From positions 37,472,501 to 37,536,500 of the forward strand of contig OX031057.1 in the NCBI GenBank assembly GCA_943736015.1: 64,000 nucleotides of DNA, written 5' to 3'. How positions within the stretch are numbered: position 1 is the first letter of the stretch; every line of letters starts with the position of its first letter. The stretch is from Tridacna crocea (taxonomy: Eukaryota > Mollusca > Bivalvia > Cardiida > Cardiidae). The notes under the pieces were generated by a model. That model saw only the letters and a list, made by a program, of their open reading frames with translations. It did not search any database and was not told where the DNA came from. Shown in pieces: positions 1 to 64,000 of the stretch. Position numbers and translations under genes: made by a program.

Positions 1-925
1 AGAATGTGTGGTTATAAACAAGAAGATTTTCAAATTTTCAATAAAAGGCCCTGTAAAACATAAAATCCATGAGACAAGGCTAAATTTAGTGGTCCTAGTC
101 TTTATTATGGTTAGTAACAAGATGACTTAGAAAGTTTTCACCACAAAAGCCCATGTAAAACTTGTGACCCCTGATGTGGGGACAAACTTGACCCTAAGGC
201 TATAATTTGGGCCCTCCTGGTAGAGGCCCACTAGATAAAGCTAAATGCAAAATTTGGTAGCCCTAAGCCTTATGGCTTGGTACGAAAAGATTTTTAAAGT
301 TTTCACTATATAAGCCCATATAAAACTTGTGACCCCTGGGGCCGGGCCAAATTTGACCTCTGGGCTATCATTTGGGCACCCTGGGTAGAGGTCTACTAGA
401 TAAAGCTACATGCCAAATTTGGTAGCCCTAGGCCCTATGGCTAGGTATTAGAAGGATTTTAAAGTTTTCCCTATATAAGCCCATATAAAACTTGTGACCC
501 CTGGGGTGGGGCCAATTTTGACCCCAGGGCTATTATTTGAAGGAACTTGGTAGAGGTCCACTAGATAAAGCTACATGCCAAATTTGGTAGCCCTAGGCCT
601 TATGGTTTCAGAGAAGAAGATTTTTAAAAATTTTCAATACTTTTCAGTTTTGTTGCCATGGCAACCAGAGTTTTTGAAGGAATAAAATTCTTTCAAGGAA
701 TTCTGAAGAGGACCATGGCAGGATCATTTCTGTGAAGTTTCATCAAAATTGGATGGGTAGTTTCAGAGAAGAAGATGTTTGAAATAAAAGTTAACGCACG
801 CACGGACGCACGGACGTACAACCAAAACTGAATAAGGGGACAAATTATAAAGGGCCTAAACTAAAGGGCCACCAAAAAAAAATCTACCAAACTGTTTTAA
901 AGGGCCTCCTTCAAAGGAGGGGGCC
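1..925 (+). repeat. Tandem-cored interspersed repeat, 3' part
   Basis: About four diverged units of roughly 130-150 bp follow one another. Recurring phrases are AAGCCCATATAAAACTTGTGACC, given here as AAGCCCATATAAAAC then TTGTGACCCCTG, and GCCAAATTTGGTAGCCCTA. They are followed by a CACGCACGGACG-rich run near 793-818. The same phrases occur near 47.7-48.4 and 52.5-53.6 kb, so this is one interspersed family. No coding potential is visible. The left border lies outside the window. Confidence 0.7.
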
Positions 926-1589
926 GTCCATACAACTGATGTGCCTGTTCAAGTTTTCACATTTCAATCATCATCACATGCTCACAAATGGATGAAGTTT
1001 TTAATTTTGGAGGAGGTCTGCTGGGTAATGTAACATGCCAGATATCAAAGCTCTAGTCCTTATGTTTTGAGACAAGCTTTTTGAAGTTTCCATCTTTCAC
1101 TGGATGCAAAACATAGTTACCTCGGGAATGGTCATCTAAGATGATAGGGCCTTAATTTGAAGTTCTTAGTAGAGGTCACATACCAAATACCAAAACTGTA
1201 GATTAATATAGTTTGGAACAAAAATTTACAAGTTTTGCCTATATAACTATGACCTCCGCTTTGCCTATAACTCTGACCTCCCAAGTCAATTATAACAATC
1301 TTGGTTGAGGTTCACTACTTAAAGATACATACCAAATATCAAAACTGGGCCATGCAATTTCACGAAAGTCCATAAAGTTGCCATGTTGTTCCACAAAATG
1401 AAATGTATGAAATGTCTTGAACAAACTTTGTCTTAAGCTGAAGAAGGTTTTTTCAAAATCAGCCCAGCACTTTGCAAGAGGGTATTTTAAAAATTCTACT
1501 CTGTTACCATGCCAAACAGAGTTCTTAACTAAATAAAATTCTTTGAACCAGTTTTGTTGGGTACAAATTAAGAAATATTCCTGTTAAGT
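926..1589. other. No recognised gene; diverged continuation of the repeat
   Basis: The stretch still contains weak echoes of the preceding repeat (for example GAGGTCAC and ATACCAAATA phrases near 1160-1340). I see no open frame of interest and no RNA gene. Confidence 0.4.
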
Positions 1590-1801
1590 TTAACTCTTTC
1601 GGCACCAAATAAACTAAGTCGGCCTCTTTATATGGCTGTAAATACAATCCACTGCGTCTGCGGGAGATTTTCATCATATAGGCTTGAACCAAACAAGCTG
1701 AGGGCATAGATCAAAGATCAGACTGCACCTTCTTTGCAGTCTGATCTTGATCTATGCCATCCACAAGTCCCCCTTTTCGCCTATGGCACTAAAAGGGTTA
1801 A
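1590..1801. mobile_element. piggyBac-like MITE, family D
   Basis: Flanked by TTAA (1590-1593 and 1798-1801). The ends are imperfect inverted repeats starting CTCTTTCGGCACCAAA. The centre is a hairpin: GCATAGATCAAAGATCAG followed by ACTGCA, a 7-base loop, then its complement ending GATCTATGC. A second, more decayed copy lies at 27891-28068. The TTAA duplication and CTCTTT/CCCTTT-type ends are typical of the piggyBac superfamily. There is no transposase, so the element is non-autonomous. Confidence 0.7.
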
Positions 1802-2159
1802 AATTGGCAGTGGATTAAGAGAAGTTTAAACAATTGTGTGGAGTATGTCCTTGTGAGGTAGAGCATGGGGCCTCGTTATCAAGCGGTCTCTTGGGATTTT
1901 TCATCAGCCCATACATTCGCCACAAGTATTGGTACTTAGTTTCCTGGAAGCAGAATCGAGAGATTTGTATAAATTGTGAAAACTTGTTTTTCAATTGCGG
2001 TAAAATAAATGTTTAAACAACTGTGGACTTACATCAGATAAAAACGATCACTATAGTTTGCTCGAACACTTTGTGTACAGACAATTTAAAAATCCAATCC
2101 TAGGATTTTCCATACCTAGTTATCACTTGGCAGTAAATGCTGAGCAGTCGGATCAGATT

Positions 2160-2345
2160 TTAACTCTTTCCCAAACAATGCTGACTTTTCAGGACCCTGA
2201 GAAGTAATAGCAATTTCTTCTTTTTCAACAGTGTTTTATACCCCATAAGGTATCAATTTTTCAATTCACAAGCAATTTGAATTTTCATCTGTAACTTCCT
2301 TGAATTTGGATCAGTCTGAAATTTTGTTGTCTGCTAATGGGTTAA
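2160..2345 (+). mobile_element. piggyBac-like MITE, family A, hairpin eroded
   Basis: TTAA-flanked copy with recognisable family A flanks (GACCCTGAGAAG on the left, TTTGGATCAGTCTGAAATT on the right). Most of one hairpin arm is lost, leaving AGCAATTTCTTCTTTTTC. Confidence 0.7.
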
Positions 2346-2638
2346 TCATAATCACATTGCAGATTTTCAGACTTGTTCTGTATATCCTTCAGTGTTTTTG
2401 TAAGTCCCCAGCAGTTTTGTAGGGAAGAATAAATGAGCACAGAAAAACAATTTTAAATTTTTAATAACTGTATAAAAAAAACCCTACAACCCTTTAAATT
2501 TTTGTAATATTTGGATCCAGTGTTTGAACCTTTCTGCAAATACAAACAATATTTGATACAAGATTTATGAATGAAAAACAATGCTTTTATTAAGATTTAA
2601 CAAAACGGCTATATATGTTATTCTATAGTGACAATTTT

Positions 2639-2867
2639 TTAACTCTTTACCACACAATCCCGACTTATAATGACCCTGAGAAAGAAGGTTTTTAAAAACA
2701 TTGTGGGAAAAGGAGAAAATGCTGGTAACCAGCATTTTCTCCTTTTCCGACAATGTTTTCTACCCTTTCCAAATCAAATTTCAATTTTTGATTCACATTT
2801 GATTTGTCGTCTGGAAATGCTTTCAATTTGGACCAGCCCAAAATTTTTCCATTTGGTAATGAGTTAA
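2639..2867 (+). mobile_element. piggyBac-like MITE, family A, complete
   Basis: TTAA at both ends and ends of type CTCTTTACCACACAAT. The palindrome at 2698-2756 has arms ATTGTGGGAAAAGGAG and its complement around an apex GCTGGTAACCAGC. The arms are near-perfect, with a single mismatch (TTTTCCGACAAT). This is a good reference copy for the forward orientation of family A (GACCCTGAGAAAG to the left of the hairpin, GTCGTCTG to the right). Confidence 0.85.
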
Positions 2868-2946
2868 AGTCTGACTTAAGCAATTTTTTTTTCACCCAGA
2901 AAATGTCCAATTACTATGAATACATCTTGCAGACCTCTCTTCAAAA

Positions 2947-2984
2947 AAGTGAAATTGCTCATGAGCATGAGCAATTTCACTTTA
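2947..2984. repeat. Orphan hairpin, family B type
   Basis: Near-perfect palindrome with arms AGTGAAATTGCTCATG. It matches the central hairpin of family B (3134-3358), but I see no matching family B ends around it. Possibly a remnant of a deleted copy. Confidence 0.6.
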
Positions 2985-3133
2985 ACTCAATGTTTCAAGT
3001 CTATTATCAAAACAATACTTCCAGTTGTCCAACTCTGTCCACTCTAGCAATCGAAGATTTTAAAATGGTAAACCCTCAAACTGTTCCTTTCTGTAAAAGG
3101 ACAACAAGAATCACATATCACAACAATAGCATC

Positions 3134-3358
3134 TTAACCCTTTAGTCCATACTCATTTCTACGCATTGCTTGTAGGAGCCTTTGGAAAACATTGTGGCAA
3201 AAGGTGAAATTGCTCATGATGAGCAATTTCACCTTTTGCCACAATGTTTTCTATGCTATCAAAAGGTGTCATATGCACATAAGAAACAGCTTCATCCTTG
3301 CTGTTATTTAGGGTCAATTAGAGATACCATAGAAATGCCTTATGGGGTAAAGGGTTAA
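3134..3358 (+). mobile_element. piggyBac-like MITE, family B, complete
   Basis: TTAA at both ends, ends of type CCCTTTAGTCCATA / TATGGGGTAAAGGG. The central palindrome has arms ATTGTGGCAAAAGGTG and AAATTGCTCATG. The flanks differ from family A but the stem is related, with substitutions mirrored on both arms. Other family B copies are at 50992-51220 and 52027-52255. Confidence 0.85.
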
Positions 3359-4294
3359 AAGTCTTACTCTAGCAGAAGACATTTTGAAGTTTACAACAAA
3401 CAAAATGTGGAAACTGAGATCATTATTCCTAAGAATTTTATGACATGGCTAATAAAATATGTATCAAATGAGGCAACTGCTCAAAAAGAACGATCTCATC
3501 TTTTCTAAAAGCATTTTAAACTTTTTGCCATTTTTGCTTAATTCTGAATTCTTTTTTTTCATTTATGTTTTGAAAGCAAGAGCAAGGTGTGTTTGTGAAA
3601 CATGAACAACAATGGAAAGCTTTTACTTATATACAGTTTTTTAACTTGGGCACGACAAGGCAACAACAGTATGCAGCATCATACATCTTCATGCATTCTT
3701 TTCTATTTCAGTGTTATTTGTCCCTCTATCCACTTTTCTGCATACATATGTAATTCCTTCAGCTCTTTTTCTTTTCATCTTGTACGCTTCACTGAAATTT
3801 ATTCAAACAAAAGATATTTGCTTAATTCAATCTGCATTACGTTTACTCCCCCCAATTAAAAAAAAAAGATGCCTACTTGAACCAAAGCACTGAGGTACAT
3901 AGACCTAACCGTTACATTATCATTATTTTGATGCATTTATCAAATAATAATAGTAAGTGTTACTTGAATAATTATTCAATCAAATTGAATGAGAATGCAG
4001 TTACATCCATGGCTTCAGAGTTTCTCTGCTTTTACTTTTTTTAATTGGAATGAAGTATGTGGCTTTTACCAAATTTTCCTGGGGATAGTTCACTTGTTCA
4101 TTCATTGCGAACCAGATAACCAGATAAACAAGGACCCTCCACCATCAAATGGCAAATGTAGGATAGGAACCATCTTCTCCCAGGAGAGTCCTGCATCTTT
4201 GCACCTTAAACACTCAAATCACAAATAACCTGTATACCTTCAAGTCAAGTGTAAATGAAAACAACAGAACTTGAAACAAGTAGAGCTACTCGAT
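3359..4294. other. No recognised feature
   Basis: AT-rich sequence. Several short chance ORFs show no family resemblance or splice-site support. Confidence 0.5.
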
Positions 4295-4523
4295 TTAACT
4301 CTTTACCACACGACGACATTTTAGACTGGTCCAAATTGAAAGCATTTGCAGACGACAAAATAAGGGTGACTGAAAAGTTGAAATTTGTTCTGGGAAGGGT
4401 AGAAAACACTATGGGAAAAGGAGAAAATGCTTGTTACCAGCATTTTCTCCTTTTCCCACAGTGTTTTCAAAAGGCTTCTTTCTCAGGGGCGTCAAAAGTA
4501 GGGATTGTGTGGTAATGGGTTAA
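4295..4523 (-). mobile_element. piggyBac-like MITE, family A, complete, reversed
   Basis: TTAA at both ends. Read in reverse it has the family A order. Apex TGCTTGTTACCAGCA, stem otherwise near-perfect. Confidence 0.85.
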
Positions 4524-5400
4524 CCTTTAAAAATGGCATTTCTACATGTTGATATCTAGACTGCTTATCTCGCAAATGCAAATTGGGTGGTTGGGTGGTT
4601 CCTACATTGGCCTCCCCCCTCAAGTACATCTTCAGTGCGATGTTCCAACATACAATTGATATAGATCAATCAGACAACTAACTTCCTTAACTTGAGGATT
4701 TTTATCTATAAAAAAATAAAAAAAGGAGGAGACATAATCATCTAACAATTGTTTCATTCTATAGATTATTTTAGCTCTGCCTTTCAAATGCACAATAATC
4801 ATAGGAGGAAATGGATATTCTGATTGGTTGATGAAAAAGTCAAAGTATCTATCATCCATTGAAATTGCTCCTTTCATTTGGTGGCGACGTCACACAAAAT
4901 GGATCTTGAAGGCTATTTCAAAACAGTTGGAAGAAACCAAAATGACATAAGTTGAGTAACACTGCTGTTCAGTGGAATTGAAGTGCATTTTTGTAGGTCA
5001 CAGGCAGAAAATTGGTTATCGATCTGGACCATTATGTCTCAGCATCTTTAGTATACTTTAAAAGGGGAATATCACATAATTGATGTACGAACACGTCACA
5101 AAATCAGCCTTTTTTTTTTGAGAATGTTCGGTGATTATGATACAATTTGTTGACATAGATTATCAAATGTCCTAATTAATTTGAAGAAAACTGTAAAAGC
5201 TTCCACTGGGTGAAAATACAATTATGATATCAATTAAACTGATGGAAAAGTTGTTGTTTTATGTCCAGATAGTATGTTTTTCAGTCACATCCCTTGTTTA
5301 TGTATAGGTACATACCATATTTAAATGCTTGAACCCATATGTTTTTCATGGAATCAAATTCTGTGAACAGCTGTAGAGGACCTTTCAAGGAATATTTCTG
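4524..5400. other. No recognised feature
   Basis: Mixed AT-rich sequence without a supported gene. Phrases near 5330-5400 (CTTTCAAGGAATATTTCTG, CCAAGTTTGG) resemble the tandem-cored repeat family. Confidence 0.4.
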
Positions 5401-7345
5401 CCAAGTTTGGTTAACATTTGCCCAGTGGTGTAGGAGAAGATTGTTATAGAAATTGTGACAAGCACAGATTGATCACAGCAAAGAGCCATTGGCCCTCAAA
5501 AAATAAAATGCAACCAAAAATTCATTACAAATGGTGCTTTACTACAATGAAGAAAGGGCCACTGTCCAAAGCAAAGAGCCACTGGCCCTCAATAAATAAA
5601 ATGCAACTCAAAATTAAGGTCAAATGAAGCTTTCTTCCATTGAAGGAATTAAAGAAAGGGCCATTATCCAAAACAAAGAGTCACTGGTCCTCAATAAATA
5701 AAATGAAACTCAAAATTCAATACTGGTTGTTGTACAAATGGTGCTTTCTTCCATTGAAGAAAAAAGGCCATTTGCTCAGTAGGTCACTGGCCCACAATTA
5801 CTAGAATACATGCAACTGAAAACATCTAAAATGTTTACTGAACAAAGCCTCATTTTCAAATGAGGAAATTTTTTTTATATTCATCATCATCCTAATTTCA
5901 AAAAGATTTAAGAAACAAGAACATGTTCTTGTAAATCTTTAAATGAGAAAGGGCCACTGTCCAAAGCAAAGGGCCACTGGCCCTCAATAAATAAAATGCA
6001 ACTCAAAATTCAGTTCAAATGAAACTTTCTTCCATTGAAGGAATTAAAGAAAGGGCCATTTTCCAAAACAAAGGGCCAATTGCCCTCAATAAATAAAATT
6101 AAACTAAAAATTCAATACTGGTTGTTGTACAAATGGTGCTTTCTTCCATTGAAGAAAAGGCCATTTGCTCAGTAGGTCACTGGCCAACAATCACTAGAAT
6201 ACATGCAACTGAAAACATCTAAAATGTTTACTGGACAAAGCATCATTTTCAATTGAAGAAATTTCTTTTATATTTGTCTTCATCCTAATTTCAACATGAT
6301 TTAAGAAACAAGAACATGTTCTTGTAAATCTTTTAATGAGAAAGGGCCACTGTCTAAAGCAAAGAGCCACTGGCCTTAAAAAAATTAAATGAAACTAAAA
6401 ATTCATTACTGATTGTTGTACAAATAGTGCTTTCTTCCGTTGAAAAAAGGCCAGTAGCTCAGTTGGTCACTGGCCCACAATAACTTGAAGACATGCAACT
6501 GAAAACATCTAAAATGTTTACTGGACAAGATGTCATTTTCAAATGAACTTTTTTTTTATATTCGTCATTATCGTAATTTCAAAAAGATTTAAGAAACAAG
6601 AACATGTTCTTTTAAATCTTTTAAAGAGAAAGGGCCACTGTCCAAAGCAAAGGGCCACTGGCCCTCAATAAATAAAATGCAACTCAAAATTCAGTTCAAA
6701 TGAAGCTTTCTTCCATGGAAGGAATTAACCCTTTACCACACAATCCCGACTTTTAACACCCTGGGAAAGAAGCCTTTTGAAAACACTGTTTTCTACCCTT
6801 TCCAGACCAAATTTTAACTTTTTCAGTCACTTTTATTTTGTTGTCTGCAAATGCTTTCAATTTGGGCCAGTCTAAAATTCTCTCGTGTGGTAAAGATTTA
6901 AAGAGAGGGCCATTATCCAAAACAAAGAGCCATTGGTCCTCAAAAAATAAAATGCAACTCAAAATTCATTTCAAATGAAACTTTCTTCCATTGAAGGAAT
7001 TAAAGAAAGGGCCATTTTCCAAAACAAAGAGCCACTGGTCCTCAATAAATAAAATTAAACTAAAAATTCATTACTGGTTGTTGTACAAATGGTGCTTTCT
7101 TCCATTGAAAAAAAGGCCATTTCCTCAGTAGGTCACTGGCCAACAATCACTAGAATACATGCAACTGAAAACACCTAAAATGTTTACTGGACCAAGGGTC
7201 ATTTTCAAATGAAGATCTTTTTTTTTTTTTATATTTGTCATCATCCTAATTTAAACAAATTCTTGTAAATCTTTTAATGAGAAAGGGCCACTGGCCCTCA
7301 ATAAATAAAATGAATCTCTGGAAATCCAAAATGATTGTTGCATGT
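5401..7345 (+). repeat. Tandem array of ~390-bp units (AAAGGGCCACTG repeat)
   Basis: Four to five diverged units, each with AAAGGGCCACTGTCC, AAGAGCCACTGGCCCTC, AATAAATAAAATGCAACTC, TTCTTCCATTGAAGGAATTA and a palindromic segment centred on GAACATGTTC (5919-5928, 6312-6321, 6600-6609). The final unit has lost the palindrome (near 7250). One unit is interrupted by a family A MITE at 6725-6901, while sister units keep the uninterrupted GGAATTAAAG site. No coding frame runs through the array. Confidence 0.85.
6725..6901 (+). mobile_element. piggyBac-like MITE, family A, hairpin cleanly missing
   Basis: TTAA at 6725-6728 and 6898-6901. The flanking domains of family A are intact, but the whole palindrome is absent: the text reads GAAAACACTGTTTTCTACC where complete copies have about 54 bp more. 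It sits in the tandem array, whose sister units read GGAATTAAAGA at the same place (5649, 6044, 7000), which confirms TTAA as the target. Confidence 0.85.
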
Positions 7346-7485
7346 ACATGTATCATCAAGTGAAGAAAGGGCCATTGCACTCAAACCCATAAATAACTGA
7401 CAAACAAATTACAACTGAATACCAGTAACATCTTTAACAAGACATTTTCTTGCGCTTACGTATAAACTGTTCATGGAAACTGATG

Positions 7486-7521
7486 TCAAAAGGACAAGTA
7501 TCTTTCTTCTTCACCATATGC
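7486..7521 (-). CDS. Candidate terminal exon of unrecognised gene
   Basis: A pyrimidine-rich acceptor (GTACTCCTTTCAG) precedes a phase-0 frame reading AYGEEERYLSF and then TGA. This continues in phase from the candidate exon at 9232-9437 if that exon carries one extra base. A second frame of the same exon is open for 28 codons, to a stop at 7434-7436, and contains PFDISFHEQFIRKRK, so the correct frame is uncertain. No protein family was recognised. Confidence is limited because the chain depends on the frameshift described for the upstream exon. Confidence 0.3.
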   Translation of the reverse strand, partial: AYGEEERYLSF

Positions 7522-8067
7522 CTGAAAGGAGTACAGCTATTGTTAACTCTTTCAACACTTGGCACAGAAAATGAAACCTGATCAGGGTTCTCACTAGGTC
7601 ATGAATCCCTAACCATAAGCCCAAACTTTCAAGAGTCAAAATTGAATTTCCAAGGGTCAAAGAGAAATGTCATAGGGTCAAAGTTACTAGGTTAATGTGG
7701 AGGAATATGGGTGAAATAAACACAATTTTTCAATAGTGTTGTTCTTTACATCTATTTATGGACAGAAACTAAACAAAAAAATACCTCATTTAATGAACAG
7801 ACATGTTGGAATGAAGTAAATAGATGAATTTTAACTTACAGCCCTAACATGCAATTCATCACTTTGAATAAATGGACACAAACAATCTTTTACCTATTTA
7901 CCAAACAACAAAATTTTTGAGTCATTCATATTTAGAGCATTTGCAGATAAATGACAATTCAAATGCAGCTTGAATGACTGATTTGTCTTCCATGGCATGG
8001 AACATTATGGAAAAGTGAGCAAATAAGGTCACATCCATTACTCATTTTTTTTTAATCTCTGGTCTAT

Positions 8068-8598
8068 TTCTTAAGATGAATGTCCAATACCTTCATTAAC
8101 AGTTGTTCCAGTGTTATCACTGTATGACAAGGCGGTCTAACTTCCATTGTTCTCTCCCCCCACCATATAATTTGTAGGTTGTTAATCATAAAAGAACCAA
8201 AGTGTTTTTTTTCCTCTCATTACAGAACAGAGAATTAAGCTTTAGATTACTGTTTTATATAGAGAATTTAAATAGATTCACAGTTTGAATTCATAATTAA
8301 AGATAAGAAGAAAAATTGAAATGTCTCTGATCGATGATGTCTAATTGACTTTAATTGCGTCATAATAATAATACAATAATTATAAGCTAAACCCTCTGTT
8401 CTGTAATGAGAAAAAAAAACACACTTTGGTTCTTTTATGATTAACAACCTACAAATTAGATTGGGGGTGGCGGGGGGGGGGGGGGGGGGGGTGTGTGTGT
8501 GAGAGAACAGTGTAAGTTAGACCGCCTTGTCTCTTACAGTGACAACACTGGAACAACTGATAAAGAAGGTATTGGAGTATTGGACATCTTCTTAACTC
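8068..8598. repeat. Large imperfect inverted repeat (foldback), G-tract in one arm
   Basis: The left arm (about 8068-8290) reappears inverted at about 8360-8598. Shared words include GACAAGGCGGTCTAACTT, GTTCCAGTGTTNTCACTGTA and GTAGGTTGTTAATCATAAAAG. The right arm has expanded into a 20-base G run at 8472-8491 followed by (GT)n, where the left arm has only CTCCCCCCACC. The right end abuts the TTAA of a family A MITE (8592). Confidence 0.75.
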
Positions 8599-8820
8599 AT
8601 TACCAAATGACAATAGTGTAGGCTTGTCAAAATCGAAAGCATTTGCAGACAACAAAATAAAAGTGACTGAAAATTTGAAATTTGTTTTGTGGAGGGGAGA
8701 AAACATTATGGGAAAATGAGAAAATAATGGTTACCAGCATTTTCTCCTTTTTCCGCAATGTTTTCTAAAGGCTTCTTTCTCAGGGTCGTCAAAAGTAGGG
8801 ATTGTGTGGTAATGGGTAAA
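8592..8820 (-). mobile_element. piggyBac-like MITE, family A, reversed
   Basis: Left TTAA at 8592. The right end has decayed to GGGTAAAG. The stem is imperfect (AAAATAATGGTTACCAGC). Confidence 0.75.
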
Positions 8821-9231
8821 GAAATAGACTAAAGCTGGTAACATACTCTTTTTTATACATCCTTTCATTTTTATAAGAAACTAATTTTTTTTTTCCCAAT
8901 AGAAAAATGTTTGAACTTTAATAGAACACCAAGAATTTTTTTTAAAAATAGATCTAGATCTAGTTAAATTTTCTGCACTCGTCACAAGTTTCACAGCAGA
9001 CCTGAGTAGTTATATACAAACTTTTCGATGTTGCAAGGACAAAAATTCATCAAGTCAAAATACAAATGTAAGCCAGACTTTTTTTTTTATAATTAATGGA
9101 ACAAAGGGCCTTTTGAAAAAAAAATTTTTTTTTCTTTTTATTAAATGGTTAAGTTTTCACAAAGTTGAGTTGATTCACATTACAGTTATTATGTGAAAGT
9201 ATTTTCAAACTTCATCACAGAATTAAATTAC

Positions 9232-9437
9232 CTTCATCTCTTGATCAATCAAATTGTTGATAAAAAGTTCCAGAAGCATCATTCTAAAGTATGCAAACAA
9301 AGCATAAAAATGTCCCTTCTTTTGAATAAAACAAGATAACCATTTACATATCCACGAAAGCTGCATGTAACTGTGTATCTGAGTGGTATACTATCCAATA
9401 ATTGAACTAAATCCATGTCATTCAGAACAAATATTGC
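9232..9437 (-). CDS. Candidate internal exon with apparent 1-bp frameshift
   Basis: Acceptor GGCTTTCAG and donor AAG/GTAATT border 206 bp. Phase 0 reads AIFVLNDMDLVQLLDSIPLR and onward to FKRR, then runs into a stop at 9279. From about 9321 a different frame reads GHFYALFAYFRMMLLELF and stays open to the donor. One extra G in the GGG run near 9320 would join the two parts, make the exon 207 bp, and give phase 0 on both sides. So this is either an assembly or sequencing error or a damaged gene. No family was recognised; the second half is hydrophobic and helix-like. Confidence 0.4.
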
Positions 9438-9560
9438 CTGAAAGCCTAAATTTGCCATTAAAATAGCAGCCACCGTCCACGTGCTTTGTCTGGTCCTTGA
9501 GTTTTATTTTGATCTTGGTGGCCCCTTGTTCTATTTCAGTGAAAAAATTTGCATTATTAC

Positions 9561-9614
9561 CTTTGGTATAACTCCTTTAAGTGACTGTTTACTGACACGT
9601 TTTCTCCTCCTCAT
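9561..9614 (-). CDS. Candidate first coding exon of unrecognised gene
   Basis: The first ATG of this frame gives MRRRKRVSKQSLKGVIPK, ending exactly at the donor AAG/GTAATA in phase 0, which matches the acceptor phase of 9232-9437. The frame is open upstream to a stop near 9750 without any other ATG, so either translation starts at 9614 or the upstream part is 5' UTR. The strongly basic start could be a nuclear or nucleolar signal, but no function can be assigned. Confidence 0.35.
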
Positions 9615-9749
9615 TTTTCGTTCTCCCGTCAACACGAGCTGTTCCACCTTCTTAAGTAAAGCGTGAAATAATACACTTTTGGGCTTGCGAGTCAGGTACC
9701 AATCAACCGAATCGTTTTCGTTAGTCAACGGGATTTTTTTCCCCGTATC

Positions 9750-10747
9750 GCATTAAAATTTATTTCAAAAGAAAATATTTTTGGAAGATATACGTTAGCA
9801 AAGCGGAAATACAAAAAATACTAGCTCTTCAGAATTCTGCATAAATCAATACGTCTGAAAAAATATCGTAATTCGCCGATGTATTCGGGAACCCAAAATT
9901 TTCAAATTAATTATTTTCAAAAATAATAATCATTTTTTCATTCCTTACTCTGGACTGTCCAAAAAATCAGTTTTCCTAAATATAATTCTAGGTTGGCGTT
10001 ACCGATCGCCAAGATCGCCATTGGCGATTAAATTTTATTACAGGCGACTAAAACCCAGGAAAGTGCCGATATTGGCCAAGTTTGAAAGGACAAATCAATT
10101 TCTTAGATCATTTGAAAGACAAAACAGACATTTTTTCCGATGAATTAAATCAAAAACGTATCACAGATAATATCTTTTGCGATGCATGAATTAATGACTG
10201 GTATACAGAAATTTAAATAGCTGTTGAGCTGACGGCACATTTTCACAGATTTGACCAGATTGAAAGAATTTGCAAAATATTTAATGGTAGCAAATGAGGT
10301 GTTTAGCCTTTATTATTCGGACAATCAAATTTATAAGAATCTTTTTGTACTGGCCGGCTGCACAGAAAGATTTTTATAAATTTGACTGATCTTTTAAAGA
10401 ATTATTAAGTACTAAACCTCGTCTCTATTCTTTATTTATCAGTACTTTGCCATTTCAATTTCAAACTAGCGCATATTCTTAATTATGGCTGCAAGCCAAA
10501 TTTTTTTTTTGGTCCTGTCGAGTACACAAAGGCTTACATGTGACACGAATGGCCAGTTGTTCAAGGAAGACCCATTCCTAACTGCAAAAAAGCATTATCA
10601 GCCAATGCAAAAGCAGGCACGATATGAGCTTATTGCTAGGTCATTTACGTGTTGACTGGCAGTCTGCTTGCAGCAGGTTAAATTTGGGGGGGGGGGGGGG
10701 GGGGGGGGAGCAGAACGATTGTATATATTTAGAATGAACGCTTGCAC
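9750..10747. other. No gene recognised; 23-base G run
   Basis: AT-rich non-coding sequence upstream of the candidate minus-strand gene. It includes a run of 23 G at 10686-10708, a potential G-quadruplex or assembly-fragile site. Confidence 0.5.
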
Positions 10748-11592
10748 TAGTGTTGGGCAATCGGTTAAAAATCTCAATCGAATATCCCTTTGAGATCGGA
10801 AGAGCAAACCCAACTAGCTATTGATAGTACAATCGGTTTAGACTTCATTTAATGTCTTTTTGCTTAAAATATTGTCACAACATTGTAAACATGATAGTCT
10901 TCATGTATTAAGTTTATAAAGATGTTGTATTCTGCACTTTAATCAATTGAAATATATTACAATTTAGTTTTCTGCTTTAATCAATATCATTCATTTTGTT
11001 CCTTATAATTTCCAAAACGAGTTAAAAAAGAATCAGACATACGTAATAGTTCAAACATTTGCAGACAACCCCTCTTTTCCCCCCCCCCCCCCTCCCCATT
11101 TTCATTTCATAAAACAACATTTTTTTCCACTCATGAACATAATTCTAGCTTCCGCTTATTGCTTTACTAAGAAATTTGTTCAAATTCACTTTTAAAATTC
11201 ATTATTAAATACAAGAAGATAGTTTGAAGTCCCTCTGATCGGACGACGCCACGCTGCTCATTGTAGTGTCATGGGTTTTCGCGCTTTTTTGGCGATCTAC
11301 TTTTTCTTCACAATTAGTTTCTGGAGAAGTATTCCTACATGATTTGACATCATTTAGTCAGTTTAAATAGCAAGTAACTTAAAAAGCTGTCACTTTACAC
11401 TAGATAAGAGGAATAACACCTTCGTTACTCTGTCATAAATGACTCGCCAGCTTCTTTGTCATCCGGGTGTCCTTTGCATTTTATACTGATCGTGTTCAAC
11501 CTGTATTTCTGCCCGATGCACGCAAGCTAGGTTATATGAAGTTCTAGACGATAATTTCATGCCTCAGATTGACATTTAGGCAGATATCTTTC
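10748..11592 (+). mobile_element. hAT-like foldback FB5, left half
   Basis: Starts TAGTGTTGGGCAATCGG and follows the left arm of the complete element at 61779-63669, including a C-tract at about 11079-11092, as far as the central region (CTAGACGATAATTTCATG). The right arm is missing. Confidence 0.8.
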
Positions 11593-11869
11593 ATCGTCAA
11601 AGACAGGTCATTTCAAATTTCAAAGCCCGGGCTCAGGAAGCTTGCCGAGTTGTCAACTTTTGTCAAGACATTCATGGACAAAGATTTGTTTCTCATTTTT
11701 CAGCCAATTTTCGGGTTTGTTATTCACTATGTTTAATCCAAGATTGTGATTAATAATAGTGACAAAACCAAGCGCTATAAACCAGAATTCAAGTTTTGGC
11801 ACCAAGCCAGCTTAGCAACCGACTACAATCAATCCCGGATTTCTCAATCGATTATCGGAATCGGAAGCC

Positions 11870-12294
11870 AAAAACTGGTCTAAATTGAAAAAAAAAAGAA
11901 AATGCAAACGACAATTTAAATGACGGATTTGTCTTTCATATGAGTAGAAACAATTGCTGGAAAAGGATAAAATGCGAGAAAATGCCCGCATTTTATCCTT
12001 TCCCAACAATGTTTTCAAAACGCCTTTTCCTCGGGGTCTTAATTATTACCACACGACAAAAATGTAGACTTGTCCAAATTGAAAGCATTTGCAGACGACA
12101 ATTTAAATGTTGTTCAAATGATGGAATTTGTGTTTGATAGGGTACAAAACATTGTGGGAAATGGGGAAAATGCATGTTACCAGCATTTTCTCCTTTTCCC
12201 ACAATGTTTTCATAGGGCCTCTTGCTCAGGGTCGTTAAAACTCGGGATTGTGTGTTAAAGAGTTACACTCGAGATTTCGTGGTAAAGGGTTAAC
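11870..12294 (-). mobile_element. piggyBac-like MITE, family A, split by a second copy
   Basis: The outer copy runs from ACTGGTCTAAATTGAAA through an imperfect hairpin (AAGGATAAAATGCGAG and complement) to GGGGTC. It is then interrupted at a TTAA by another copy (12039-12266) and resumes as GATTTCGTGGTAAAGGGTTAA, ending at 12294. The left end of the outer copy is decayed. Confidence 0.65.
12039..12266 (-). mobile_element. piggyBac-like MITE, family A, nested copy
   Basis: Left TTAA at 12039-12042; the right end has mutated to TTAC. Stem arms TTGTGGGAAATGGGG and TTCTCCTTTTCCCACAATG are slightly mismatched. It is inserted inside another family A copy. Confidence 0.75.
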
Positions 12295-13289
12295 TGCAAA
12301 TACTGGTGTACCGGCGACTGGCATGAAATCTTTCTGACAGATGGCTTGTTTTACATTTTTGGATGTTCAAAATTACTCTCCAAGATGGCGGATAGACTTC
12401 AGACTAAACAGAACGTGCTGTCCGATCTCGGATCATGTACATGTTTCAAGATTGAAAACATGCTGAAACTGTAGATCAACTACAGGTTTGACCCCGTCTG
12501 ACACGGTGCTATAAATAGATCGAAATTTGTCAGATATTACCCTTATTATTTCGGACACTTATTCTAACAACACGGTGATATCTAAATAGTGTTCCTCCTT
12601 AAAAAAATGCAAGGACCTATGATTTTCTGCTGTAAATACTACCGAGCTACCGAAATTGGGTCACGCCATGTTTTCTCAAGAAGGCCGACTGCATGCACAT
12701 CGAACATTGAAATTAATATATAAGATTTTTTTTTTCATGAAACTGATCAGAAATGATAGATCTATTTTTATGAAAGCAAGTAGTTTCTAGTCCATGCTGT
12801 TGTCTTAATTCTTAATTTCATCCTGTTGGTTTCCTTATCAATACAGAATACGGACATTCGAGGCTACCTTTCATTTCGGCCACTCACACAGAGTTCTATC
12901 CGAATACATTGGCGAATAACGGTACCCTCAAATCAATCATGAATCTTAGACTATGAACAGACGGAGATTAAACTGGCTTAAAATACAATAAATACATAAT
13001 ATTAAAATTAACTTCCGGCAACACGCTACCCATGTCTTGCATTGAACTGGCAGCCTGTTATCGATCTCCGTGTCAACGTCTACATGAGATACAACGGGTA
13101 CCAGTTTAGTCTTGCACCACTTAACCTGTGACGAAGACCGGAAATGAAAACATATTTTACATATCGTATCGGCATGCGCAGACAAAGTGAATAAGTATCC
13201 ATGACGACACGCGAGACAACTCGGGTTTGAGGACAAGAAAGACAACTCAAATTTGATATTTTTTTTTGGACTGTCCAAACCGTCACCGA
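12295..13289. other. No supported gene
   Basis: The plus strand has CCAAGATGGCGGATAG at about 12380, a YY1-like start context, but the frame stops after 29 codons. The 119-codon minus-strand frame at 12946-13305 has no family features. I do not call either. Confidence 0.4.
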
Positions 13290-13606
13290 TTTGGACACAT
13301 TTCATTTACAATGGGCCATTTCTTAATTCATATTTGGAATGACTCCTTAGGCCCTCTACTACACGTTCCTCAACTTTACAGAGGGCCATGGCCCTTTATA
13401 AAAATTGGCCCCTTGGATATTGCCAGACGACTTAAAAAGCCCCTAGTTCACTTTTAGTAGCACGCACGCACGCACAGACGGACGGACGCACGACGGACAA
13501 CGGGCCATGACATAAGCCCGCTGGCCTTCGGCCAGTGGAGCTAAAAAAAAAACTATGGTCTTCTCAAAAATTCAGGTGAGCGATCCAGGGCCATCTTGGC
13601 CCTCTT
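13290..13606. repeat. Interspersed repeat, (CACG/GACG) and CCCTCTTGTTT end
   Basis: Contains GCACGCACGCACGCAC and GACGGACGGACG at about 13461-13495, a GGCCTTCGGCCAGTGG hairpin, and a closing GGGCCATCTTGGCCCTCTTGTTT-type hairpin (13588-13606). It directly abuts the start of the next element of the same kind. Confidence 0.65.
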
Positions 13607-14335
13607 GTTTAGCTCACCTGAGCACAACGTGTTGAAGGGGAGCTTTTAGGGTCACCCGGTGTCCGTCGTCCGTCGTCAACAATTCTTTAAACATCAACTC
13701 CTCCTAAACCGCTGGGCCAATTTGGACCAAACTTGGCTGGAATGTTCCTTAGGAGGTCCTCTTTAAAAAGTCTTCACAAAATTTTATTCCATCAAAAACT
13801 CTGGTTGCAATGGCAACAAAATGCAATTTTCTGAGAAATTCTTTAAAAATCTTCTCCTCTGAAACCGCTGGCCAGATTTTAAAATAATTTCACAGGGATG
13901 TTCCTTGGGTGACCCTTTTCAAAACATGTTCGCACAATTTTGATCCGTCAAGATACATGGCTCTGGTGAATGGGGGCTACATGCACTATACAGAAATGAA
14001 GAAATGAAGAAATTCTTAAAAATTCTTCTTCTCTAAAACCGCCGGTCAGATTTTGAAATAATTTCTCAGGGATGTTCTTTGGGTGACCCTTTTCAAAAAT
14101 TGTGTACGAAATTTTGATCGGTCAAAAAAAATTGCTCTGGTGAATGGGGGCTACTTGCACTATACAGCTAACAAGAAATTCTTAAAAATTCTTCTTCTCT
14201 GAAACCGCTGGTAAGGTTTTGAAATAATTTCTCAGGGATGTTCTTTGAGTGACCCTTTTCAAAAATTGTTCGGGAATTTTGATCCGTCAAGAAACATGGC
14301 TCTGGTGAATGGGGGCTACTTGCATATATATATCA
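13607..14335 (+). mobile_element. Tandem-cored element (TAGCTCACCTGAGCAC start)
   Basis: Opens with TAGCTCACCTGAGCACAAC and the companion AGGGGAGCTTTT. It is followed by about three ~160-bp core units with CTCTGGTGAATGGGGGCTAC and TTCTTAAAAATTCTTCTTCT. A closer relative is at 60319-61630. The layout (short left flank, tandem core, 3' hairpin) resembles Helitron-related bivalve elements of the pearl type; that comparison is inference. Confidence 0.7.
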
Positions 14336-14460
14336 TGTGATGACTTGTTTCGTATAATCCATATCATAAAGATACAGTAATCGCATTTGAAAAAGCAAGG
14401 CTCAACTATTTTGTCTTCTAGCAATTTTTTTTTTTCAAGACTTGTATTGAACTTGACAAA

Positions 14461-14703
14461 TTAACCCTTTACCAAACAATCCCTGGTTTTTGTGACCCTG
14501 GTTTTTACGACCCTGAGATAGAGGCCTTTTGAAAACACTGTGGGAAAAGGAGAAAATGCTGGTGACCAGCATTTTCTCCTTTCCCACAGTGTTTTCTACC
14601 CTGCTAGAAACAAACTTCACTTTTTGAGTTTCTGTTATTTTGTTGTCTGCAAGTGCTTTCAATTTGGTACAGTCTGAAATTTTGTTGTTTGGTAAAGGGT
14701 TAA
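14461..14703 (+). mobile_element. piggyBac-like MITE, family A, complete
   Basis: TTAA at both ends. Perfect apex GCTGGTGACCAGC. The left flank contains a short internal duplication (TGGTTTTTGTGACCC / TGGTTTTTACGACCC). Confidence 0.85.
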
Positions 14704-14772
14704 GCTGTCTGCAGAATGACAAAAGCAGGCCTTTCACATGAGATTGTATACATCTTTCCCATATGTACAAGT

Positions 14773-14966
14773 TTTACACTAGTCCAAATTCAAATCATTT
14801 ACAGACATCAAAAATAATTTGGCTCAAAAATATAAAGGTGTTATCAAAGGGGAATAAAACATTGATGGAAAAGGAGAAAATGCTGGTTACAAGCATTTCC
14901 TCCTTACCTTACACTGATCTAACAAGTCTTGTTCTTTAGGGTCGTTTAACCCCGAAACTGTATGTT
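14773..14966 (-). mobile_element. piggyBac-like MITE, family A, decayed
   Basis: Recognisable AGTCCAAATTCAAATCATT, AAGGAGAAAATGCTGGTTAC and AGGGTCGTTTAACC segments. Ends are lost. Confidence 0.55.
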
Positions 14967-15002
14967 ACATTGTGATGCTGATCTCAGTCTGCAATATAAG
15001 GC

Positions 15003-15190
15003 CAGGTGGCAAAATTTTAGGCTAGTCTAAATTGAAAGCAGTTGCAAGTAAAATGTGTTTCAAAGATAGAATACATATACGTATAAAAGACTTAAAAAAA
15101 ACAATAAGGGAAAAAGAAAATGCTGGTTACCAGCATCTTCTTGTTTTCCCACAACGCTTTGAGAGCTTTTCTTCAACACGGCCGTAATGG
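15003..15190 (-). mobile_element. piggyBac-like MITE, family A, decayed
   Basis: GGCTAGTCTAAATTGAAAGC, AAAATGCTGGTTACCAGCAT and a mismatched arm TTCTTGTTTTCCCACAACG remain. Confidence 0.6.
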
Positions 15191-15263
15191 CATGGGATTG
15201 TTTTGGTGCAGGCTTTAACCTGTCTAATTCTCTGTTTCTCACAATGTTTATACAAGTATTCTT

Positions 15264-15492
15264 CTTACCCTTTACTACACAATCCCGACTTTTAACGACC
15301 CTGAGAAAGAAGCCCTCTGAAAACATTGTGGGAAAAGGAGAAAATGCTGGTGACCAGCATTTTCTCCTTTTCCCACAATTTTTTCTACTCTTCACAAAAC
15401 AAATGTCAAATTGTCAGTCACTTCTAATTTGTCGTCTGCAAATGCTTTCAATTTGGATAAACCTAAAATTGTGTCGTTTGGTAATGAGTTAA
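15264..15492 (+). mobile_element. piggyBac-like MITE, family A
   Basis: The left duplication has mutated to TTAC and the right is TTAA. Perfect hairpin with apex GCTGGTGACCAGC. Confidence 0.85.
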
Positions 15493-15524
15493 GGGTCATA
15501 AATATAGAGGCTCATTTGCTAAAA

Positions 15525-15740
15525 GGTTTACTCATTAGCAGACAACAATAATTTAGATTTATCCAAACTAAAAGAATTTGCATGAAAAAAAAAAATAATG
15601 TGGCTCAGACAGTGGAATTCGTATTTGATAGGCTCGAAGACATTGTTGGATATGAGAAAAAATTCGCAATCTGCATTCTCTTCTTTCCCTTCATCACTCA
15701 TCTTCAGGGTTATTAAAACGTTGCATTGTTTTGGAAAGAC
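15525..15740 (-). mobile_element. piggyBac-like MITE, family A, decayed
   Basis: Family A order (ATCCAAACTAAAAGAATTTG, then GACATTGTTGG, then AGGGTTATTAAAA) with a broken hairpin. It ends about 65 bp from the stop codon of the ankyrin gene, so it may lie in that gene's 3' UTR. Confidence 0.5.
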
Positions 15741-15805
15741 TCAATGTTATGAGTCACTAACACTATCACAGAAAGATTTTCAGCATTACTTTAGAGTGTA
15801 AATGT

Positions 15806-16125
15806 TCACTTTTTCTTTTTCTTCTTTCCTCCCTTCTTTTTTCCACCTTTCTTTTTTCCTCCTTTCTTTCCTTTCTTGCCCTTTCCCTTCTTTCCTTTCT
15901 TGCCTTTAGCTGGTTTAGCTCCATCTGGTAAGGAATAGTCTGGAATATCCGGAACATCCAATATTTCTTCTAGTTCTGGCATTTCACCTTTACTAGCATC
16001 CATCAAAATATTCCACAACTCTGTTTCATGCTTCACCAAATCAATAGGAATTAATCCTGATGAAGTTTTAGAATCTAAGGTTGCTCCACTAAGGATTAAA
16101 TGCTTTGCTACCTCAATATACTTTC
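15806..16125 (-). CDS. Ankyrin-repeat protein, exon 3 (terminal)
   Basis: Last exon of a 195-residue protein. The acceptor TTTTTTCAG/GAAAG enters in phase 1 and restores a Gly codon with exon 2. It completes the third ankyrin repeat (residues about 78-110, GKYIEVAKHLILSGATLDSK), has a shortened fourth repeat (GLIPIDLVKH, 113-122), an acidic linker (EMPELEEILDVPDIPDY), and ends in about 35 residues made almost only of Gly and Lys (KKGGKKKGGKKK), stopping at TGA 15806-15808. Ankyrin repeats are protein-binding modules; the basic tail could bind nucleic acid, tubulin or acidic partners, but that is inference. Partner and location are unknown. Confidence 0.85.
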
Positions 16126-16405
16126 CTGAAAAAAGTTTGAAACAATAGCGTAAAATCTAGGACATATGATATATTACAGGAACAAAGTTCAAACTATGTT
16201 TGTAAAGTAGCTAGCTTCTAGTCTGATAATCGTTTACTGTCATTTGTGACAGTACTTTTTTTTAAATGATTCCCTGTGAAAGTCCCCAGGCAGTAGATAA
16301 ACTACAGAATTGTATTTATTGCCACAGACCTATATAGACTGTCATAAGGAGACTGCAATGAGTGATCCAGATATTACATGTACTAACACCTAGACCCTGG
16401 CTTTC

Positions 16406-16632
16406 TTAACTCTTTCCCAAACGACAACTTTTGGACTCTTCCAAACTCAAAGAGTTTTCGGACGACAATTTCAAATTTAATAAAATGGCAGAAAGTTCTC
16501 CAAATAGGTAGAAAACACTGTGGGAAAAGAAGAAATTGCTCTTTACGAGCAATTTCTCCTTTTCCCACAGTGTTTTCAAAAGACTTGTGCTGCAGACACG
16601 TAAAAACAAGGGCTTGTTTGGGAAAAGGTTAA
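16406..16632 (-). mobile_element. piggyBac-like MITE, family C, complete
   Basis: TTAA at both ends. Ends of type CTCTTTCCCAAACGAC / TTGTTTGGGAAAAGG. The hairpin mixes an A-like outer stem (CACTGTGGGAAAAG) with a B-like apex (AAATTGCTCTTTACGAGC). Located in ankyrin intron 2. Confidence 0.8.
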
Positions 16633-16785
16633 CAGGGACTTTCAGACTGCTAATTTTATTTCTGTGGAAAGGTGGCTCTAAAACGAAAAAAATACAGATA
16701 GACACACACATAGAACACATAAGAAATTTCTGAGCTCTTTGTAATTTACTGTAAAATTGGTACCACGTAGCAAGGAATAAACAAA

Positions 16786-16864
16786 TCGATAGGTGAGTGC
16801 AACACTATTCTAAGTGCCTGTACATTGTACAGGTACTTAGAATAGTGTTGCACTCACCTATCGA
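16786..16864. mobile_element. 79-bp near-perfect palindrome, copy 1
   Basis: Arms of 39 bp (TCGATAGGTGAGTGCAAC, then ACTATTCTAAGTGCCTGTACA) with one mismatch and a single central T. A second copy of identical length lies at 55815-55893. No flanking ends are seen outside the palindrome, so the whole element seems to be the hairpin. A target duplication is unclear (possibly AAAT here). Confidence 0.85.
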
Positions 16865-17008
16865 AATGTCAGCACCCATTATGCAAAATATGCATGTGCA
16901 CATTAAAAAAAAAAAGAAAGCAACCTAAGTTGTGAATCACAATATCATATACATGTGTTGATTCTTCTCTAGATCTGTATACCATTTCAAGCTAAACAAA
17001 TGTGTTAA

Positions 17009-17550
17009 AGGTGGGTACTTAGAAAGTTTACATCACACCAAATCAAAAAATATATATATCACTGAAATTTATATGAAAAAACAATACAAATCATCAATAA
17101 TTAAAAATCATAGAATTACTAAAAAAAATTCTTTTTGATGGTATTCCCTTAAAAGGGTACATAGCCTCTTAAGCTATTTTTAGATTTCGTGCCAAAAATT
17201 TAAAAAATGCATTGTGGGAATGTTAAGTGACTGGCACGTGACTAATGAAGCTTAAATTCCATTACATAACAAACATGTAATTATTTTTCATAATATCTTC
17301 TTCAGACGCTATGTTTGAAGCTTCGTCTGTGTATTTCCAGTATGTAAATGAGCAAGTTGTTCTTGTAAAAATAGAACATGTTTCCTGTTGATGTCCACCT
17401 TGGCCGAATTAAATCTCTAATTTCTCGTGTTGTTGGATGGTTTTCGACTACTGGGGTTTTATGAATGACCATTATAAGGCTTTGGGAGTATAAAGATGAT
17501 ACTTTTGTATTTTTGTAAAATTTTCGTCCCAAATTCTGAAGGGCCACCTT
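17009..17550. mobile_element. 542-bp TTAA-flanked element, copy 1
   Basis: TTAA at 17005-17008 and 17551-17554. Short inverted ends AGGTGG / CCACCTT. Copies at 32313-32849 and 44522-44700 share the phrases GGTATTCCCTTAAAAGG and TTTGAAGCTTCGTCTGT, the latter absent from the truncated third copy. No ORF of note; non-autonomous. Located in ankyrin intron 2. Confidence 0.75.
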
Positions 17551-17705
17551 TTAAATTGATGCACGATGACTAGTGAATTCCTCTATGCTAGTGACGTTTC
17601 AGTTCTCTCCTCCAATGATCAACACCCATGCATCACTGTGTGTATAAATATTTCAATCCTGGCTACAACCATGATAAATACAAATTTAACATGACTGTAA
17701 GTCAG

Positions 17706-17860
17706 CTTCCTTCATAGCTAAGGTGTTAGAGTCCCCTATTGCGCTTTTGAAGATTGTGGACTTGAGTCCCTTAGCAATTTTTCCCTCAACAAAGCATGAA
17801 CATACCATGTCCATGATATCTGTGCATCACTTTCATCACTCAGTCCCTAAACTTTTTGTC
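17706..17860 (+). mobile_element. Possible tRNA-derived SINE, decayed
   Basis: ATAGCTAAGGTGTTAGAG resembles an A box and GTGGACTTGAGTCCC a B box about 40 bp further on. The 3' body is not clearly that of the other SINEs. Confidence 0.35.
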
Positions 17861-17943
17861 CCCAATTTTCTTGTGTGAGGGTAGGGTGAAGAAGCTCGAT
17901 ACTTCATAAGGAAAAATCATAAGAATGTCAGAGTTGCATGCAT

Positions 17944-18230
17944 TTAACTGGATATTTACCAAATAACAAATTTTTGGACTGGACCAAATTCAAAGCATCT
18001 GCAGACAACTTTCTGGACTGGACCAAATTCAAAGCATCTGCAGACAACAAATTAAATCTTGTTTATATCATGATTTCTGACTTAGACAGGGTAAAAAACA
18101 TTGTGGGAAAAGGAGAAAATGCTGGTCACCAGCATTTTCTCCTATCCCCACAATGTTTTCCTACCATTTAAATACAAATCCCATCAACTGAGCCACTTCT
18201 AATTTGTCTTACCACAATTCTTTCTTTTCA
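17944..18230 (-). mobile_element. piggyBac-like MITE, family A, internal tandem duplication
   Basis: Left TTAA at 17944. A ~36-bp segment containing GGACTGGACCAAATTC and AAAGCATCTGCAGACAAC occurs twice in a row (about 17975-18046). Hairpin with apex GCTGGTCACCAGC. The right end is decayed. Ankyrin intron 2. Confidence 0.75.
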
Positions 18231-18395
18231 TAAACAAAACTCATTGCTTGAGCTAGACGGTATTTTTCGTCTGCAAAATTATCTCAACTTTAGCAAATCT
18301 AAAATATTACATGTATATCTTTTATATCGTTTTTCATCATTTCATCACATATCCAAAATACAGAGATTTTCTGCCACATGTCTCCCTGCTCTTAC

Positions 18396-18494
18396 CTTTA
18401 GCAGCTAAATGTAAAGGGGTCACAAATCCAGATTGTTTCACATTTACATCTGCTCCTGCTTCAATCAACATTCTCACAACTTCAGTATGGCCTC
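18396..18494 (-). CDS. Ankyrin-repeat protein, exon 2
   Basis: Exactly 99 bp (33 codons, the length of one ankyrin repeat), phase 1 on both sides, between acceptor TTTCAG/GAGGCC and donor AAAG/GTAAGAG. It encodes GHTEVVRMLIEAGADVNV and TPLHLAAK, the canonical ankyrin signatures, spanning the end of repeat 2 and the start of repeat 3 (residues about 57-89). One-repeat symmetric exons are common in ankyrin genes and allow gain or loss of repeats without frame damage. Confidence 0.92.
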
Positions 18495-18539
18495 CTGAAA
18501 CAGATATACCCTAGCAATTTTACATTTTATCCTTATTTC

Positions 18540-18622
18540 TAGTTTGTTTGTGGTGTTTGATGGTATTTTCAACACAACTTCAGCCATATCGCAGCAGCCA
18601 GTGCTTCTATCCATGCACAGGA
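18540..18622 (-). mobile_element. SINE 3' fragment
   Basis: Read in reverse: TGGCTGCTGCGATATGGCTG, then TTGTGTTGAAAATACCATC. This is the conserved body and tail seen in the SINEs at 19735-20020 and 63429-63656. Confidence 0.65.
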
Positions 18623-18885
18623 ATTTGACATTCTATAACGAAAATAAACGATAAAATATGAAAAAAAAATCTCCCCTATATAATATAAACACTTGTTTAT
18701 ATTACATATAGAGATTTTTTCTTCATATTTTATCATTTATTTTGGCTATAGAAAGTCAAATTCCTCTGATCCATGCTTTCGTAGACACATGTTTATATTA
18801 TATAGGGGAGATTTTTTTTTCTATATTTTATCATTTATTTTGGTTATAGAATGTCAAATTCCTGTTATCCATGCTTTCATAGAGT
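18615..18885. repeat. Inverted/direct repeat cluster (ATAAAATATGAAAAAAATCTCC)
   Basis: A ~75-bp segment (GGAATTTGACATTCTATAAC, then ATAATATAAACAC) occurs once in one orientation and twice more inverted and in tandem. A single further copy is at 29750-29820. AT-rich, non-coding; origin unclear. Confidence 0.65.
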
Positions 18886-19648
18886 TTCTTTCACCAGTAC
18901 TCTGCATAATGCTCCTACTACCTCTTCTCCAGCCACTTACTGCTCCAGATATCCATCATCTGCACAATAATCAGCATCTTCGCGAGCCAAGGTTACGATC
19001 ACTACGTGGATCTTACCTTGGCTGATTGAGCCCAATTTCGAGATTCCTGCGATGCGCCCTCTATTGGATGCTGGTTATTACCCCCCTTTACATCATATTT
19101 CTGAAAGCCAATGAAGTATCATTTTACAAACCGCTTATGAATACAATTATTCAACATGAAGCAATAAGCAGACATCCATGTGGGTTTCCATGTTTACCCT
19201 CTATTCAAACGGTCGTGACCTTATTCTATTTTTATCAAAGATGAAATGCTACAGGGGATTTCATTCATTGCAGCTACAGCTGGCTGCATCCAATGAAAAA
19301 GCATATCGGGGGAATGTAAAAATCAAGCTCGATCCGCCAAGGGTAGAGTACTTAGCGTAGTGAATCGTCAGCCTTGGCTTGCGAAGATGAATAATCAGTA
19401 TTGACAGAAGAAACAATTCGGTCATAATGACAATTACTAAACCTCAAAGCAAACTTTGCCAAGCTGAGGATTTAAACCCATGACATCCCGGTTTCAAGCC
19501 CTGCATAAAACTGAATAAGATACCACACTTTGCATGTAGGTGTACAACATTTATTTATCATATAATATGTGTACACTTTGATTCAAATCCCATGACACAC
19601 ATCATGAAATTCTACAAGTTCAGAAAGTTTGACCTCATTAACATGTAT

Positions 19649-20922
19649 ACAGGGTGTCTGGAAAGTAAAGTAACACTTTTGTACATGACTATTTAGCATA
19701 ACTTTCAAAATCAAATATAGGGATAGAAATAATTGATTGATTGATTGTATGATGTTTAAAACCATTTTCAACATTATTTCAGTTATATTGCGGCAGCCAG
19801 TGCACCTATCCAGGTGGAGTTCCTGTTACCAGTACTCCACACAATATTCTTTCCAAGTCACTAGCTGCTTTCCCACATAACCATTGTCGAAGAAACGACC
19901 AGCGGTGAGAGAGGAATGAATCCTGTCCAATCCTTGGAGAGAAATTGGCCGAGCCACCCCCTGTTCTCAAGTCCTGTACACCACCAACTGAGCAACAGGG
20001 GCTCAGCGAGATAAAAATAAACATACATGTGTATCAAATATATATGTTATTTGTGTGGTAATTTCATTTATTTTTCATAACAACACAGTTTTATACAGGT
20101 TTTATACAAGTTTCAAATCAGACGCACCTTTTTGTCATTTGCATCATTTTAGATATTATTGATGTTTTCAATTTGATGGCTTTTTATGCTCTTTCTTTTC
20201 TGAATACACACAATGAAATTTTCATACCCTTCAAAATCCATTTAAATATCAATATTGATTTCACTTGAAGGATTTTAGATGATATGTCTGGGTTGTTCAG
20301 GTTGGGATTGTAGACCTTTGACTTCAACACACTGCAAAGGAGGAAGTGAGTTTGGGACTATGTGCAGGCCACAATATTCACCAATGTCTTACCTCCAGAT
20401 ATTGTTCAGATATTACCCCATCACCAGACATAATAAAAAGTCTGTCATAATTTTAGATGTGTGTGCCATAGCACTTTCCTGCATGAACCAAGTGCTTTGC
20501 AATCCGGATTTGAACATGTGCAACTTAATGCTTTCTGTGGGTTTAAAAGGTCAGAGGTTGACAGCCCTACCAAGACAACATAGCTATGTTGTTAGAGACT
20601 ACTTACGGTGGAATAAAGAAGATGGATATTGAAATCTGCTCTCAGATGATTGACAATTTCATTGGGAATGTTCGGCAAGGTAAGAGCATAATCTGCTGTC
20701 TAACTGAAAACGTCATTAATTGTAAAATCATGCCAATCCCAAAAAGGACTTTTGAATCGGAATCTGTTTAAAAGTGCAAAATTAGATGAAAATTGAGTTA
20801 AATTATCACACAAAAAAACTTGTATGTACTGTATATATATCTCTCTCTCTCTCTCTGTCTCTTATATTTTAAGCCAAAATGTGAATGTACGAAAGTTTTA
20901 CCATACTTTCAAGACACCCTGT
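19649..20922. mobile_element. Tc1/mariner-like non-autonomous element
   Basis: Inverted ends CAGGGTGTCTGGAAAGTA (left) and CAGGGTGTCTTGAAAGTA (right, inverted), each bordered by TA. A SINE sits inside (19735-20020), leaving about 1 kb. A 117-codon frame at 20279-20632 and an overlapping one to 20771 (DIEICSQMIDNFIGNVRQ) might be transposase remnants, but I cannot recognise the catalytic triad. Located in ankyrin intron 1. Confidence 0.65.
19735..20020 (-). mobile_element. tRNA-derived SINE
   Basis: Read in reverse: A box TTGCTCAGTTGGTGG, then GGACTTGAGAACAGGGGG where the B box appears lost. The body ends TAACTGAAATAATGTTGAAA and a (CAAT)n-type tail. The body matches other SINEs in the window. 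The shared body resembles V-SINE-type molluscan SINEs such as RUDI; this is from memory and needs checking. Confidence 0.75.
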
Positions 20923-21822
20923 ACATATAAATCATTTGAGTGCTTACCAAAACCATAACCTTCTTTTGTACTGACAAAGATCAGACTGCACAAAACATAT
21001 TTAATCTTTTTTAATTCTTCTGAATCATGTTTTCTGGTTTTTGAAATCTTGAAGCCTACTGGGCTAATAATGTTGAGGTGGGACAAAAGCATACAGCTGC
21101 CTTGGCAAACCAGGGCAAAATGTTACTGGCTTGGCATACTAGGATGAAGCATACCATGCAAAACAACTAAGCATACCAATAATACCACATACAAAATATG
21201 TAGCTATTGTATAGATATTGACACTGATAAGGTAGAAAATATTTTTGGAAAAGCAGTCATCAGCTTCTGAAGCACAAATTGGAAAATATTCCTTTTTATC
21301 TTCAAAGACAGAACATGCGTGAGTATGATCCCAACATCATGTCCAATATATTTATTTCACTTAGTCCAAAAGTACTGTGCTTTGGCAGTGGTACACTTCG
21401 GTAGTGATATGCTTCCTCTGTTACCCAATAGTGAGTGGTAACACTAAACTGCAGTTCATCAAAGATGCATGGGGTAAAATTACCCCACTTCCAAAACAGC
21501 TGATGCCAAAACAACCTAGTGCCAAATTGGCCCATTACCCTTACCATAATTATATAGAAACCACTTAAGATCTCTTTCGGTCATCTGGATCACACAAGTA
21601 CTTTTCCAGAATTGTAATTCAGGCACAATAGAACTTGATCAGACTGTCAGAAAATACATACATACATAATTTTTCAAAGTATGTTTATTCATCATTAGAA
21701 AAGGACTATGGAAAAGGTACACATACCTACATACACATGTGGAAATATGAGCAGATACAATAGTTAACATCTGACAGAATGCAAAGTATAACCCACACAG
21801 GAATGAGGGAATCGATAACAGA

Positions 21823-21880
21823 CTTTTTTGTCCATGGGTATGTTTGCATGAGCTTGTTTGTCCTGGCTTGTTTGTGCTCT
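21823..21880 (+). repeat. Solo word array (GGCTTGTTTGTCC)
   Basis: Repeated GCTTGTTTGTCC-like words, a mutated version of the array at 59888-59955. No inverted partner found nearby. Confidence 0.45.
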
Positions 21881-21958
21881 ATCATTCATCTGAACTGATA
21901 ATGTTGTTGGGCTTGGCTAGTTTGTTGAAAATAGTTCAAGCACAGCCATAGAGCTGTT

Positions 21959-22869
21959 TGGGAACAAGACAGTTCCCTGACAAGACAGCTCCCTGACACA
22001 AGTTTTTGGGACAGTTCCCCGACAGATTTGAAGACAGTTCCACGACACTTTTGTTTGATGTCAACCAACAAAAACAACAAAATAAATCATATAATGGATA
22101 AAAAAAAATTTGATGAAGGATTTTGTAGATAAATGATCTTTTTGTGACTAATTGAAGTGTTTGTACATTTGATTGGCAAGTACATTTAGTCATTTTGGTA
22201 AAGTCTATAATCTTAGTTCAACGGAACAATTTGATGGCCTATTGTCACCAAATATTAAACAATATCGAAATAGACTACATTCTCCCAAATGATATATATA
22301 TATAATATATATTTCAACAATATATATTCATGTATGTCAAATTGTCCGAGAGTACAAGATAAACAGAAAAGGTATTCGCTATTTCACTCATTACCCCTTC
22401 CACCTCCTCTACTGAATTTCGATCAAACAGGAGAATGCACATTATTAAAATACAAATTATTCAAAGACTTTATAGAATCAAAACCAAATACACTCTATCC
22501 TTTGAAAAACTTTAATGCTAGCTAAAAGTTTTCTTAAAATTCCCTTTAGTTTATGACTGTCGTGATTTGTTGTGAATTCACCCATGAGATGATGAGACAA
22601 TAACTACCCATCATTCTATTATATGAAATCTTCTTCACAGGGTACAGATAATTTGATCACAACACCAATTATCCACGAATATTTCTAATTTTGCATGATT
22701 ATCAATCATAATTGTGTAAATTCTAGGGTATAAAATGTCTTTTGCCATGAAACAAAAGTGTCTGGGAAGTGTCTTCAAAAGTGTTGGGGAACTGTCTCCA
22801 AATCTGTCTGGGAACTGTCTCCAAAACCTGTGTCTGGGAACTGTCTTGTCAGGGAACTGTCTTGATACC
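21959..22869. mobile_element. Word-array foldback element FB1
   Basis: The left arm (to about 22051) and the inverted right arm (from about 22757) are arrays of AAGACAGTTCCCTGAC-like words. Ends GGGAACAAGACAG and, inverted, GGTATCAAGACAG. Flanks GAGCTGTT (21951-21958) and GAGCTATT (22870-22877) match at 7 of 8 bases, consistent with an aged 8-bp target duplication. The interior (~700 bp) has no ORF. Located in ankyrin intron 1. Confidence 0.8.
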
Positions 22870-22877
22870 GAGCTATT

Positions 22878-24660
22878 TCCCTGTTTTAAACATAAATAAA
22901 AAAACAACATTAAATCAAAGGACTGATAGTCCTGAGAGTTGCCTGGAGGGTAATGGGTTTGAAGTTTTCACCCTTTTTTGTTCAAATCTGTTAAAAGCAT
23001 TCAAGATACAGAATGAATTAACCATAAAACAGTATTACATGTATATGCAAGCATATTTCTGACTGAGTTGTCATCCTAAAATTCAAAATTTCCATATTAA
23101 AATTTACATTTAAAAAAATGTGGAGGAAATTGAAATATAGGCACCAGGACCAGCTTTAAAAAGGTCAAAGTTTTTTACAGACTACAACCCTTTGCAATTA
23201 AAGACCAGATTATCTTCTGGTGTAGGATCTAGTGACATACTTTTAGACCAAAAATGCCCTTTTGCAACTCGCCCATATCTAATCTTAGCAGTCTGACAAA
23301 GTTTCATGAGTATTAGACTACAGTTCTATTACTGTTTCGTCTCATTTGATTTAGTGACAACCTTTAGGCTTTTTCTTCTAACCCCAGGTGACCTGACTCA
23401 GTTTTGTCAAAAATATAGAGACAAACAGCCAGGCAGTTTCATGATAATTGGACTGAACTGAAGCCTTTGGAGCACAAACAAATATATGACTCGGTAATCT
23501 ACCTGTCCTTTGGAGATAGTTTGTTTTTGTTGTTGTCCAGGTTGAGGTTTTTACCAGCAATGGACTCTATGAATGTGGCTGCTACAGCTCAAGAAAATCT
23601 ATAACCCAAAATATTATGATCATCAGCCTTTAATCTTTGTCTGCGTTTTATAACGTCCCAGGGATTAATAGTGCTTCCACACCAATCGAAAATTGTCTAC
23701 ATGTATATTGCTTTGGTGTAAATTAAATGTTTGCGATTCGCTTTATTACCCTTTACAAAAACTCTTCACAAGATTACAAACACCCCAATAAAGAACTTGT
23801 TGTTCGAGTGGGTTAACACTGATCTGTTCTATTATATTTGAATTATAGCGGAGTAAAAAGTCAATTTCTCAGATAGTGTAAATTCAGATTTTGGCAGTTA
23901 CGAAAGCACTTTGCGTTCTATCACCCGCATTAATAAATTGTTGTTTGATAAATACTAGATCTAGGTTAATCACTCATTGAAAAAAAATAACAGCAGACTT
24001 TAACAAATTTACCTGTCTTTATGAACGAAAAACAATTAAACATAGTAAACCTCAAAGCACTCTCTCTCTGCATAGGTCGGTGTATGCTGAAAGTAAAGGC
24101 AGGTTCCGCGACTGATTCATATATATGTAAATTTATAAAAAGATTTCCGTGGTGCAAATGACGGTTTAATATACGTCACGTGATTACAAGATCTATAGTG
24201 GTCGCAAAGCTACATTCCAGAAAGCACCTGCAAAGCGATGACTTGGTACAGCCTAGAACCGTGCACATTGCATACGCTATGAACGATCTCTGGTGCATTC
24301 TCCAGAATATGGGTGTGCAAAGTATCTAAAGTCTAGATTGAAAAGCTGGGAAGAAGCAACATGTAAGAATGTCTAAGGAGGCAATGCAACCATTCCAAGT
24401 TGACATAAATTAGTTTAAAAAAATTAGCCTATTGTTGAGAAAAAAAAAGATTGAAAGCTTCCATGTTAACTCGGCATCGCCTTTCTCTGTCCAATCATAG
24501 GTTGAATTGAAATAAGACTTGCAGTTAGGGACAGATAGTAAGAGGCAACCAGTCGAAAAGTAACATCGCCTTTGGGGACAGTTATCTGTACTAGATGATA
24601 ACAATGAGAGCCTGGTTGCAACGCAACCAGGCGACTCAAAAATTAATTCATTTTAAAGAA
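22878..24660. other. No recognised feature (ankyrin intron 1)
   Basis: AT-rich intron sequence. Short chance ORFs only. ACGTCACGTGATTACAAG near 24175 is a CRE/E-box-like string, but no exon was found beside it. Confidence 0.4.
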
Positions 24661-25215
24661 CATACATGTAAGGCTTTCTGGTCAACTCGTACCTAAGTCA
24701 ACTCGTACCTTAGTCAACTCGTACCTTAGTCAACTCGTACCTGTTTTGGTCCACTCGTACCTGTTTTTTGGTCAACTCGTACCTATTTTGGTCAACTCGT
24801 ACCTGTTTCGGTTAACTCGTAACCTTTGTAAAAAAAGATAGATATATCTATAGCTTCAGTCTGAAAGTTTGCTTCAAAGCTATTTTTCTTTTAAATATTT
24901 ATTTGAGGAGACAAATAACAAAAATAGTTTCGGAGCAAACTTTCAGACTGAAGGTAGATGAAAACATAGTGGGTTGATGATCGACTATAGGCAAAAGTCC
25001 GTTTGTTTCTGTTTCCGATTCCGATAGTCGATTGAGGAATCCCGTTTTGTGGATTAAACATAGTGGATAACAAACACGGAAATTGATGGCCGGAAAAATG
25101 AGAAAGAAAACTTTGTCCATGGATGTCTTGACAAAACATGACAACTCGGCAAGCTTTTAAGTTGATCCCTGACAATTGGAAATTTGAAATGCCTGTTTTT
25201 GACAATAAAAAATAT

Positions 25216-26200
25216 CTGCCTAAATGTCAATCTGACGTGTGAAATAATCGTCTAGAGCTTCATTTAACCTAGCCTGTGTGCAGCCGGTAGAAGATGGGCT
25301 GAGCACTATCACTATAAATTGCGAGGGACACACGGACGATAATGAAGCTGGCGAGTCATTTATGACCGTGAAAGTATCAAAGGTGTTAATCCTCTTATCC
25401 AGTGTAAAGTGGCAGCTTTTAAAGTTACCTAAAATTGAAACTGACTAATTGGTGTCAAATCATTTAGTAATACTTCTCCAAAAATTAATTGTCGCGAAAA
25501 AATAGATCGCCAAAAAAACGTGAAAACCAATGACACTACAATGAGCAGTGTGGCATCTTCCGATCAGAGGGACTTTAAACTATCTTCCCATCTTTAATAT
25601 TGAATTTAAACAATGAATTTACACAACTATCTTCTCATCTTTAATACTGAATTTAAAGAATGAATTTACACAAATCTCTGAATAAAGCAATAAGTGGAAA
25701 CTGAAATTCTGTTCATGAGTGAAAAAAAAAAACTGTTGTTTTATGAAATGAAAATATAGATCTATAGTAGAAGTGGGGTGGGGTGCGTGGGTCCTCAGCA
25801 AATGCTTGAAATATGTTTGATTCTTTTTAACTCGCTTGGAAATTAAAATATATAAGGAACAAAATGAATACAGCAGAAACTTTTAATGTAATGTATTGCC
25901 ATTGACTCATTAGCAAACGACAATATTTTAGGCTTGTCCAAATCGAAAAGCCTTTGCAGACGACGAAATTTGTTTTGTGAAGGGTAGAAAACATTGTGGG
26001 AAAAGGAGAAAATGCCATTTACCAGCATTTTATCCTTTTATCCTTTTCCCAAAATGTTTTCTAAAGGCTTTTGTTCCAGGAGCGTCAAAAGTAGCCCTTG
26101 TGTGGTGATGGGTTAATAAAAGTGCAGAACATGACATCTTTATACTCTTAAAACCATGTAGACAATATTGTCACAGTATTTAAAGATAATCCCATTAAGT
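25216..26200 (+). mobile_element. hAT-like foldback FB5, right half
   Basis: Matches the centre and right arm of 61779-63669 (AATGAAGCTGGCGAGTCATT, AAATAGATCGCCAAAAAA, AATGAGCAGTGTGGCAT). Interrupted at 25902-26116 by a family A MITE. The left arm is missing. Confidence 0.75.
25902..26116 (-). mobile_element. piggyBac-like MITE, family A
   Basis: Left TTGA (mutated), right TTAA. One hairpin arm has a TATCCTTT duplication (TTTTATCCTTTTATCC). Confidence 0.75.
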
Positions 26201-27140
26201 TTTTCGTTAATTGAATCAACAGGCGTGAAAGGTAATAGACACTTTACAAGTGTTGATAAGTTTATCTCAAAGCAAGTTTGTACTAACTGATGCTTTAAAA
26301 ATTGATTACATTAGATAAATATTTGCACCACTAAATAGTATAAATAATATGTGTACTATGCATGAATCGAAATGAAAGGCGTAGATCAGCTAGTTTGCTC
26401 CTATGTTTTTGCATATAACATGTTTTATCATGATAGACGCTGCTCATATGTAATTTACATCTAATGGCCGTTTTATATTTTGCAAGACAAAGATTTTTTT
26501 GGAAAAAAGTATTACATAATTATGTGGCTTGCATTCGTTTCTTTCCTATGCTAGAATTTTCAGTCATTTAGGTGTTGACATATGACGGGTCTGAACTTAT
26601 GACGTCCAGCACCTCAAATCCCTCAAAACCCAATTTTTATTTGGTTTTTGACACCATTTTGTGTAATATGAATCCACACAAAAAATTATTTGGTTTTTGA
26701 CATGATCTTGTGTGATATGAATGGAATTGGTCAGGTTTTAGAATGGGTGGCAATGATACGGCACTGAGGTTTTGATGATGTCAATATATAAGAAAAAAAA
26801 CAAAAATATAAGCAAGAACACATACTTAAACATACTGATACTGATAAAATTCGCAAATTAAAATATAAGAAATACCTAGGTACGAATTGACTTCGATACG
26901 AGTTTACTCGGGTACGAGTTGACCAAAATAGGTACGAGTTGACTTAGGTACGTGTTGAGTTAGGTACGAGTTGACCAGTTACCCATGTAAGAGCTAAGAA
27001 AGTTATGAAATTCATTCTGCTACACTTGGGTGAAATGACAGTAAATTGTATCTGGAAAGTGGGCTTTTCGGTTAACCATAAATCGGGGTCGTTTAGGTGG
27101 GCCATTCTGGAAGTGGAACGTTTTTGACCTCCCATCAAAG

Positions 27141-28509
27141 GGTTGCTAGAGAACTCGTACCCTGGAGAACTCGTACCCTGGAGAACTCATACCCCAATCT
27201 GAAGGGTACGAGTTCTCTGGAGAACTCGTACCCTGGGTACGAATTCTCCAGATAACTCGTACCCTACAGATATTTTTGGGGATAGATTTGTATATATCAT
27301 TCAGATTTTGGTGAATTGGCAATTTTCATTTTATCTTCTTTTTTTAAATAAGTAAGTTGCAGAATAATCAAGCATTGGTAACGGGTATTTGTAGTAAAAT
27401 ATAAGTTTTGTTACACGATGTTTCATGGATTAAAATGAAAAGGAAGTAAGGTAAATGGGCAGGTAAATTCAAGAAAGATTGAATTATCAGTAAGATCTAC
27501 ATAATCTGGATTCATCTAATGATTCGAAAATAGGTTTGTTCTTTTTTAAAGCTTGTTTAGATATTTTTAGGTTCGTCAATGGAGTATGATATTTTTTTTT
27601 AAAGGTGTTGGGTACAGGGAAATCACATATCAGGTGTGATAAGCATGATTGTGCACACTTGCCATTTACCACCATTTAAACCTGTATAGTTCTTCAAGCG
27701 ATTCTACGGGGGAATTTTTGTATTAAAGTTCATAAAGTATGTCGAGGCCTAATGCACAAATTATGTGCATAAGCTAATAAGCTTCTAGATTGGCCCATCT
27801 ATGTGTCACTTACCCCCTGAAACATTGTGGACAATGTCACAAATTATGTCACTGACTATTCCAATCATTACTCTACTTGCTTAACTCTTTTGGCGCCAAA
27901 AGTATGCAAAGGACTTCGTCGACAACTCACTAAAATCCAGAAAAAAAAAATTTTCTGAAAGGTTTGGCTGAGAACTTTGATGGTGTAAATCCAAGCTCAG
28001 ACTGCATTTTTTGCATATTGATCATGCTCTTTACTACCTGTTTCGATTCTAGCGTTAAATGGATTAAGGGTGCAATATTGAATACTGCAATTATGTTACA
28101 GTAAATTTATCATTGTGAAAATCACACCTTTCTTGCTGTCTTTGTTCAGGAAATGTGCCTTTTCACCAGGTGTGAAAATTTGATTAATTCTGTGTTCATT
28201 TGATCAACTCCTTCCATTTAACATATTTCTAATCCAATCAAAAACTGATTCCTTGAATATTCTTACACAAAACGGCATCAAACATCAATTCAAAACTTAA
28301 TTCAAGTGAAGGCTACCCGAAGAATAGAATAGAGCAAAAATTAATTCTACTAATGATTTAGTTGACAGCATGCTGGTAAACTAAAATTATATTTATCTCT
28401 AGAGAACTCATACCCAGGGTACGACTTCTCTAGAGAACTCGTACCCCTGAGATTGGGGTACGAGTTCTCCAGGGTACGAGTTCTCCAGGGTACGAGTTCT
28501 CCTGATACC
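27141..28509. mobile_element. Word-array foldback element FB3
   Basis: Arms at 27147-27264 and 28402-28503 are arrays of GAGAACTCGTACCCTG in both orientations. Ends GGTTGCTAGAGAAC and, inverted, GGTATCAGGAGAAC. Exact flanking repeat CATCAAAG at 27133-27140 and 28510-28517 (two further C match on the left side). The interior has no coding potential but carries a family D MITE (27891-28068). Its right border is 50 bp from the donor of ankyrin exon 1. Confidence 0.88.
27891..28068. mobile_element. piggyBac-like MITE, family D, decayed
   Basis: TTAA at both ends; left end CTCTTTTGGCGCCAAAAG. The hairpin is reduced to CTCAGACTGCA...TGATCATG. Nested in FB3. Confidence 0.6.
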
Positions 28510-28567
28510 CATCAAAGCACATACATGTGATCATTTTTTTTTAATATCAAAATATTTCTCTTTTTAC

Positions 28568-28736
28568 CTTTGCATGCCATTGCGAGAGCAGAGTTTCCCC
28601 ATTCATCCTTTGTGTTCGCAGAAAGATGTAATCTCAACATCTTATTTACTGTTGCAATCTCACCATTTTCACACGCAGAGATGAATCGGCTCTGAATGTC
28701 TCGGCCGATAAACACTTTAGGTAGGGTGTGCTCCAT
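28568..28736 (-). CDS. Ankyrin-repeat protein, exon 1
   Basis: ATG at 28736-28734 begins MEHTLPKVFIGRD; 56 codons plus one base, ending at donor AAAG/GTAAAAA. It holds a degenerate first ankyrin repeat (RFISACENGEIATVNKML, residues 17-34) and the start of repeat 2 (DEWGNSALAMACK, 44-56). Joined to exons 2 and 3 (introns of 10.1 and 2.3 kb) it gives 588 bp, 195 residues plus stop. No signal peptide or membrane segment, so probably cytosolic or nuclear. I recognise the fold but not the orthologue, and give no symbol. Confidence 0.88.
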
Positions 28737-30525
28737 GTTACATTCAGGTTTCCTTACACAGGATATATGAATAACAAAACCTCTATAACTTTTTTTTTTT
28801 TTTTCAAGAAGTCATCACAATAATAACAAAGATTAAAGATAAATTACTTTTGTTCGTTGTCAAGATTTTGTTTACATGTTAGGTACCAAATGTACCTTCA
28901 AAAAAGAGTACACGGGTAAGGGATGTAAGCCTAAAGGCGAACTGGGTAGTAGAACACGGTTTTGGGCTAAACTCATCCCTGTCGACTGCACTCCAAACTG
29001 AACTTCCTCGAACAGAGGTCTACATAATCTTCATGAAATTATAAAGAGCATATAAATGCAACAGTACATTCCTAATTCTATAGATTTCATCAATAATCCA
29101 TGTTCAGCTTGTGAAATTAATGATCAAAATAGGCAAGTGGCATGGTCAGGGGAAAAAACTCACAAATATGCAATTTTTTTTTAGCCTGTATTCCGGAATT
29201 CACAAAATGCAAACCCAGGAAGCTAGTATGAAAATGCCAAGCTTAATTGAAACTCAAAACAACACATAATCTTAGGATAAAATCTAAAACAGCCTTTTTT
29301 TCGGCAATCTTGAATCCACCCATTTTTTGCGGCAAAAATCAACAGCTAGCTCAGTGACCCCTCGCTTTCGCATTTTGGGTCAAAACCATAGAACAATATT
29401 ATCTCCTACTAGACGCCATTCTGCAAATACATACCTATCTAATTTGGCATTCTGGGTACAGAAGCGGTGTAATTTTTCAAAACAACAACTGTTACTTTGA
29501 TTTTCTAATGAAAACCGTTTACTGAATAAAACGCTACCTGATACCATTCATTCAGCTATGATCGGCTAGCATGTAACCTACGCACCCGCCATTTATTGAT
29601 TCAGCCTCTACAGGCTTGGATAATAAGCTGATAGCTTCGGTATAAGCCCTACTTTTCCCAGGTATTGGGGGATGGGGGATGCGTCATAGCAGGCAGGTCA
29701 AAACTTAGAAGAATATGACATGGCAGACAATGATATAACACAGGAATTTGACATTCAATAACCAAAATAAATCATAAAATATGAAAAAAATCTCCGCTAT
29801 ATATAATATAAACACAAGGAATGCAACGTCTCGATTGCTGGCGCTAGCACCCGACAGCCTTTCCCAACCAAAATCACCCACGAAACAAACATTGATCATA
29901 ATCTCCTTTATCCTAGCGATAGACAACACAATAATGTACCTGCGACATCCGGCGATACCTCAGTAGACACATTTCAACCGGAGATATCCGTCATGTTTTA
30001 CAACTTCATCAGAAAATTTTCAGTCGCTTTTATTTTGTCGTCTGCAAATGCTTTCGATTTGGACAAGCCTAAAATATTGTCGTATGGTAAAGGGTTGAAC
30101 AGTAACAAAACATCTTTTCCTCGGTTTGACAAGATTCTTGTCATTTAGCCCATCGCAGAGATGTATGTGAGAGTAACGAACGACAACTCTGCTGGGAGAT
30201 TGAGATGAGTATTTATATTAGAATGCCATCCAGCGGGAGATAATGTTGTAATACGAACGAGGTTAAATGTAGATACGGAATCGGCCGAATTGTGGCGAGT
30301 GTCCATTGACCCCATCTCGACCTGAGGAAAAGGACTAAATTTCGTGAACACAATTTGGGAATTTGAGATAATGACCATTTGCTATTTTTACATGAATCAT
30401 ATACCTTATGCTGAAATAAAATAAGTAAGTCGTAATTTGATCAGAACACGAATGTTAATTCGGTTAATATTCTAGCTCATACATACAGGGGTACATACAT
30501 CGGTTCTAAATCTAATTCATGACCG
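28737..30525. other. Ankyrin gene upstream region; no other gene seen
   Basis: Probably contains the 5' UTR and promoter of the ankyrin gene, but no TATA box or clear start site can be fixed. One copy of the 18.6-kb AT-rich repeat is at 29750-29820. Chance ORFs only. Confidence 0.4.
30009..30098 (+). mobile_element. piggyBac-like MITE, family A, right half only
   Basis: CAGTCGCTTTTATTTTGTCG, TGCAAATGCTTTCGATTTGG and GGTAAAGGGTTGA remain. There is no left half or hairpin. Confidence 0.7.
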
Positions 30526-30789
30526 GGCGCAATGGCGTCAGGAGAAATACTTCCCTGTGGACGATTTCTCCGGAGAAATCGTTCCCTGAATTAAATTTTG
30601 GAGAAATCGTCCCCATATTCAAATTTCATATACAACTTTGTTATTAAGGTTGTCTATGATTTTGTGTGTGTGTGTGTGTATGACATAAGTGTTTACTTTG
30701 TGTTTAATATGGTTTTCTTTATTCTTGAAGCGATTACATACATGTATCTATAATAGTGTCATTGTTAAGACAGCAAATTTCACTCAAAC

Positions 30790-30945
30790 AGTTTGTTGTT
30801 CACACCTATCACAGATAGCTTATACCTGTTAGATTTTCATTTTTTTCTCTTTGTTTGAATTTGATTTTTAAAACTCTTTATGAAATATTCATAAAAGAAT
30901 ATAGTCATTAAATGTATAATATGACCAGATATGAACAGAACAGAC
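30790..30945 (+). repeat. 156-bp direct repeat, copy 1
   Basis: Starts AGTTTGTTGTTCACACC and ends GAACAGAACAGAC. Differs from copy 2 (31861-32016) at only two or three positions. A 45-bp part also occurs at 31620-31665. Confidence 0.9.
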
Positions 30946-31046
30946 TTCTATAACTACAAATAATATATAATTTATGCATCATAAAAAATACGCCCGAATC
31001 TTTCTTCCCTTTCAGCATGAGTTTTCATCCATTTTTCAACCATAGA

Positions 31047-31083
31047 TCTCTCTCTCACTCTCTCTCTCTCTCTCTCTCTCTCT
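31047..31083 (+). repeat. (TC)n microsatellite
   Basis: About 18 TC units with one interruption. Confidence 0.95.
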
Positions 31084-31761
31084 GCAAAAGAAAGTAACTC
31101 TTTTCTCCCCTTTTTGTGTATGCATGGAAATTTTGGTCTTCAAATAACCGGGTTTAAGTTAATACAATGTTTTGATCATTTTTAGCCGTTCGATCGTGAA
31201 CGTATGAATGAATTCATTGATTCGATCCCCAATAATATTTCTTATTGACTACTGAAATCCCTAGATTCTACATGTATAAGTAATGTACCTTTTCTTCCCT
31301 AGACAATTACATTTTCAAGGAAACGCTTTAGAAAAAAAACATTACTGAAAGGTTTATTTAATTGAATCATACCACAACTTTTTTTGTCCTTGCACAAAAT
31401 CTTCAATTTTAAAACAATCTTCTATAGAAATAGCGAAAACATTACTGAAAAGGTGGAAATACTCGTACTTTTAACTGGCGCTTTTTTCTATTCCAACATT
31501 TTGTAACGATATATTTGTGCTGTTAATGTGGTGATACATTTTCATTTATGGTACCTTGATATTTTTCATTGATCGGTAAAAAGCCTTTAATTGATAGGGA
31601 AATAGCTAAATATGTACGTATGAAATATTCATAAAAAAATGTAGTCATTAAATGTATAATATGACCACAGAGATTATGAACCGTTGTAAAAAACTCCGGA
31701 GATTATGAACGGTTGTACCAAAGTCATTAAAAATTAAACAAGCGTAATTCATTTCCCTTGG

Positions 31762-31782
31762 AGAGAAAGAGAGAGAGAGAGA
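31762..31782 (+). repeat. (GA)n microsatellite
   Basis: Short GAGA run. Together with nearby CCATGCAT it forms a rough inverted counterpart of the (TC)n region at 31047-31130. Confidence 0.8.
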
Positions 31783-31819
31783 GGAAAAACTACCATGCAT
31801 GAAACAAAAACCAAACTTG

Positions 31820-31820
<1 letters not shown>

Positions 31821-31855
<35 letters not shown>
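31821..31855 (+). repeat. (GATA)n microsatellite
   Basis: Nearly nine perfect GATA units. Confidence 0.95.
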
Positions 31856-31860
31856 CGGGG

Positions 31861-32016
31861 AGTTTGTTGTTCACACCTATCACAGATAGCTTATACCTGT
31901 TAGATTTTCATTTTTTTCTCTTTGTTTGAATTTGATTTTTAAAACTCTTTATGAAATATTCATAAAAGAATATAGTCATTAAATGTATAAGATGACCAGA
32001 TATGAACAGAAGAGAC
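31861..32016 (+). repeat. 156-bp direct repeat, copy 2
   Basis: See copy 1; offset 1,071 bp. Confidence 0.9.
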
Positions 32017-32111
32017 CGCCTTCATCATCCTAGTATTAAAGCTACGTAAATTGGCCGAATGACTGCTAAAAACATATATAATTCATTATTGGTTTGAAAT
32101 CAAATTCAAAC

Positions 32112-32138
32112 TACAACAACAACAACAACAACAACAAC
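32112..32138 (+). repeat. (CAA)n microsatellite
   Basis: Nine ACA/CAA units. Confidence 0.9.
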
Positions 32139-32312
32139 CAAAAATCTTGCAGGCGATAGCTGTCCATGACAGGTGTGAAAAGCAACCCATTAGTGTGAAT
32201 TTTGTTGTATAAAGAATGACAGTGTAATGAAATAGCTTTTGCGTCAAGAAACTTCGACACAAAATAAAAAGTAAAGTAAAGAAAAAACTTCATAAATATT
32301 TTCAAACAGAGC

Positions 32313-32849
32313 TTAAAGGTGGGTATTTAGAATTTTCACATCAAACCAAATTAAAAAATATATATGTCACTGAAAAGAAAAAACAATACAAATCACCAGT
32401 AATTAAGAATCATAAAATTAGAAAAAAAAATTTTTTGGTGGTATTCCCTTAAAAGGCTACGTAGCTTCTTTAGCTATTTTAGATTTCCTGCCAAAATAAA
32501 AAAAAACAAACATTGTGGGAACCTAAAGTGACTTGCACATGACTTATGACTATTAAATTCCATAACATAACAAACATGTAATTATTTTCCATAATGTCTA
32601 GAACTTCGGATGCTATGTTTGAAGCTTCGTCTGTATATTTCTTGTATGTAAATGAGCGAGTTGTTCAAGTAAAAATATACCGTGTTTCACTTCAGTGTCG
32701 ACCTGGGCTGTAGTAATTTATATATCTGTCGGATAGTTTTCAACTACTGGGGTTTAATGAATGAAAAATCATAAGTCTTTGGGAGTACAAGGATGATTAT
32801 TTTGTATTTTTGTAAAATGTTCGTCCAAAATCTGAAGGGCCACCTCTAA
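32313..32849. mobile_element. 540-bp TTAA-flanked element, copy 2
   Basis: Left TTAA, right mutated to CTAA. Same phrases as 17009-17550. Nested in FB4. Confidence 0.75.
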
Positions 32850-33287
32850 AAAGCAAAACTGTAATGTATATGGGCAATTTCACGAAAACTGGATGCGTTG
32901 TGTCCCGCACATTAAAATATCGTATACATGTCTCAAATAAAGTGGCCGGTTCGTCAATATTTTTAGAGAATATGGTTTACCTTATAAGTAGGGGAAGATA
33001 CTATGAAAGTACATGTATATTCCACGTCGAAATTTACACGGCTTTGTTTATAATCAAATTTTAACATTTATGCATTTTGAATATGGAGACGATTTCTCCA
33101 AAATTTGATTGAGAACGATTTCTCCAGAATTTGATTTCGGGACGATTTCTCCACAGAAATCGTTCCCAGGGAACGAATTCTCCGGAGAAATCGTCCCCAA
33201 GTAGTTTGGGGACGATATCTCCAGGGGACGATTATTCCAACATTCGGCACAAGGAAGCGGTAGTAGCCTACCGTACTATGTTGAGTC

Positions 33288-34966
33288 GGTTTACAGTCAA
33301 AACGTACCCAAACCAAAACGTACCCAAGTCAAAACGTACCCAAGTGGAGTCAAAAGGTACCCAACTGAAGTCAAAACGTACCCAAAAGGAGTCAAAACGT
33401 ACCCAATGTGAATGTACCCATGATTTTTTATAATGTTTTTAATTATCTTCCATCTTTCCACACATTAATAGAAATATTGTTTTCATCATCTTGATGATGA
33501 TAATTTTTCATTCTGCTTTATTTCAAATTTGCCTTACATGATTAAAACAAATAATGTAGCATATCACAGAATATGTAGCTAAGTCTATTAAACGCTTCAT
33601 GTTAAAATTACAGTGTGTGTATCTCTCTTTTTAGGCAAATACAATTAACATTAGGGAAAAAGCATCAAATACCTTGATGTCATTATGGATCATCATTATT
33701 AATAATGTTTTATCCATTAAAAAAAAAAATCGCAAAAAAATCTTCATAAGAATTAGCACTTTTATAAAAGTGAGATACGTTAATTACATTGTTTGGATTA
33801 CAAAAGGCGCAATTTTCACACCCAAAAAGTGTGTAATAAACTATAATTATGTGGCGAATAAATTAATTATTCACAGTGGTATTAAAGCTGCTGTATATTG
33901 GCTGATTATATATTTGAATGCTTTGTAAATATTGATGATTTGAGAGACAGTGTATTTTAGATGAAAAACTGAAGGGTTGATTTTTTTTTAAAAAATCATT
34001 AAAATTAATTCTCTGATGGAATTTTTTCTTATATTTTCCTTTTCTTCCTTTTGAAAGTTCTTCTTTGTAACATTTTTATCGACAGGAAATTCCCTAAATA
34101 TGCATAAGTAAAAGATTTCGTTGTCTATGAGTGGTGACACGGTTACACCTTCTTATCATTACAAGTATGAATATTTACACAATTTTTCATTTTATTAAAA
34201 CTTTAACAATTAGAGGGCGAATATTATAAGATATATTCTGCACTGAAAATATTGTAAACTTAACTCTTTACCAATCAATAAGATCTTGGACTCTTCCAGA
34301 TTGAAGACATTTGCAAACAACCGTTATAATATAAGGCTTCGAAGGGTAAAAAACATTGTGAGAAACAGGAGGAAGTTGTTACAATGTTGTAAAAAGCTAT
34401 TTTTCAGAAGGATTGTAAATACTACATATTGTGTAATTAAAGGTAGCCCGTGCTTTTTGTGGATCAAAAAAAAAAAAAAAAAAGGTCGACTAAATATCAT
34501 TGAACATTTTCATTTTAAACTTAAATTGACTATATCTAACTTATTTTTTGTTAACTTTGAAAATGGGCTGTGTGGTGAATATAATTAATATACTATGTAG
34601 CATAGTGTACAAATGTTTGTAAATCATCTTTTATGGAAATAAAACTGTTAATGACAACTAGTTTGTTACACCTGATTAGTCCTGACATAAACACATCACC
34701 CAGAATTGAATGTAACGTAGGATTAAAACCATACATCATTTATAAAGAATTAAAAGGATATAAAGTGAGTCAGGAGTTAAAACATCCTTAAAAGGTAAGA
34801 TGCATGAAGTTTTTAATCTATAACTAACACTGAAATTATTTCAATGAAAAATTTACTTTGGGTACGTTTTGACTTAAATTTTGGGTACGTTTTGACTTAA
34901 CTTTTGGGTACGTTTTAACTTATTTTTTGGGTACGTTTTGGTTTGGGTACGTTTTGACTGCATCCC
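33288..34966. mobile_element. Word-array foldback element FB-E
   Basis: Left arm 33298-33420 and right arm 34858-34963 are arrays of AGTCAAAACGTACCCA, inverted with respect to each other. Ends GGTTTACAGTCAAA and, inverted, GGGATGCAGTCAAA. A flanking duplication is not resolved (GTTGAGTC against CTCGCGTC, 5 of 8). The interior is AT-rich without genes. The left border is only 42 bp from the right border of FB4. Confidence 0.78.
34260..34440 (-). mobile_element. piggyBac-like MITE, family A, decayed
   Basis: Begins TTAACTCTTTACCAATCAA, with ACTCTTCCAGATTGAAG and AAACATTGTGAGAAAC recognisable. The hairpin is broken. Nested in FB-E. Confidence 0.5.
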
Positions 34967-35099
34967 CTCGCGTCAATTCTAAGTCAACGTTTTCTCTGTG
35001 CAAATACCCGCCTCTTTCTTTCTTTAGAACCAAGAAATTAAATGTTTTGTGTTCAAGAAGTCGTTTTTAAACAATTTCTGCTTATTCTAAATATTCCAG

Positions 35100-35270
35100 T
35101 ACTGAAAAAACAATTCATGCCTCAAATCTCAAAGTAATGTGACTTGGACGAGATCCGTCCGCCATTATGGATTTGTAATCAATGATTTTCGGAAGGAAGC
35201 TGGGTCGAGGAATTGGTCTGTTATTATGTGAATCTGTCCACTTTTTGAAAGTTTTCATTCTCTTGCAGCC
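35100..35270 (+). promoter_or_regulatory. Probable 5' UTR/promoter area of the TOCA-like gene
   Basis: Contains GTCCGCCATTATGG (35158-35171), similar to a YY1 site often found at animal transcription starts. A possible splice acceptor, CATTCTCTTGCAG, lies two bases before the ATG, so part may be a 5' UTR intron. Placement is inference. Confidence 0.35.
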
Positions 35271-35294
35271 ATGAGTTGGGGAATAGATTTGTGG
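35271..35294 (+). CDS. TOCA/CIP4/FNBP1-family F-BAR protein, first coding exon
   Basis: ATG opens MSWGIDLW and stops at a consensus donor TGG/GTAAGT, phase 0. The N-terminus of FNBP1, FNBP1L and CIP4 is M(S/D)WGTELW followed by DQF, and this exon ends at the same point after LW. These proteins bend membranes through an F-BAR domain, bind Cdc42 and drive N-WASP/Arp2/3 actin assembly during endocytosis and filopodium formation. Only eight residues are present; the remaining exons must lie beyond the window or in parts I could not recognise. The assignment rests on this short match, the donor and the start context. Confidence 0.6.
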
Positions 35295-35721
35295 GTAAGT
35301 CCATTTGAATCTTGTTTTTATCGCCTTAACTGCGTTTAGTGGTTTATTTACAAAATAAACTTCTGGAACCGGAAACAGGAAGGGAACAATTTGACAATTT
35401 ACCAGACTAAATGAGTCATGTCCTAATTATTGTGAATGGCAATAATCGGTCCACAGTATTGAATTTGCATGCTAAGAGTTAATCTAGACAACAAAACATA
35501 CCTGATTCACATGAAAATATGGTGTAGAAAGCATTGTGGACAAATGAAAATAATGCTGGTTTCCAGCAGTTTCTTACCCATGGTTGTTTCAAGGATATGA
35601 AAACCTTTGAATGTTTCTTAAAGATTTTCAGTGTTACCACTTGCACAAATTCCTGTTTTTATCGTGTTACAAAATAACAATTCATGTAACAAATACTGAT
35701 TGCATACAAAACCTTACATAA

Positions 35722-36684
35722 CAGGGTTCAAATTTAACGGTCGCAAACTCGCAAAATGCGGGCTGAAATGAAAAAATGCAAGTGCCAAATTCTAACGGTC
35801 GAAATAATTTGCGAGTGTGCCGGAAAATGGACAAACCTACCACTTAAAAATCTGATTTAGTCCATGAATGCGGTCGTTTTTCGTGTACACTGTATTGCCG
35901 TATGCGGTGTAGAACTATCCTTTGAGAGTATCGCCGACCATGTGACATTCATAGAGACGCTTGTTGCGATATTATAAATACATGTATCCGATATTTAAAG
36001 CACGAAGACGGTTCTGACATTGTTTTTACGTCTGTCTGCATTGCCTCGCTGAGAGTCTGGAGCGGAAAATATCTAGTTTTTTTTGGCAAAATGCCGTATT
36101 CTGTGACATTGCCGGAATACACAGACCCCCAAAACGATAAAACTGTTGAATGTGTAGAGTCTGAGCTATAATATTAGCCGTATTTGACGGGAAATCACGG
36201 TGTTTCGTGTTGCACTCTTTGTATTCAAATTTTAAATTTCACGATTTCTTTTGGGACGCACAAACCTTGCGCTCTCAAACCGACGTAATGTTTGTGAAGC
36301 ACAGGCACTTTATAGGTAGGCGGAGCTTATTATTCATTTTGGTGCTTTGCGAAAGTTAACAGTCGAATACAGCTATTATATATAAGCAAACAGAGGAGAC
36401 CCATTCAACAATATTTAGACTCTCCCAAATTGATAGTCTGCAGCCGACAATTTAAAAATTGGTACAAAGGAAACTTAATTCTCTAATAATGAAGAAAACA
36501 TTGTAGGAAAAGGAGAAATTGCTCATCAGTGTTTTCGTAAGTTTCCCATTTCAGAGTAGTTAAAACAGGGGACTGAGTGGCAGTGGGTTAAAATATTGCT
36601 AGTACAAATTGAGTTTTGCGAGTAGAAAAAATGGTCACTAGCAAATTTTTGCTAGTTGAAAAAAAAAGTTAAATTTGACCCTTG
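35722..36684. mobile_element. hAT-like element with inverted ends
   Basis: Ends CAGGGTTCAAATTTAAC and, inverted, CAAGGGTCAAATTTAAC. CATAA flanks both sides (35717-35721, 36685-36689), shorter than the 8 bp expected of hAT. Encloses a decayed MITE (36405-36590). No transposase frame seen. Lies inside the first intron of the TOCA-like gene. Confidence 0.6.
36405..36590 (-). mobile_element. piggyBac-like MITE, decayed
   Basis: TTAGACTCTCCCAAATTG, AAAACATTGTAGGAAAAGG, then GTGGCAGTGGGTTAAA. The hairpin is largely lost. Confidence 0.55.
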
Positions 36685-36887
36685 CATAAGGAAAAATATG
36701 GATAAATACAGGAGTGTGACACTTAGAACCATGACCCTTTCAAACCTGAAATATACCATTTCTTGTTATATGGTGAAAACTCTTATTTGGCAAATACCCA
36801 ACTCTATTTCGTTGGGCACAAAATTTTGTTGTTTAGTAAAGAGTTAACACTCAAGCATTCGTAAAAGAATCTTTGATTGGTTAACTA

Positions 36888-37115
36888 TTAACTCTTTACC
36901 TAACAAGCCCAACTTTTAACGACCCAGAGAAAGAAAGTCTGTGAAAACATTGTGGAAAAGGAGAAAATGCAGGTAACCAGTATTTTTCCCATTTCCCACA
37001 ATGTTTTCTACCCTAATTCAATCAGTACCAATTTTTGATTCTCACTTATTTTTTTTATCTGCAAATGTATTCAATTTGGACTAGTCCTAGATTTTTTTGT
37101 TTGGTAAAGGGTTAA
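36888..37115 (+). mobile_element. piggyBac-like MITE, family A
   Basis: TTAA both sides; hairpin with several mismatches (AAAATGCAGGTAACCAGTATTTT). A right-end fragment of another copy ends just before it (TTTGTTGTTTAGTAAAGAG, 36826-36844). Confidence 0.75.
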
Positions 37116-39696
37116 ACTGACAACGCTTGACCTAAGTGTAAGCATTGATAGATAATAACACAAATGTGGAGCAGATAAAACACGTTCAACTTCAGTACCG
37201 AAGATTTAATGAAGGGTAACTGGAGTAAAGTGCTGCAGAGTTATAAGGCCTATCACTGAAACATTTTGCAGTGTTCACTCTCTCGCAAATTATTGCGGTA
37301 AGATTTCATATTAGAGGGTATGACATGGGTGGCTTTCCAACTAGAGGTAAAGCAGTCCATATTGATGATTGGTAGCTAAGAAGTCTGCTGTACTTAGATA
37401 TCTTTGTAAATATACAGCTTAAAGTTATTTAAAAGCTGAAAAGGCAGTCTGAAATGTTCTGATTCGGACAATTTCGTAGTTATTTTGTTGTGTCATAGTT
37501 TTCCATGTTTTTTGTATCAATCACTTTTTCTGTCTGTTAATTTCCGCATGATTGAACATTAATTTGTCAATAAGCGGTACCCTTAATAAGGATTACAAGT
37601 AACAAAACCTGTCATTTTATGCAAGATAAGTATGTAATGCTCTATTTTGGCCATGTATTCTCTTACATGAGGTCTTGCATGTAACCAATATTTGTTAATT
37701 GAATTTTATTTCTATAACGTGATTTCAGGCCTTAGCCAAGTGGGGGACTTGGCCAAAGAAGTCGCCTGATTTAAAAAACTTTGCTCATTTTGCCAAGAAA
37801 AGTGAAATCCAAGTTGCCTGAAAAAATAAGGAAGTCGCCTCACATATATTGACAAAGCGTCCTGTGTATAATCTACCAAATCAGAATGTGCCATACCCGA
37901 TTTACAGTTAGTGCCCAATCAGCGAGTTTAATTAGTGTACAACATACAGAGAGTCTGATTGACAAGTCATTGTTAATTAACTTTATGGCACCATGGGATA
38001 ATCCCATTATTGACAAATATCAGGGCCGCCTATCGGTGTTTGTTGGACCTCTATTTTTAAAACACGGTTTGCTAAATTTAGTAACTATATGAAAGTGAAA
38101 GTTATCCCAGATATCAGTCTTTCTTCATCAACTTTTACTTCCAAAGTTTTAAATGGATTAAAATATTCCAGTTTTGAAAACGATGGAATCGGTACTTACT
38201 TGATTATCACCATTTACCCCATCCTTTAAAATTTGTTATTACTCACAGTTTTCCAAAGGAACAGATATGATGATGTACTTAGATCATGTGGCAATGTTTT
38301 CAAATCATGTGACTATAATTTGGTGCCACGATAGTATTTTAGCAAAGTCACATGATTCAACTTCAAAATGGTAGCTCGTCACTGCAACAGCGTTTTGATA
38401 AAATCGAATATATTCTATGACGCTAACTAAAGGATAAAATTTTAAAAAAAAGTTATTGTTTTCGATTCTAGATAGATCTAAGTATTCCGTTGATTTTATA
38501 GTATTTCCTTGATTTAAAAAATTAGTTACAGTGCTTTGAGCGGTTATCTACCGGTATTTGCCTGCTGCAATTGCTGTCAGTTTGATGGGTATATATGTTA
38601 CATTTATATTATAATGTACATGTATACTAAATTTGGTAATGAGAATGGTTTTTAGCAAAAAACTACATTCAGGACTTTGGAAACAAAAAGTCTAGTGTTT
38701 GGAAGATTTTTTAAAAAAAAAAATGTGCCAGGAGAAACTATGTAATACTCAAACTAGCGCTACTTTCTCTTTCCATTATCATTTCTTTCCATAATATTTT
38801 AATCCTAAAGGTACATGTACATGAATTAAGCAAGGCAAACTATGAATAAATAATTATGTTTTTAGTAGTTTCCAAAAGGAATAAGTATACTGATCACGAA
38901 AAAGATAAAAAGCATAAAATAATTTTGTTCCATTGAGATTCACATGATTTTTAATTTTATTAAATTGTTTTATTGTTAAGGTGTTGTGAATTCCCTCTAT
39001 ATTTCGGCCCACATCTATTTTTTGATGTCCATCCAAACTTCTATCCAAAGTCTGACCACTTCTCCCCATTTTTAAAAACTTCTCCCAATTCTCAGACTAG
39101 GGAGAATTCACTTCTCCCCAATTTCTGAGAGTTGGCAGAGGCCTGTGATTTACGCAATAATTTTGCATGAGTGGGAACACTGCAATGTCATACCCTCCAG
39201 TATAAAGTCTAATCCCCAGATTTTCAGCCCAGGGGGGCAAGTGTACCCTTGACATAAAAAGTAAGTGGGAATACTGTTTTGTTGTTAAGGCTAAAAAATA
39301 TATCATTCTATATTTCGGGTTTCCCTACCCTACCTAGAAAATGCTGCCGTTACTGTAATCCTTTTTTGTCATAATTGAAAAAAAAAAATCTCATGTATGA
39401 CTTTGGTACATGGTCCATGAAAAAAAGTTTTCAGAAAAGAACTTAATCCCTACCTACCCTATCTACTCTACCAACGGCATCTTGGACTGAAACCCTAAAC
39501 ACAGATACTTTGTTGTTACGCCAAAGGAACATAATGCTGGGAACCTAAATTTTCGTCTTTCTCGCAAGTGACTCTGTTAAAATGGTGTTTAGTGCATCTG
39601 CAACAAGTATTCAAAATATGAAAGCATGACTTACGAAGTTCTTGCGATTGGTCAATTGTCTGCTTTTTCAAAGGCTATTCTACCTCATTATTAAGT
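37116..39696. other. No recognised feature (TOCA-like intron)
   Basis: No exon with family resemblance was found on either strand. A run of ACTTCTCCCCA-like words occurs at 39055-39125. Otherwise AT-rich sequence. Confidence 0.45.
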
Positions 39697-39926
39697 TTAA
39701 CTCTTTCCCAAACAATCCCTGGTTTTTACAGGTCTGGAATAGTAGCCTTTTGAAAACATTGTGGGAAAAGGAGAAAATGCTGGTAACCAGCATTTTCTCC
39801 TTTTCCCACAATGTTTTCTTGCCTGCTGGAAACAAATTTCAATTTTTGAGTAACAATTTAATTTTGTCATCTGCAAGTGCTTTCAATTTAGACCAGTCTA
39901 AAATTTTGTTGTTTGGGAAAGGGTAA
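39697..39926 (+). mobile_element. piggyBac-like MITE, family A
   Basis: Left TTAA; right end GGGTAAAG. Perfect hairpin with apex GCTGGTAACCAGC. Confidence 0.85.
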
Positions 39927-40174
39927 AGACAAAGAGAATTATGTAATGAATTGCTTGGTATAATGCATCAGGGAGATGTATAACTCTGAAGAGATGGTTC
40001 AAGGCTGACAAATTATTATTATCTACTTGATGACTGATGCAAAACATAATAATGATGTTGGTGAAACTTTTCACGCCACATGTCGGAAGATGAATGAAAC
40101 AAAAGTTGTCTCCAAGAAAATGTATACCCACTTGACATTGTCTGGTGTATTTGAGACTGTGAGGAAGGTCACCC

Positions 40175-40400
40175 TTAACTCTTTACCACACAACAAAATT
40201 TTAGACTGGTTCAAATTGAAAGCATTTGCAGACGACAAAATAAAGGTGACTGAAAAATTGAAATTTGTTCTGGGAACAGTAGAAAACACTGTGGGAAAAA
40301 GAGAAAATGCTGGTTACCATTTTCTCCTTTTCCCACAGTGTTTTCAAAAGGCTTCTTTCTCAGGGGCATCAAAAACAGGGCTTGTGTTGTAATGGGTTAA
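40175..40400 (-). mobile_element. piggyBac-like MITE, family A, reversed
   Basis: TTAA both sides. A 3-bp deletion at the apex leaves GCTGGTTACCATTTTC, breaking the palindrome tip. Confidence 0.85.
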
Positions 40401-40946
40401 AATACATTATGGGAAGAAGAAAGTGTGCTGGTTTTAAGCACATTCACCTATTCTAACTGTTCTATTTACAATAGGCCCCATCAAATAAATTTCCTGTTAA
40501 TCTTCCTCCTTTCCCCATCCCCCCAAACAAGGAGTTTTAAAAACCCAGAGGAATAAGACTTATGAAAATGTAGTGAAAAAAGGGAAATGTTGTTTGTAAA
40601 CCCCTTGGTGCCAAATCCCATTCTTTGGAATAATGTGTAAATATCTTTGATTTGGAAAAGTCCAAAATTTTGTTGTCTGGTAAAGAGTCAATTAACGCTT
40701 AGTGCATGAATTCTGAAAGCAATCATTAGTGGCAATTTCTCCTTTTAGTACATTTTCAAAAAGAAGCCTGACTCAAAAGAAAAACTACTGTGGAGGATTT
40801 GATAAGCTGATAGAAGATGAAATCACTTACATTTTTCCCTAAAAAGATTCATGAGTGTGTCGTGTCAGGGTTTCTTGATAATAATCTGAAATTTCAACTA
40901 ACTTGTCCAAAACTGATGTATTGAAAATGCCCTGAAGTCTTCCCAT
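40401..40946. other. MITE fragments only
   Basis: Pieces of family A (ATTATGGGAAGAAG near 40407; GTCCAAAATTTTGTTGTCTG near 40660). No gene seen. Confidence 0.5.
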
Positions 40947-41168
40947 TTAACCTTTTACCAATGAATCCCACATTTTAATGACCTTGGGAAAGCCTTTTGA
41001 AAACATTGTTGAAAAAGAAAATTCTGGTTACTGTTTTTCCTTTTTCCTACAATCTTTTCCATAAATCCCCAGTATGGTGTCTTGTCAGTAGAGTCAATAA
41101 ATCTGTCATCTACAAATGCTTTAAAGTTGAAAAGCCTCAAATGTTCTTGTTTTGAGAAAGAGGTAAGG
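40947..41168 (+). mobile_element. piggyBac-like MITE, family A, decayed
   Basis: Left TTAA; AATGACCTTGGGAAAGCC and TTGAAAACATTGTTG; hairpin shortened (TTCTGGTTACTG). Right TTAA lost. Confidence 0.7.
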
Positions 41169-41219
41169 TTTTCATATTTGTGTCTAACCCTTTTTGGTGA
41201 CTTTTTTGGTATTCAACCA

Positions 41220-41443
41220 TTAACTCTATACCAAATGAGAGAATGTTTGACACCTCCAAATTGAGAGCCATTATAGACCATGAGCTTGGTTTGATTCAAT
41301 GGAATCTGTCTTTGAAAGGATGGAAAGAATTTTGGGCAAAGGAGAAAATGTTGGTAACCCGCATTGCCTCCTTTTCCCAAACTCTTTTCTAGAGTTATCT
41401 GGCTTTGGGTCTGTTAAACTGAAGACTGTTGGTAAAGGGTTAA
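41220..41443 (-). mobile_element. piggyBac-like MITE, diverged
   Basis: TTAA both sides, ends CTCTATACCAAATGA / TTGGTAAAGGG, hairpin AGGAGAAAATGTTGGTAACC with several mismatches. Confidence 0.75.
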
Positions 41444-42085
41444 TAACCTAGGGGCCTCCAAATTGAAATCACCATTTCCTGGTTTGTACTTCCACATGTG
41501 AACCTGGTCAGGGAAAAATAATGTATAGAGCAGTATTGATTTGGACTATTGTTTTGAATAATTATTGTTATTTTCATCATAAAAAAGTGTCAGCAATTAT
41601 GAGTGAATAATGTCAGATTGTTAGTGATCATAGCTTCAAACTTCGGATATTCTTGTGGGTTATGTGTTTGTTTATTTTTCAGTTGTAAGTTCAGAAGAAG
41701 TACAAAACTGGTCATAAAGTAATGGCATATGTTACATGGGAAATTGGGATGGTAGATCTAGTAAATTAATTTATTTTTTTTGTAATTAGAACAAATGAAA
41801 ATGCTTTTTTGAAAACCTGCAGACCCATAGCTGTTTCTATGTTGTTTTGCCAGAACATGCTACAAACTAGCAAACAGTATACCGGTACATCCTAGGTCAG
41901 ACTGCACAGAATGTATAGTCTGATCATTGATCTGGTGACTAAATCCGGGTTTTAGCAACTGAAAATGGGTTAATTCCATTCTTACTGTAATCATAGCAAA
42001 CCTGTTGGCATTTTCACCTAATCCCACAATGTTTTAAAAGATTTCCTCCAGAAGGTGGTTAAAAATGGGCATGCATCAAATAAGG
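41444..42085. other. No recognised feature
   Basis: GGTCAGACTGCACAGAATG at 41895 is a fragment of the family D hairpin. No exon was found. Confidence 0.45.
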
Positions 42086-42284
42086 TTAATTACCAACCAG
42101 ACATTCAGAGTTTTAGCAACTCTGATTGAGATGACTTTTGATAACATTGTTGGAAAAGAAGATGCTGATTAAACAGGTATTTTCTCCTTTTCTCACAATG
42201 TTTCTACGGCATTAAGGACAAATTTCATCATCTGAGCCACTTTTTATTTGTTGCCTGCAATACTGTCATTTGGGAAAGGGTTAA
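42086..42284 (+). mobile_element. piggyBac-like MITE, diverged, abutting the next copy
   Basis: Left TTAA 42086-42089. The right TTAA (42281-42284) is also the left TTAA of the next element. Confidence 0.7.
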
Positions 42285-42508
42285 CCCATTACCACACAAT
42301 TCCTACTTTTGACGCCCCTGAGAAAGAAGCCTTTTGAAAACACTGTAGGAAAAGGAGAAAATGCTGGTAACCAGCATTTTCTCCTTTTCCCACAGAGTTT
42401 TCTACCCTTCCCAAATCAAATTTGATTTTTCAGTCACATTTATGCTGTTGTCTGCAAATGCTTTCAATTTGGACAAGTCTATATTTTTGTTGTGTGGTAA
42501 AGGGTTAA
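42281..42508 (+). mobile_element. piggyBac-like MITE, family A
   Basis: TTAA both sides, hairpin arms with one mismatch (CTGTAGGAAAAGG / CCTTTTCCCACAG). Confidence 0.88.
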
Positions 42509-42664
42509 GGATGAATTCCATCATTAAATTTAACCTGCATTTATTTGTTATAGATCTGCAGATTCTTTCAACCAGTAATAACTGGTATTGTTTGGTAAAG
42601 AGTACAATTGCAATACTTTTGTTTGATTTCCTTGATTGGATTTGTCCATAGCTTTTACAATATA

Positions 42665-42894
42665 TTAACCCTTTACCACACAATGCCAACTTTTGACGAC
42701 CCTGACATAGAAGCATTTTGAGAACATTGTAGGAAAAGGAGAAAATGCTGGTAACCAGCATTTTTTCCTTTTTCCTACAATGTTTTCTATCCTTCCCAAT
42801 ACAAATTTCAGATCTTCTGTCACTTTTATTTTGACGTCTGCAAATGCTTTCACTTTGGATTTGTCTAAAATTTTGTCGTTTGATAAAGAGTTAA
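42665..42894 (+). mobile_element. piggyBac-like MITE, family A
   Basis: TTAA both sides. Stem variant TTGTAGGAAAAGG paired with CCTTTTTCCTACAA, so the G-to-A change is mirrored on the other arm. Confidence 0.88.
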
Positions 42895-42897
42895 TCA

Positions 42898-43080
42898 AGA
42901 GCCTCAGTTGCATAGTCAGTAGCATGCAGGACTTGAGACCAGTAGGGGGCTGGTTTGAATCCTAATTTTCTTTTAACAAAGGATTGATGATAGACTTTGC
43001 AACACCTCTCTCACAACTGATCATTGTTCAGACAATTGCTCTGTGTCTTTGGGGGAATATTATGCCAAGTGCTAGTTGAA
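42898..43080 (+). mobile_element. tRNA-derived SINE
   Basis: A-box-like CATAGTCAGTAGCATG and B box GGTTTGAATCC at 42952-42962, followed by the shared body AACAAAGGATTGATGATAG. The 3' end is diverged. Confidence 0.65.
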
Positions 43081-43945
43081 AAAAAAAAACCAGGAAAGAA
43101 GGGATAGGTGCATTGCCCATTTTGCAAAATAAACGAGATAATATTGAAAAGTGTTATGGACCATAGAAACATGAAAGAATCGACTACTTCCTACACAAAA
43201 TTTATTGCTTCTCTAAATCAAAGGACATAATTTTTAGGTACAATATCCAGAACTGAAGCATTTTGTATGAAAGGATAGTAAGCAAATCGAGAAAATGCTG
43301 TTTCCATAAAATGTTGTTCGTGGGTAGAGGTAAAAAAGGGATTGTTTGGTAAGGGCTGAAAGTCGTACACAATGAAGAACAGACTTGAAGTTTAACTCTT
43401 TACCTAAAGTCTCCTTATATAGAAGGGACTTGAAAACATGGTGAAGAAAGGGAAACAAGACTGTTTACATTTTTTATTTTCTTTTACCACTATGTTTTTG
43501 AAGCTTTCAAAGAGTAATTTTATTTTGCAAACCGCGCATAATACAGTACACATATTTTGTTAGCTAAATACCCTCATGATGGACTTGTTAGCTAAATACC
43601 CTCAAGATGGACAGGTTACATGTATTTTTTTTTTGTCAATAAAGTAAATAATTAACCTGTACTAAACAGGAGATTCAAATTCCATTGGGAAACACTGACA
43701 AGACTAGCATTTTCTCCATTTCTTACAAGGTTTTCTATGCTTTCAGAGACAAGTGACATTATTTTGGCCTTTGCATTTTAATATATGCAATTGCCTTATC
43801 AAATTGGTTCAGTCTAAAATTTTGTCTTTTGATAAAGACCTAGCCTAGGTAGTTTTATGACCACCAATTTTGAATTAGTGGATTGACCTATAAAAGGATT
43901 TTATGTGAAATATATCAAACTTGTAAGAGATAAGTATCCATCAAT
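43081..43945. other. Decayed MITE pieces, probable 5' flank of next exon
   Basis: Fragments such as GAGAAAATGCTGTTTCC (43280) and TTTAACTCTTTACCTAAAG (43391). A repeated phrase TTAGCTAAATACCCTC occurs at 43560 and 43588. Confidence 0.45.
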
Positions 43946-44242
43946 ATGAGTAAATATAAGGTCAACGATAAATACAAAGTTTCGGGTGTGACAAGTGATA
44001 GTAGTGAACCTAAATTGACAAAAAAGTATCGTCGCAAATCATCCACCAAAGGAGACACATTACGAAGTCGGAGTTTAAGCCTTGGGGGGCTTGCCTCTCC
44101 ACAGTTCAGTGTTGCTGAAATTGAGGCATCTTTATCAAGCCCAAGCCCTAGTCCTGACAAGAAAATGAATGTGGAATTTATACCGCTGCCTTACAGTTCA
44201 AAGGGAAATCCTTTCACAAATGATAACATGTATGGATATAAG
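43946..44242 (+). CDS. Unrecognised protein, first coding exon (99 codons)
   Basis: ATG (MSKYKVNDKYKV) preceded by an in-frame TAA 15 bp upstream, and ending at donor AAG/GTGGGT in phase 0. The peptide is Ser/Lys/Pro rich and looks disordered (KYRRKSSTKGDTLRSRSLSL, then SLSSPSPSPDKK, then PYSSKGNPFTNDN), with RRKSS and RSRS sites typical of basophilic kinase targets. The upstream stop makes it a start exon; it is either the first exon of an unidentified gene or an alternative promoter of a gene that continues to the right. No downstream partner exon was found. Confidence 0.55.
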
Positions 44243-44273
44243 GTGGGTTCCACTCAGTTATATATCTTTCTGT

Positions 44274-44452
44274 GTTAGCCCTTTCGCACACAATGCTGAC
44301 TTTTGACGACCTTGAGAAACAGGACTTTAGAAAAAGCATTGCGGGAAAAGGAGAAAATGCTACCCTTTTACTACATCTTCAACAATTGAACAATGTTAAA
44401 TTTTGTGCCTGTTTTGGATTTGGACCAGTCTAAAATTTTGTCATGTGGTACA
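44274..44452 (+). mobile_element. piggyBac-like MITE, family A, one hairpin arm deleted
   Basis: AAAAGGAGAAAATGCTACCC runs directly from the first arm into the post-hairpin CTACCC. Left end TTAGCCCTTTCGCACAC. Starts 32 bp after the donor of the preceding exon. Confidence 0.75.
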
Positions 44453-44521
44453 GATACATCTGTACAGCCAGAGAGAAAGACTGTAAAAACTAAAAGGTGC
44501 GAAGAATGGCTCAGATTATGG

Positions 44522-44700
44522 TTAAAGGTGGATATTTAGAATTTTCACATCACACCAAATTAAAAAAAAAAAAATATATATATCATTGAAATTTATATGA
44601 AAAAACAATACAAATCATCAGGAATTAAGAATCATAAAATTACCAAAAAATATTTTGGTGGTATTTCCTTAAAAGGCTACGTAGCCTCTTACGCTATTTT
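44522..44700. mobile_element. 540-bp TTAA element, copy 3, truncated
   Basis: Left TTAA and first ~180 bp. Cut off by the tandem-cored element starting at 44701. Confidence 0.75.
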
Positions 44701-46484
44701 TAGCTCACCTGAGCACAAATGCTCATGGTGAGCTTTTGTGATCGCCTAATGTCCGTCATGCGTCGTCCACAATTTCTTTAAACATCTTCTCCTCCTAAAC
44801 CGCTGGGCCGATCATGATGAAACTTGGCAGGGATGATCCTTGGGTTAAGCTCTACCAAAGCTGTTCAAGAGATTGGATTTCACCTATAACTCTGGTTGCC
44901 ATAGCAACCAAAAGATATGGCAACCAAAAGAAAAAAGAAATAGCAAAATCTTTGAAAATCTTCTCTGAAACTAGAAGGCGTAGAGCTTTGAAATGTGGTA
45001 TGTAGCATCTCCTAGTGGACCTCTACGAAGAGTATTCATATGATGCCCCTGGAGTCAAAATCGGCCCCGCCCCAGGGGTCACAAGTTTGAAACATAGGAA
45101 CAAAAACGGAAAACTTTAAAATTCTTCTTCTCTGAAACTAGAAGGTGCAGGGCTTTTATATTTGGTATGTAGCATCTTCCAGTGGGCCTCTACCAAGATT
45201 GTTCATATGATGTCCCTGGGGTCGAAACTGGCCCCGCCCTGGGGGTCACAAGTTTGAAACATAGGAACAAAGAAGGAAAACTTTAAAATTCTTCTTTTCT
45301 GAAACTAGAAGGTGCAGAGCTTTGATATTTGGTATGTAGCATCTCCTAGTGGACATCTACCACGATTATTCATATGATGTCCCTGAGGTCAAAACTGGCC
45401 CTGTCCCGGGGGTCACAATTCTGAAACATAGGAACAAAGGAGGAAAACTTTAAAAATCTTCTTCTCTGAAACTAGAAGGTGCAGGGCTTTTATATTTGGT
45501 GTGTAGCATCTCCTAGTGGACCTCTACCAAGACTTCATATGATGTCCCTGGGGTCAAAACTGGCCCCACCCCGGGGGTCACAATTTTGAAACATAGGAAC
45601 AAAGAAGGAAAACTTTAAAATTCTTCTTCTCTGAAACTACATGGTGCAGAGCTTTGATATTTGGTATGTAGCATCTCCTAGTGGAGCTCTACTAAGATTG
45701 TTCATATGATGTCCCTGGGGTCAAAACTGGCCCTGCCCCGAGGGTCACAAGTTTGAAACATAGGAACAAAGAAGGAAAACTTTAAAATTCTACTTCTCTG
45801 AAACTAGAAGGTGCAGGGCTTTGATATTTGGTATGTAGCATCTCCTAGTGAACCTCTACCAAGATTGTTCATATGATGTCCCTAGGGTCAAAACTGGCCC
45901 CCCCCTCCTCCGGGGTCACAAGTTTAATACATAGAAATAAAGAAGGAACAATTGAAATTTTTTCTTCTCTGAAACTAGAATATGTAGAGCTTTTATATTT
46001 GGTAAGTAGGATCTCCTACAGGACTTCTACAATGTTTGTTCATATGATGCCCCTGGGTTCAAAACTTGCCCAGGTGTCCCATGGGTCACAAGTTCGAAAC
46101 ATAGGAACAAAGAAGGAAAATGTCAATATTATTCTTCTCTGAAACTAGAAGGCGTAGAGCTTTGATATTTGGTATGTAGCATCTTTTAGTCGACTTCTAC
46201 AAAGTTTCTTCATAAGATGCCCCTTAGGTTAAAACTGGCCCTGCCCAGGGGTCACAAGTTTGAAACATATGAAAAAAGAAGGGAAACTTTGAAATTCTAC
46301 TGCTCTGAAACTAGAAGGTGTAGATCTTTGATATTTTGTACGTAGTATCTCCTAGTGTACCTCTAGCAATTTTTTTTTTAGGATATCCCTGGGGTCAAAA
46401 TTGGCCCTGCCCAGGGGTCACAAGTTTGATTTTACAGCTTAGTACTCAGATGAGCGCTATAGGACCATCATGGTCCTCTTGTTT
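44701..46484 (+). mobile_element. Tandem-cored element, about ten ~165-bp units
   Basis: Starts with a hairpin (TAGCTCACCTGAGCACAAAT and companion GCTCATGGTGAGCT) and ends GGACCATCATGGTCCTCTTGTTT-type hairpin at 46462-46484. Between them are about ten units with CTGAAACTAGAAGGTGCAG, TTTGGTATGTAGCATCTCC and GGTCACAAGTTTGAAACATA. There is no ORF of protein-like character. The layout fits Helitron-derived pearl-like elements of bivalves (inference). Confidence 0.8.
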
Positions 46485-46769
46485 GTACAATGTTTTCTAC
46501 CGTATTCAAGACGATACCTTATTTTGAGTCTTGCAATTTTAATAAAGATGATTTTTATCAGAAAATGTTTCTGATATAATTGACGCAGTTTGGATGTTGT
46601 CCTTCAAAAATCATTTGGAAATTAGTTTTAGTGTGTTGTCTCATAATGAGACAATTTCTTGTGGAACAGAATTATATTCTCTTTGAAAAATCCATTGTAG
46701 AACAATGGCAAAGTAACTTATCCATCATTTCGAATGGACAGGTATATTGAATTTGATTCAAGCTGTTAT

Positions 46770-46996
46770 TTAAGCGTTTTCACATGACAAAATTTTAGAA
46801 CTGTCCAAATTGAAAGCACTTGCAGACGACACCATAAATGTAATTCAAAAATTGTTCTTTGTTTTGGGAAGGGTAGAAAAAATTGTGGGAAATGGAGAAA
46901 ATGCTGGTTACCAGCATTTTCTCCGTTTCCTACAATGTTTTCAGAAGGCTTCTTTCTTAGAGTCGTTAAAAGTCGGGATTGTGTGGTAAAGAGTTA
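46770..46996 (-). mobile_element. piggyBac-like MITE, family A, reversed
   Basis: TTAA both sides; hairpin with two mismatches (AAATGGAGAAAATGC / GCATTTTCTCCGTTTCC keeps the A-to-T change paired at one position). Confidence 0.82.
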
Positions 46997-47209
46997 AGAT
47001 AAGATTTCATTAAACAGGTCTTGATATATTACTTAGTGAGGCATAAAATTTTGCCTTAAAAGCTACTAAAATGTCAAATTCTTTTAAGAAAGTAACTATA
47101 TGTTAAGAAATACAGCCTATATGTAGAACATAGGCCTACATGTGAATAAAAGTTTACATAAAAGCTATTCACAGGTAAGTACATCAGATGAAAATGGTTC
47201 CAAAGAAAT

Positions 47210-47473
47210 TTGCTGATAATGATTTGTTTTGACTTTGATGATAATGTTGGAAGCAATGTCATAACTATAATCAAATGTGGTAGTAAATTTCACAGAGAGG
47301 TTGGGCTCAGCAATGTTGCAGAAATTATGCGTATGATTACTGATCTGCCACTGCCCACTATTTGCTTACCTCAAAGTGTAAGACAAACAAATGGCTGTAT
47401 TATGCTAAATAAGGATAGCTATGTGAAGAATATTTTGTCTGAGTTTAAAGCTAATATCATCGAAGTGGATTAA
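47210..47473 (+). other. Unassigned 87-codon open frame
   Basis: Reads GLSNVAEIMRMITDLPLPTI and SYVKNILSEFKANIIEVD before TAA. The composition is protein-like but no family, acceptor or partner was recognised. It could be a pseudogene or transposon fragment. Confidence 0.25.
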
Positions 47474-47699
47474 GTGTTGCATTAATTGAAGCAGTCAAGA
47501 TCCTTTGATATGCTCAGTTACTATAATTTATTCCTTTACATCAACGCAAGATGTTTCCTGGACAACATATGGGCCACATGTGATGTAACACATTTGATAG
47601 TTGTAGAATTAACTTTAGATTTAATTGCTTATATGAAAGTGTAAATCAAGATCACACTGGGGAGAACATGGTGTCTGATCTTTGATCTATACTCTCCAT

Positions 47700-48400
47700 C
47701 GCTTGTGCATCCATCCTTCTGTGCTGGCATTAACTTTTTATTTTGAACATCTTCTCTGAATCTACCAATCAAATTTGTCCCAACCTAGGGGTCACAAGTT
47801 TTACATACATGTGCTTATGAAGAGGAAACTTGAAAAATCTTCTCATACATTATAGCCTTAGGGCAACCAAATTTTGCATAAAGGTTTTATCTAATGGGTT
47901 TCAATCAAAGAGTATCAAAATTATTGCCTCAAATTCAGCCCATGGGGAGGAGAGGGACATAGTCAGTTTACATGGGCTTTACATGGAAAACTTTAAAAAC
48001 CTTCTTGTACTTAGCCAAAATGCCTTGGGCTACTAAATTTTGAATGTAGCTTTATCCAGTGGGCCAAAGTTACCAAGAGGGCTGAAGCTATAGCCTTGGG
48101 GTCAAGTTTGGCCCTACCTCAGGGGTCAGAAGTTTAACACAAGTTCATATAGTGAAAACTTCAGAAATCTTCTATTGTTCATAAGACCTACAGCTACCAA
48201 ATTTAGCCTTGTCTCAAGGGTCTCATCTTTTGCAGTGCATTTTGAGGAAACTATGAAAATCTACATTTCAGTGAAAAACACTCTAGACATGTATTATTTG
48301 GTATGGGGCTTTCTCTTGTGGACCTCTACCAGAATTTAGGTAAATACAGCTCTGTGGTCAAAAATGTGGCTTTGCCCTGGGTTCATAACTTTGTCGTGGG
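47700..48400 (+). repeat. Tandem-cored repeat, diverged core
   Basis: Phrases GGCTACTAAATTTTG, TTTATCCAGTGGGCC and GGGGTCAAGTTTGGCCCTAC recur as in 1-620 and 52.5-53.6 kb. Terminal hairpins are not seen. Confidence 0.65.
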
Positions 48401-49359
48401 ATTTTATAGAGAAAATTGTGTAGTTCCAGATCAGTTTGCCAATTTTTGTAATACTGTATTTGGCTTGTAGGGTTTTGCTTATTAGCCATTAATTAACCGG
48501 TTGAGCGATACATGGTCATAATTATGATTGTCCTTTGTTTATAGGAATGGCTATAGGAAAGAGATTTCAGAACCCTGGACTGGTATACTGATGAAACCCA
48601 GGCACATATTTGAGCTGTCGGTGTGATACATGTATGATTAAAATAGTGTTGATACTGATGTTCAACACCAACCAAAAACGCAATCAACCAGAATTTCATG
48701 GCAAAACAGACAGGCAGGGTTCGCACTGCCGATTGCTATTGTTGCCATTTGCGACAAAAATAAAAATTCTTTTGAAATTTATTGTCGTAAGCGTTTGCGA
48801 GCTAAGTGAGTTCAATGACATTGTTTATTCGAGTCACGAGCACATCATGAATGTCACGTGTCATGACAACGCCTTTGATAAAGGAGAACCAAAGGAGATT
48901 TGACATACGCTGATTGGTTGATAGGTTTGACTAACTGTCGGCGTTTACACGCCTCCTGCAATATTGATTGTTGTGTTTGACACATTTTGCATCAATAGCG
49001 GTGTTTCTTAAGCGAAAAGGACAATTTCAACGCTTGGACAAATTGGTCTATTATCACATCGATTAATGACCGTAGATTGTATGATTATTAACTGAACACC
49101 GCATGACATGAAAGTCGGAAAAATATGACAGATTAATGTGGTAAGTAGATGCAGGCTCTTAATAAAGGACTCTACTCAATAAGTCCAAAAAACAATCATG
49201 AGTCAATTATTTCCCGATTTTGTACAAATAGGTAACTTTTTAGCTCTTTGTTTCTATGTAAAAATGGATTGCTATGTTAATATCTGTGAGAAAACGTAAA
49301 GCCGATGACTCAGATAATGAAAGTGAATCTAGCCAACTTGAAAGTTGCAAAAGGATTAT
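48401..49359. other. No recognised feature
   Basis: No splice-supported exon found. The 97-codon frame at 48610-48903 has no family resemblance. Confidence 0.4.
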
Positions 49360-49584
49360 TTAACCCATTACCACACGATCCCTACTTTTGACAACCCTGA
49401 GAAAGAAAGCCTTGAGAAAACACTGTGGGAAAAGGAGAAAATGCTGGTAACCAGCTATTTCTCCTTTTCCCACGTTTTCTACCCTTCATAAAAGAAATTT
49501 CAAATTTTCAATTACTTTTATTATGTCATCTGCAAATGCTTTCAATTTGGGCAAGCCTAAAATTTTGTCGTTTGTTAATGAGTG
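49360..49584 (+). mobile_element. piggyBac-like MITE, family A
   Basis: Left TTAA. The hairpin has an apex change (GGTAACCAGCTATTTC) and a 5-bp loss at the base of one arm (CCCACGTTTTC). Right end GAGTGAAA. A further decayed copy follows at about 49745-49925. Confidence 0.78.
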
Positions 49585-50230
49585 AAAGACTATTGGCTTT
49601 CTGACCCTGAATTTTCTATCTTTCTCAAATACAATGCTTTGCAAAAAAGTCATGCTATGTAAAATATGTCTACAATGTCAGTACACAAACTCGCTCACCA
49701 CTGGCTGCTCAGTTATGAAGAAAGACTCAATTATCAAACATGTCAAAAAAAAAAAGGAAAACCTTGTTCATATGACCCTGAGAAAGTGTTACTTTTTCGT
49801 TTTCATAGACAATTCTCATTTTCTAACAAAGTTTTCTACCCCTTAACATAAATTACACATTATGAATGGACTGCAACATATTACAATTCCGACCAGTCTA
49901 AAATTTTGTCCAGCAAGCTGCATTATGATATTCATCTGGCCCCAACTGTCCCCAAATTGGCCCCAACTTTTTTCATGTGGCGAAAGAGCTGGCAACATCT
50001 TTTTTAGACCTAGAGCAAACCCTGCAGGACAGATCTTGAACCATCCTTACCGGTCTTCAACTTCACATGAATAGAGTGCAAAAGGTAGTAATTATTTTAA
50101 AGTTCAGAAACTGGTTTAAAGAATAATACTTCCTTTTTTTGTACTTCACTAATAATCTGTGTTGTGGATCATTCCAGAAATGTCTCTACAAGTCAGTCTT
50201 AGTTGGGTTACTCCAAAAAAGATGCATAGA

Positions 50231-50463
50231 TTAACCCTTTACCACACAATAATGACTTTGTAAACCCCTGAAAGAGAAGGCTAAATCGGAAAAGTTTGTA
50301 GGAAAAGGAGAAAATGCTTGTTACCAGCATTTTCTCCTTTACCCACAATATGTTCTACCCTGTCAAAGAAAAAAAAATTTCATAAGAGCCACACTGAAAC
50401 AGTCGTCTGCAAATGCTCTCAGTTTGGACAGGTCTAAAATTTTGTTGTGCAGTAAACAGTTAA
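50231..50463 (+). mobile_element. piggyBac-like MITE, family A
   Basis: TTAA both sides, apex GCTTGTTACCAGC, right end GCAGTAAACAG. Confidence 0.8.
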
Positions 50464-50482
50464 AGTTAAAAAATCATAATGT

Positions 50483-50641
50483 TTAACCCATTACCACACA
50501 ATCCCTACTTTTGACGACCATGTGAAAGAAGCCTTTAGAAAACAAAAGGTGTCATATACACATAAGAAATGGCTTCATCCTTGCTGTAAATTATGGTCTG
50601 TTAGAGATACAATAGAAATACCTTATGGGGTTAAGGGTTAA
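50483..50641 (+). mobile_element. Chimeric MITE: family A left half, family B right half
   Basis: Left TTAACCCATTACCACACAAT and CCTACTTTTGACGACC are family A. After GCCTTTAGAAAACA the text jumps to AAAGGTGTCATATACAC and CTTATGGGGTTAAGGG, which are family B. The entire hairpin is missing at the junction. Confidence 0.85.
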
Positions 50642-50774
50642 AGTAAATAATCTGCACTTTGCGCACAAAATGGCAGCTATTCCGACACCTCTGCTGACGT
50701 AGGTTGCCACCCTCGTAACTGGTGTCTATTGTACATGATGTGCATAATTTCTTGTGCTGAAGTAGATGGCAATT

Positions 50775-50950
50775 CTTATAACCTGAGCCGTGATAGCTAG
50801 GTTGGTAGCATGTAGGACTTGAGAACAAGGGGTCTTGGGTTCAATCCCTGACTTGGCTATTCTTTCCAAGGATTGATGATAGTAATTGTGACGGGATTCA
50901 TTCCTCTCCCACTGCTGACCATCTCGGTCAGGGTCATGAAAACCTGGGAT
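50775..50950 (+). mobile_element. tRNA-derived SINE
   Basis: A box TAGCTAGGTTGGTAGC (50798-50813) and B box GGGTTCAATCCCTG (50837-50850), then the shared body CAAGGATTGATGATAG. It ends against a MITE right end (GGTTTGGTAAAGGGTTAA, 50951-50968). Confidence 0.78.
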
Positions 50951-50991
50951 GGTTTGGTAAAGGGTTAAGGCTTGACAACATATCTTGAGTT

Positions 50992-51220
50992 TTAACCCTT
51001 TACTCCATAGATACTCATTTCTACACATTGCTTGTAAGAGCCTTTGGAAAACACTGTGGCAAAAGGTGAAATTGCTCGTGACGAGCAATTTCACCTTTTG
51101 TCACAATGTTTTCTATGCTATCAAAAGGTGTCATATACACATAAGAAACGGCTTCATCCTTGCTGTTATTTAGAGTCAATTAGAGATACCATAGAAATGC
51201 CACATGGGGTAAAGGGTTAA
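50992..51220 (+). mobile_element. piggyBac-like MITE, family B, complete
   Basis: TTAA both sides. Hairpin apex GCTCGTGACGAGC; stem near-perfect. Confidence 0.88.
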
Positions 51221-51250
51221 GATCCTCAGGAAGAGGCCTTCTGAAACCAT

Positions 51251-51477
51251 TTAACCCTTTACCAGACAAACCTTTTGTTCTTTAGACCCAGAGATAGAAG
51301 TCTTTTGAAAACATTGTTGGAAAAGGAGAAAATACTGGTAACCAGCATTTTCTCCTTTTGCCACAATGTTTTCTACCTTTTTAAAGTCAAGTGTCAATTT
51401 TTGAGTCATGTTTATTTTGTCTGCAAATACTTTCAATTTGGACTTGTCTAAAATTTGGTCGTTTGGTTAAGAGTTAA
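51251..51477 (+). mobile_element. piggyBac-like MITE, family A
   Basis: TTAA both sides; hairpin with two mismatches. Confidence 0.85.
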
Positions 51478-51553
51478 CTCTTTCCATATTCCAAAGTGTT
51501 TTAGAACTATCTTTTGAAATGAAAATCATTTTGTTTGTGCCATATTTACTTAT

Positions 51554-51783
51554 TTAACTCTTTACCACACGATGAAAATGAAAACTTGTCCAAATTGAAA
51601 GCATTTGCATATGACAATTCAAACGTGTCTCTGGTAACGGTACTTGTCTTTGATAGGTAAGAAAACATTGAGGGAAAAGGAGAAAATGCTGGTTACCAGC
51701 ATTTTCTCCTTTTCCCTTAATGTTTTCAAAAGGCCTCTTCTGCAGGGGTCGTTAAAAATCGGGATTGTGTGGTAAAGAGTTAA
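51554..51783 (-). mobile_element. piggyBac-like MITE, family A, reversed
   Basis: TTAA both sides. Stem variant TTGAGGGAAAAGG paired with CCTTTTCCCTTAA, apex GCTGGTTACCAGC. Confidence 0.86.
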
Positions 51784-52026
51784 ATTTTAGGAAAGTATTG
51801 ACTTTTGTGCTGTAGTGCAGAGTTGAAATCCATTTCACATCTTTTGTTTGCCTCTTTTGGCAGAGTAGATATAGATCAGATCTCACAAAACATGCAGTCT
51901 GCATGCAGTACGTGTATCTTCACTGACCCTGTTTGTTTAAAGAGACTTGCAGTTGAAAGTAATGGAGTCAAACTTTTAGATTAAAAATGTTTGATGGGTT
52001 AATTTATTTGGGCTGTTAGATTTACT

Positions 52027-52255
52027 TTAACCCTTTACTCCATAGATACTGATTTCTACACATTGCTTGTAGGAGCCTTGGGAAAACATTGTGGCAAAAG
52101 GTGAAATTGCTCGTGACGAGCAATTTCACCTTTTGTCACAATGTTTTCTATAGTGTCAAAAGGTGTTATTTACACAAAAGAAACGGCTTCATCCTTGCTG
52201 TCATTTAGGGTCAATTAGAGATGCCATATAAATGCCATATCGGGTAAAGGGTTAA
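52027..52255 (+). mobile_element. piggyBac-like MITE, family B, complete
   Basis: TTAA both sides, apex GCTCGTGACGAGC. Confidence 0.88.
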
Positions 52256-52349
52256 AGCTATCTATTTCACACTGATTGTGAACAAGTCCCAACAACTTTT
52301 ATAAAATCAGTGTCATTGCTTCCTGAAAACCTTTACCAATACTTACACT

Positions 52350-52516
52350 TTAACCCTTCACAGAACAGTCTCAACTTTTTAACAACCCAGAAGAAGACTG
52401 CTTTTGAAATCATTGCTGAAAGAGGACAAAAAAAATTGTATTTTCTCCATTTCCCACAATGTATTCTACTACCCTTCTGTAAACGAATTTCAGTCATTTT
52501 CAGCTCCACAGGTCGA
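52350..52516 (+). mobile_element. piggyBac-like MITE, family A, decayed
   Basis: Left TTAACCCTTCACAGAAC; one arm decayed (AGAGGACAAAAAAAATTG) while the other (TTTTCTCCATTTCCCACA) is kept. Confidence 0.6.
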
Positions 52517-53200
52517 AGGGCATTGGGCTTAACTGTCATGGCCTAGTGTGCGTGGGTGCACCAGTGGACGCATTTACTTTTATTTCAAAAAATTCTTAAA
52601 CTACCTATCCAATTTTGATGAGAATTCACGGAAATGTTCCTACCATGTACCTCTTTAGAATTCTTGAAAGAATCTGATTTCGTCTAAAACTGCTGCCTTG
52701 GCAACAAAACTTGAAAATATTGGAAATCTTTGAAAATCTTCTTGTCTGAAACCATAGAGCCTACTCACTGGGCCCTGGGTTCGAAATTGACCCCACTTCA
52801 AGTTTTACATGGGCTTCTAATAGAGAAAACTTAAAAATTTTTCCTGTACATAGCCATAAGCCCTAGGGCTACCAAATTTTGCATGTGGCTTTATCTAATG
52901 GGCCTCTGTCAAGAGTGCCCAAAATGTAGCCCTAGCTAGGGTGAAATTGATCCCTCCCTTTGGATCCCAAGTATTATATAATTATGGGCTTCATAGTGAA
53001 AACTTTAGAAATTTTCCGTTACCTAGCAAGTAGGGCTACCAAATTTTGTATTTGGCTTCATCTAGTGGGCCTCTACAAACAGTGCCCAAATTATAGACCA
53101 TGGGTCGAATTTGGCCCTGCCCTTGGGTCACAAGTTTTACATCGGTTTAAACATGTATAGTGAAAACTTTAGAAATCTTTCTGTACTTCTCCATAAAGCC

Positions 53201-53427
53201 TTAACCCTTTACCACACGAGAAAATTTAGACTGGTCCAAATTGAAAGCATTTGCAGACGAAAAAATAAAGGGGACTGAAAAATTGAAATTTGTTCTGGGA
53301 AGGGTAGAAAACACTGTGGGAAAAGGAGAAAATGCTGGTTACCAGCATTTTCTCCTTTTCCCACAATGTTTTCTAAAGGTTTCTTTCTCAGGGGCGTCAA
53401 AAGTAGGGATTGTGTGGTAATGGGTTA
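53201..53427 (-). mobile_element. piggyBac-like MITE, family A, reversed
   Basis: TTAA both sides. Inserted between CCATAAAGCC and GGGCTACTAAATTTTG; uninterrupted relatives at 52854 and 48013 read continuously there. Perfect apex; near-perfect stem. Confidence 0.9.
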
Positions 53428-53684
53428 AGGGCTACTAAATTTTGCATGTAGTCCTATCTAGTCTGCCTCTTCCAACGAATACCCAAATTATAGTCATAGG
53501 GTCAAATTTGATCCAACAAATTCGATCCCATCACAAAGGTGAGAAGTTTATAATGGACTTATATAGTGAAAACTTTAGACATCTTCTTGTTACTAACCAC
53601 AAGACCACAACCCTGTCTCAGCCTCTCAGGGTCTCATACTGGAAACCAATTGACCAAGTATTGTAATATTTGGCAAGTAGTGTT

Positions 53685-53912
53685 ATAACTCTTTACCACA
53701 CAATCCCGACTTCTAATGACCCTGAGAAAGAAGGCTTTTGAAAACATTGTTGGAAAAGGAGAAAATGCTGGTAACCAGTATTTCTCTTCTTTCCATAATG
53801 TTTTCTACCCTTCCCAAAACAAATTTCAAGTTTTAATTTATTTTGTCGTCTGCAAGACTTGGTACTTTCAATTTGGACATGTCTAAATTTTTGTCGTTTG
53901 GTGAAGAGTTAA
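53685..53912 (+). mobile_element. piggyBac-like MITE, family A
   Basis: Left duplication mutated (ATAA), right TTAA. One hairpin arm eroded (CAGTATTTCTCTTCTTTCC). Confidence 0.75.
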
Positions 53913-54185
53913 CTTAATAACCTGTGGAGCAATACAGGACCATCATGGCGCTCTTGTTAGTTTGTTGTCTGGAAATGGCCTCAATTTTGACAATTTTGAA
54001 ATTTTTTTGTTTAGTAAAAAATTAATCTGGTGTATTGTAAAGGGTAACCTCTCTCATCACAGGATTATATACAACCTAGAATCTTGATTGTGAGCATCCA
54101 ACACTGTACCTTTACGCGACGGTCACTCTAAGGGTACCTTGTGATGGACAAATATCATAATTTGATTGAAATGTTATCCCCTGCG

Positions 54186-54435
54186 AAACAGTTCATGAAG
54201 TTCACTAACTTTTCATGAACTTATGCCAAGTTCATGAACATTTGATGAATCTTGTAAAAAATTCATGAAACTTTGTTATGAGGTGTATAAAGTTCATGAA
54301 CTTTCCTCAGGGTTCTAGAACCATTCATGAACCCCGGTGCAAGTTCTTGAACTAATCAAGTTCATGAAGCATTCTGCAGAATGTTTAAAAAAAGTTCTTG
54401 AACAGTTCATGAACCAAATTTCAAGTTCTTGAACT
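54186..54435. repeat. Cluster of TTCNNGAA dyads
   Basis: Twelve TTCNNGAA words (mostly GTTCATGAAC or GTTCTTGAAC) within 250 bp at irregular spacing. Each is a palindrome. There is no unit-length periodicity, so it is not an ordinary satellite. Confidence 0.85.
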
Positions 54436-54607
54436 TCTGCTTTGATGAGGTATTATTCAGACTTAATAAACTAAATTTAATGACACTACCAACTCCGAAA
54501 ATTTTCAGTCAATAAACTATCATTTAACATTTTCCTCATAAAAATTTAAGTTAAAGTCACAGGTTCACCTTCTACAGTCTTTATGGTAATAAATCTATAC
54601 TTAACGT

Positions 54608-54836
54608 TTAACTCTTTACCACACAAAAAAATAATAGACTGGTCCTAATTGACAGCATTTGCAGATGACAATTTCTGTGTGATTCAAATTGCAAAATTTG
54701 TCCTTGATAGATTAGAAAACATTGTGGGAAAAGGAGAAAATGCTGGTTACCAGCATTTTCTCCTTTTCCCACAATGTTTTCAAAAGGCCTCTTTATCAGG
54801 GTCGTTAAAAGTCAGGATTGTGTGGTAAAGGGTTAA
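54608..54836 (-). mobile_element. piggyBac-like MITE, family A, reversed, perfect hairpin
   Basis: TTAA both sides. Stem and apex are uninterrupted, from AAAACATTGTGGGAAAAGG through GCTGGTTACCAGC to the complement. Confidence 0.92.
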
Positions 54837-55359
54837 TATATATCAAATTCACAACAAGAGGGCAATAATGACCCTTTATTGTTCCATTGGCTATTCTGTG
54901 AATAGATTCAAGATGGCAATTGCTCATTACCACCAATCACCCAAAGCCGAAATACTTCTTTATGAATCAAAATATCTTCAAAGTATGATATCTAACAGCA
55001 ACTTAGCAAAGGAAAATCCATGCCAAATAACAGTGAAATCCAACTGGATTTTTTTGAAGTTACACTATATGTCATACAGTGAGAATGCCCCATAAACAGT
55101 GTGAGAATGTTTGAAGAAAATTGCTCAAGAAACGAAGATGCTTGAGTGTAAGTCCAAAGTTTGAACTCATCCAAATTGAAAATATCTGAAAAAAATGAAT
55201 TCTAGTCACATTCTGAGACATCACAATCCAAAGAACAAATTGATGGAGAACTGTCTGAATCATGGTCAATATCATCCAGCTTTGACAAGATGCCTGGCCT
55301 GTCTGCAGTTTCATTTGACATTCTGGACCTATTCTCCTTGTTTATATTCATATTGTCTC

Positions 55360-55469
55360 TTACGTTGACAAATTTGAATGGGAACTTGGCAAATCTTCTG
55401 CTTCTACGTAAACTTGCGTTGTTCCAGGAAATTCTGTGTGCATATGAATATCTCTAGTTGTAGCCATGT
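55360..55469 (-). CDS. C2H2 zinc-finger gene, terminal coding exon
   Basis: Acceptor CCATTTCAG/ACATGG enters in phase 1. The frame reads MATTRDIHMHTEFPG and VYVEAEDLPSSHSNLST, then TAA (55360-55362). It joins in frame to either finger exon (57046-57172 or 57928-58058), both of which leave one base. The C-terminus is Ser/Thr/Glu rich and probably unstructured. A second open stretch just downstream (NRSRMSNETADRP, DDIDHDSDSSPSICSLD) lies in another frame after the stop and may belong to an alternative splice form. Confidence 0.55.
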
Positions 55470-55814
55470 CTGAAATGGATAATACATCTTGTTAACAGAC
55501 AGAATGTATAATTTTCAAAGATTAAAGCAAAATTCAATAGTCTCAACTAAATGGATTGATTGGAAACAAGGATTTTCATGCCATTTTAATCATAATTTAG
55601 TCATATGGTAACAGTCCTCTTACCAATGTTTCCTGGATACATACAAGTACAAGAGCTAGGGAGGCCCAGTCCTAATTAATTAAGTGCACCATGAAACAGA
55701 TTCAACTTTTTTAGCTTGAAGTCTGGCTGCATTACATTTGTTTCTGAACATGAGGTTCATAGGGGAAAGTTTTCTTCCCATAATAATCAAGAGAATAGGG
55801 CCTCAAGAGCATAT

Positions 55815-55893
55815 TCGGTAGGTGAGTGCAACACTATTATAAGTGCCTGTACATTGTACAGACATTTGGAATAGTGTTGCACTCACCTATCGA
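55815..55893. mobile_element. 79-bp near-perfect palindrome, copy 2
   Basis: Same length and sequence as 16786-16864 with a few changes (TCGGTAGG; CAGACATTTGG). More arm mismatches than copy 1. Confidence 0.85.
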
Positions 55894-56051
55894 ATAATAC
55901 AAAGTATTTCTAAATTTTGGCTCTGTGATCTACTTTTTGACCTAAGGTGACTACTATTCAAATTTGTCTTAGCTATCATCTGACCTGCATTCTGATCAAC
56001 TCCCATGAATACAGAACTGAAAATGTGGCAAACAAGGTTTTCCAAAATTTG

Positions 56052-56330
56052 ACAGCTGAGCTCAAGTAATGAGGGCTACATTGTAATCCAGGGGTCGAGA
56101 ATTCAAATCCCATTGTAGCCAACAATCTCTTTGACATTTACCATGGAGGTCAGTGCAACCTAAGTCATTTGTCTTCCATCTCTGGGCTACATAATAGTCA
56201 ATGCAGGAAAGTAGCCAGTTGCTTGGGAAGATTATTGCTTTAAATACCAGTATAAGAGATGAAAGAAACACATGGATAGGTGAACTGGCTGCCTTGATAT
56301 GTCTGAAATACTACTGAAAAACCGTGTGAA
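56052..56330 (+). mobile_element. tRNA-derived SINE
   Basis: B-box-like GAATTCAAATCCC (56099-56111). The 3' body TGGCTGCCTTGATATGTCTG and CTGAAATACTACTGAAAAACC matches other SINEs. The A box is weak. Confidence 0.6.
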
Positions 56331-56454
56331 CTACAAAAAAAATAAAGATTGGAAATTTAATTTTTTTCTTTCCACTGCCATGGTTCAAGTTGGAATTAAA
56401 TTCTTTAAATAAAACTTTTCAAGACCAACTAAGGATTGTTATGTGAGGTTAAGG

Positions 56455-56570
56455 TGAAATTGGCCAGATGTTTATGAGATGTTGATGCCACATGGCTGAT
56501 GACTGACATTGGGCAATCATAAAGGCTAACCTGGAGCACATTGTGCTCAGGTGAGCTGAAAAGACAAAAA
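56455..56570 (-). repeat. 5' end of a tandem-cored element, reversed
   Basis: Read in reverse: CAGCTCACCTGAGCACAATG, then GTGCTCCAGGTTAGCC, the start hairpin of the 44.7- and 60.3-kb elements. Truncated. Confidence 0.65.
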
Positions 56571-57045
56571 TTAATGACAGACAACATGCATGGATCCAGG
56601 TATCTTTCTCAGGGGTGGGGTCCCTCCAAAAGCGCACTCGTCTTATTTTATTATACTTTGATTTCCAGATTTCAGTGGATGTAAATCATTAACAAGAAAA
56701 GTCAATGTTTCCATTTCTAACCATGAGGAGGTATCCACATTTGGAACCTTTTTTTTTTTAGAATTTATGACTGTATTTTACATAAATGCTGAGCAATATC
56801 AAACCAGTACCATTTCACGACTCCGATAACCACATTTTTGCCAAAATTCCAGGGAGGGAAGGGGGGTCCGGACCCCCGGTCCCCACTCTGGATCCGCCCA
56901 TGGACAATGTAGTATCCCATACGCTTTGTTAGACTTAAAATGGCCAGTAGAGCTAAAAACTGAGTCATTAATTGATTAACATCAAATGACAGTGATCACA
57001 AGCACTTTGTGCTCTGGCGAGTTAAAAGCAAATACATATACTTAC

Positions 57046-57172
57046 CGTGGTCACGAATCTGATGCTGTACAATACTTTGCTTCTGCCTAAACCATCTGCT
57101 GCAAATGGAGCAACTGAACACTTTTCTCCCATTGACGGTGACTTCTTCATAACTGGTTGGTATTTTGTTGTG
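57046..57172 (-). CDS. C2H2 zinc-finger exon B
   Basis: Acceptor TATCTGCAG/CACAAC (phase 0) and donor CACG/GTAAGT (leaves one base). Contains one finger CSICSRWFRQKQSIVQ, then HQIRDH: C-x2-C-x12-H-x4-H. The entry phase fits the first exon at 59112-59171, giving a 98-residue protein with the terminal exon. Single-finger proteins bind DNA weakly alone, so partner exons or dimerisation would be expected. Confidence 0.65.
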
Positions 57173-57203
57173 CTGCAGATACAAAAAAAATGAAGTATGT
57201 AGG

Positions 57204-57441
57204 TTAACTCTTTACCGAAAAACAAAAGTTAAGATTTGTCTGAATGGAAAGCATGTGCATACAAGTTGATACAACACAATGAATGTAACTGAACAATTAA
57301 AAATTGTTTTAGAAAGAGTAGAAAACACTCTGGGAAAAGAAGAAAATGCTGGTAACCAGCATTTTCTCCTTTTCCCATACTATTTTCAAGGGTTTCTTTC
57401 ACAGGGTCGTTAAAAGTCGGGAATGTGTGGTAAAAGGTTAA
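57204..57441 (-). mobile_element. piggyBac-like MITE, family A, reversed
   Basis: TTAA both sides. Lies only about 30 bp upstream of the acceptor of zinc-finger exon B, so it may replace part of its branch-point region. Confidence 0.8.
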
Positions 57442-57595
57442 AAGGATCAAGTTATAATTATCTATCAAAGCAAAGATTTGAATTTCATATTCAGGGTCAT
57501 TCAGCAAACCATATGAAACCCATTGTATAGTAGAATTTGTATACAACAAGCCCTGCCAGTGATAACAGTGCGCTCAACTATTCCATCCATGTTTC

Positions 57596-57655
57596 TAGTA
57601 TTTTACGCCACTTTCTACAATTTTTCAGTAATTTCATGGCATCAGTTCATTTATT
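57596..57655 (-). mobile_element. SINE 3' fragment
   Basis: Read in reverse: CATGAAATTACTGAAAAATT, then GTAGAAAGTGGCGTAAAA, the body of the 63.4-kb SINE. Confidence 0.6.
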
Positions 57656-57927
57656 CACAATTTATCAGTTTCTCATTTTTTTTATATGGCCAGAAAATAT
57701 TACTTGAGATATATTTGGCTTGAAAATATGACAAAGTTATGGACAGTGTAGATCTCGGATCAGACTGCACATTCAACGCTGTCCGCAAACACAACTGAAG
57801 TCGGTTCAAGCACTTCATGGGTTAAGTTTGATTCGTTGATCCAGAAAATTTGCCAGTCTGAAACTAAAGTTTCTGTATAAATGAGGTTTGACAAATTGTG
57901 TTGTCAATTGAACTTCAGTTAGCTTAC

Positions 57928-58058
57928 CTTTATCATGGTACTGAACTATATGATTTTTCATATGGCATTTCTGAATGAACCTTCTGAAGCATAGTGTACA
58001 TTCAAACTTTTTTTGTTTATTCATTGTAAATCTGCTAACTTCCGCATAGATTCCAGAT
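57928..58058 (-). CDS. C2H2 zinc-finger exon A
   Basis: Acceptor TTATTTTACAG/ATCTGG and donor AAAG/GTAAGC. Frame MNKQKKFECTLCFRRF, then IQKCHMKNHIVQYH: one finger, C-x2-C-x12-H-x4-H. It leaves one base, as does exon B, but needs two bases from upstream (phase 2), so it cannot precede or replace exon B behind the same first exon. The internal ATG could make it an alternative first coding exon. Confidence 0.62.
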
Positions 58059-58684
58059 CTGTAAAATAACAAAAAAAAAACTTTTATGACAATATCATTT
58101 TAATCATGAAACATATATATCCCTACGTTACCAGTTTTCTTCGATGTAAGAACAAAATCTTGACATACCAATTACAGATTGCATATTCGAATACCTAAGC
58201 TATTCTAAATATAATCTTTAGGGAAGATAACTTCAATGTATAAACCTTTGATAAAACTGATAAATTTTATCACGACACAATCCAACAATTGCACATTTCT
58301 TGAGAGCTACAAAAACATGACAATGATAAAAACATGTAACATTGGGACAATAGTATCGAACTGCAATGCCAATTGACTTTTCCAGAATTAACAATGAATG
58401 TGTACCAGATGACTTTGTGAACACATATTCAAATGAATGAAGCACTAAAACGCTTATGTAAACGGTTGAGAAAACTGTGCAGTCAGACCAACTGAGCCAC
58501 CATACCACATAACCAAATCTCTCCTCAGATTTACAAAAGTTTACAGTGAATGACTGTAATGGGGTTCCCTGTAATGGTTATATTTCCAGTAATGGTGGAT
58601 GACCTGGGACATAGTATTTTGAAAAAAATGCAGAAACTAGTTACAATGTCTTTTTTAGGTGCAATATACTTAAAAGAATATTAC
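58059..58684. other. Zinc-finger gene intron, no other feature
   Basis: GGTATGGTGGCTCAGTTGG (58488-58506, reversed) resembles a tRNA/SINE A box but no B box follows. Confidence 0.4.
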
Positions 58685-58929
58685 TTAACCCATTACCACA
58701 CAAGAATATTTTATGCTTGTCTAAATCGAAAGCATTTGCAGACAACAAAATAAAAGTGTCCGAAAATTTAAGTGTCTGAAAAATTAAATTGGGTTTTGTG
58801 AAGAGTAGAAAACAGTGTGGGAAAAGGAGAAAATGCTGATTACCATCATTTTCTCCCTTTTCCACAATGTTTTCTGAAAGTTTCTTTCTCAGGGTCGTCA
58901 AGAGTATGGATTGTGTGGTAATGGGTTAA
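58685..58929 (-). mobile_element. piggyBac-like MITE, family A, reversed
   Basis: TTAA both sides. A 15-bp duplication (AAGTGTCCGAAAATT / AAGTGTCTGAAAAATT) lies before the hairpin; the apex has mutated (GCTGATTACCATC). Confidence 0.82.
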
Positions 58930-59111
58930 GGAAATAGAAATAAAGACGAAACGTTCTTGGTACGAATTGGATAAATGTCTAAATTACACACATCATAAAA
59001 CCTGAATTAGATCTAAGTAAATTTCGAAAACGGCATAAAAGAGCAAGAAAAAATTAAACCAATCTACAATAGGATGGGATCATATAAAGTGAAGCGTCGA
59101 ATTGAAAATAC

Positions 59112-59171
59112 CTTTAGATATCGTCTGTCCGCGCACGAAACTTTCAAGTTTCCTTTGCTTGTGTACGACAT
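59112..59171 (-). CDS. C2H2 zinc-finger gene, candidate first exon
   Basis: ATG at 59171-59169 gives 20 codons (MSYTSKGNLKVSCADRR) to donor AAAG/GTATTT, phase 0. This is in phase with exon B; exons 1+B+terminal total 297 bp with one stop at the end. It lies in a less AT-rich stretch with CpGs, as expected near a promoter. An upstream out-of-frame ATG (METRLPTG) weakens the start choice. Confidence 0.4.
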
Positions 59172-59588
59172 CCGGTTGGCAATCTGGTTTCCATCTGTGA
59201 AATGTAAAGACCGGTTCCCCGCCGTGGAAATGTTGTACGTAATAATTCAGCTGTGTTTGAGTCCAGATTATTTGTGTAATTTACTGACCAAAAAAATTGT
59301 TTTACACCGTGTAAACTAGATTATATTTTTTTTTTTCATTTTTCGTCACGAGATAAATCTTACAGCTTACTTGAAGAGCGAGATGGATCACATGATCAAA
59401 TACGCCCTCTAGCCCGGTGCGCTATTTATAGTTACCAATGAAAACTCTCGAAAACTCGACTTTGTAAATTATTCGGCGGAATTTTCCAAACGAACCTACA
59501 CCAAACTAATGGATGCCGCTTGCAAAAATCTCGGTGTATTTGGTCGAGGAAAACAACTGGTCTGTTTGATCGGAATCAGCATTAAGAG
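59172..59588. promoter_or_regulatory. Putative divergent promoter
   Basis: Separates a minus-strand first exon (59171) from a plus-strand first exon (59589). It is richer in CG dinucleotides than the surroundings (TCCGCGCACG, TTCCCCGCCGTGG, GCCCGGTGCGC). No TATA box stands out. Confidence 0.4.
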
Positions 59589-59660
59589 ATGATGCTTCAC
59601 CAGGACGACGGACCTACACAAAATACCAAGGGAAATGGTACCCTTCTTGGGTTACAGCAA
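59589..59660 (+). CDS. Unrecognised gene, candidate first exon
   Basis: ATGATG opens MMLHQDDGPTQNTKG, then TLLGLQQ, ending at a perfect donor CAA/GTAAGT in phase 0 (24 codons). Rich in Gln, Gly and Asn, probably disordered. The next candidate exon (61659-61728) has stops in all frames, so the partner exon must lie to the right of the window. Confidence 0.45.
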
Positions 59661-59887
59661 GTAAGTATTGATATCTAGATTTACTCTCACTCAGTGAGTT
59701 AGTTGATGGCTTATGCATACAATGATTTGATACTCTACTGTACACGTAGCAGTACGCCATTTCGTTTGATTTTGTTAAAAAGGAAATCGGCACTTATCGG
59801 TCTACTGTACGTACGGACGATTTAAAAAGTCTTGCTGCAAAATGTAGAAGATTCATAAATTTCGGTGTTGTAATGAAATTTGGCTCC

Positions 59888-59955
59888 GGGCTTGTTCGTC
59901 CCAAAACCAGTTCGTCCCTAGGCATATTTGCCCTGGCTTGCTCGTCCCACACTTC
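59888..59955 (+). repeat. Solo word array (CTTGTTCGTCCC)
   Basis: GGCTTGTTCGTCCC, CCAGTTCGTCCC and GGCTTGCTCGTCCC in a row. The TCGTCCC core is the same as in FB4 arms. No inverted partner within the window. Confidence 0.6.
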
Positions 59956-60318
59956 CTTTTCGATCTTAATGAAAGTACACTGCTACCTGCGTTTTAAAAT
60001 TACATGTTATTTTACTCATAAGAATACTTTGATAAAACTTCAAGCCTAGATATTTCAGCCTTTCTCTTAGTCGAGTTATATAGAAGATTACCTGTCTGAG
60101 TTCAGTACTGTACTGATTTATACAGCCAGGAATTCTGAATGTGTGAACTGTCTTATATATTATAACTGAATAAAACTTAAATTTATGTGTCTAAAATTGT
60201 GGCATTCCATATAAAACAGATTAAATGTTTGTTTTGCAGTATAAAATCTCAAATTCTGGAGAAACATAAAATAACTAATCATGTTCATTTTCTTTTTGCG
60301 TTTGTTTTTTTTTTTTTT

Positions 60319-61630
60319 TAGCTCACCTGAGCACAACATGCTCAGTCTTTTTGCATTTTTTTTTTTAGCTCACCTGAGCACAACCTGCTCAAGGGGAGCT
60401 TTTAGGATCACCCGGTGTCCGTCGTGCGTTGTGGGTCGTCAACAATTCTTCAAACATCAACTCCTCCTAAACCGCTGGGCCAATTTGGACCAAACTTGGC
60501 TGGAATGTTCCTTGGGAGGTCCTCTTTAAAAAAGTGTTCACAGAATTTGATTCCGTCAAAAACTCTGGTTGCCATGGCAACGAAATGGATTTTTTTTTAG
60601 GAAATTCTTTAAAAATCTTCTCTAAAACCGCTGGCCAGATTTTAAAATAATTTCACAGAGATGTTCCTTGGGTGACCCTTTCCAAAAAAGTGTTCGCAAA
60701 ATTTTTATCCATCAAGAAACATGGCTCTGGTGAATGGGGGCTTCTTGCACTATACAGAAATGAAAAATTTCTTAAAAATTCTTCTTCTCTGAAACCGCTG
60801 GTCAGATTTTAAGATAATTTGACAGAGATGTTCCTTAGATGACCCTTTTCAAAAATTGTTCGCGAAATTTTGATCTGTCAAGAAACATGGCTCTGGTGAA
60901 TGGGGGTTTCTTGCAATATACAGAAAGGAAGAAATTCTTAAAAATTCTTCTTCCCAGAAACCGCTGGCCAGATTTTAAAATAATTTCACAGAGATGTTCC
61001 TTGGGTGCCCCTTTTCAAAAAATGTTCGTGAAATTTTGATAGGTCACGAAAACTGGCTCTGGGGAATGGGGGCTACTTGTGCTATAGGGAAATGAAGAAA
61101 TTCTTAAAAATTCTTTTTCTCTCGAATGGCTGGTCAGATTTTGAAATAATTTCACAGAGATGTTCCTTGGGTGACCCTTTTCAAAAAGTGTTCGTGAAAT
61201 TTTGATTCATCAAGAAACATGGCTCTGGTGAATGGGGGCTACTTGCACTATAGGGCAATGAAGAAATTCTTAAAAATTCTTCTCTGAGACGGCTCGTCAG
61301 ATTTTGGAAAATTTTCACAGAGATATTCCTTGGGTGACCCTTTTCAAAAATTGTTCGTGAAAGATTGATTCGTCGAGAAACATTGCTCTGGTGAATGGGG
61401 GCTACTTGCACTACATGTACATGGAAATGAAGAAATTCTTGAAAATTCTTCTTCTCTGAAACTGCTGGTCAGATTTTGAAAGGACTTTTACAGGTGACCT
61501 TTTAAAAATTGCTTGTCAAAATGATGATTTTGTTTCCAGTGTTTCAATACCTTCAAAAAAAATAAAAAGGCTATGGTCCTCTCAAAAATTCAGGTGAGTG
61601 ATCCAGGGCCATTTTGGCCCTCTTGTTTTA
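60319..61630 (+). mobile_element. Tandem-cored element (complete)
   Basis: Two start hairpins (TAGCTCACCTGAGCACAAC at 60320 and 60366), then about six ~160-bp units (CTCTGGTGAATGGGGGC, TTCTTAAAAATTCTTCTTC, TTTCACAGAGATGTTCCTTG), closing with GGGCCATTTTGGCCCTCTTGTTT-type hairpin at 61607-61628. Confidence 0.82.
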
Positions 61631-61658
61631 TCTTTCATGAAATTTCTATATTTTTCAG

Positions 61659-61728
61659 TCATGACAGTAGGAAATACCTCCATGGAGAATCCTGACACTC
61701 CTGTTGGCAGCTCAAGGAAGACCTAAAG
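61659..61728 (+). other. Possible exon, not protein coding throughout
   Basis: Good acceptor (TATTTTTCAG) and donor (AAAG/GTAGTA) but every frame has a stop; the longest reads MTVGNTSMENPDTPVGSS. It could be a non-coding exon or chance. Confidence 0.25.
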
Positions 61729-61778
61729 GTAGTATTATTGTGAGCCACAACTGGCAAAAAGGGGTCTTTAAGTCTCTG

Positions 61779-63669
61779 TAGTGTTGGGCAATTGGTTTAA
61801 AATCTCAATCAATTATCGCTTTGTAATCAGAAGAGCAAACCAGCTAGCTATCGATAGTACAATCGGTTTTGACTCCATTTAACTGAGAATGTCTTTTCGC
61901 TTAAAATACTGTGACAACATTGTGAGCATGATGGTCTTCATGTTTTAAATTTATAAACTTAAAGATGTTTTATTCTGCACTTTAATCAGTTCAAATATAT
62001 CATTACAATTAAGTTTTCTGCTTTAATCAATATCATTCATTTTGTTCCTTATAATTTCCAAATGCGTTAAAAAAGAATCAGACATATACCCTAGTAGTTC
62101 AAACATTTGCAGACGACTCCTACCCAACCCCCCCCTCCCCTCCCCCCACCACCACCACCACCACCTATATTTTCATTTCATAAAACAACATTTTTTTCAC
62201 TCGTGAACAGAATATTAGATTTTTTCCACTCATAAACAGAATATTAGCTTCCACTTATTGCCTTATTCAGAAATTTGTGTAAATTCACTTTTGAAATTAA
62301 TTATTAAAGATAAGAAGATAGTTTGAAGTCCATCAGATCGGACGATGCCATACCGCTCACTGTTGTGTCATGGGTTTTCGCAATCTATTTTTTCTTGAAA
62401 ATTAGTTTCTGGAGAAGTATTACTACATGATTTGACATCACTTAGTCAGTTTAAATAGCAAGTAACTTAAAAAGCTGTCACTTTACACTAGATAAGAGGA
62501 ATAACACTTTCGTTACTCTCTCATAAATGACTCACCAGCTTCATTGTCATCCAAATCTTTGTTCATGAAATGTCAATCTGAGGCATGAAATTATCGTCTA
62601 GAACTTCATATAACCTAGCGTGCGTGCATCTGGTAGAAATATGGGTTAAACACGATCAGTATAAAGTGCTGCGGACACCCGCATGATAATGAAGCTGGCT
62701 AGTCTATTATGACAGAGTAACGAAGGTGTTATTCCTCTTATCTAGTGTAAAGTGACAGCTTTTTAAGTTACTTGCTATTTCAACTGACCTAAGATGATGT
62801 CAAATCACGTAGTAATACATCTCCAGAAACTAATTTTCAAGAGAAAAATAGATCGCCAAAAAAGCGCGAAAACCCATGACACTACAGTGAGCAGCGTGGC
62901 ATTGTCCGATCAGAGAGACTTCAAACCATCTTCTTATCTTTAATAATGAATTTTAAAAGTGAATTTACACAAATTTCTGAATAAAGCAATAAGTGGAAGT
63001 TAAAATTCTGTTCATGAGTGGAAAAAAATGTTGTTTTATGAAATGAAAATATGGTGGTTGTGGTGGGGGGGGGGGGGGGGGTTTAGGAGAGAGAAGGAGG
63101 GTCGTCTGCAAATGTTTGAACTACAGATAATTTCTGATTCTTTTTTAAACTCATTTGGAAATTATAAGGAACAAAATGAATGATATTGATTAAAGCAAAA
63201 AAACTTAATTGTAATTTATTTAAACTGATTAAAGTGCAGAATACAACATCTGTATAAATTTAATTTATGAAGACTATCATGTTTACAATATTGTCACAGT
63301 ATTTTAAGCAAAAAGACATTCTCAGTTAAATCGAGTCTAAACCGATTGTACTATCAATAGCTAGTTGGTTTGCTCTTCTGATTACAAAGCGATAATCGAT
63401 TGAGATTTTAAACTGATTGCCCAACACTTCTTTGTTTGTATGGTGTTTTACGCCGCTTTCAACAGTATTTCAGTCATATCACTGCGACAGTTCACATATT
63501 CATGTTTCCTGGGTTTCACCAGTACTAGGCTAGGCTCTGAAGTGTCTTACCCAAGGACACTCCTGTGAAAAAAAACCCAGTGGAGCCAGCGAGGCTTGAA
63601 CCTGGGTCCTCCAGGTTACGAGTCCTACACTTTACCACTGAGCCATACAGGACCCTTTGCCCAACACTA
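61779..63669. mobile_element. hAT-like foldback FB5, complete
   Basis: Arms of about 780 bp are inverted copies of one another around a ~100-bp centre (62560-62680). Ends TAGTGTTGGGCAAT and ATTGCCCAACACTA. Poly-C/poly-G tracts sit at corresponding arm positions (62126-62165; 63065-63081). A SINE (63429-63656) is inserted 12 bp from the right end. No ORF. Half copies are at 10748 and 25216. An 8-bp target duplication could not be confirmed. Confidence 0.88.
63429..63656 (-). mobile_element. tRNA-derived SINE, complete, with target duplication
   Basis: Read in reverse: starts GGGTCCTGTATGGCTCAG with A box TGGCTCAGTGG and B box GGTTCAAGCCT. Body GATATGACTGAAATACTG, then AAAGCGGCGTAAAACACC, and an A-rich tail. 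Flanked by a perfect 12-bp duplication TTGCCCAACACT (63417-63428, 63657-63668), which is the end of FB5. It is the best preserved of several SINEs here; the body resembles molluscan V-SINEs such as RUDI (from memory). Confidence 0.9.
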
Positions 63670-63670
63670 C

Positions 63671-64000
63671 AAACAAGTCATCAGATCGGAAAATCTAACA
63701 CCTCTGTGCAGGTAAAGTGTCAGTCGCTTATTAAAACCTATGATAGATTTTCGTGCCAAAATTGACAGTTGTTGGGCGCGTGGGACAACAGTCGCTGAAT
63801 TAAACATAAAAATAGAGGAAAATGGTTTGGGTTGACTTTAAAACAGTCGTTAACCACAAAAGTCGCTTAATACATGTGGTCGTTAGAACAAGATCGACTG
63901 AATTTGAATTGTATGTAATGCACTGTGAATGATAAACATGATGTGCATTTCTTTGAGTGCGTTTTTAAACATTAGTCATAGAAACAAATGAATAACAATT
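63671..64000. other. No recognised feature
   Basis: Several GTCGCT/CAGTCG words (63719, 63790, 63844, 63862) but no gene. Confidence 0.4.

What the first reader, a model, noticed from the sequence alone, without database searches (positions are those of the whole stretch)
21951..34966. A superfamily of foldback elements whose arms are arrays of a shared, element-specific 13-bp word
Five separate elements in 13 kb have inverted arms built from short tandem words. The words differ between elements but align in four of them: GTCAACTCGTACC (FB2), GAGAACTCGTACC (FB3), GAGAAATCGTCCC (FB4), GTCAAAACGTACC (FB-E); consensus GWSAAMWCGTMCC. Within each element the word is homogenised across both arms. 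Ends are alike (inverted right ends GGTATC, GGTAAC, GGTATC in FB1-3). Four have 8-bp flanking repeats matching 8/8, 8/8, 7/8 and 6/8. This looks like one transposon lineage in which the word (perhaps a transposase-binding site) diverges between elements but evolves in concert within each. Foldback transposons with tandem-repeat arms are known in Drosophila (FB, 9-bp duplication); I do not know this word-switching form.
Basis: partly seen in the sequence, partly recalled or inferred. Interest (0 to 1): 0.88.

Follow-up and report, generated by a model that had tools for sequence, protein, structure and literature searches.

The report
Foldback transposons with switchable recognition words
These are real jumping-DNA elements whose ends are built from repeats of a short word; related families keep the same layout but use a different word, and one family in the same genome carries the enzyme that probably reads the word.

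Summary
Five foldback-type DNA transposons lie at 21960-34966, each end an 8-bp cap followed by a 13-bp word at base 9 and base 25 (decayed in FB4). Of 18 elements of this genome tested, 10 have perfect 8-bp and 2 perfect 9-bp target duplications; two of 13 have paralogous empty sites. A related family with another word (GGACGTTTTGGCC) supplies an engine: a 3.3-kb copy with similar ends, a 9/9 duplication and an open FLYWCH zinc finger + MULE transposase frame. That family is Phantom-like Mutator (MULE); FB1-FB5 are most likely non-autonomous relatives, but no transposase was found with their words. The closest published anatomy is Tm1 of root-knot nematodes. Word switching is real at family level: FB3-type and L045 arms align without gaps over 123 bp with the same site layout, yet the word differs at three positions at nearly every site of both arms. 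It is not ongoing homogenisation inside a copy: in four families, same-side arms of different copies are 92-97% alike, opposite arms of one copy 73-86%. New variant of a known kind.

The parts
21951..21959 (.). FB1 left target duplication GAGCTGTTT (right 22870-22878 GAGCTATTT, 8/9)
21960..22869 (.). FB1, 910 bp; word GACAGTTCCC at 9, 25, 51, 74 of each arm (also 97 in the right arm); caps GGGAACAA / GGTATCAA
24665..24672 (.). FB2 left target duplication CATGTAAG (right 26984-26991, 8/8)
24673..26983 (.). FB2, 2311 bp; word GTCAACTCGTACC, 8 units left and 6 right; caps GCTTTCTG / GGTAACTG
27133..27140 (.). FB3 left target duplication CATCAAAG (right 28510-28517, 8/8)
27141..28509 (.). FB3, 1369 bp; word GAGAACTCGTACC at 9+,25+,41+,65-,80+,96-,111+ in the left arm, the first six of these in the right; caps GGTTGCTA / GGTATCAG
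30534..33245 (.). FB4, 2712 bp, decayed; word GAGAAATCGTCCC; right arm 9,25,49-,64,80-,95 (FB3 scaffold less one 16-bp unit), left arm 9,25-,40,68; flanks GGCGCAAT / GGCACAAG 6/8; its ends were set by aligning the decayed outer word to base 9
33288..34966 (.).

Best explanation
The five elements are non-autonomous, foldback-type cut-and-paste DNA transposons of the MULE/Phantom kind. Shown: element ends, 8-9 bp target duplications, paralogous empty sites for two elements, the shared cap-plus-word layout, and, for the related family with word GGACGTTTTGGCC, an element with an open FLYWCH zinc finger + MULE frame between the same kind of arms. Inferred: the zinc finger binds the words, several copies per end load several transposase molecules and pair the two ends, the MULE domain cuts at the caps and inserts with an 8-9 bp stagger, and transposases from full-length relatives move FB1-FB5 in trans. 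Also inferred: each family has its own word because zinc finger and word changed together. The array layout was kept while the word was replaced at nearly every site of both arms, making families that probably no longer cross-mobilise.
For: Target duplications: 10 of 18 elements 8/8, 2 of 18 9/9, then 8/9, 7/8, 6/8, 6/8, 5/8, 5/8; 306 swapped-flank controls never exceed 6/8 (5 of 306 reach 6). Empty sites: the L032 element is absent from three paralogous copies of its surroundings (L033, L036, L047, 91-93% over about 500 bp) and the FB3-type L046 element from L045:5021-5515 (97.0% of 496 bp). Engine: L069:616-3914, 3299 bp, caps GAATGTAG / GGAGGACG, word arrays at both ends, duplication ATCACTGTT 9/9, 515-aa frame with FLYWCH E 4.5e-12 and MULE E 2.5e-9. 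The 591-bp L032 element has the same caps and is its internal deletion (98-99% to its two ends). 14 of 61 MULE matches in the genome have a stop-free 515-aa frame, 13 of them among 18 with the same score; only one was read. Word constraint: opposite arms of 8 elements differ at 39/609 word columns and 93/322 spacer columns. Scaffold with switched word: FB3-type arms (4) against L045 arms (2), 123 gapless columns: 154/168 differences at three word positions, 28/560 at the other ten, 68/192 in spacers. All five window elements have words at +9 and +25.
Against: No copy with the FB1-FB5 words was found to encode a transposase: none of the held loci searched has a stretch related to the L069 protein or its relatives (tblastn), including two 3.5-kb copies (L070, L071) that looked long enough; the 621 bp upstream of each of two other MULE matches carry no word array. 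The GGACGTTTTGGCC word starts at base 8 rather than 9 as written, and runs opposite to the FB5-like words (its reverse complement shares CAAAACGTCC with GTCAAAACGTCCC), so the link of FB1-FB5 to this transposase rests on anatomy and partial word likeness. FB4, FB5, L041 and L045 have poor flanking repeats. Ten of 13 elements gave no empty site in the DNA held. Binding of FLYWCH to the words is untested. The three diagnostic positions were chosen after seeing the words, and in L037 the word/spacer contrast is weak (12/65 against 14/42).
Confidence: 0.75

Rival explanations
1. FB1-FB5 are moved by a different superfamily, most plausibly Merlin/IS1016, and share only general design with the FLYWCH-MULE element.
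For: The genome has Merlin-like transposase: 5 matches to PF12762.
Against: None of the 5 Merlin-like loci (about 1.5 kb each side) holds a GWSAAMWCGTMCC, FB1 or GGACGTTTTGGCC word at up to 1 mismatch. Among the inverted repeats listed there one 24-nt pair in L054 has GG/CC ends, but its flanks do not match. The GGACGTTTTGGCC family, with similar caps, 8/9-bp duplications and word arrays, encodes a MULE.
Confidence: 0.12
2. The words bind an element-encoded accessory or anti-silencing protein, as VANC does in Arabidopsis VANDAL elements, rather than the transposase itself.
For: VANC targets are short motifs in tandem repeats that vary between related elements and co-diverge with the protein (PMC5735166, abstract and passages).
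Against: The arrays here start 8-9 bp from both termini at fixed positions and persist in small non-autonomous copies, as expected of end-recognition sites; the L069 element has one long frame and no second unspliced frame of 100 aa or more.
Confidence: 0.08
3. One reading: the word is homogenised within each element copy by conversion between the two arms.
For: In the elements read, both arms of a copy carry the same word.
Against: In all four families compared, same-side arms of different copies (92.4-96.6%) are closer than opposite arms of one copy (73.0-86.2%). Conversion would give the opposite order.
Confidence: 0.05

Closest known systems
Tm1, Mutator/Foldback family of root-knot nematodes (PMC3169594; abstract and passages seen)
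   Same: Asymmetric short caps (7 bp, A1 and A2) outside the inverted repeat; arms of a variable number of mostly 13-15 bp tandem motifs; duplications of 8-10 bp, mostly 9; mostly non-autonomous copies; one element (Tm1-A) encodes a Phantom-type MULE; motif consensus differs slightly between two species.
   Different: One word family per genome and 39 and 22 elements in two species, described as currently inactive. Here at least seven words in one genome, thousands of word copies, some units inverted at fixed places, the same scaffold with different words, and many open transposase frames.
Phantom family of MULE elements (PMC6446971, passages; founding paper not held)
   Same: FLYWCH zinc finger and MULE domain, 8-10 bp duplications, minisatellite after the transposase frame (listed for aphid Phantoms; L069 has four to five 155-bp repeats after the frame).
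   Different: The passages I saw mention no word arrays; no phylogeny was made here.
VANDAL elements and VANC target motifs, Arabidopsis (PMC5735166; abstract and passages)
   Same: Short motif arrays that differ between related families and evolve together with an element-encoded protein; VANDALs are MULEs (recalled).
   Different: Motifs lie in several noncoding regions, introns included, and are bound by an anti-silencing protein, not placed at fixed distances from the ends.
Galileo, P superfamily (PMC3688188; abstract and two sections) and Tetris (PMC4079207, passages)
   Same: Foldback arms with internal tandem repeats; in Galileo the transposase THAP domain binds sites inside those repeats; Tetris has 8-9 bp duplications in its three complete copies.
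   Different: P-superfamily transposase (Galileo); much longer repeat units (Tetris about 220 bp).
TU elements of sea urchin and FB of Drosophila (recalled; sea urchin foldbacks only seen as a citation)
   Same: Foldback arms of short tandem repeats with 8-9 bp duplications (recalled).
   Different: Not compared by sequence here; I recall 15-bp repeats and 8-bp duplications for TU but saw no text.

Membership tests
Phantom/MULE (GGACGTTTTGGCC family, L069, L032) | MULE transposase domain with FLYWCH zinc finger | tested here: met
   PF04500 E 4.5e-12, PF10551 E 2.5e-9
Phantom/MULE (GGACGTTTTGGCC family, L069, L032) | 8-10 bp target duplication | tested here: met
   9/9 in L069, 8/8 in L032
Phantom/MULE (GGACGTTTTGGCC family, L069, L032) | Position in a MULE phylogeny | not tested
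   No tree built; named relatives among the 120 listed come from crustaceans, molluscs and an aphid
Phantom/MULE (FB1-FB5 families) | MULE transposase in a full-length copy with the same word | tested here: inconclusive
   None in the held loci searched by tblastn; the search of arms against the whole genome did not complete
Phantom/MULE (FB1-FB5 and the other GNNAANNCGNNCC-word families) | 8-10 bp target duplication | tested here: met
   11 of 17 elements perfect, L032 excluded; FB4, FB5, L041 and L045 not clear
Foldback elements | Inverted arms built of short tandem repeats | tested here: met
Merlin/IS1016 | IS1595-type DDE transposase inside an element with these words | tested here: not met
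   5 PF12762 loci, no words within about 1.5 kb
Merlin/IS1016 | 5'-GG ends and 8-9 bp duplication | tested here: inconclusive
   Duplication length fits; most caps begin GG but several begin GA, GC or AA
P superfamily (Galileo) | THAP + P-type transposase | not tested
   No search made

The most novel reading that the evidence does not exclude
A transposase and its recognition word are caught changing together: on one conserved scaffold of up to seven or eight sites per end (some inverted), the word has been replaced in place at nearly every site of both ends, giving several mutually exclusive transposon families side by side in one genome, with part-switched arrays (L045, where units 6 and 8 of both arms carry the other word) preserved as intermediates.
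Probability: 0.45. Interest if true: 0.8.

Novelty: new variant of a known kind. Interest (0 to 1): 0.6.

Why it matters
How a transposase changes its DNA specificity without losing its own ends is an open problem: every site at both ends must change. Here related families keep the site layout while the word differs, and one family has many open transposase frames with a matching short copy. That makes the question testable: swap FLYWCH domains and words and ask which pairs bind and move. It also warns that such arms can be taken for minisatellites.

Tried and rejected
Ordinary minisatellites without a partner: rejected for the elements read, whose ends lie 0.6-3.3 kb apart and mostly carry target duplications. 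Merlin origin: see rivals. In-copy homogenisation: rejected. Autonomous copies among longer pairs: L070 and L071 carry none. A 12-kb pair of words at C1:13464180-13476148 proved to lie in an exon-like stretch at both ends (L057, L067), and its middle (L056) showed only frames under 90 aa. Other MULE loci: 621 bp upstream of each of two had no word array; that is 2 of the 43 matches outside the 18 same-score hits, on one side only, so it says little. Viral contigs: 42 pattern stretches, no relative. The exon-like peptide has no Pfam match. Dropped before the count: single arms without a recognised partner (for example in L033-L036, L038-L040, L042-L044, L047) and the FB2-type element of L049, whose right end is broken by another insertion. 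Dropped before (8 of 15 elements with both arms held were used): FB4, L041, L050, the two elements of L049, L032 and L069; in the FB2 and FB3 pairs of that call one flanking base was included by an off-by-one. In one search L045 was chosen because its scaffold needs no gap; FB4 and L041 lack a unit. Novelty in print was checked with the paper search (listings, plus the papers cited); subscription journals are not covered. The order seen (outer GAGAAATCGGCCC, inner GAGAAATCGTCCC in 17 of the roughly 100 listed places by my count, the reverse in none) is not independent evidence, because L032, L033, L036, L042 and L047 are copies of one larger repeat.
Full report
Setting. The window is part of a 1.05-Gb genome in 31 contigs (G000:C2:37472501-37536500), 35.6% G+C. 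Named relatives of the transposase discussed below come from molluscs, crustaceans and an aphid, so an animal is likely (inference).

Observation. Within 24681-34958 the pattern GWSAAMWCGTMCC occurs 41 times with at most one mismatch, one more hit lies elsewhere, and shuffles give 0.94. Genome-wide there are 9543 exact matches against 1025 for the reversed pattern. The stricter test, two words of the form GNNAANNCGNNCC spaced 16 bp, gives 2332 against 0.

Anatomy. Every window element has an 8-bp cap, then words starting at base 9 and base 25 from each end, then units 15-28 bp apart. In FB4 the outer words are decayed and the ends were set by aligning them to base 9. In L069 the word, written GGACGTTTTGGCC, starts at base 8. 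Caps differ between the two ends of an element and recur across copies: the FB3 type has GGTTGCTA at one end and GGTATCAG at the other in the window, L046 and L057/L058; in L049 one end is trimmed. L049 also shows nesting: an FB3-type element sits in the terminal word of an FB2-type one with an 8/8 duplication, and an FB1-type arm of five units lies inside that FB2-type element.

Insertion. With the ends fixed by the rule 'word start minus 8', 10 of 18 elements have a perfect 8-bp and 2 of 18 a perfect 9-bp duplication. The others are FB1 8/9, L037 7/8, FB4 and L045 6/8, FB5 and L041 5/8. For L049 the left end was moved by 3 bp because the cap is trimmed; without that move it scores 2/8. Swapped flanks of different elements reach 6/8 in 5 of 306 and never more. 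Both lengths occur in one family (GTCAAAACGTCCC: 9, 9 and 8). Joined flanks of 13 elements were compared with the held DNA: the L032 element has three paralogous empty sites and the L046 element one; the L049 match was to itself and is not counted; ten elements gave none.

Engine. A MULE-domain search gave 61 matches. Eighteen share one score; 13 of these and one more have a stop-free 515-aa frame. The single match on contig 1, L069, was read: word arrays GGACGTTTTGGCC at both ends, caps identical to those of the L032 element, 9/9 duplication, 3299 bp, and a frame with FLYWCH and MULE domains. Four to five 155-bp repeats follow the frame, as is listed for aphid Phantoms (PMC6446971, passages). 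In an alignment of 14 of the 141 homologues, invariant residues include C56, C64, H83, H85 and D210, D270, E411, which I read as zinc ligands and the catalytic triad (inference). The L032 element is an internal deletion of this one. It was met in flanking DNA by a scan for any paired arrays, not through the word pattern.

Do the words matter? Opposite arms of eight elements (of 15 with both arms held) differ at 39 of 609 aligned word columns but 93 of 322 spacer columns; gaps fall at 49 and 156 columns. The alignments are anchored on words, so the contrast is somewhat inflated, and in L037 it is weak. Together with Galileo, where the transposase binds sites inside the arm repeats (PMC3688188), this favours binding sites.

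Word switching. Arms of the FB3 type and of L045 have sites at the same seven places, two of them inverted: 9, 25, 41, 65-, 80, 96-, 111; the right arm of the window FB3 lacks the last. Over 123 columns without a gap, 8 arm comparisons give 154/168 differences at three word positions, 28/560 at the other ten, and 68/192 in spacers. The three positions were picked from the two words, so the high figure for them is partly by choice; the point is that the change is present at nearly every site of both arms on an unchanged layout. The FB4 and L041 right arms show the same pattern less one 16-bp unit (L041 also lacks the 80- unit). In L045 units 6 and 8 carry GAGAAATCGTCCC in both arms while most others carry GAGAAATCGGCCC: a mixed array. 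Both FB1 arms and the right arm of FB5 share another scaffold (9, 25, then steps of 23-26); the left arm of FB5 has steps of 16 and 21. Independent growth of such arrays is unlikely, so the word was replaced site by site or by conversion among sites, in a common ancestor of each family (inference). It is not happening in each copy: in four families same-side arms of different copies are 92.4-96.6% alike and opposite arms of one copy 73.0-86.2%.

What is not shown. No transposase was found with FB1-FB5 words. A tblastn of the L069 protein and of the 120 listed homologues against the held loci (L001-L030 and L069 left out) gave nothing at E 1e-3 or better (120 records counted), and 621-bp stretches beside two other MULE matches lack words. 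The planned search of arms against the whole genome did not complete. FB1-FB5 are therefore filed as probable, not proven, MULE relatives.

Known or new. Tm1 has nearly the same anatomy, including asymmetric caps, mostly 13-15 bp arm words and 8-10 bp duplications. VANDAL elements show co-diverging motif arrays. What I did not find in the searches listed is several words on one conserved scaffold in one genome. Verdict: new variant of a known kind.

Noticed in passing
L057, L058, L067, L068 (C1:13464150-13476230 and C1:21599960): An exon-like stretch present in at least three copies contains two GAGAAATCG words 16 bp apart; an FB3-type element is inserted in one copy. The joined 40-aa frame has no Pfam match. 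It may be an exonised arm or a gene that resembles one.
   Followed up: partly
window 4290-4523, 8592-8820, 53201-53428 and 21 other places: A repeat of about 230 bp matches the window at 24 places and most fetched loci at roughly 74-95% identity (L032:5443-5672 as query); some copies create frames such as NPLPHNK.
   Followed up: no
window 131-636, 13834-14328, 44959-46429, 60616-61481: Four arrays of 165-174 bp units; the last three share TCTTCTCTGAAAC in the consensus unit.
   Followed up: no
window about 30792-30940 and 31863-32010: FB4's interior holds two copies of one stretch (read by eye, starts checked), so it is internally duplicated.
   Followed up: no
L051-L055: Five Merlin-like (IS1595 DDE) loci, seemingly split into exon-like pieces; only L054 shows a short GG/CC-ended inverted pair, without matching flanks. 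Possibly host genes or old copies.
   Followed up: partly
L038:3277-3439, also L042 and L043: A further word, GACAACTCGCCCC, in an array of about 8 units (L038) without an inverted partner in the stretch held.
   Followed up: no
L031:1414-7001: Two long frames that look like a retrotransposon polyprotein; read by eye only.
   Followed up: no
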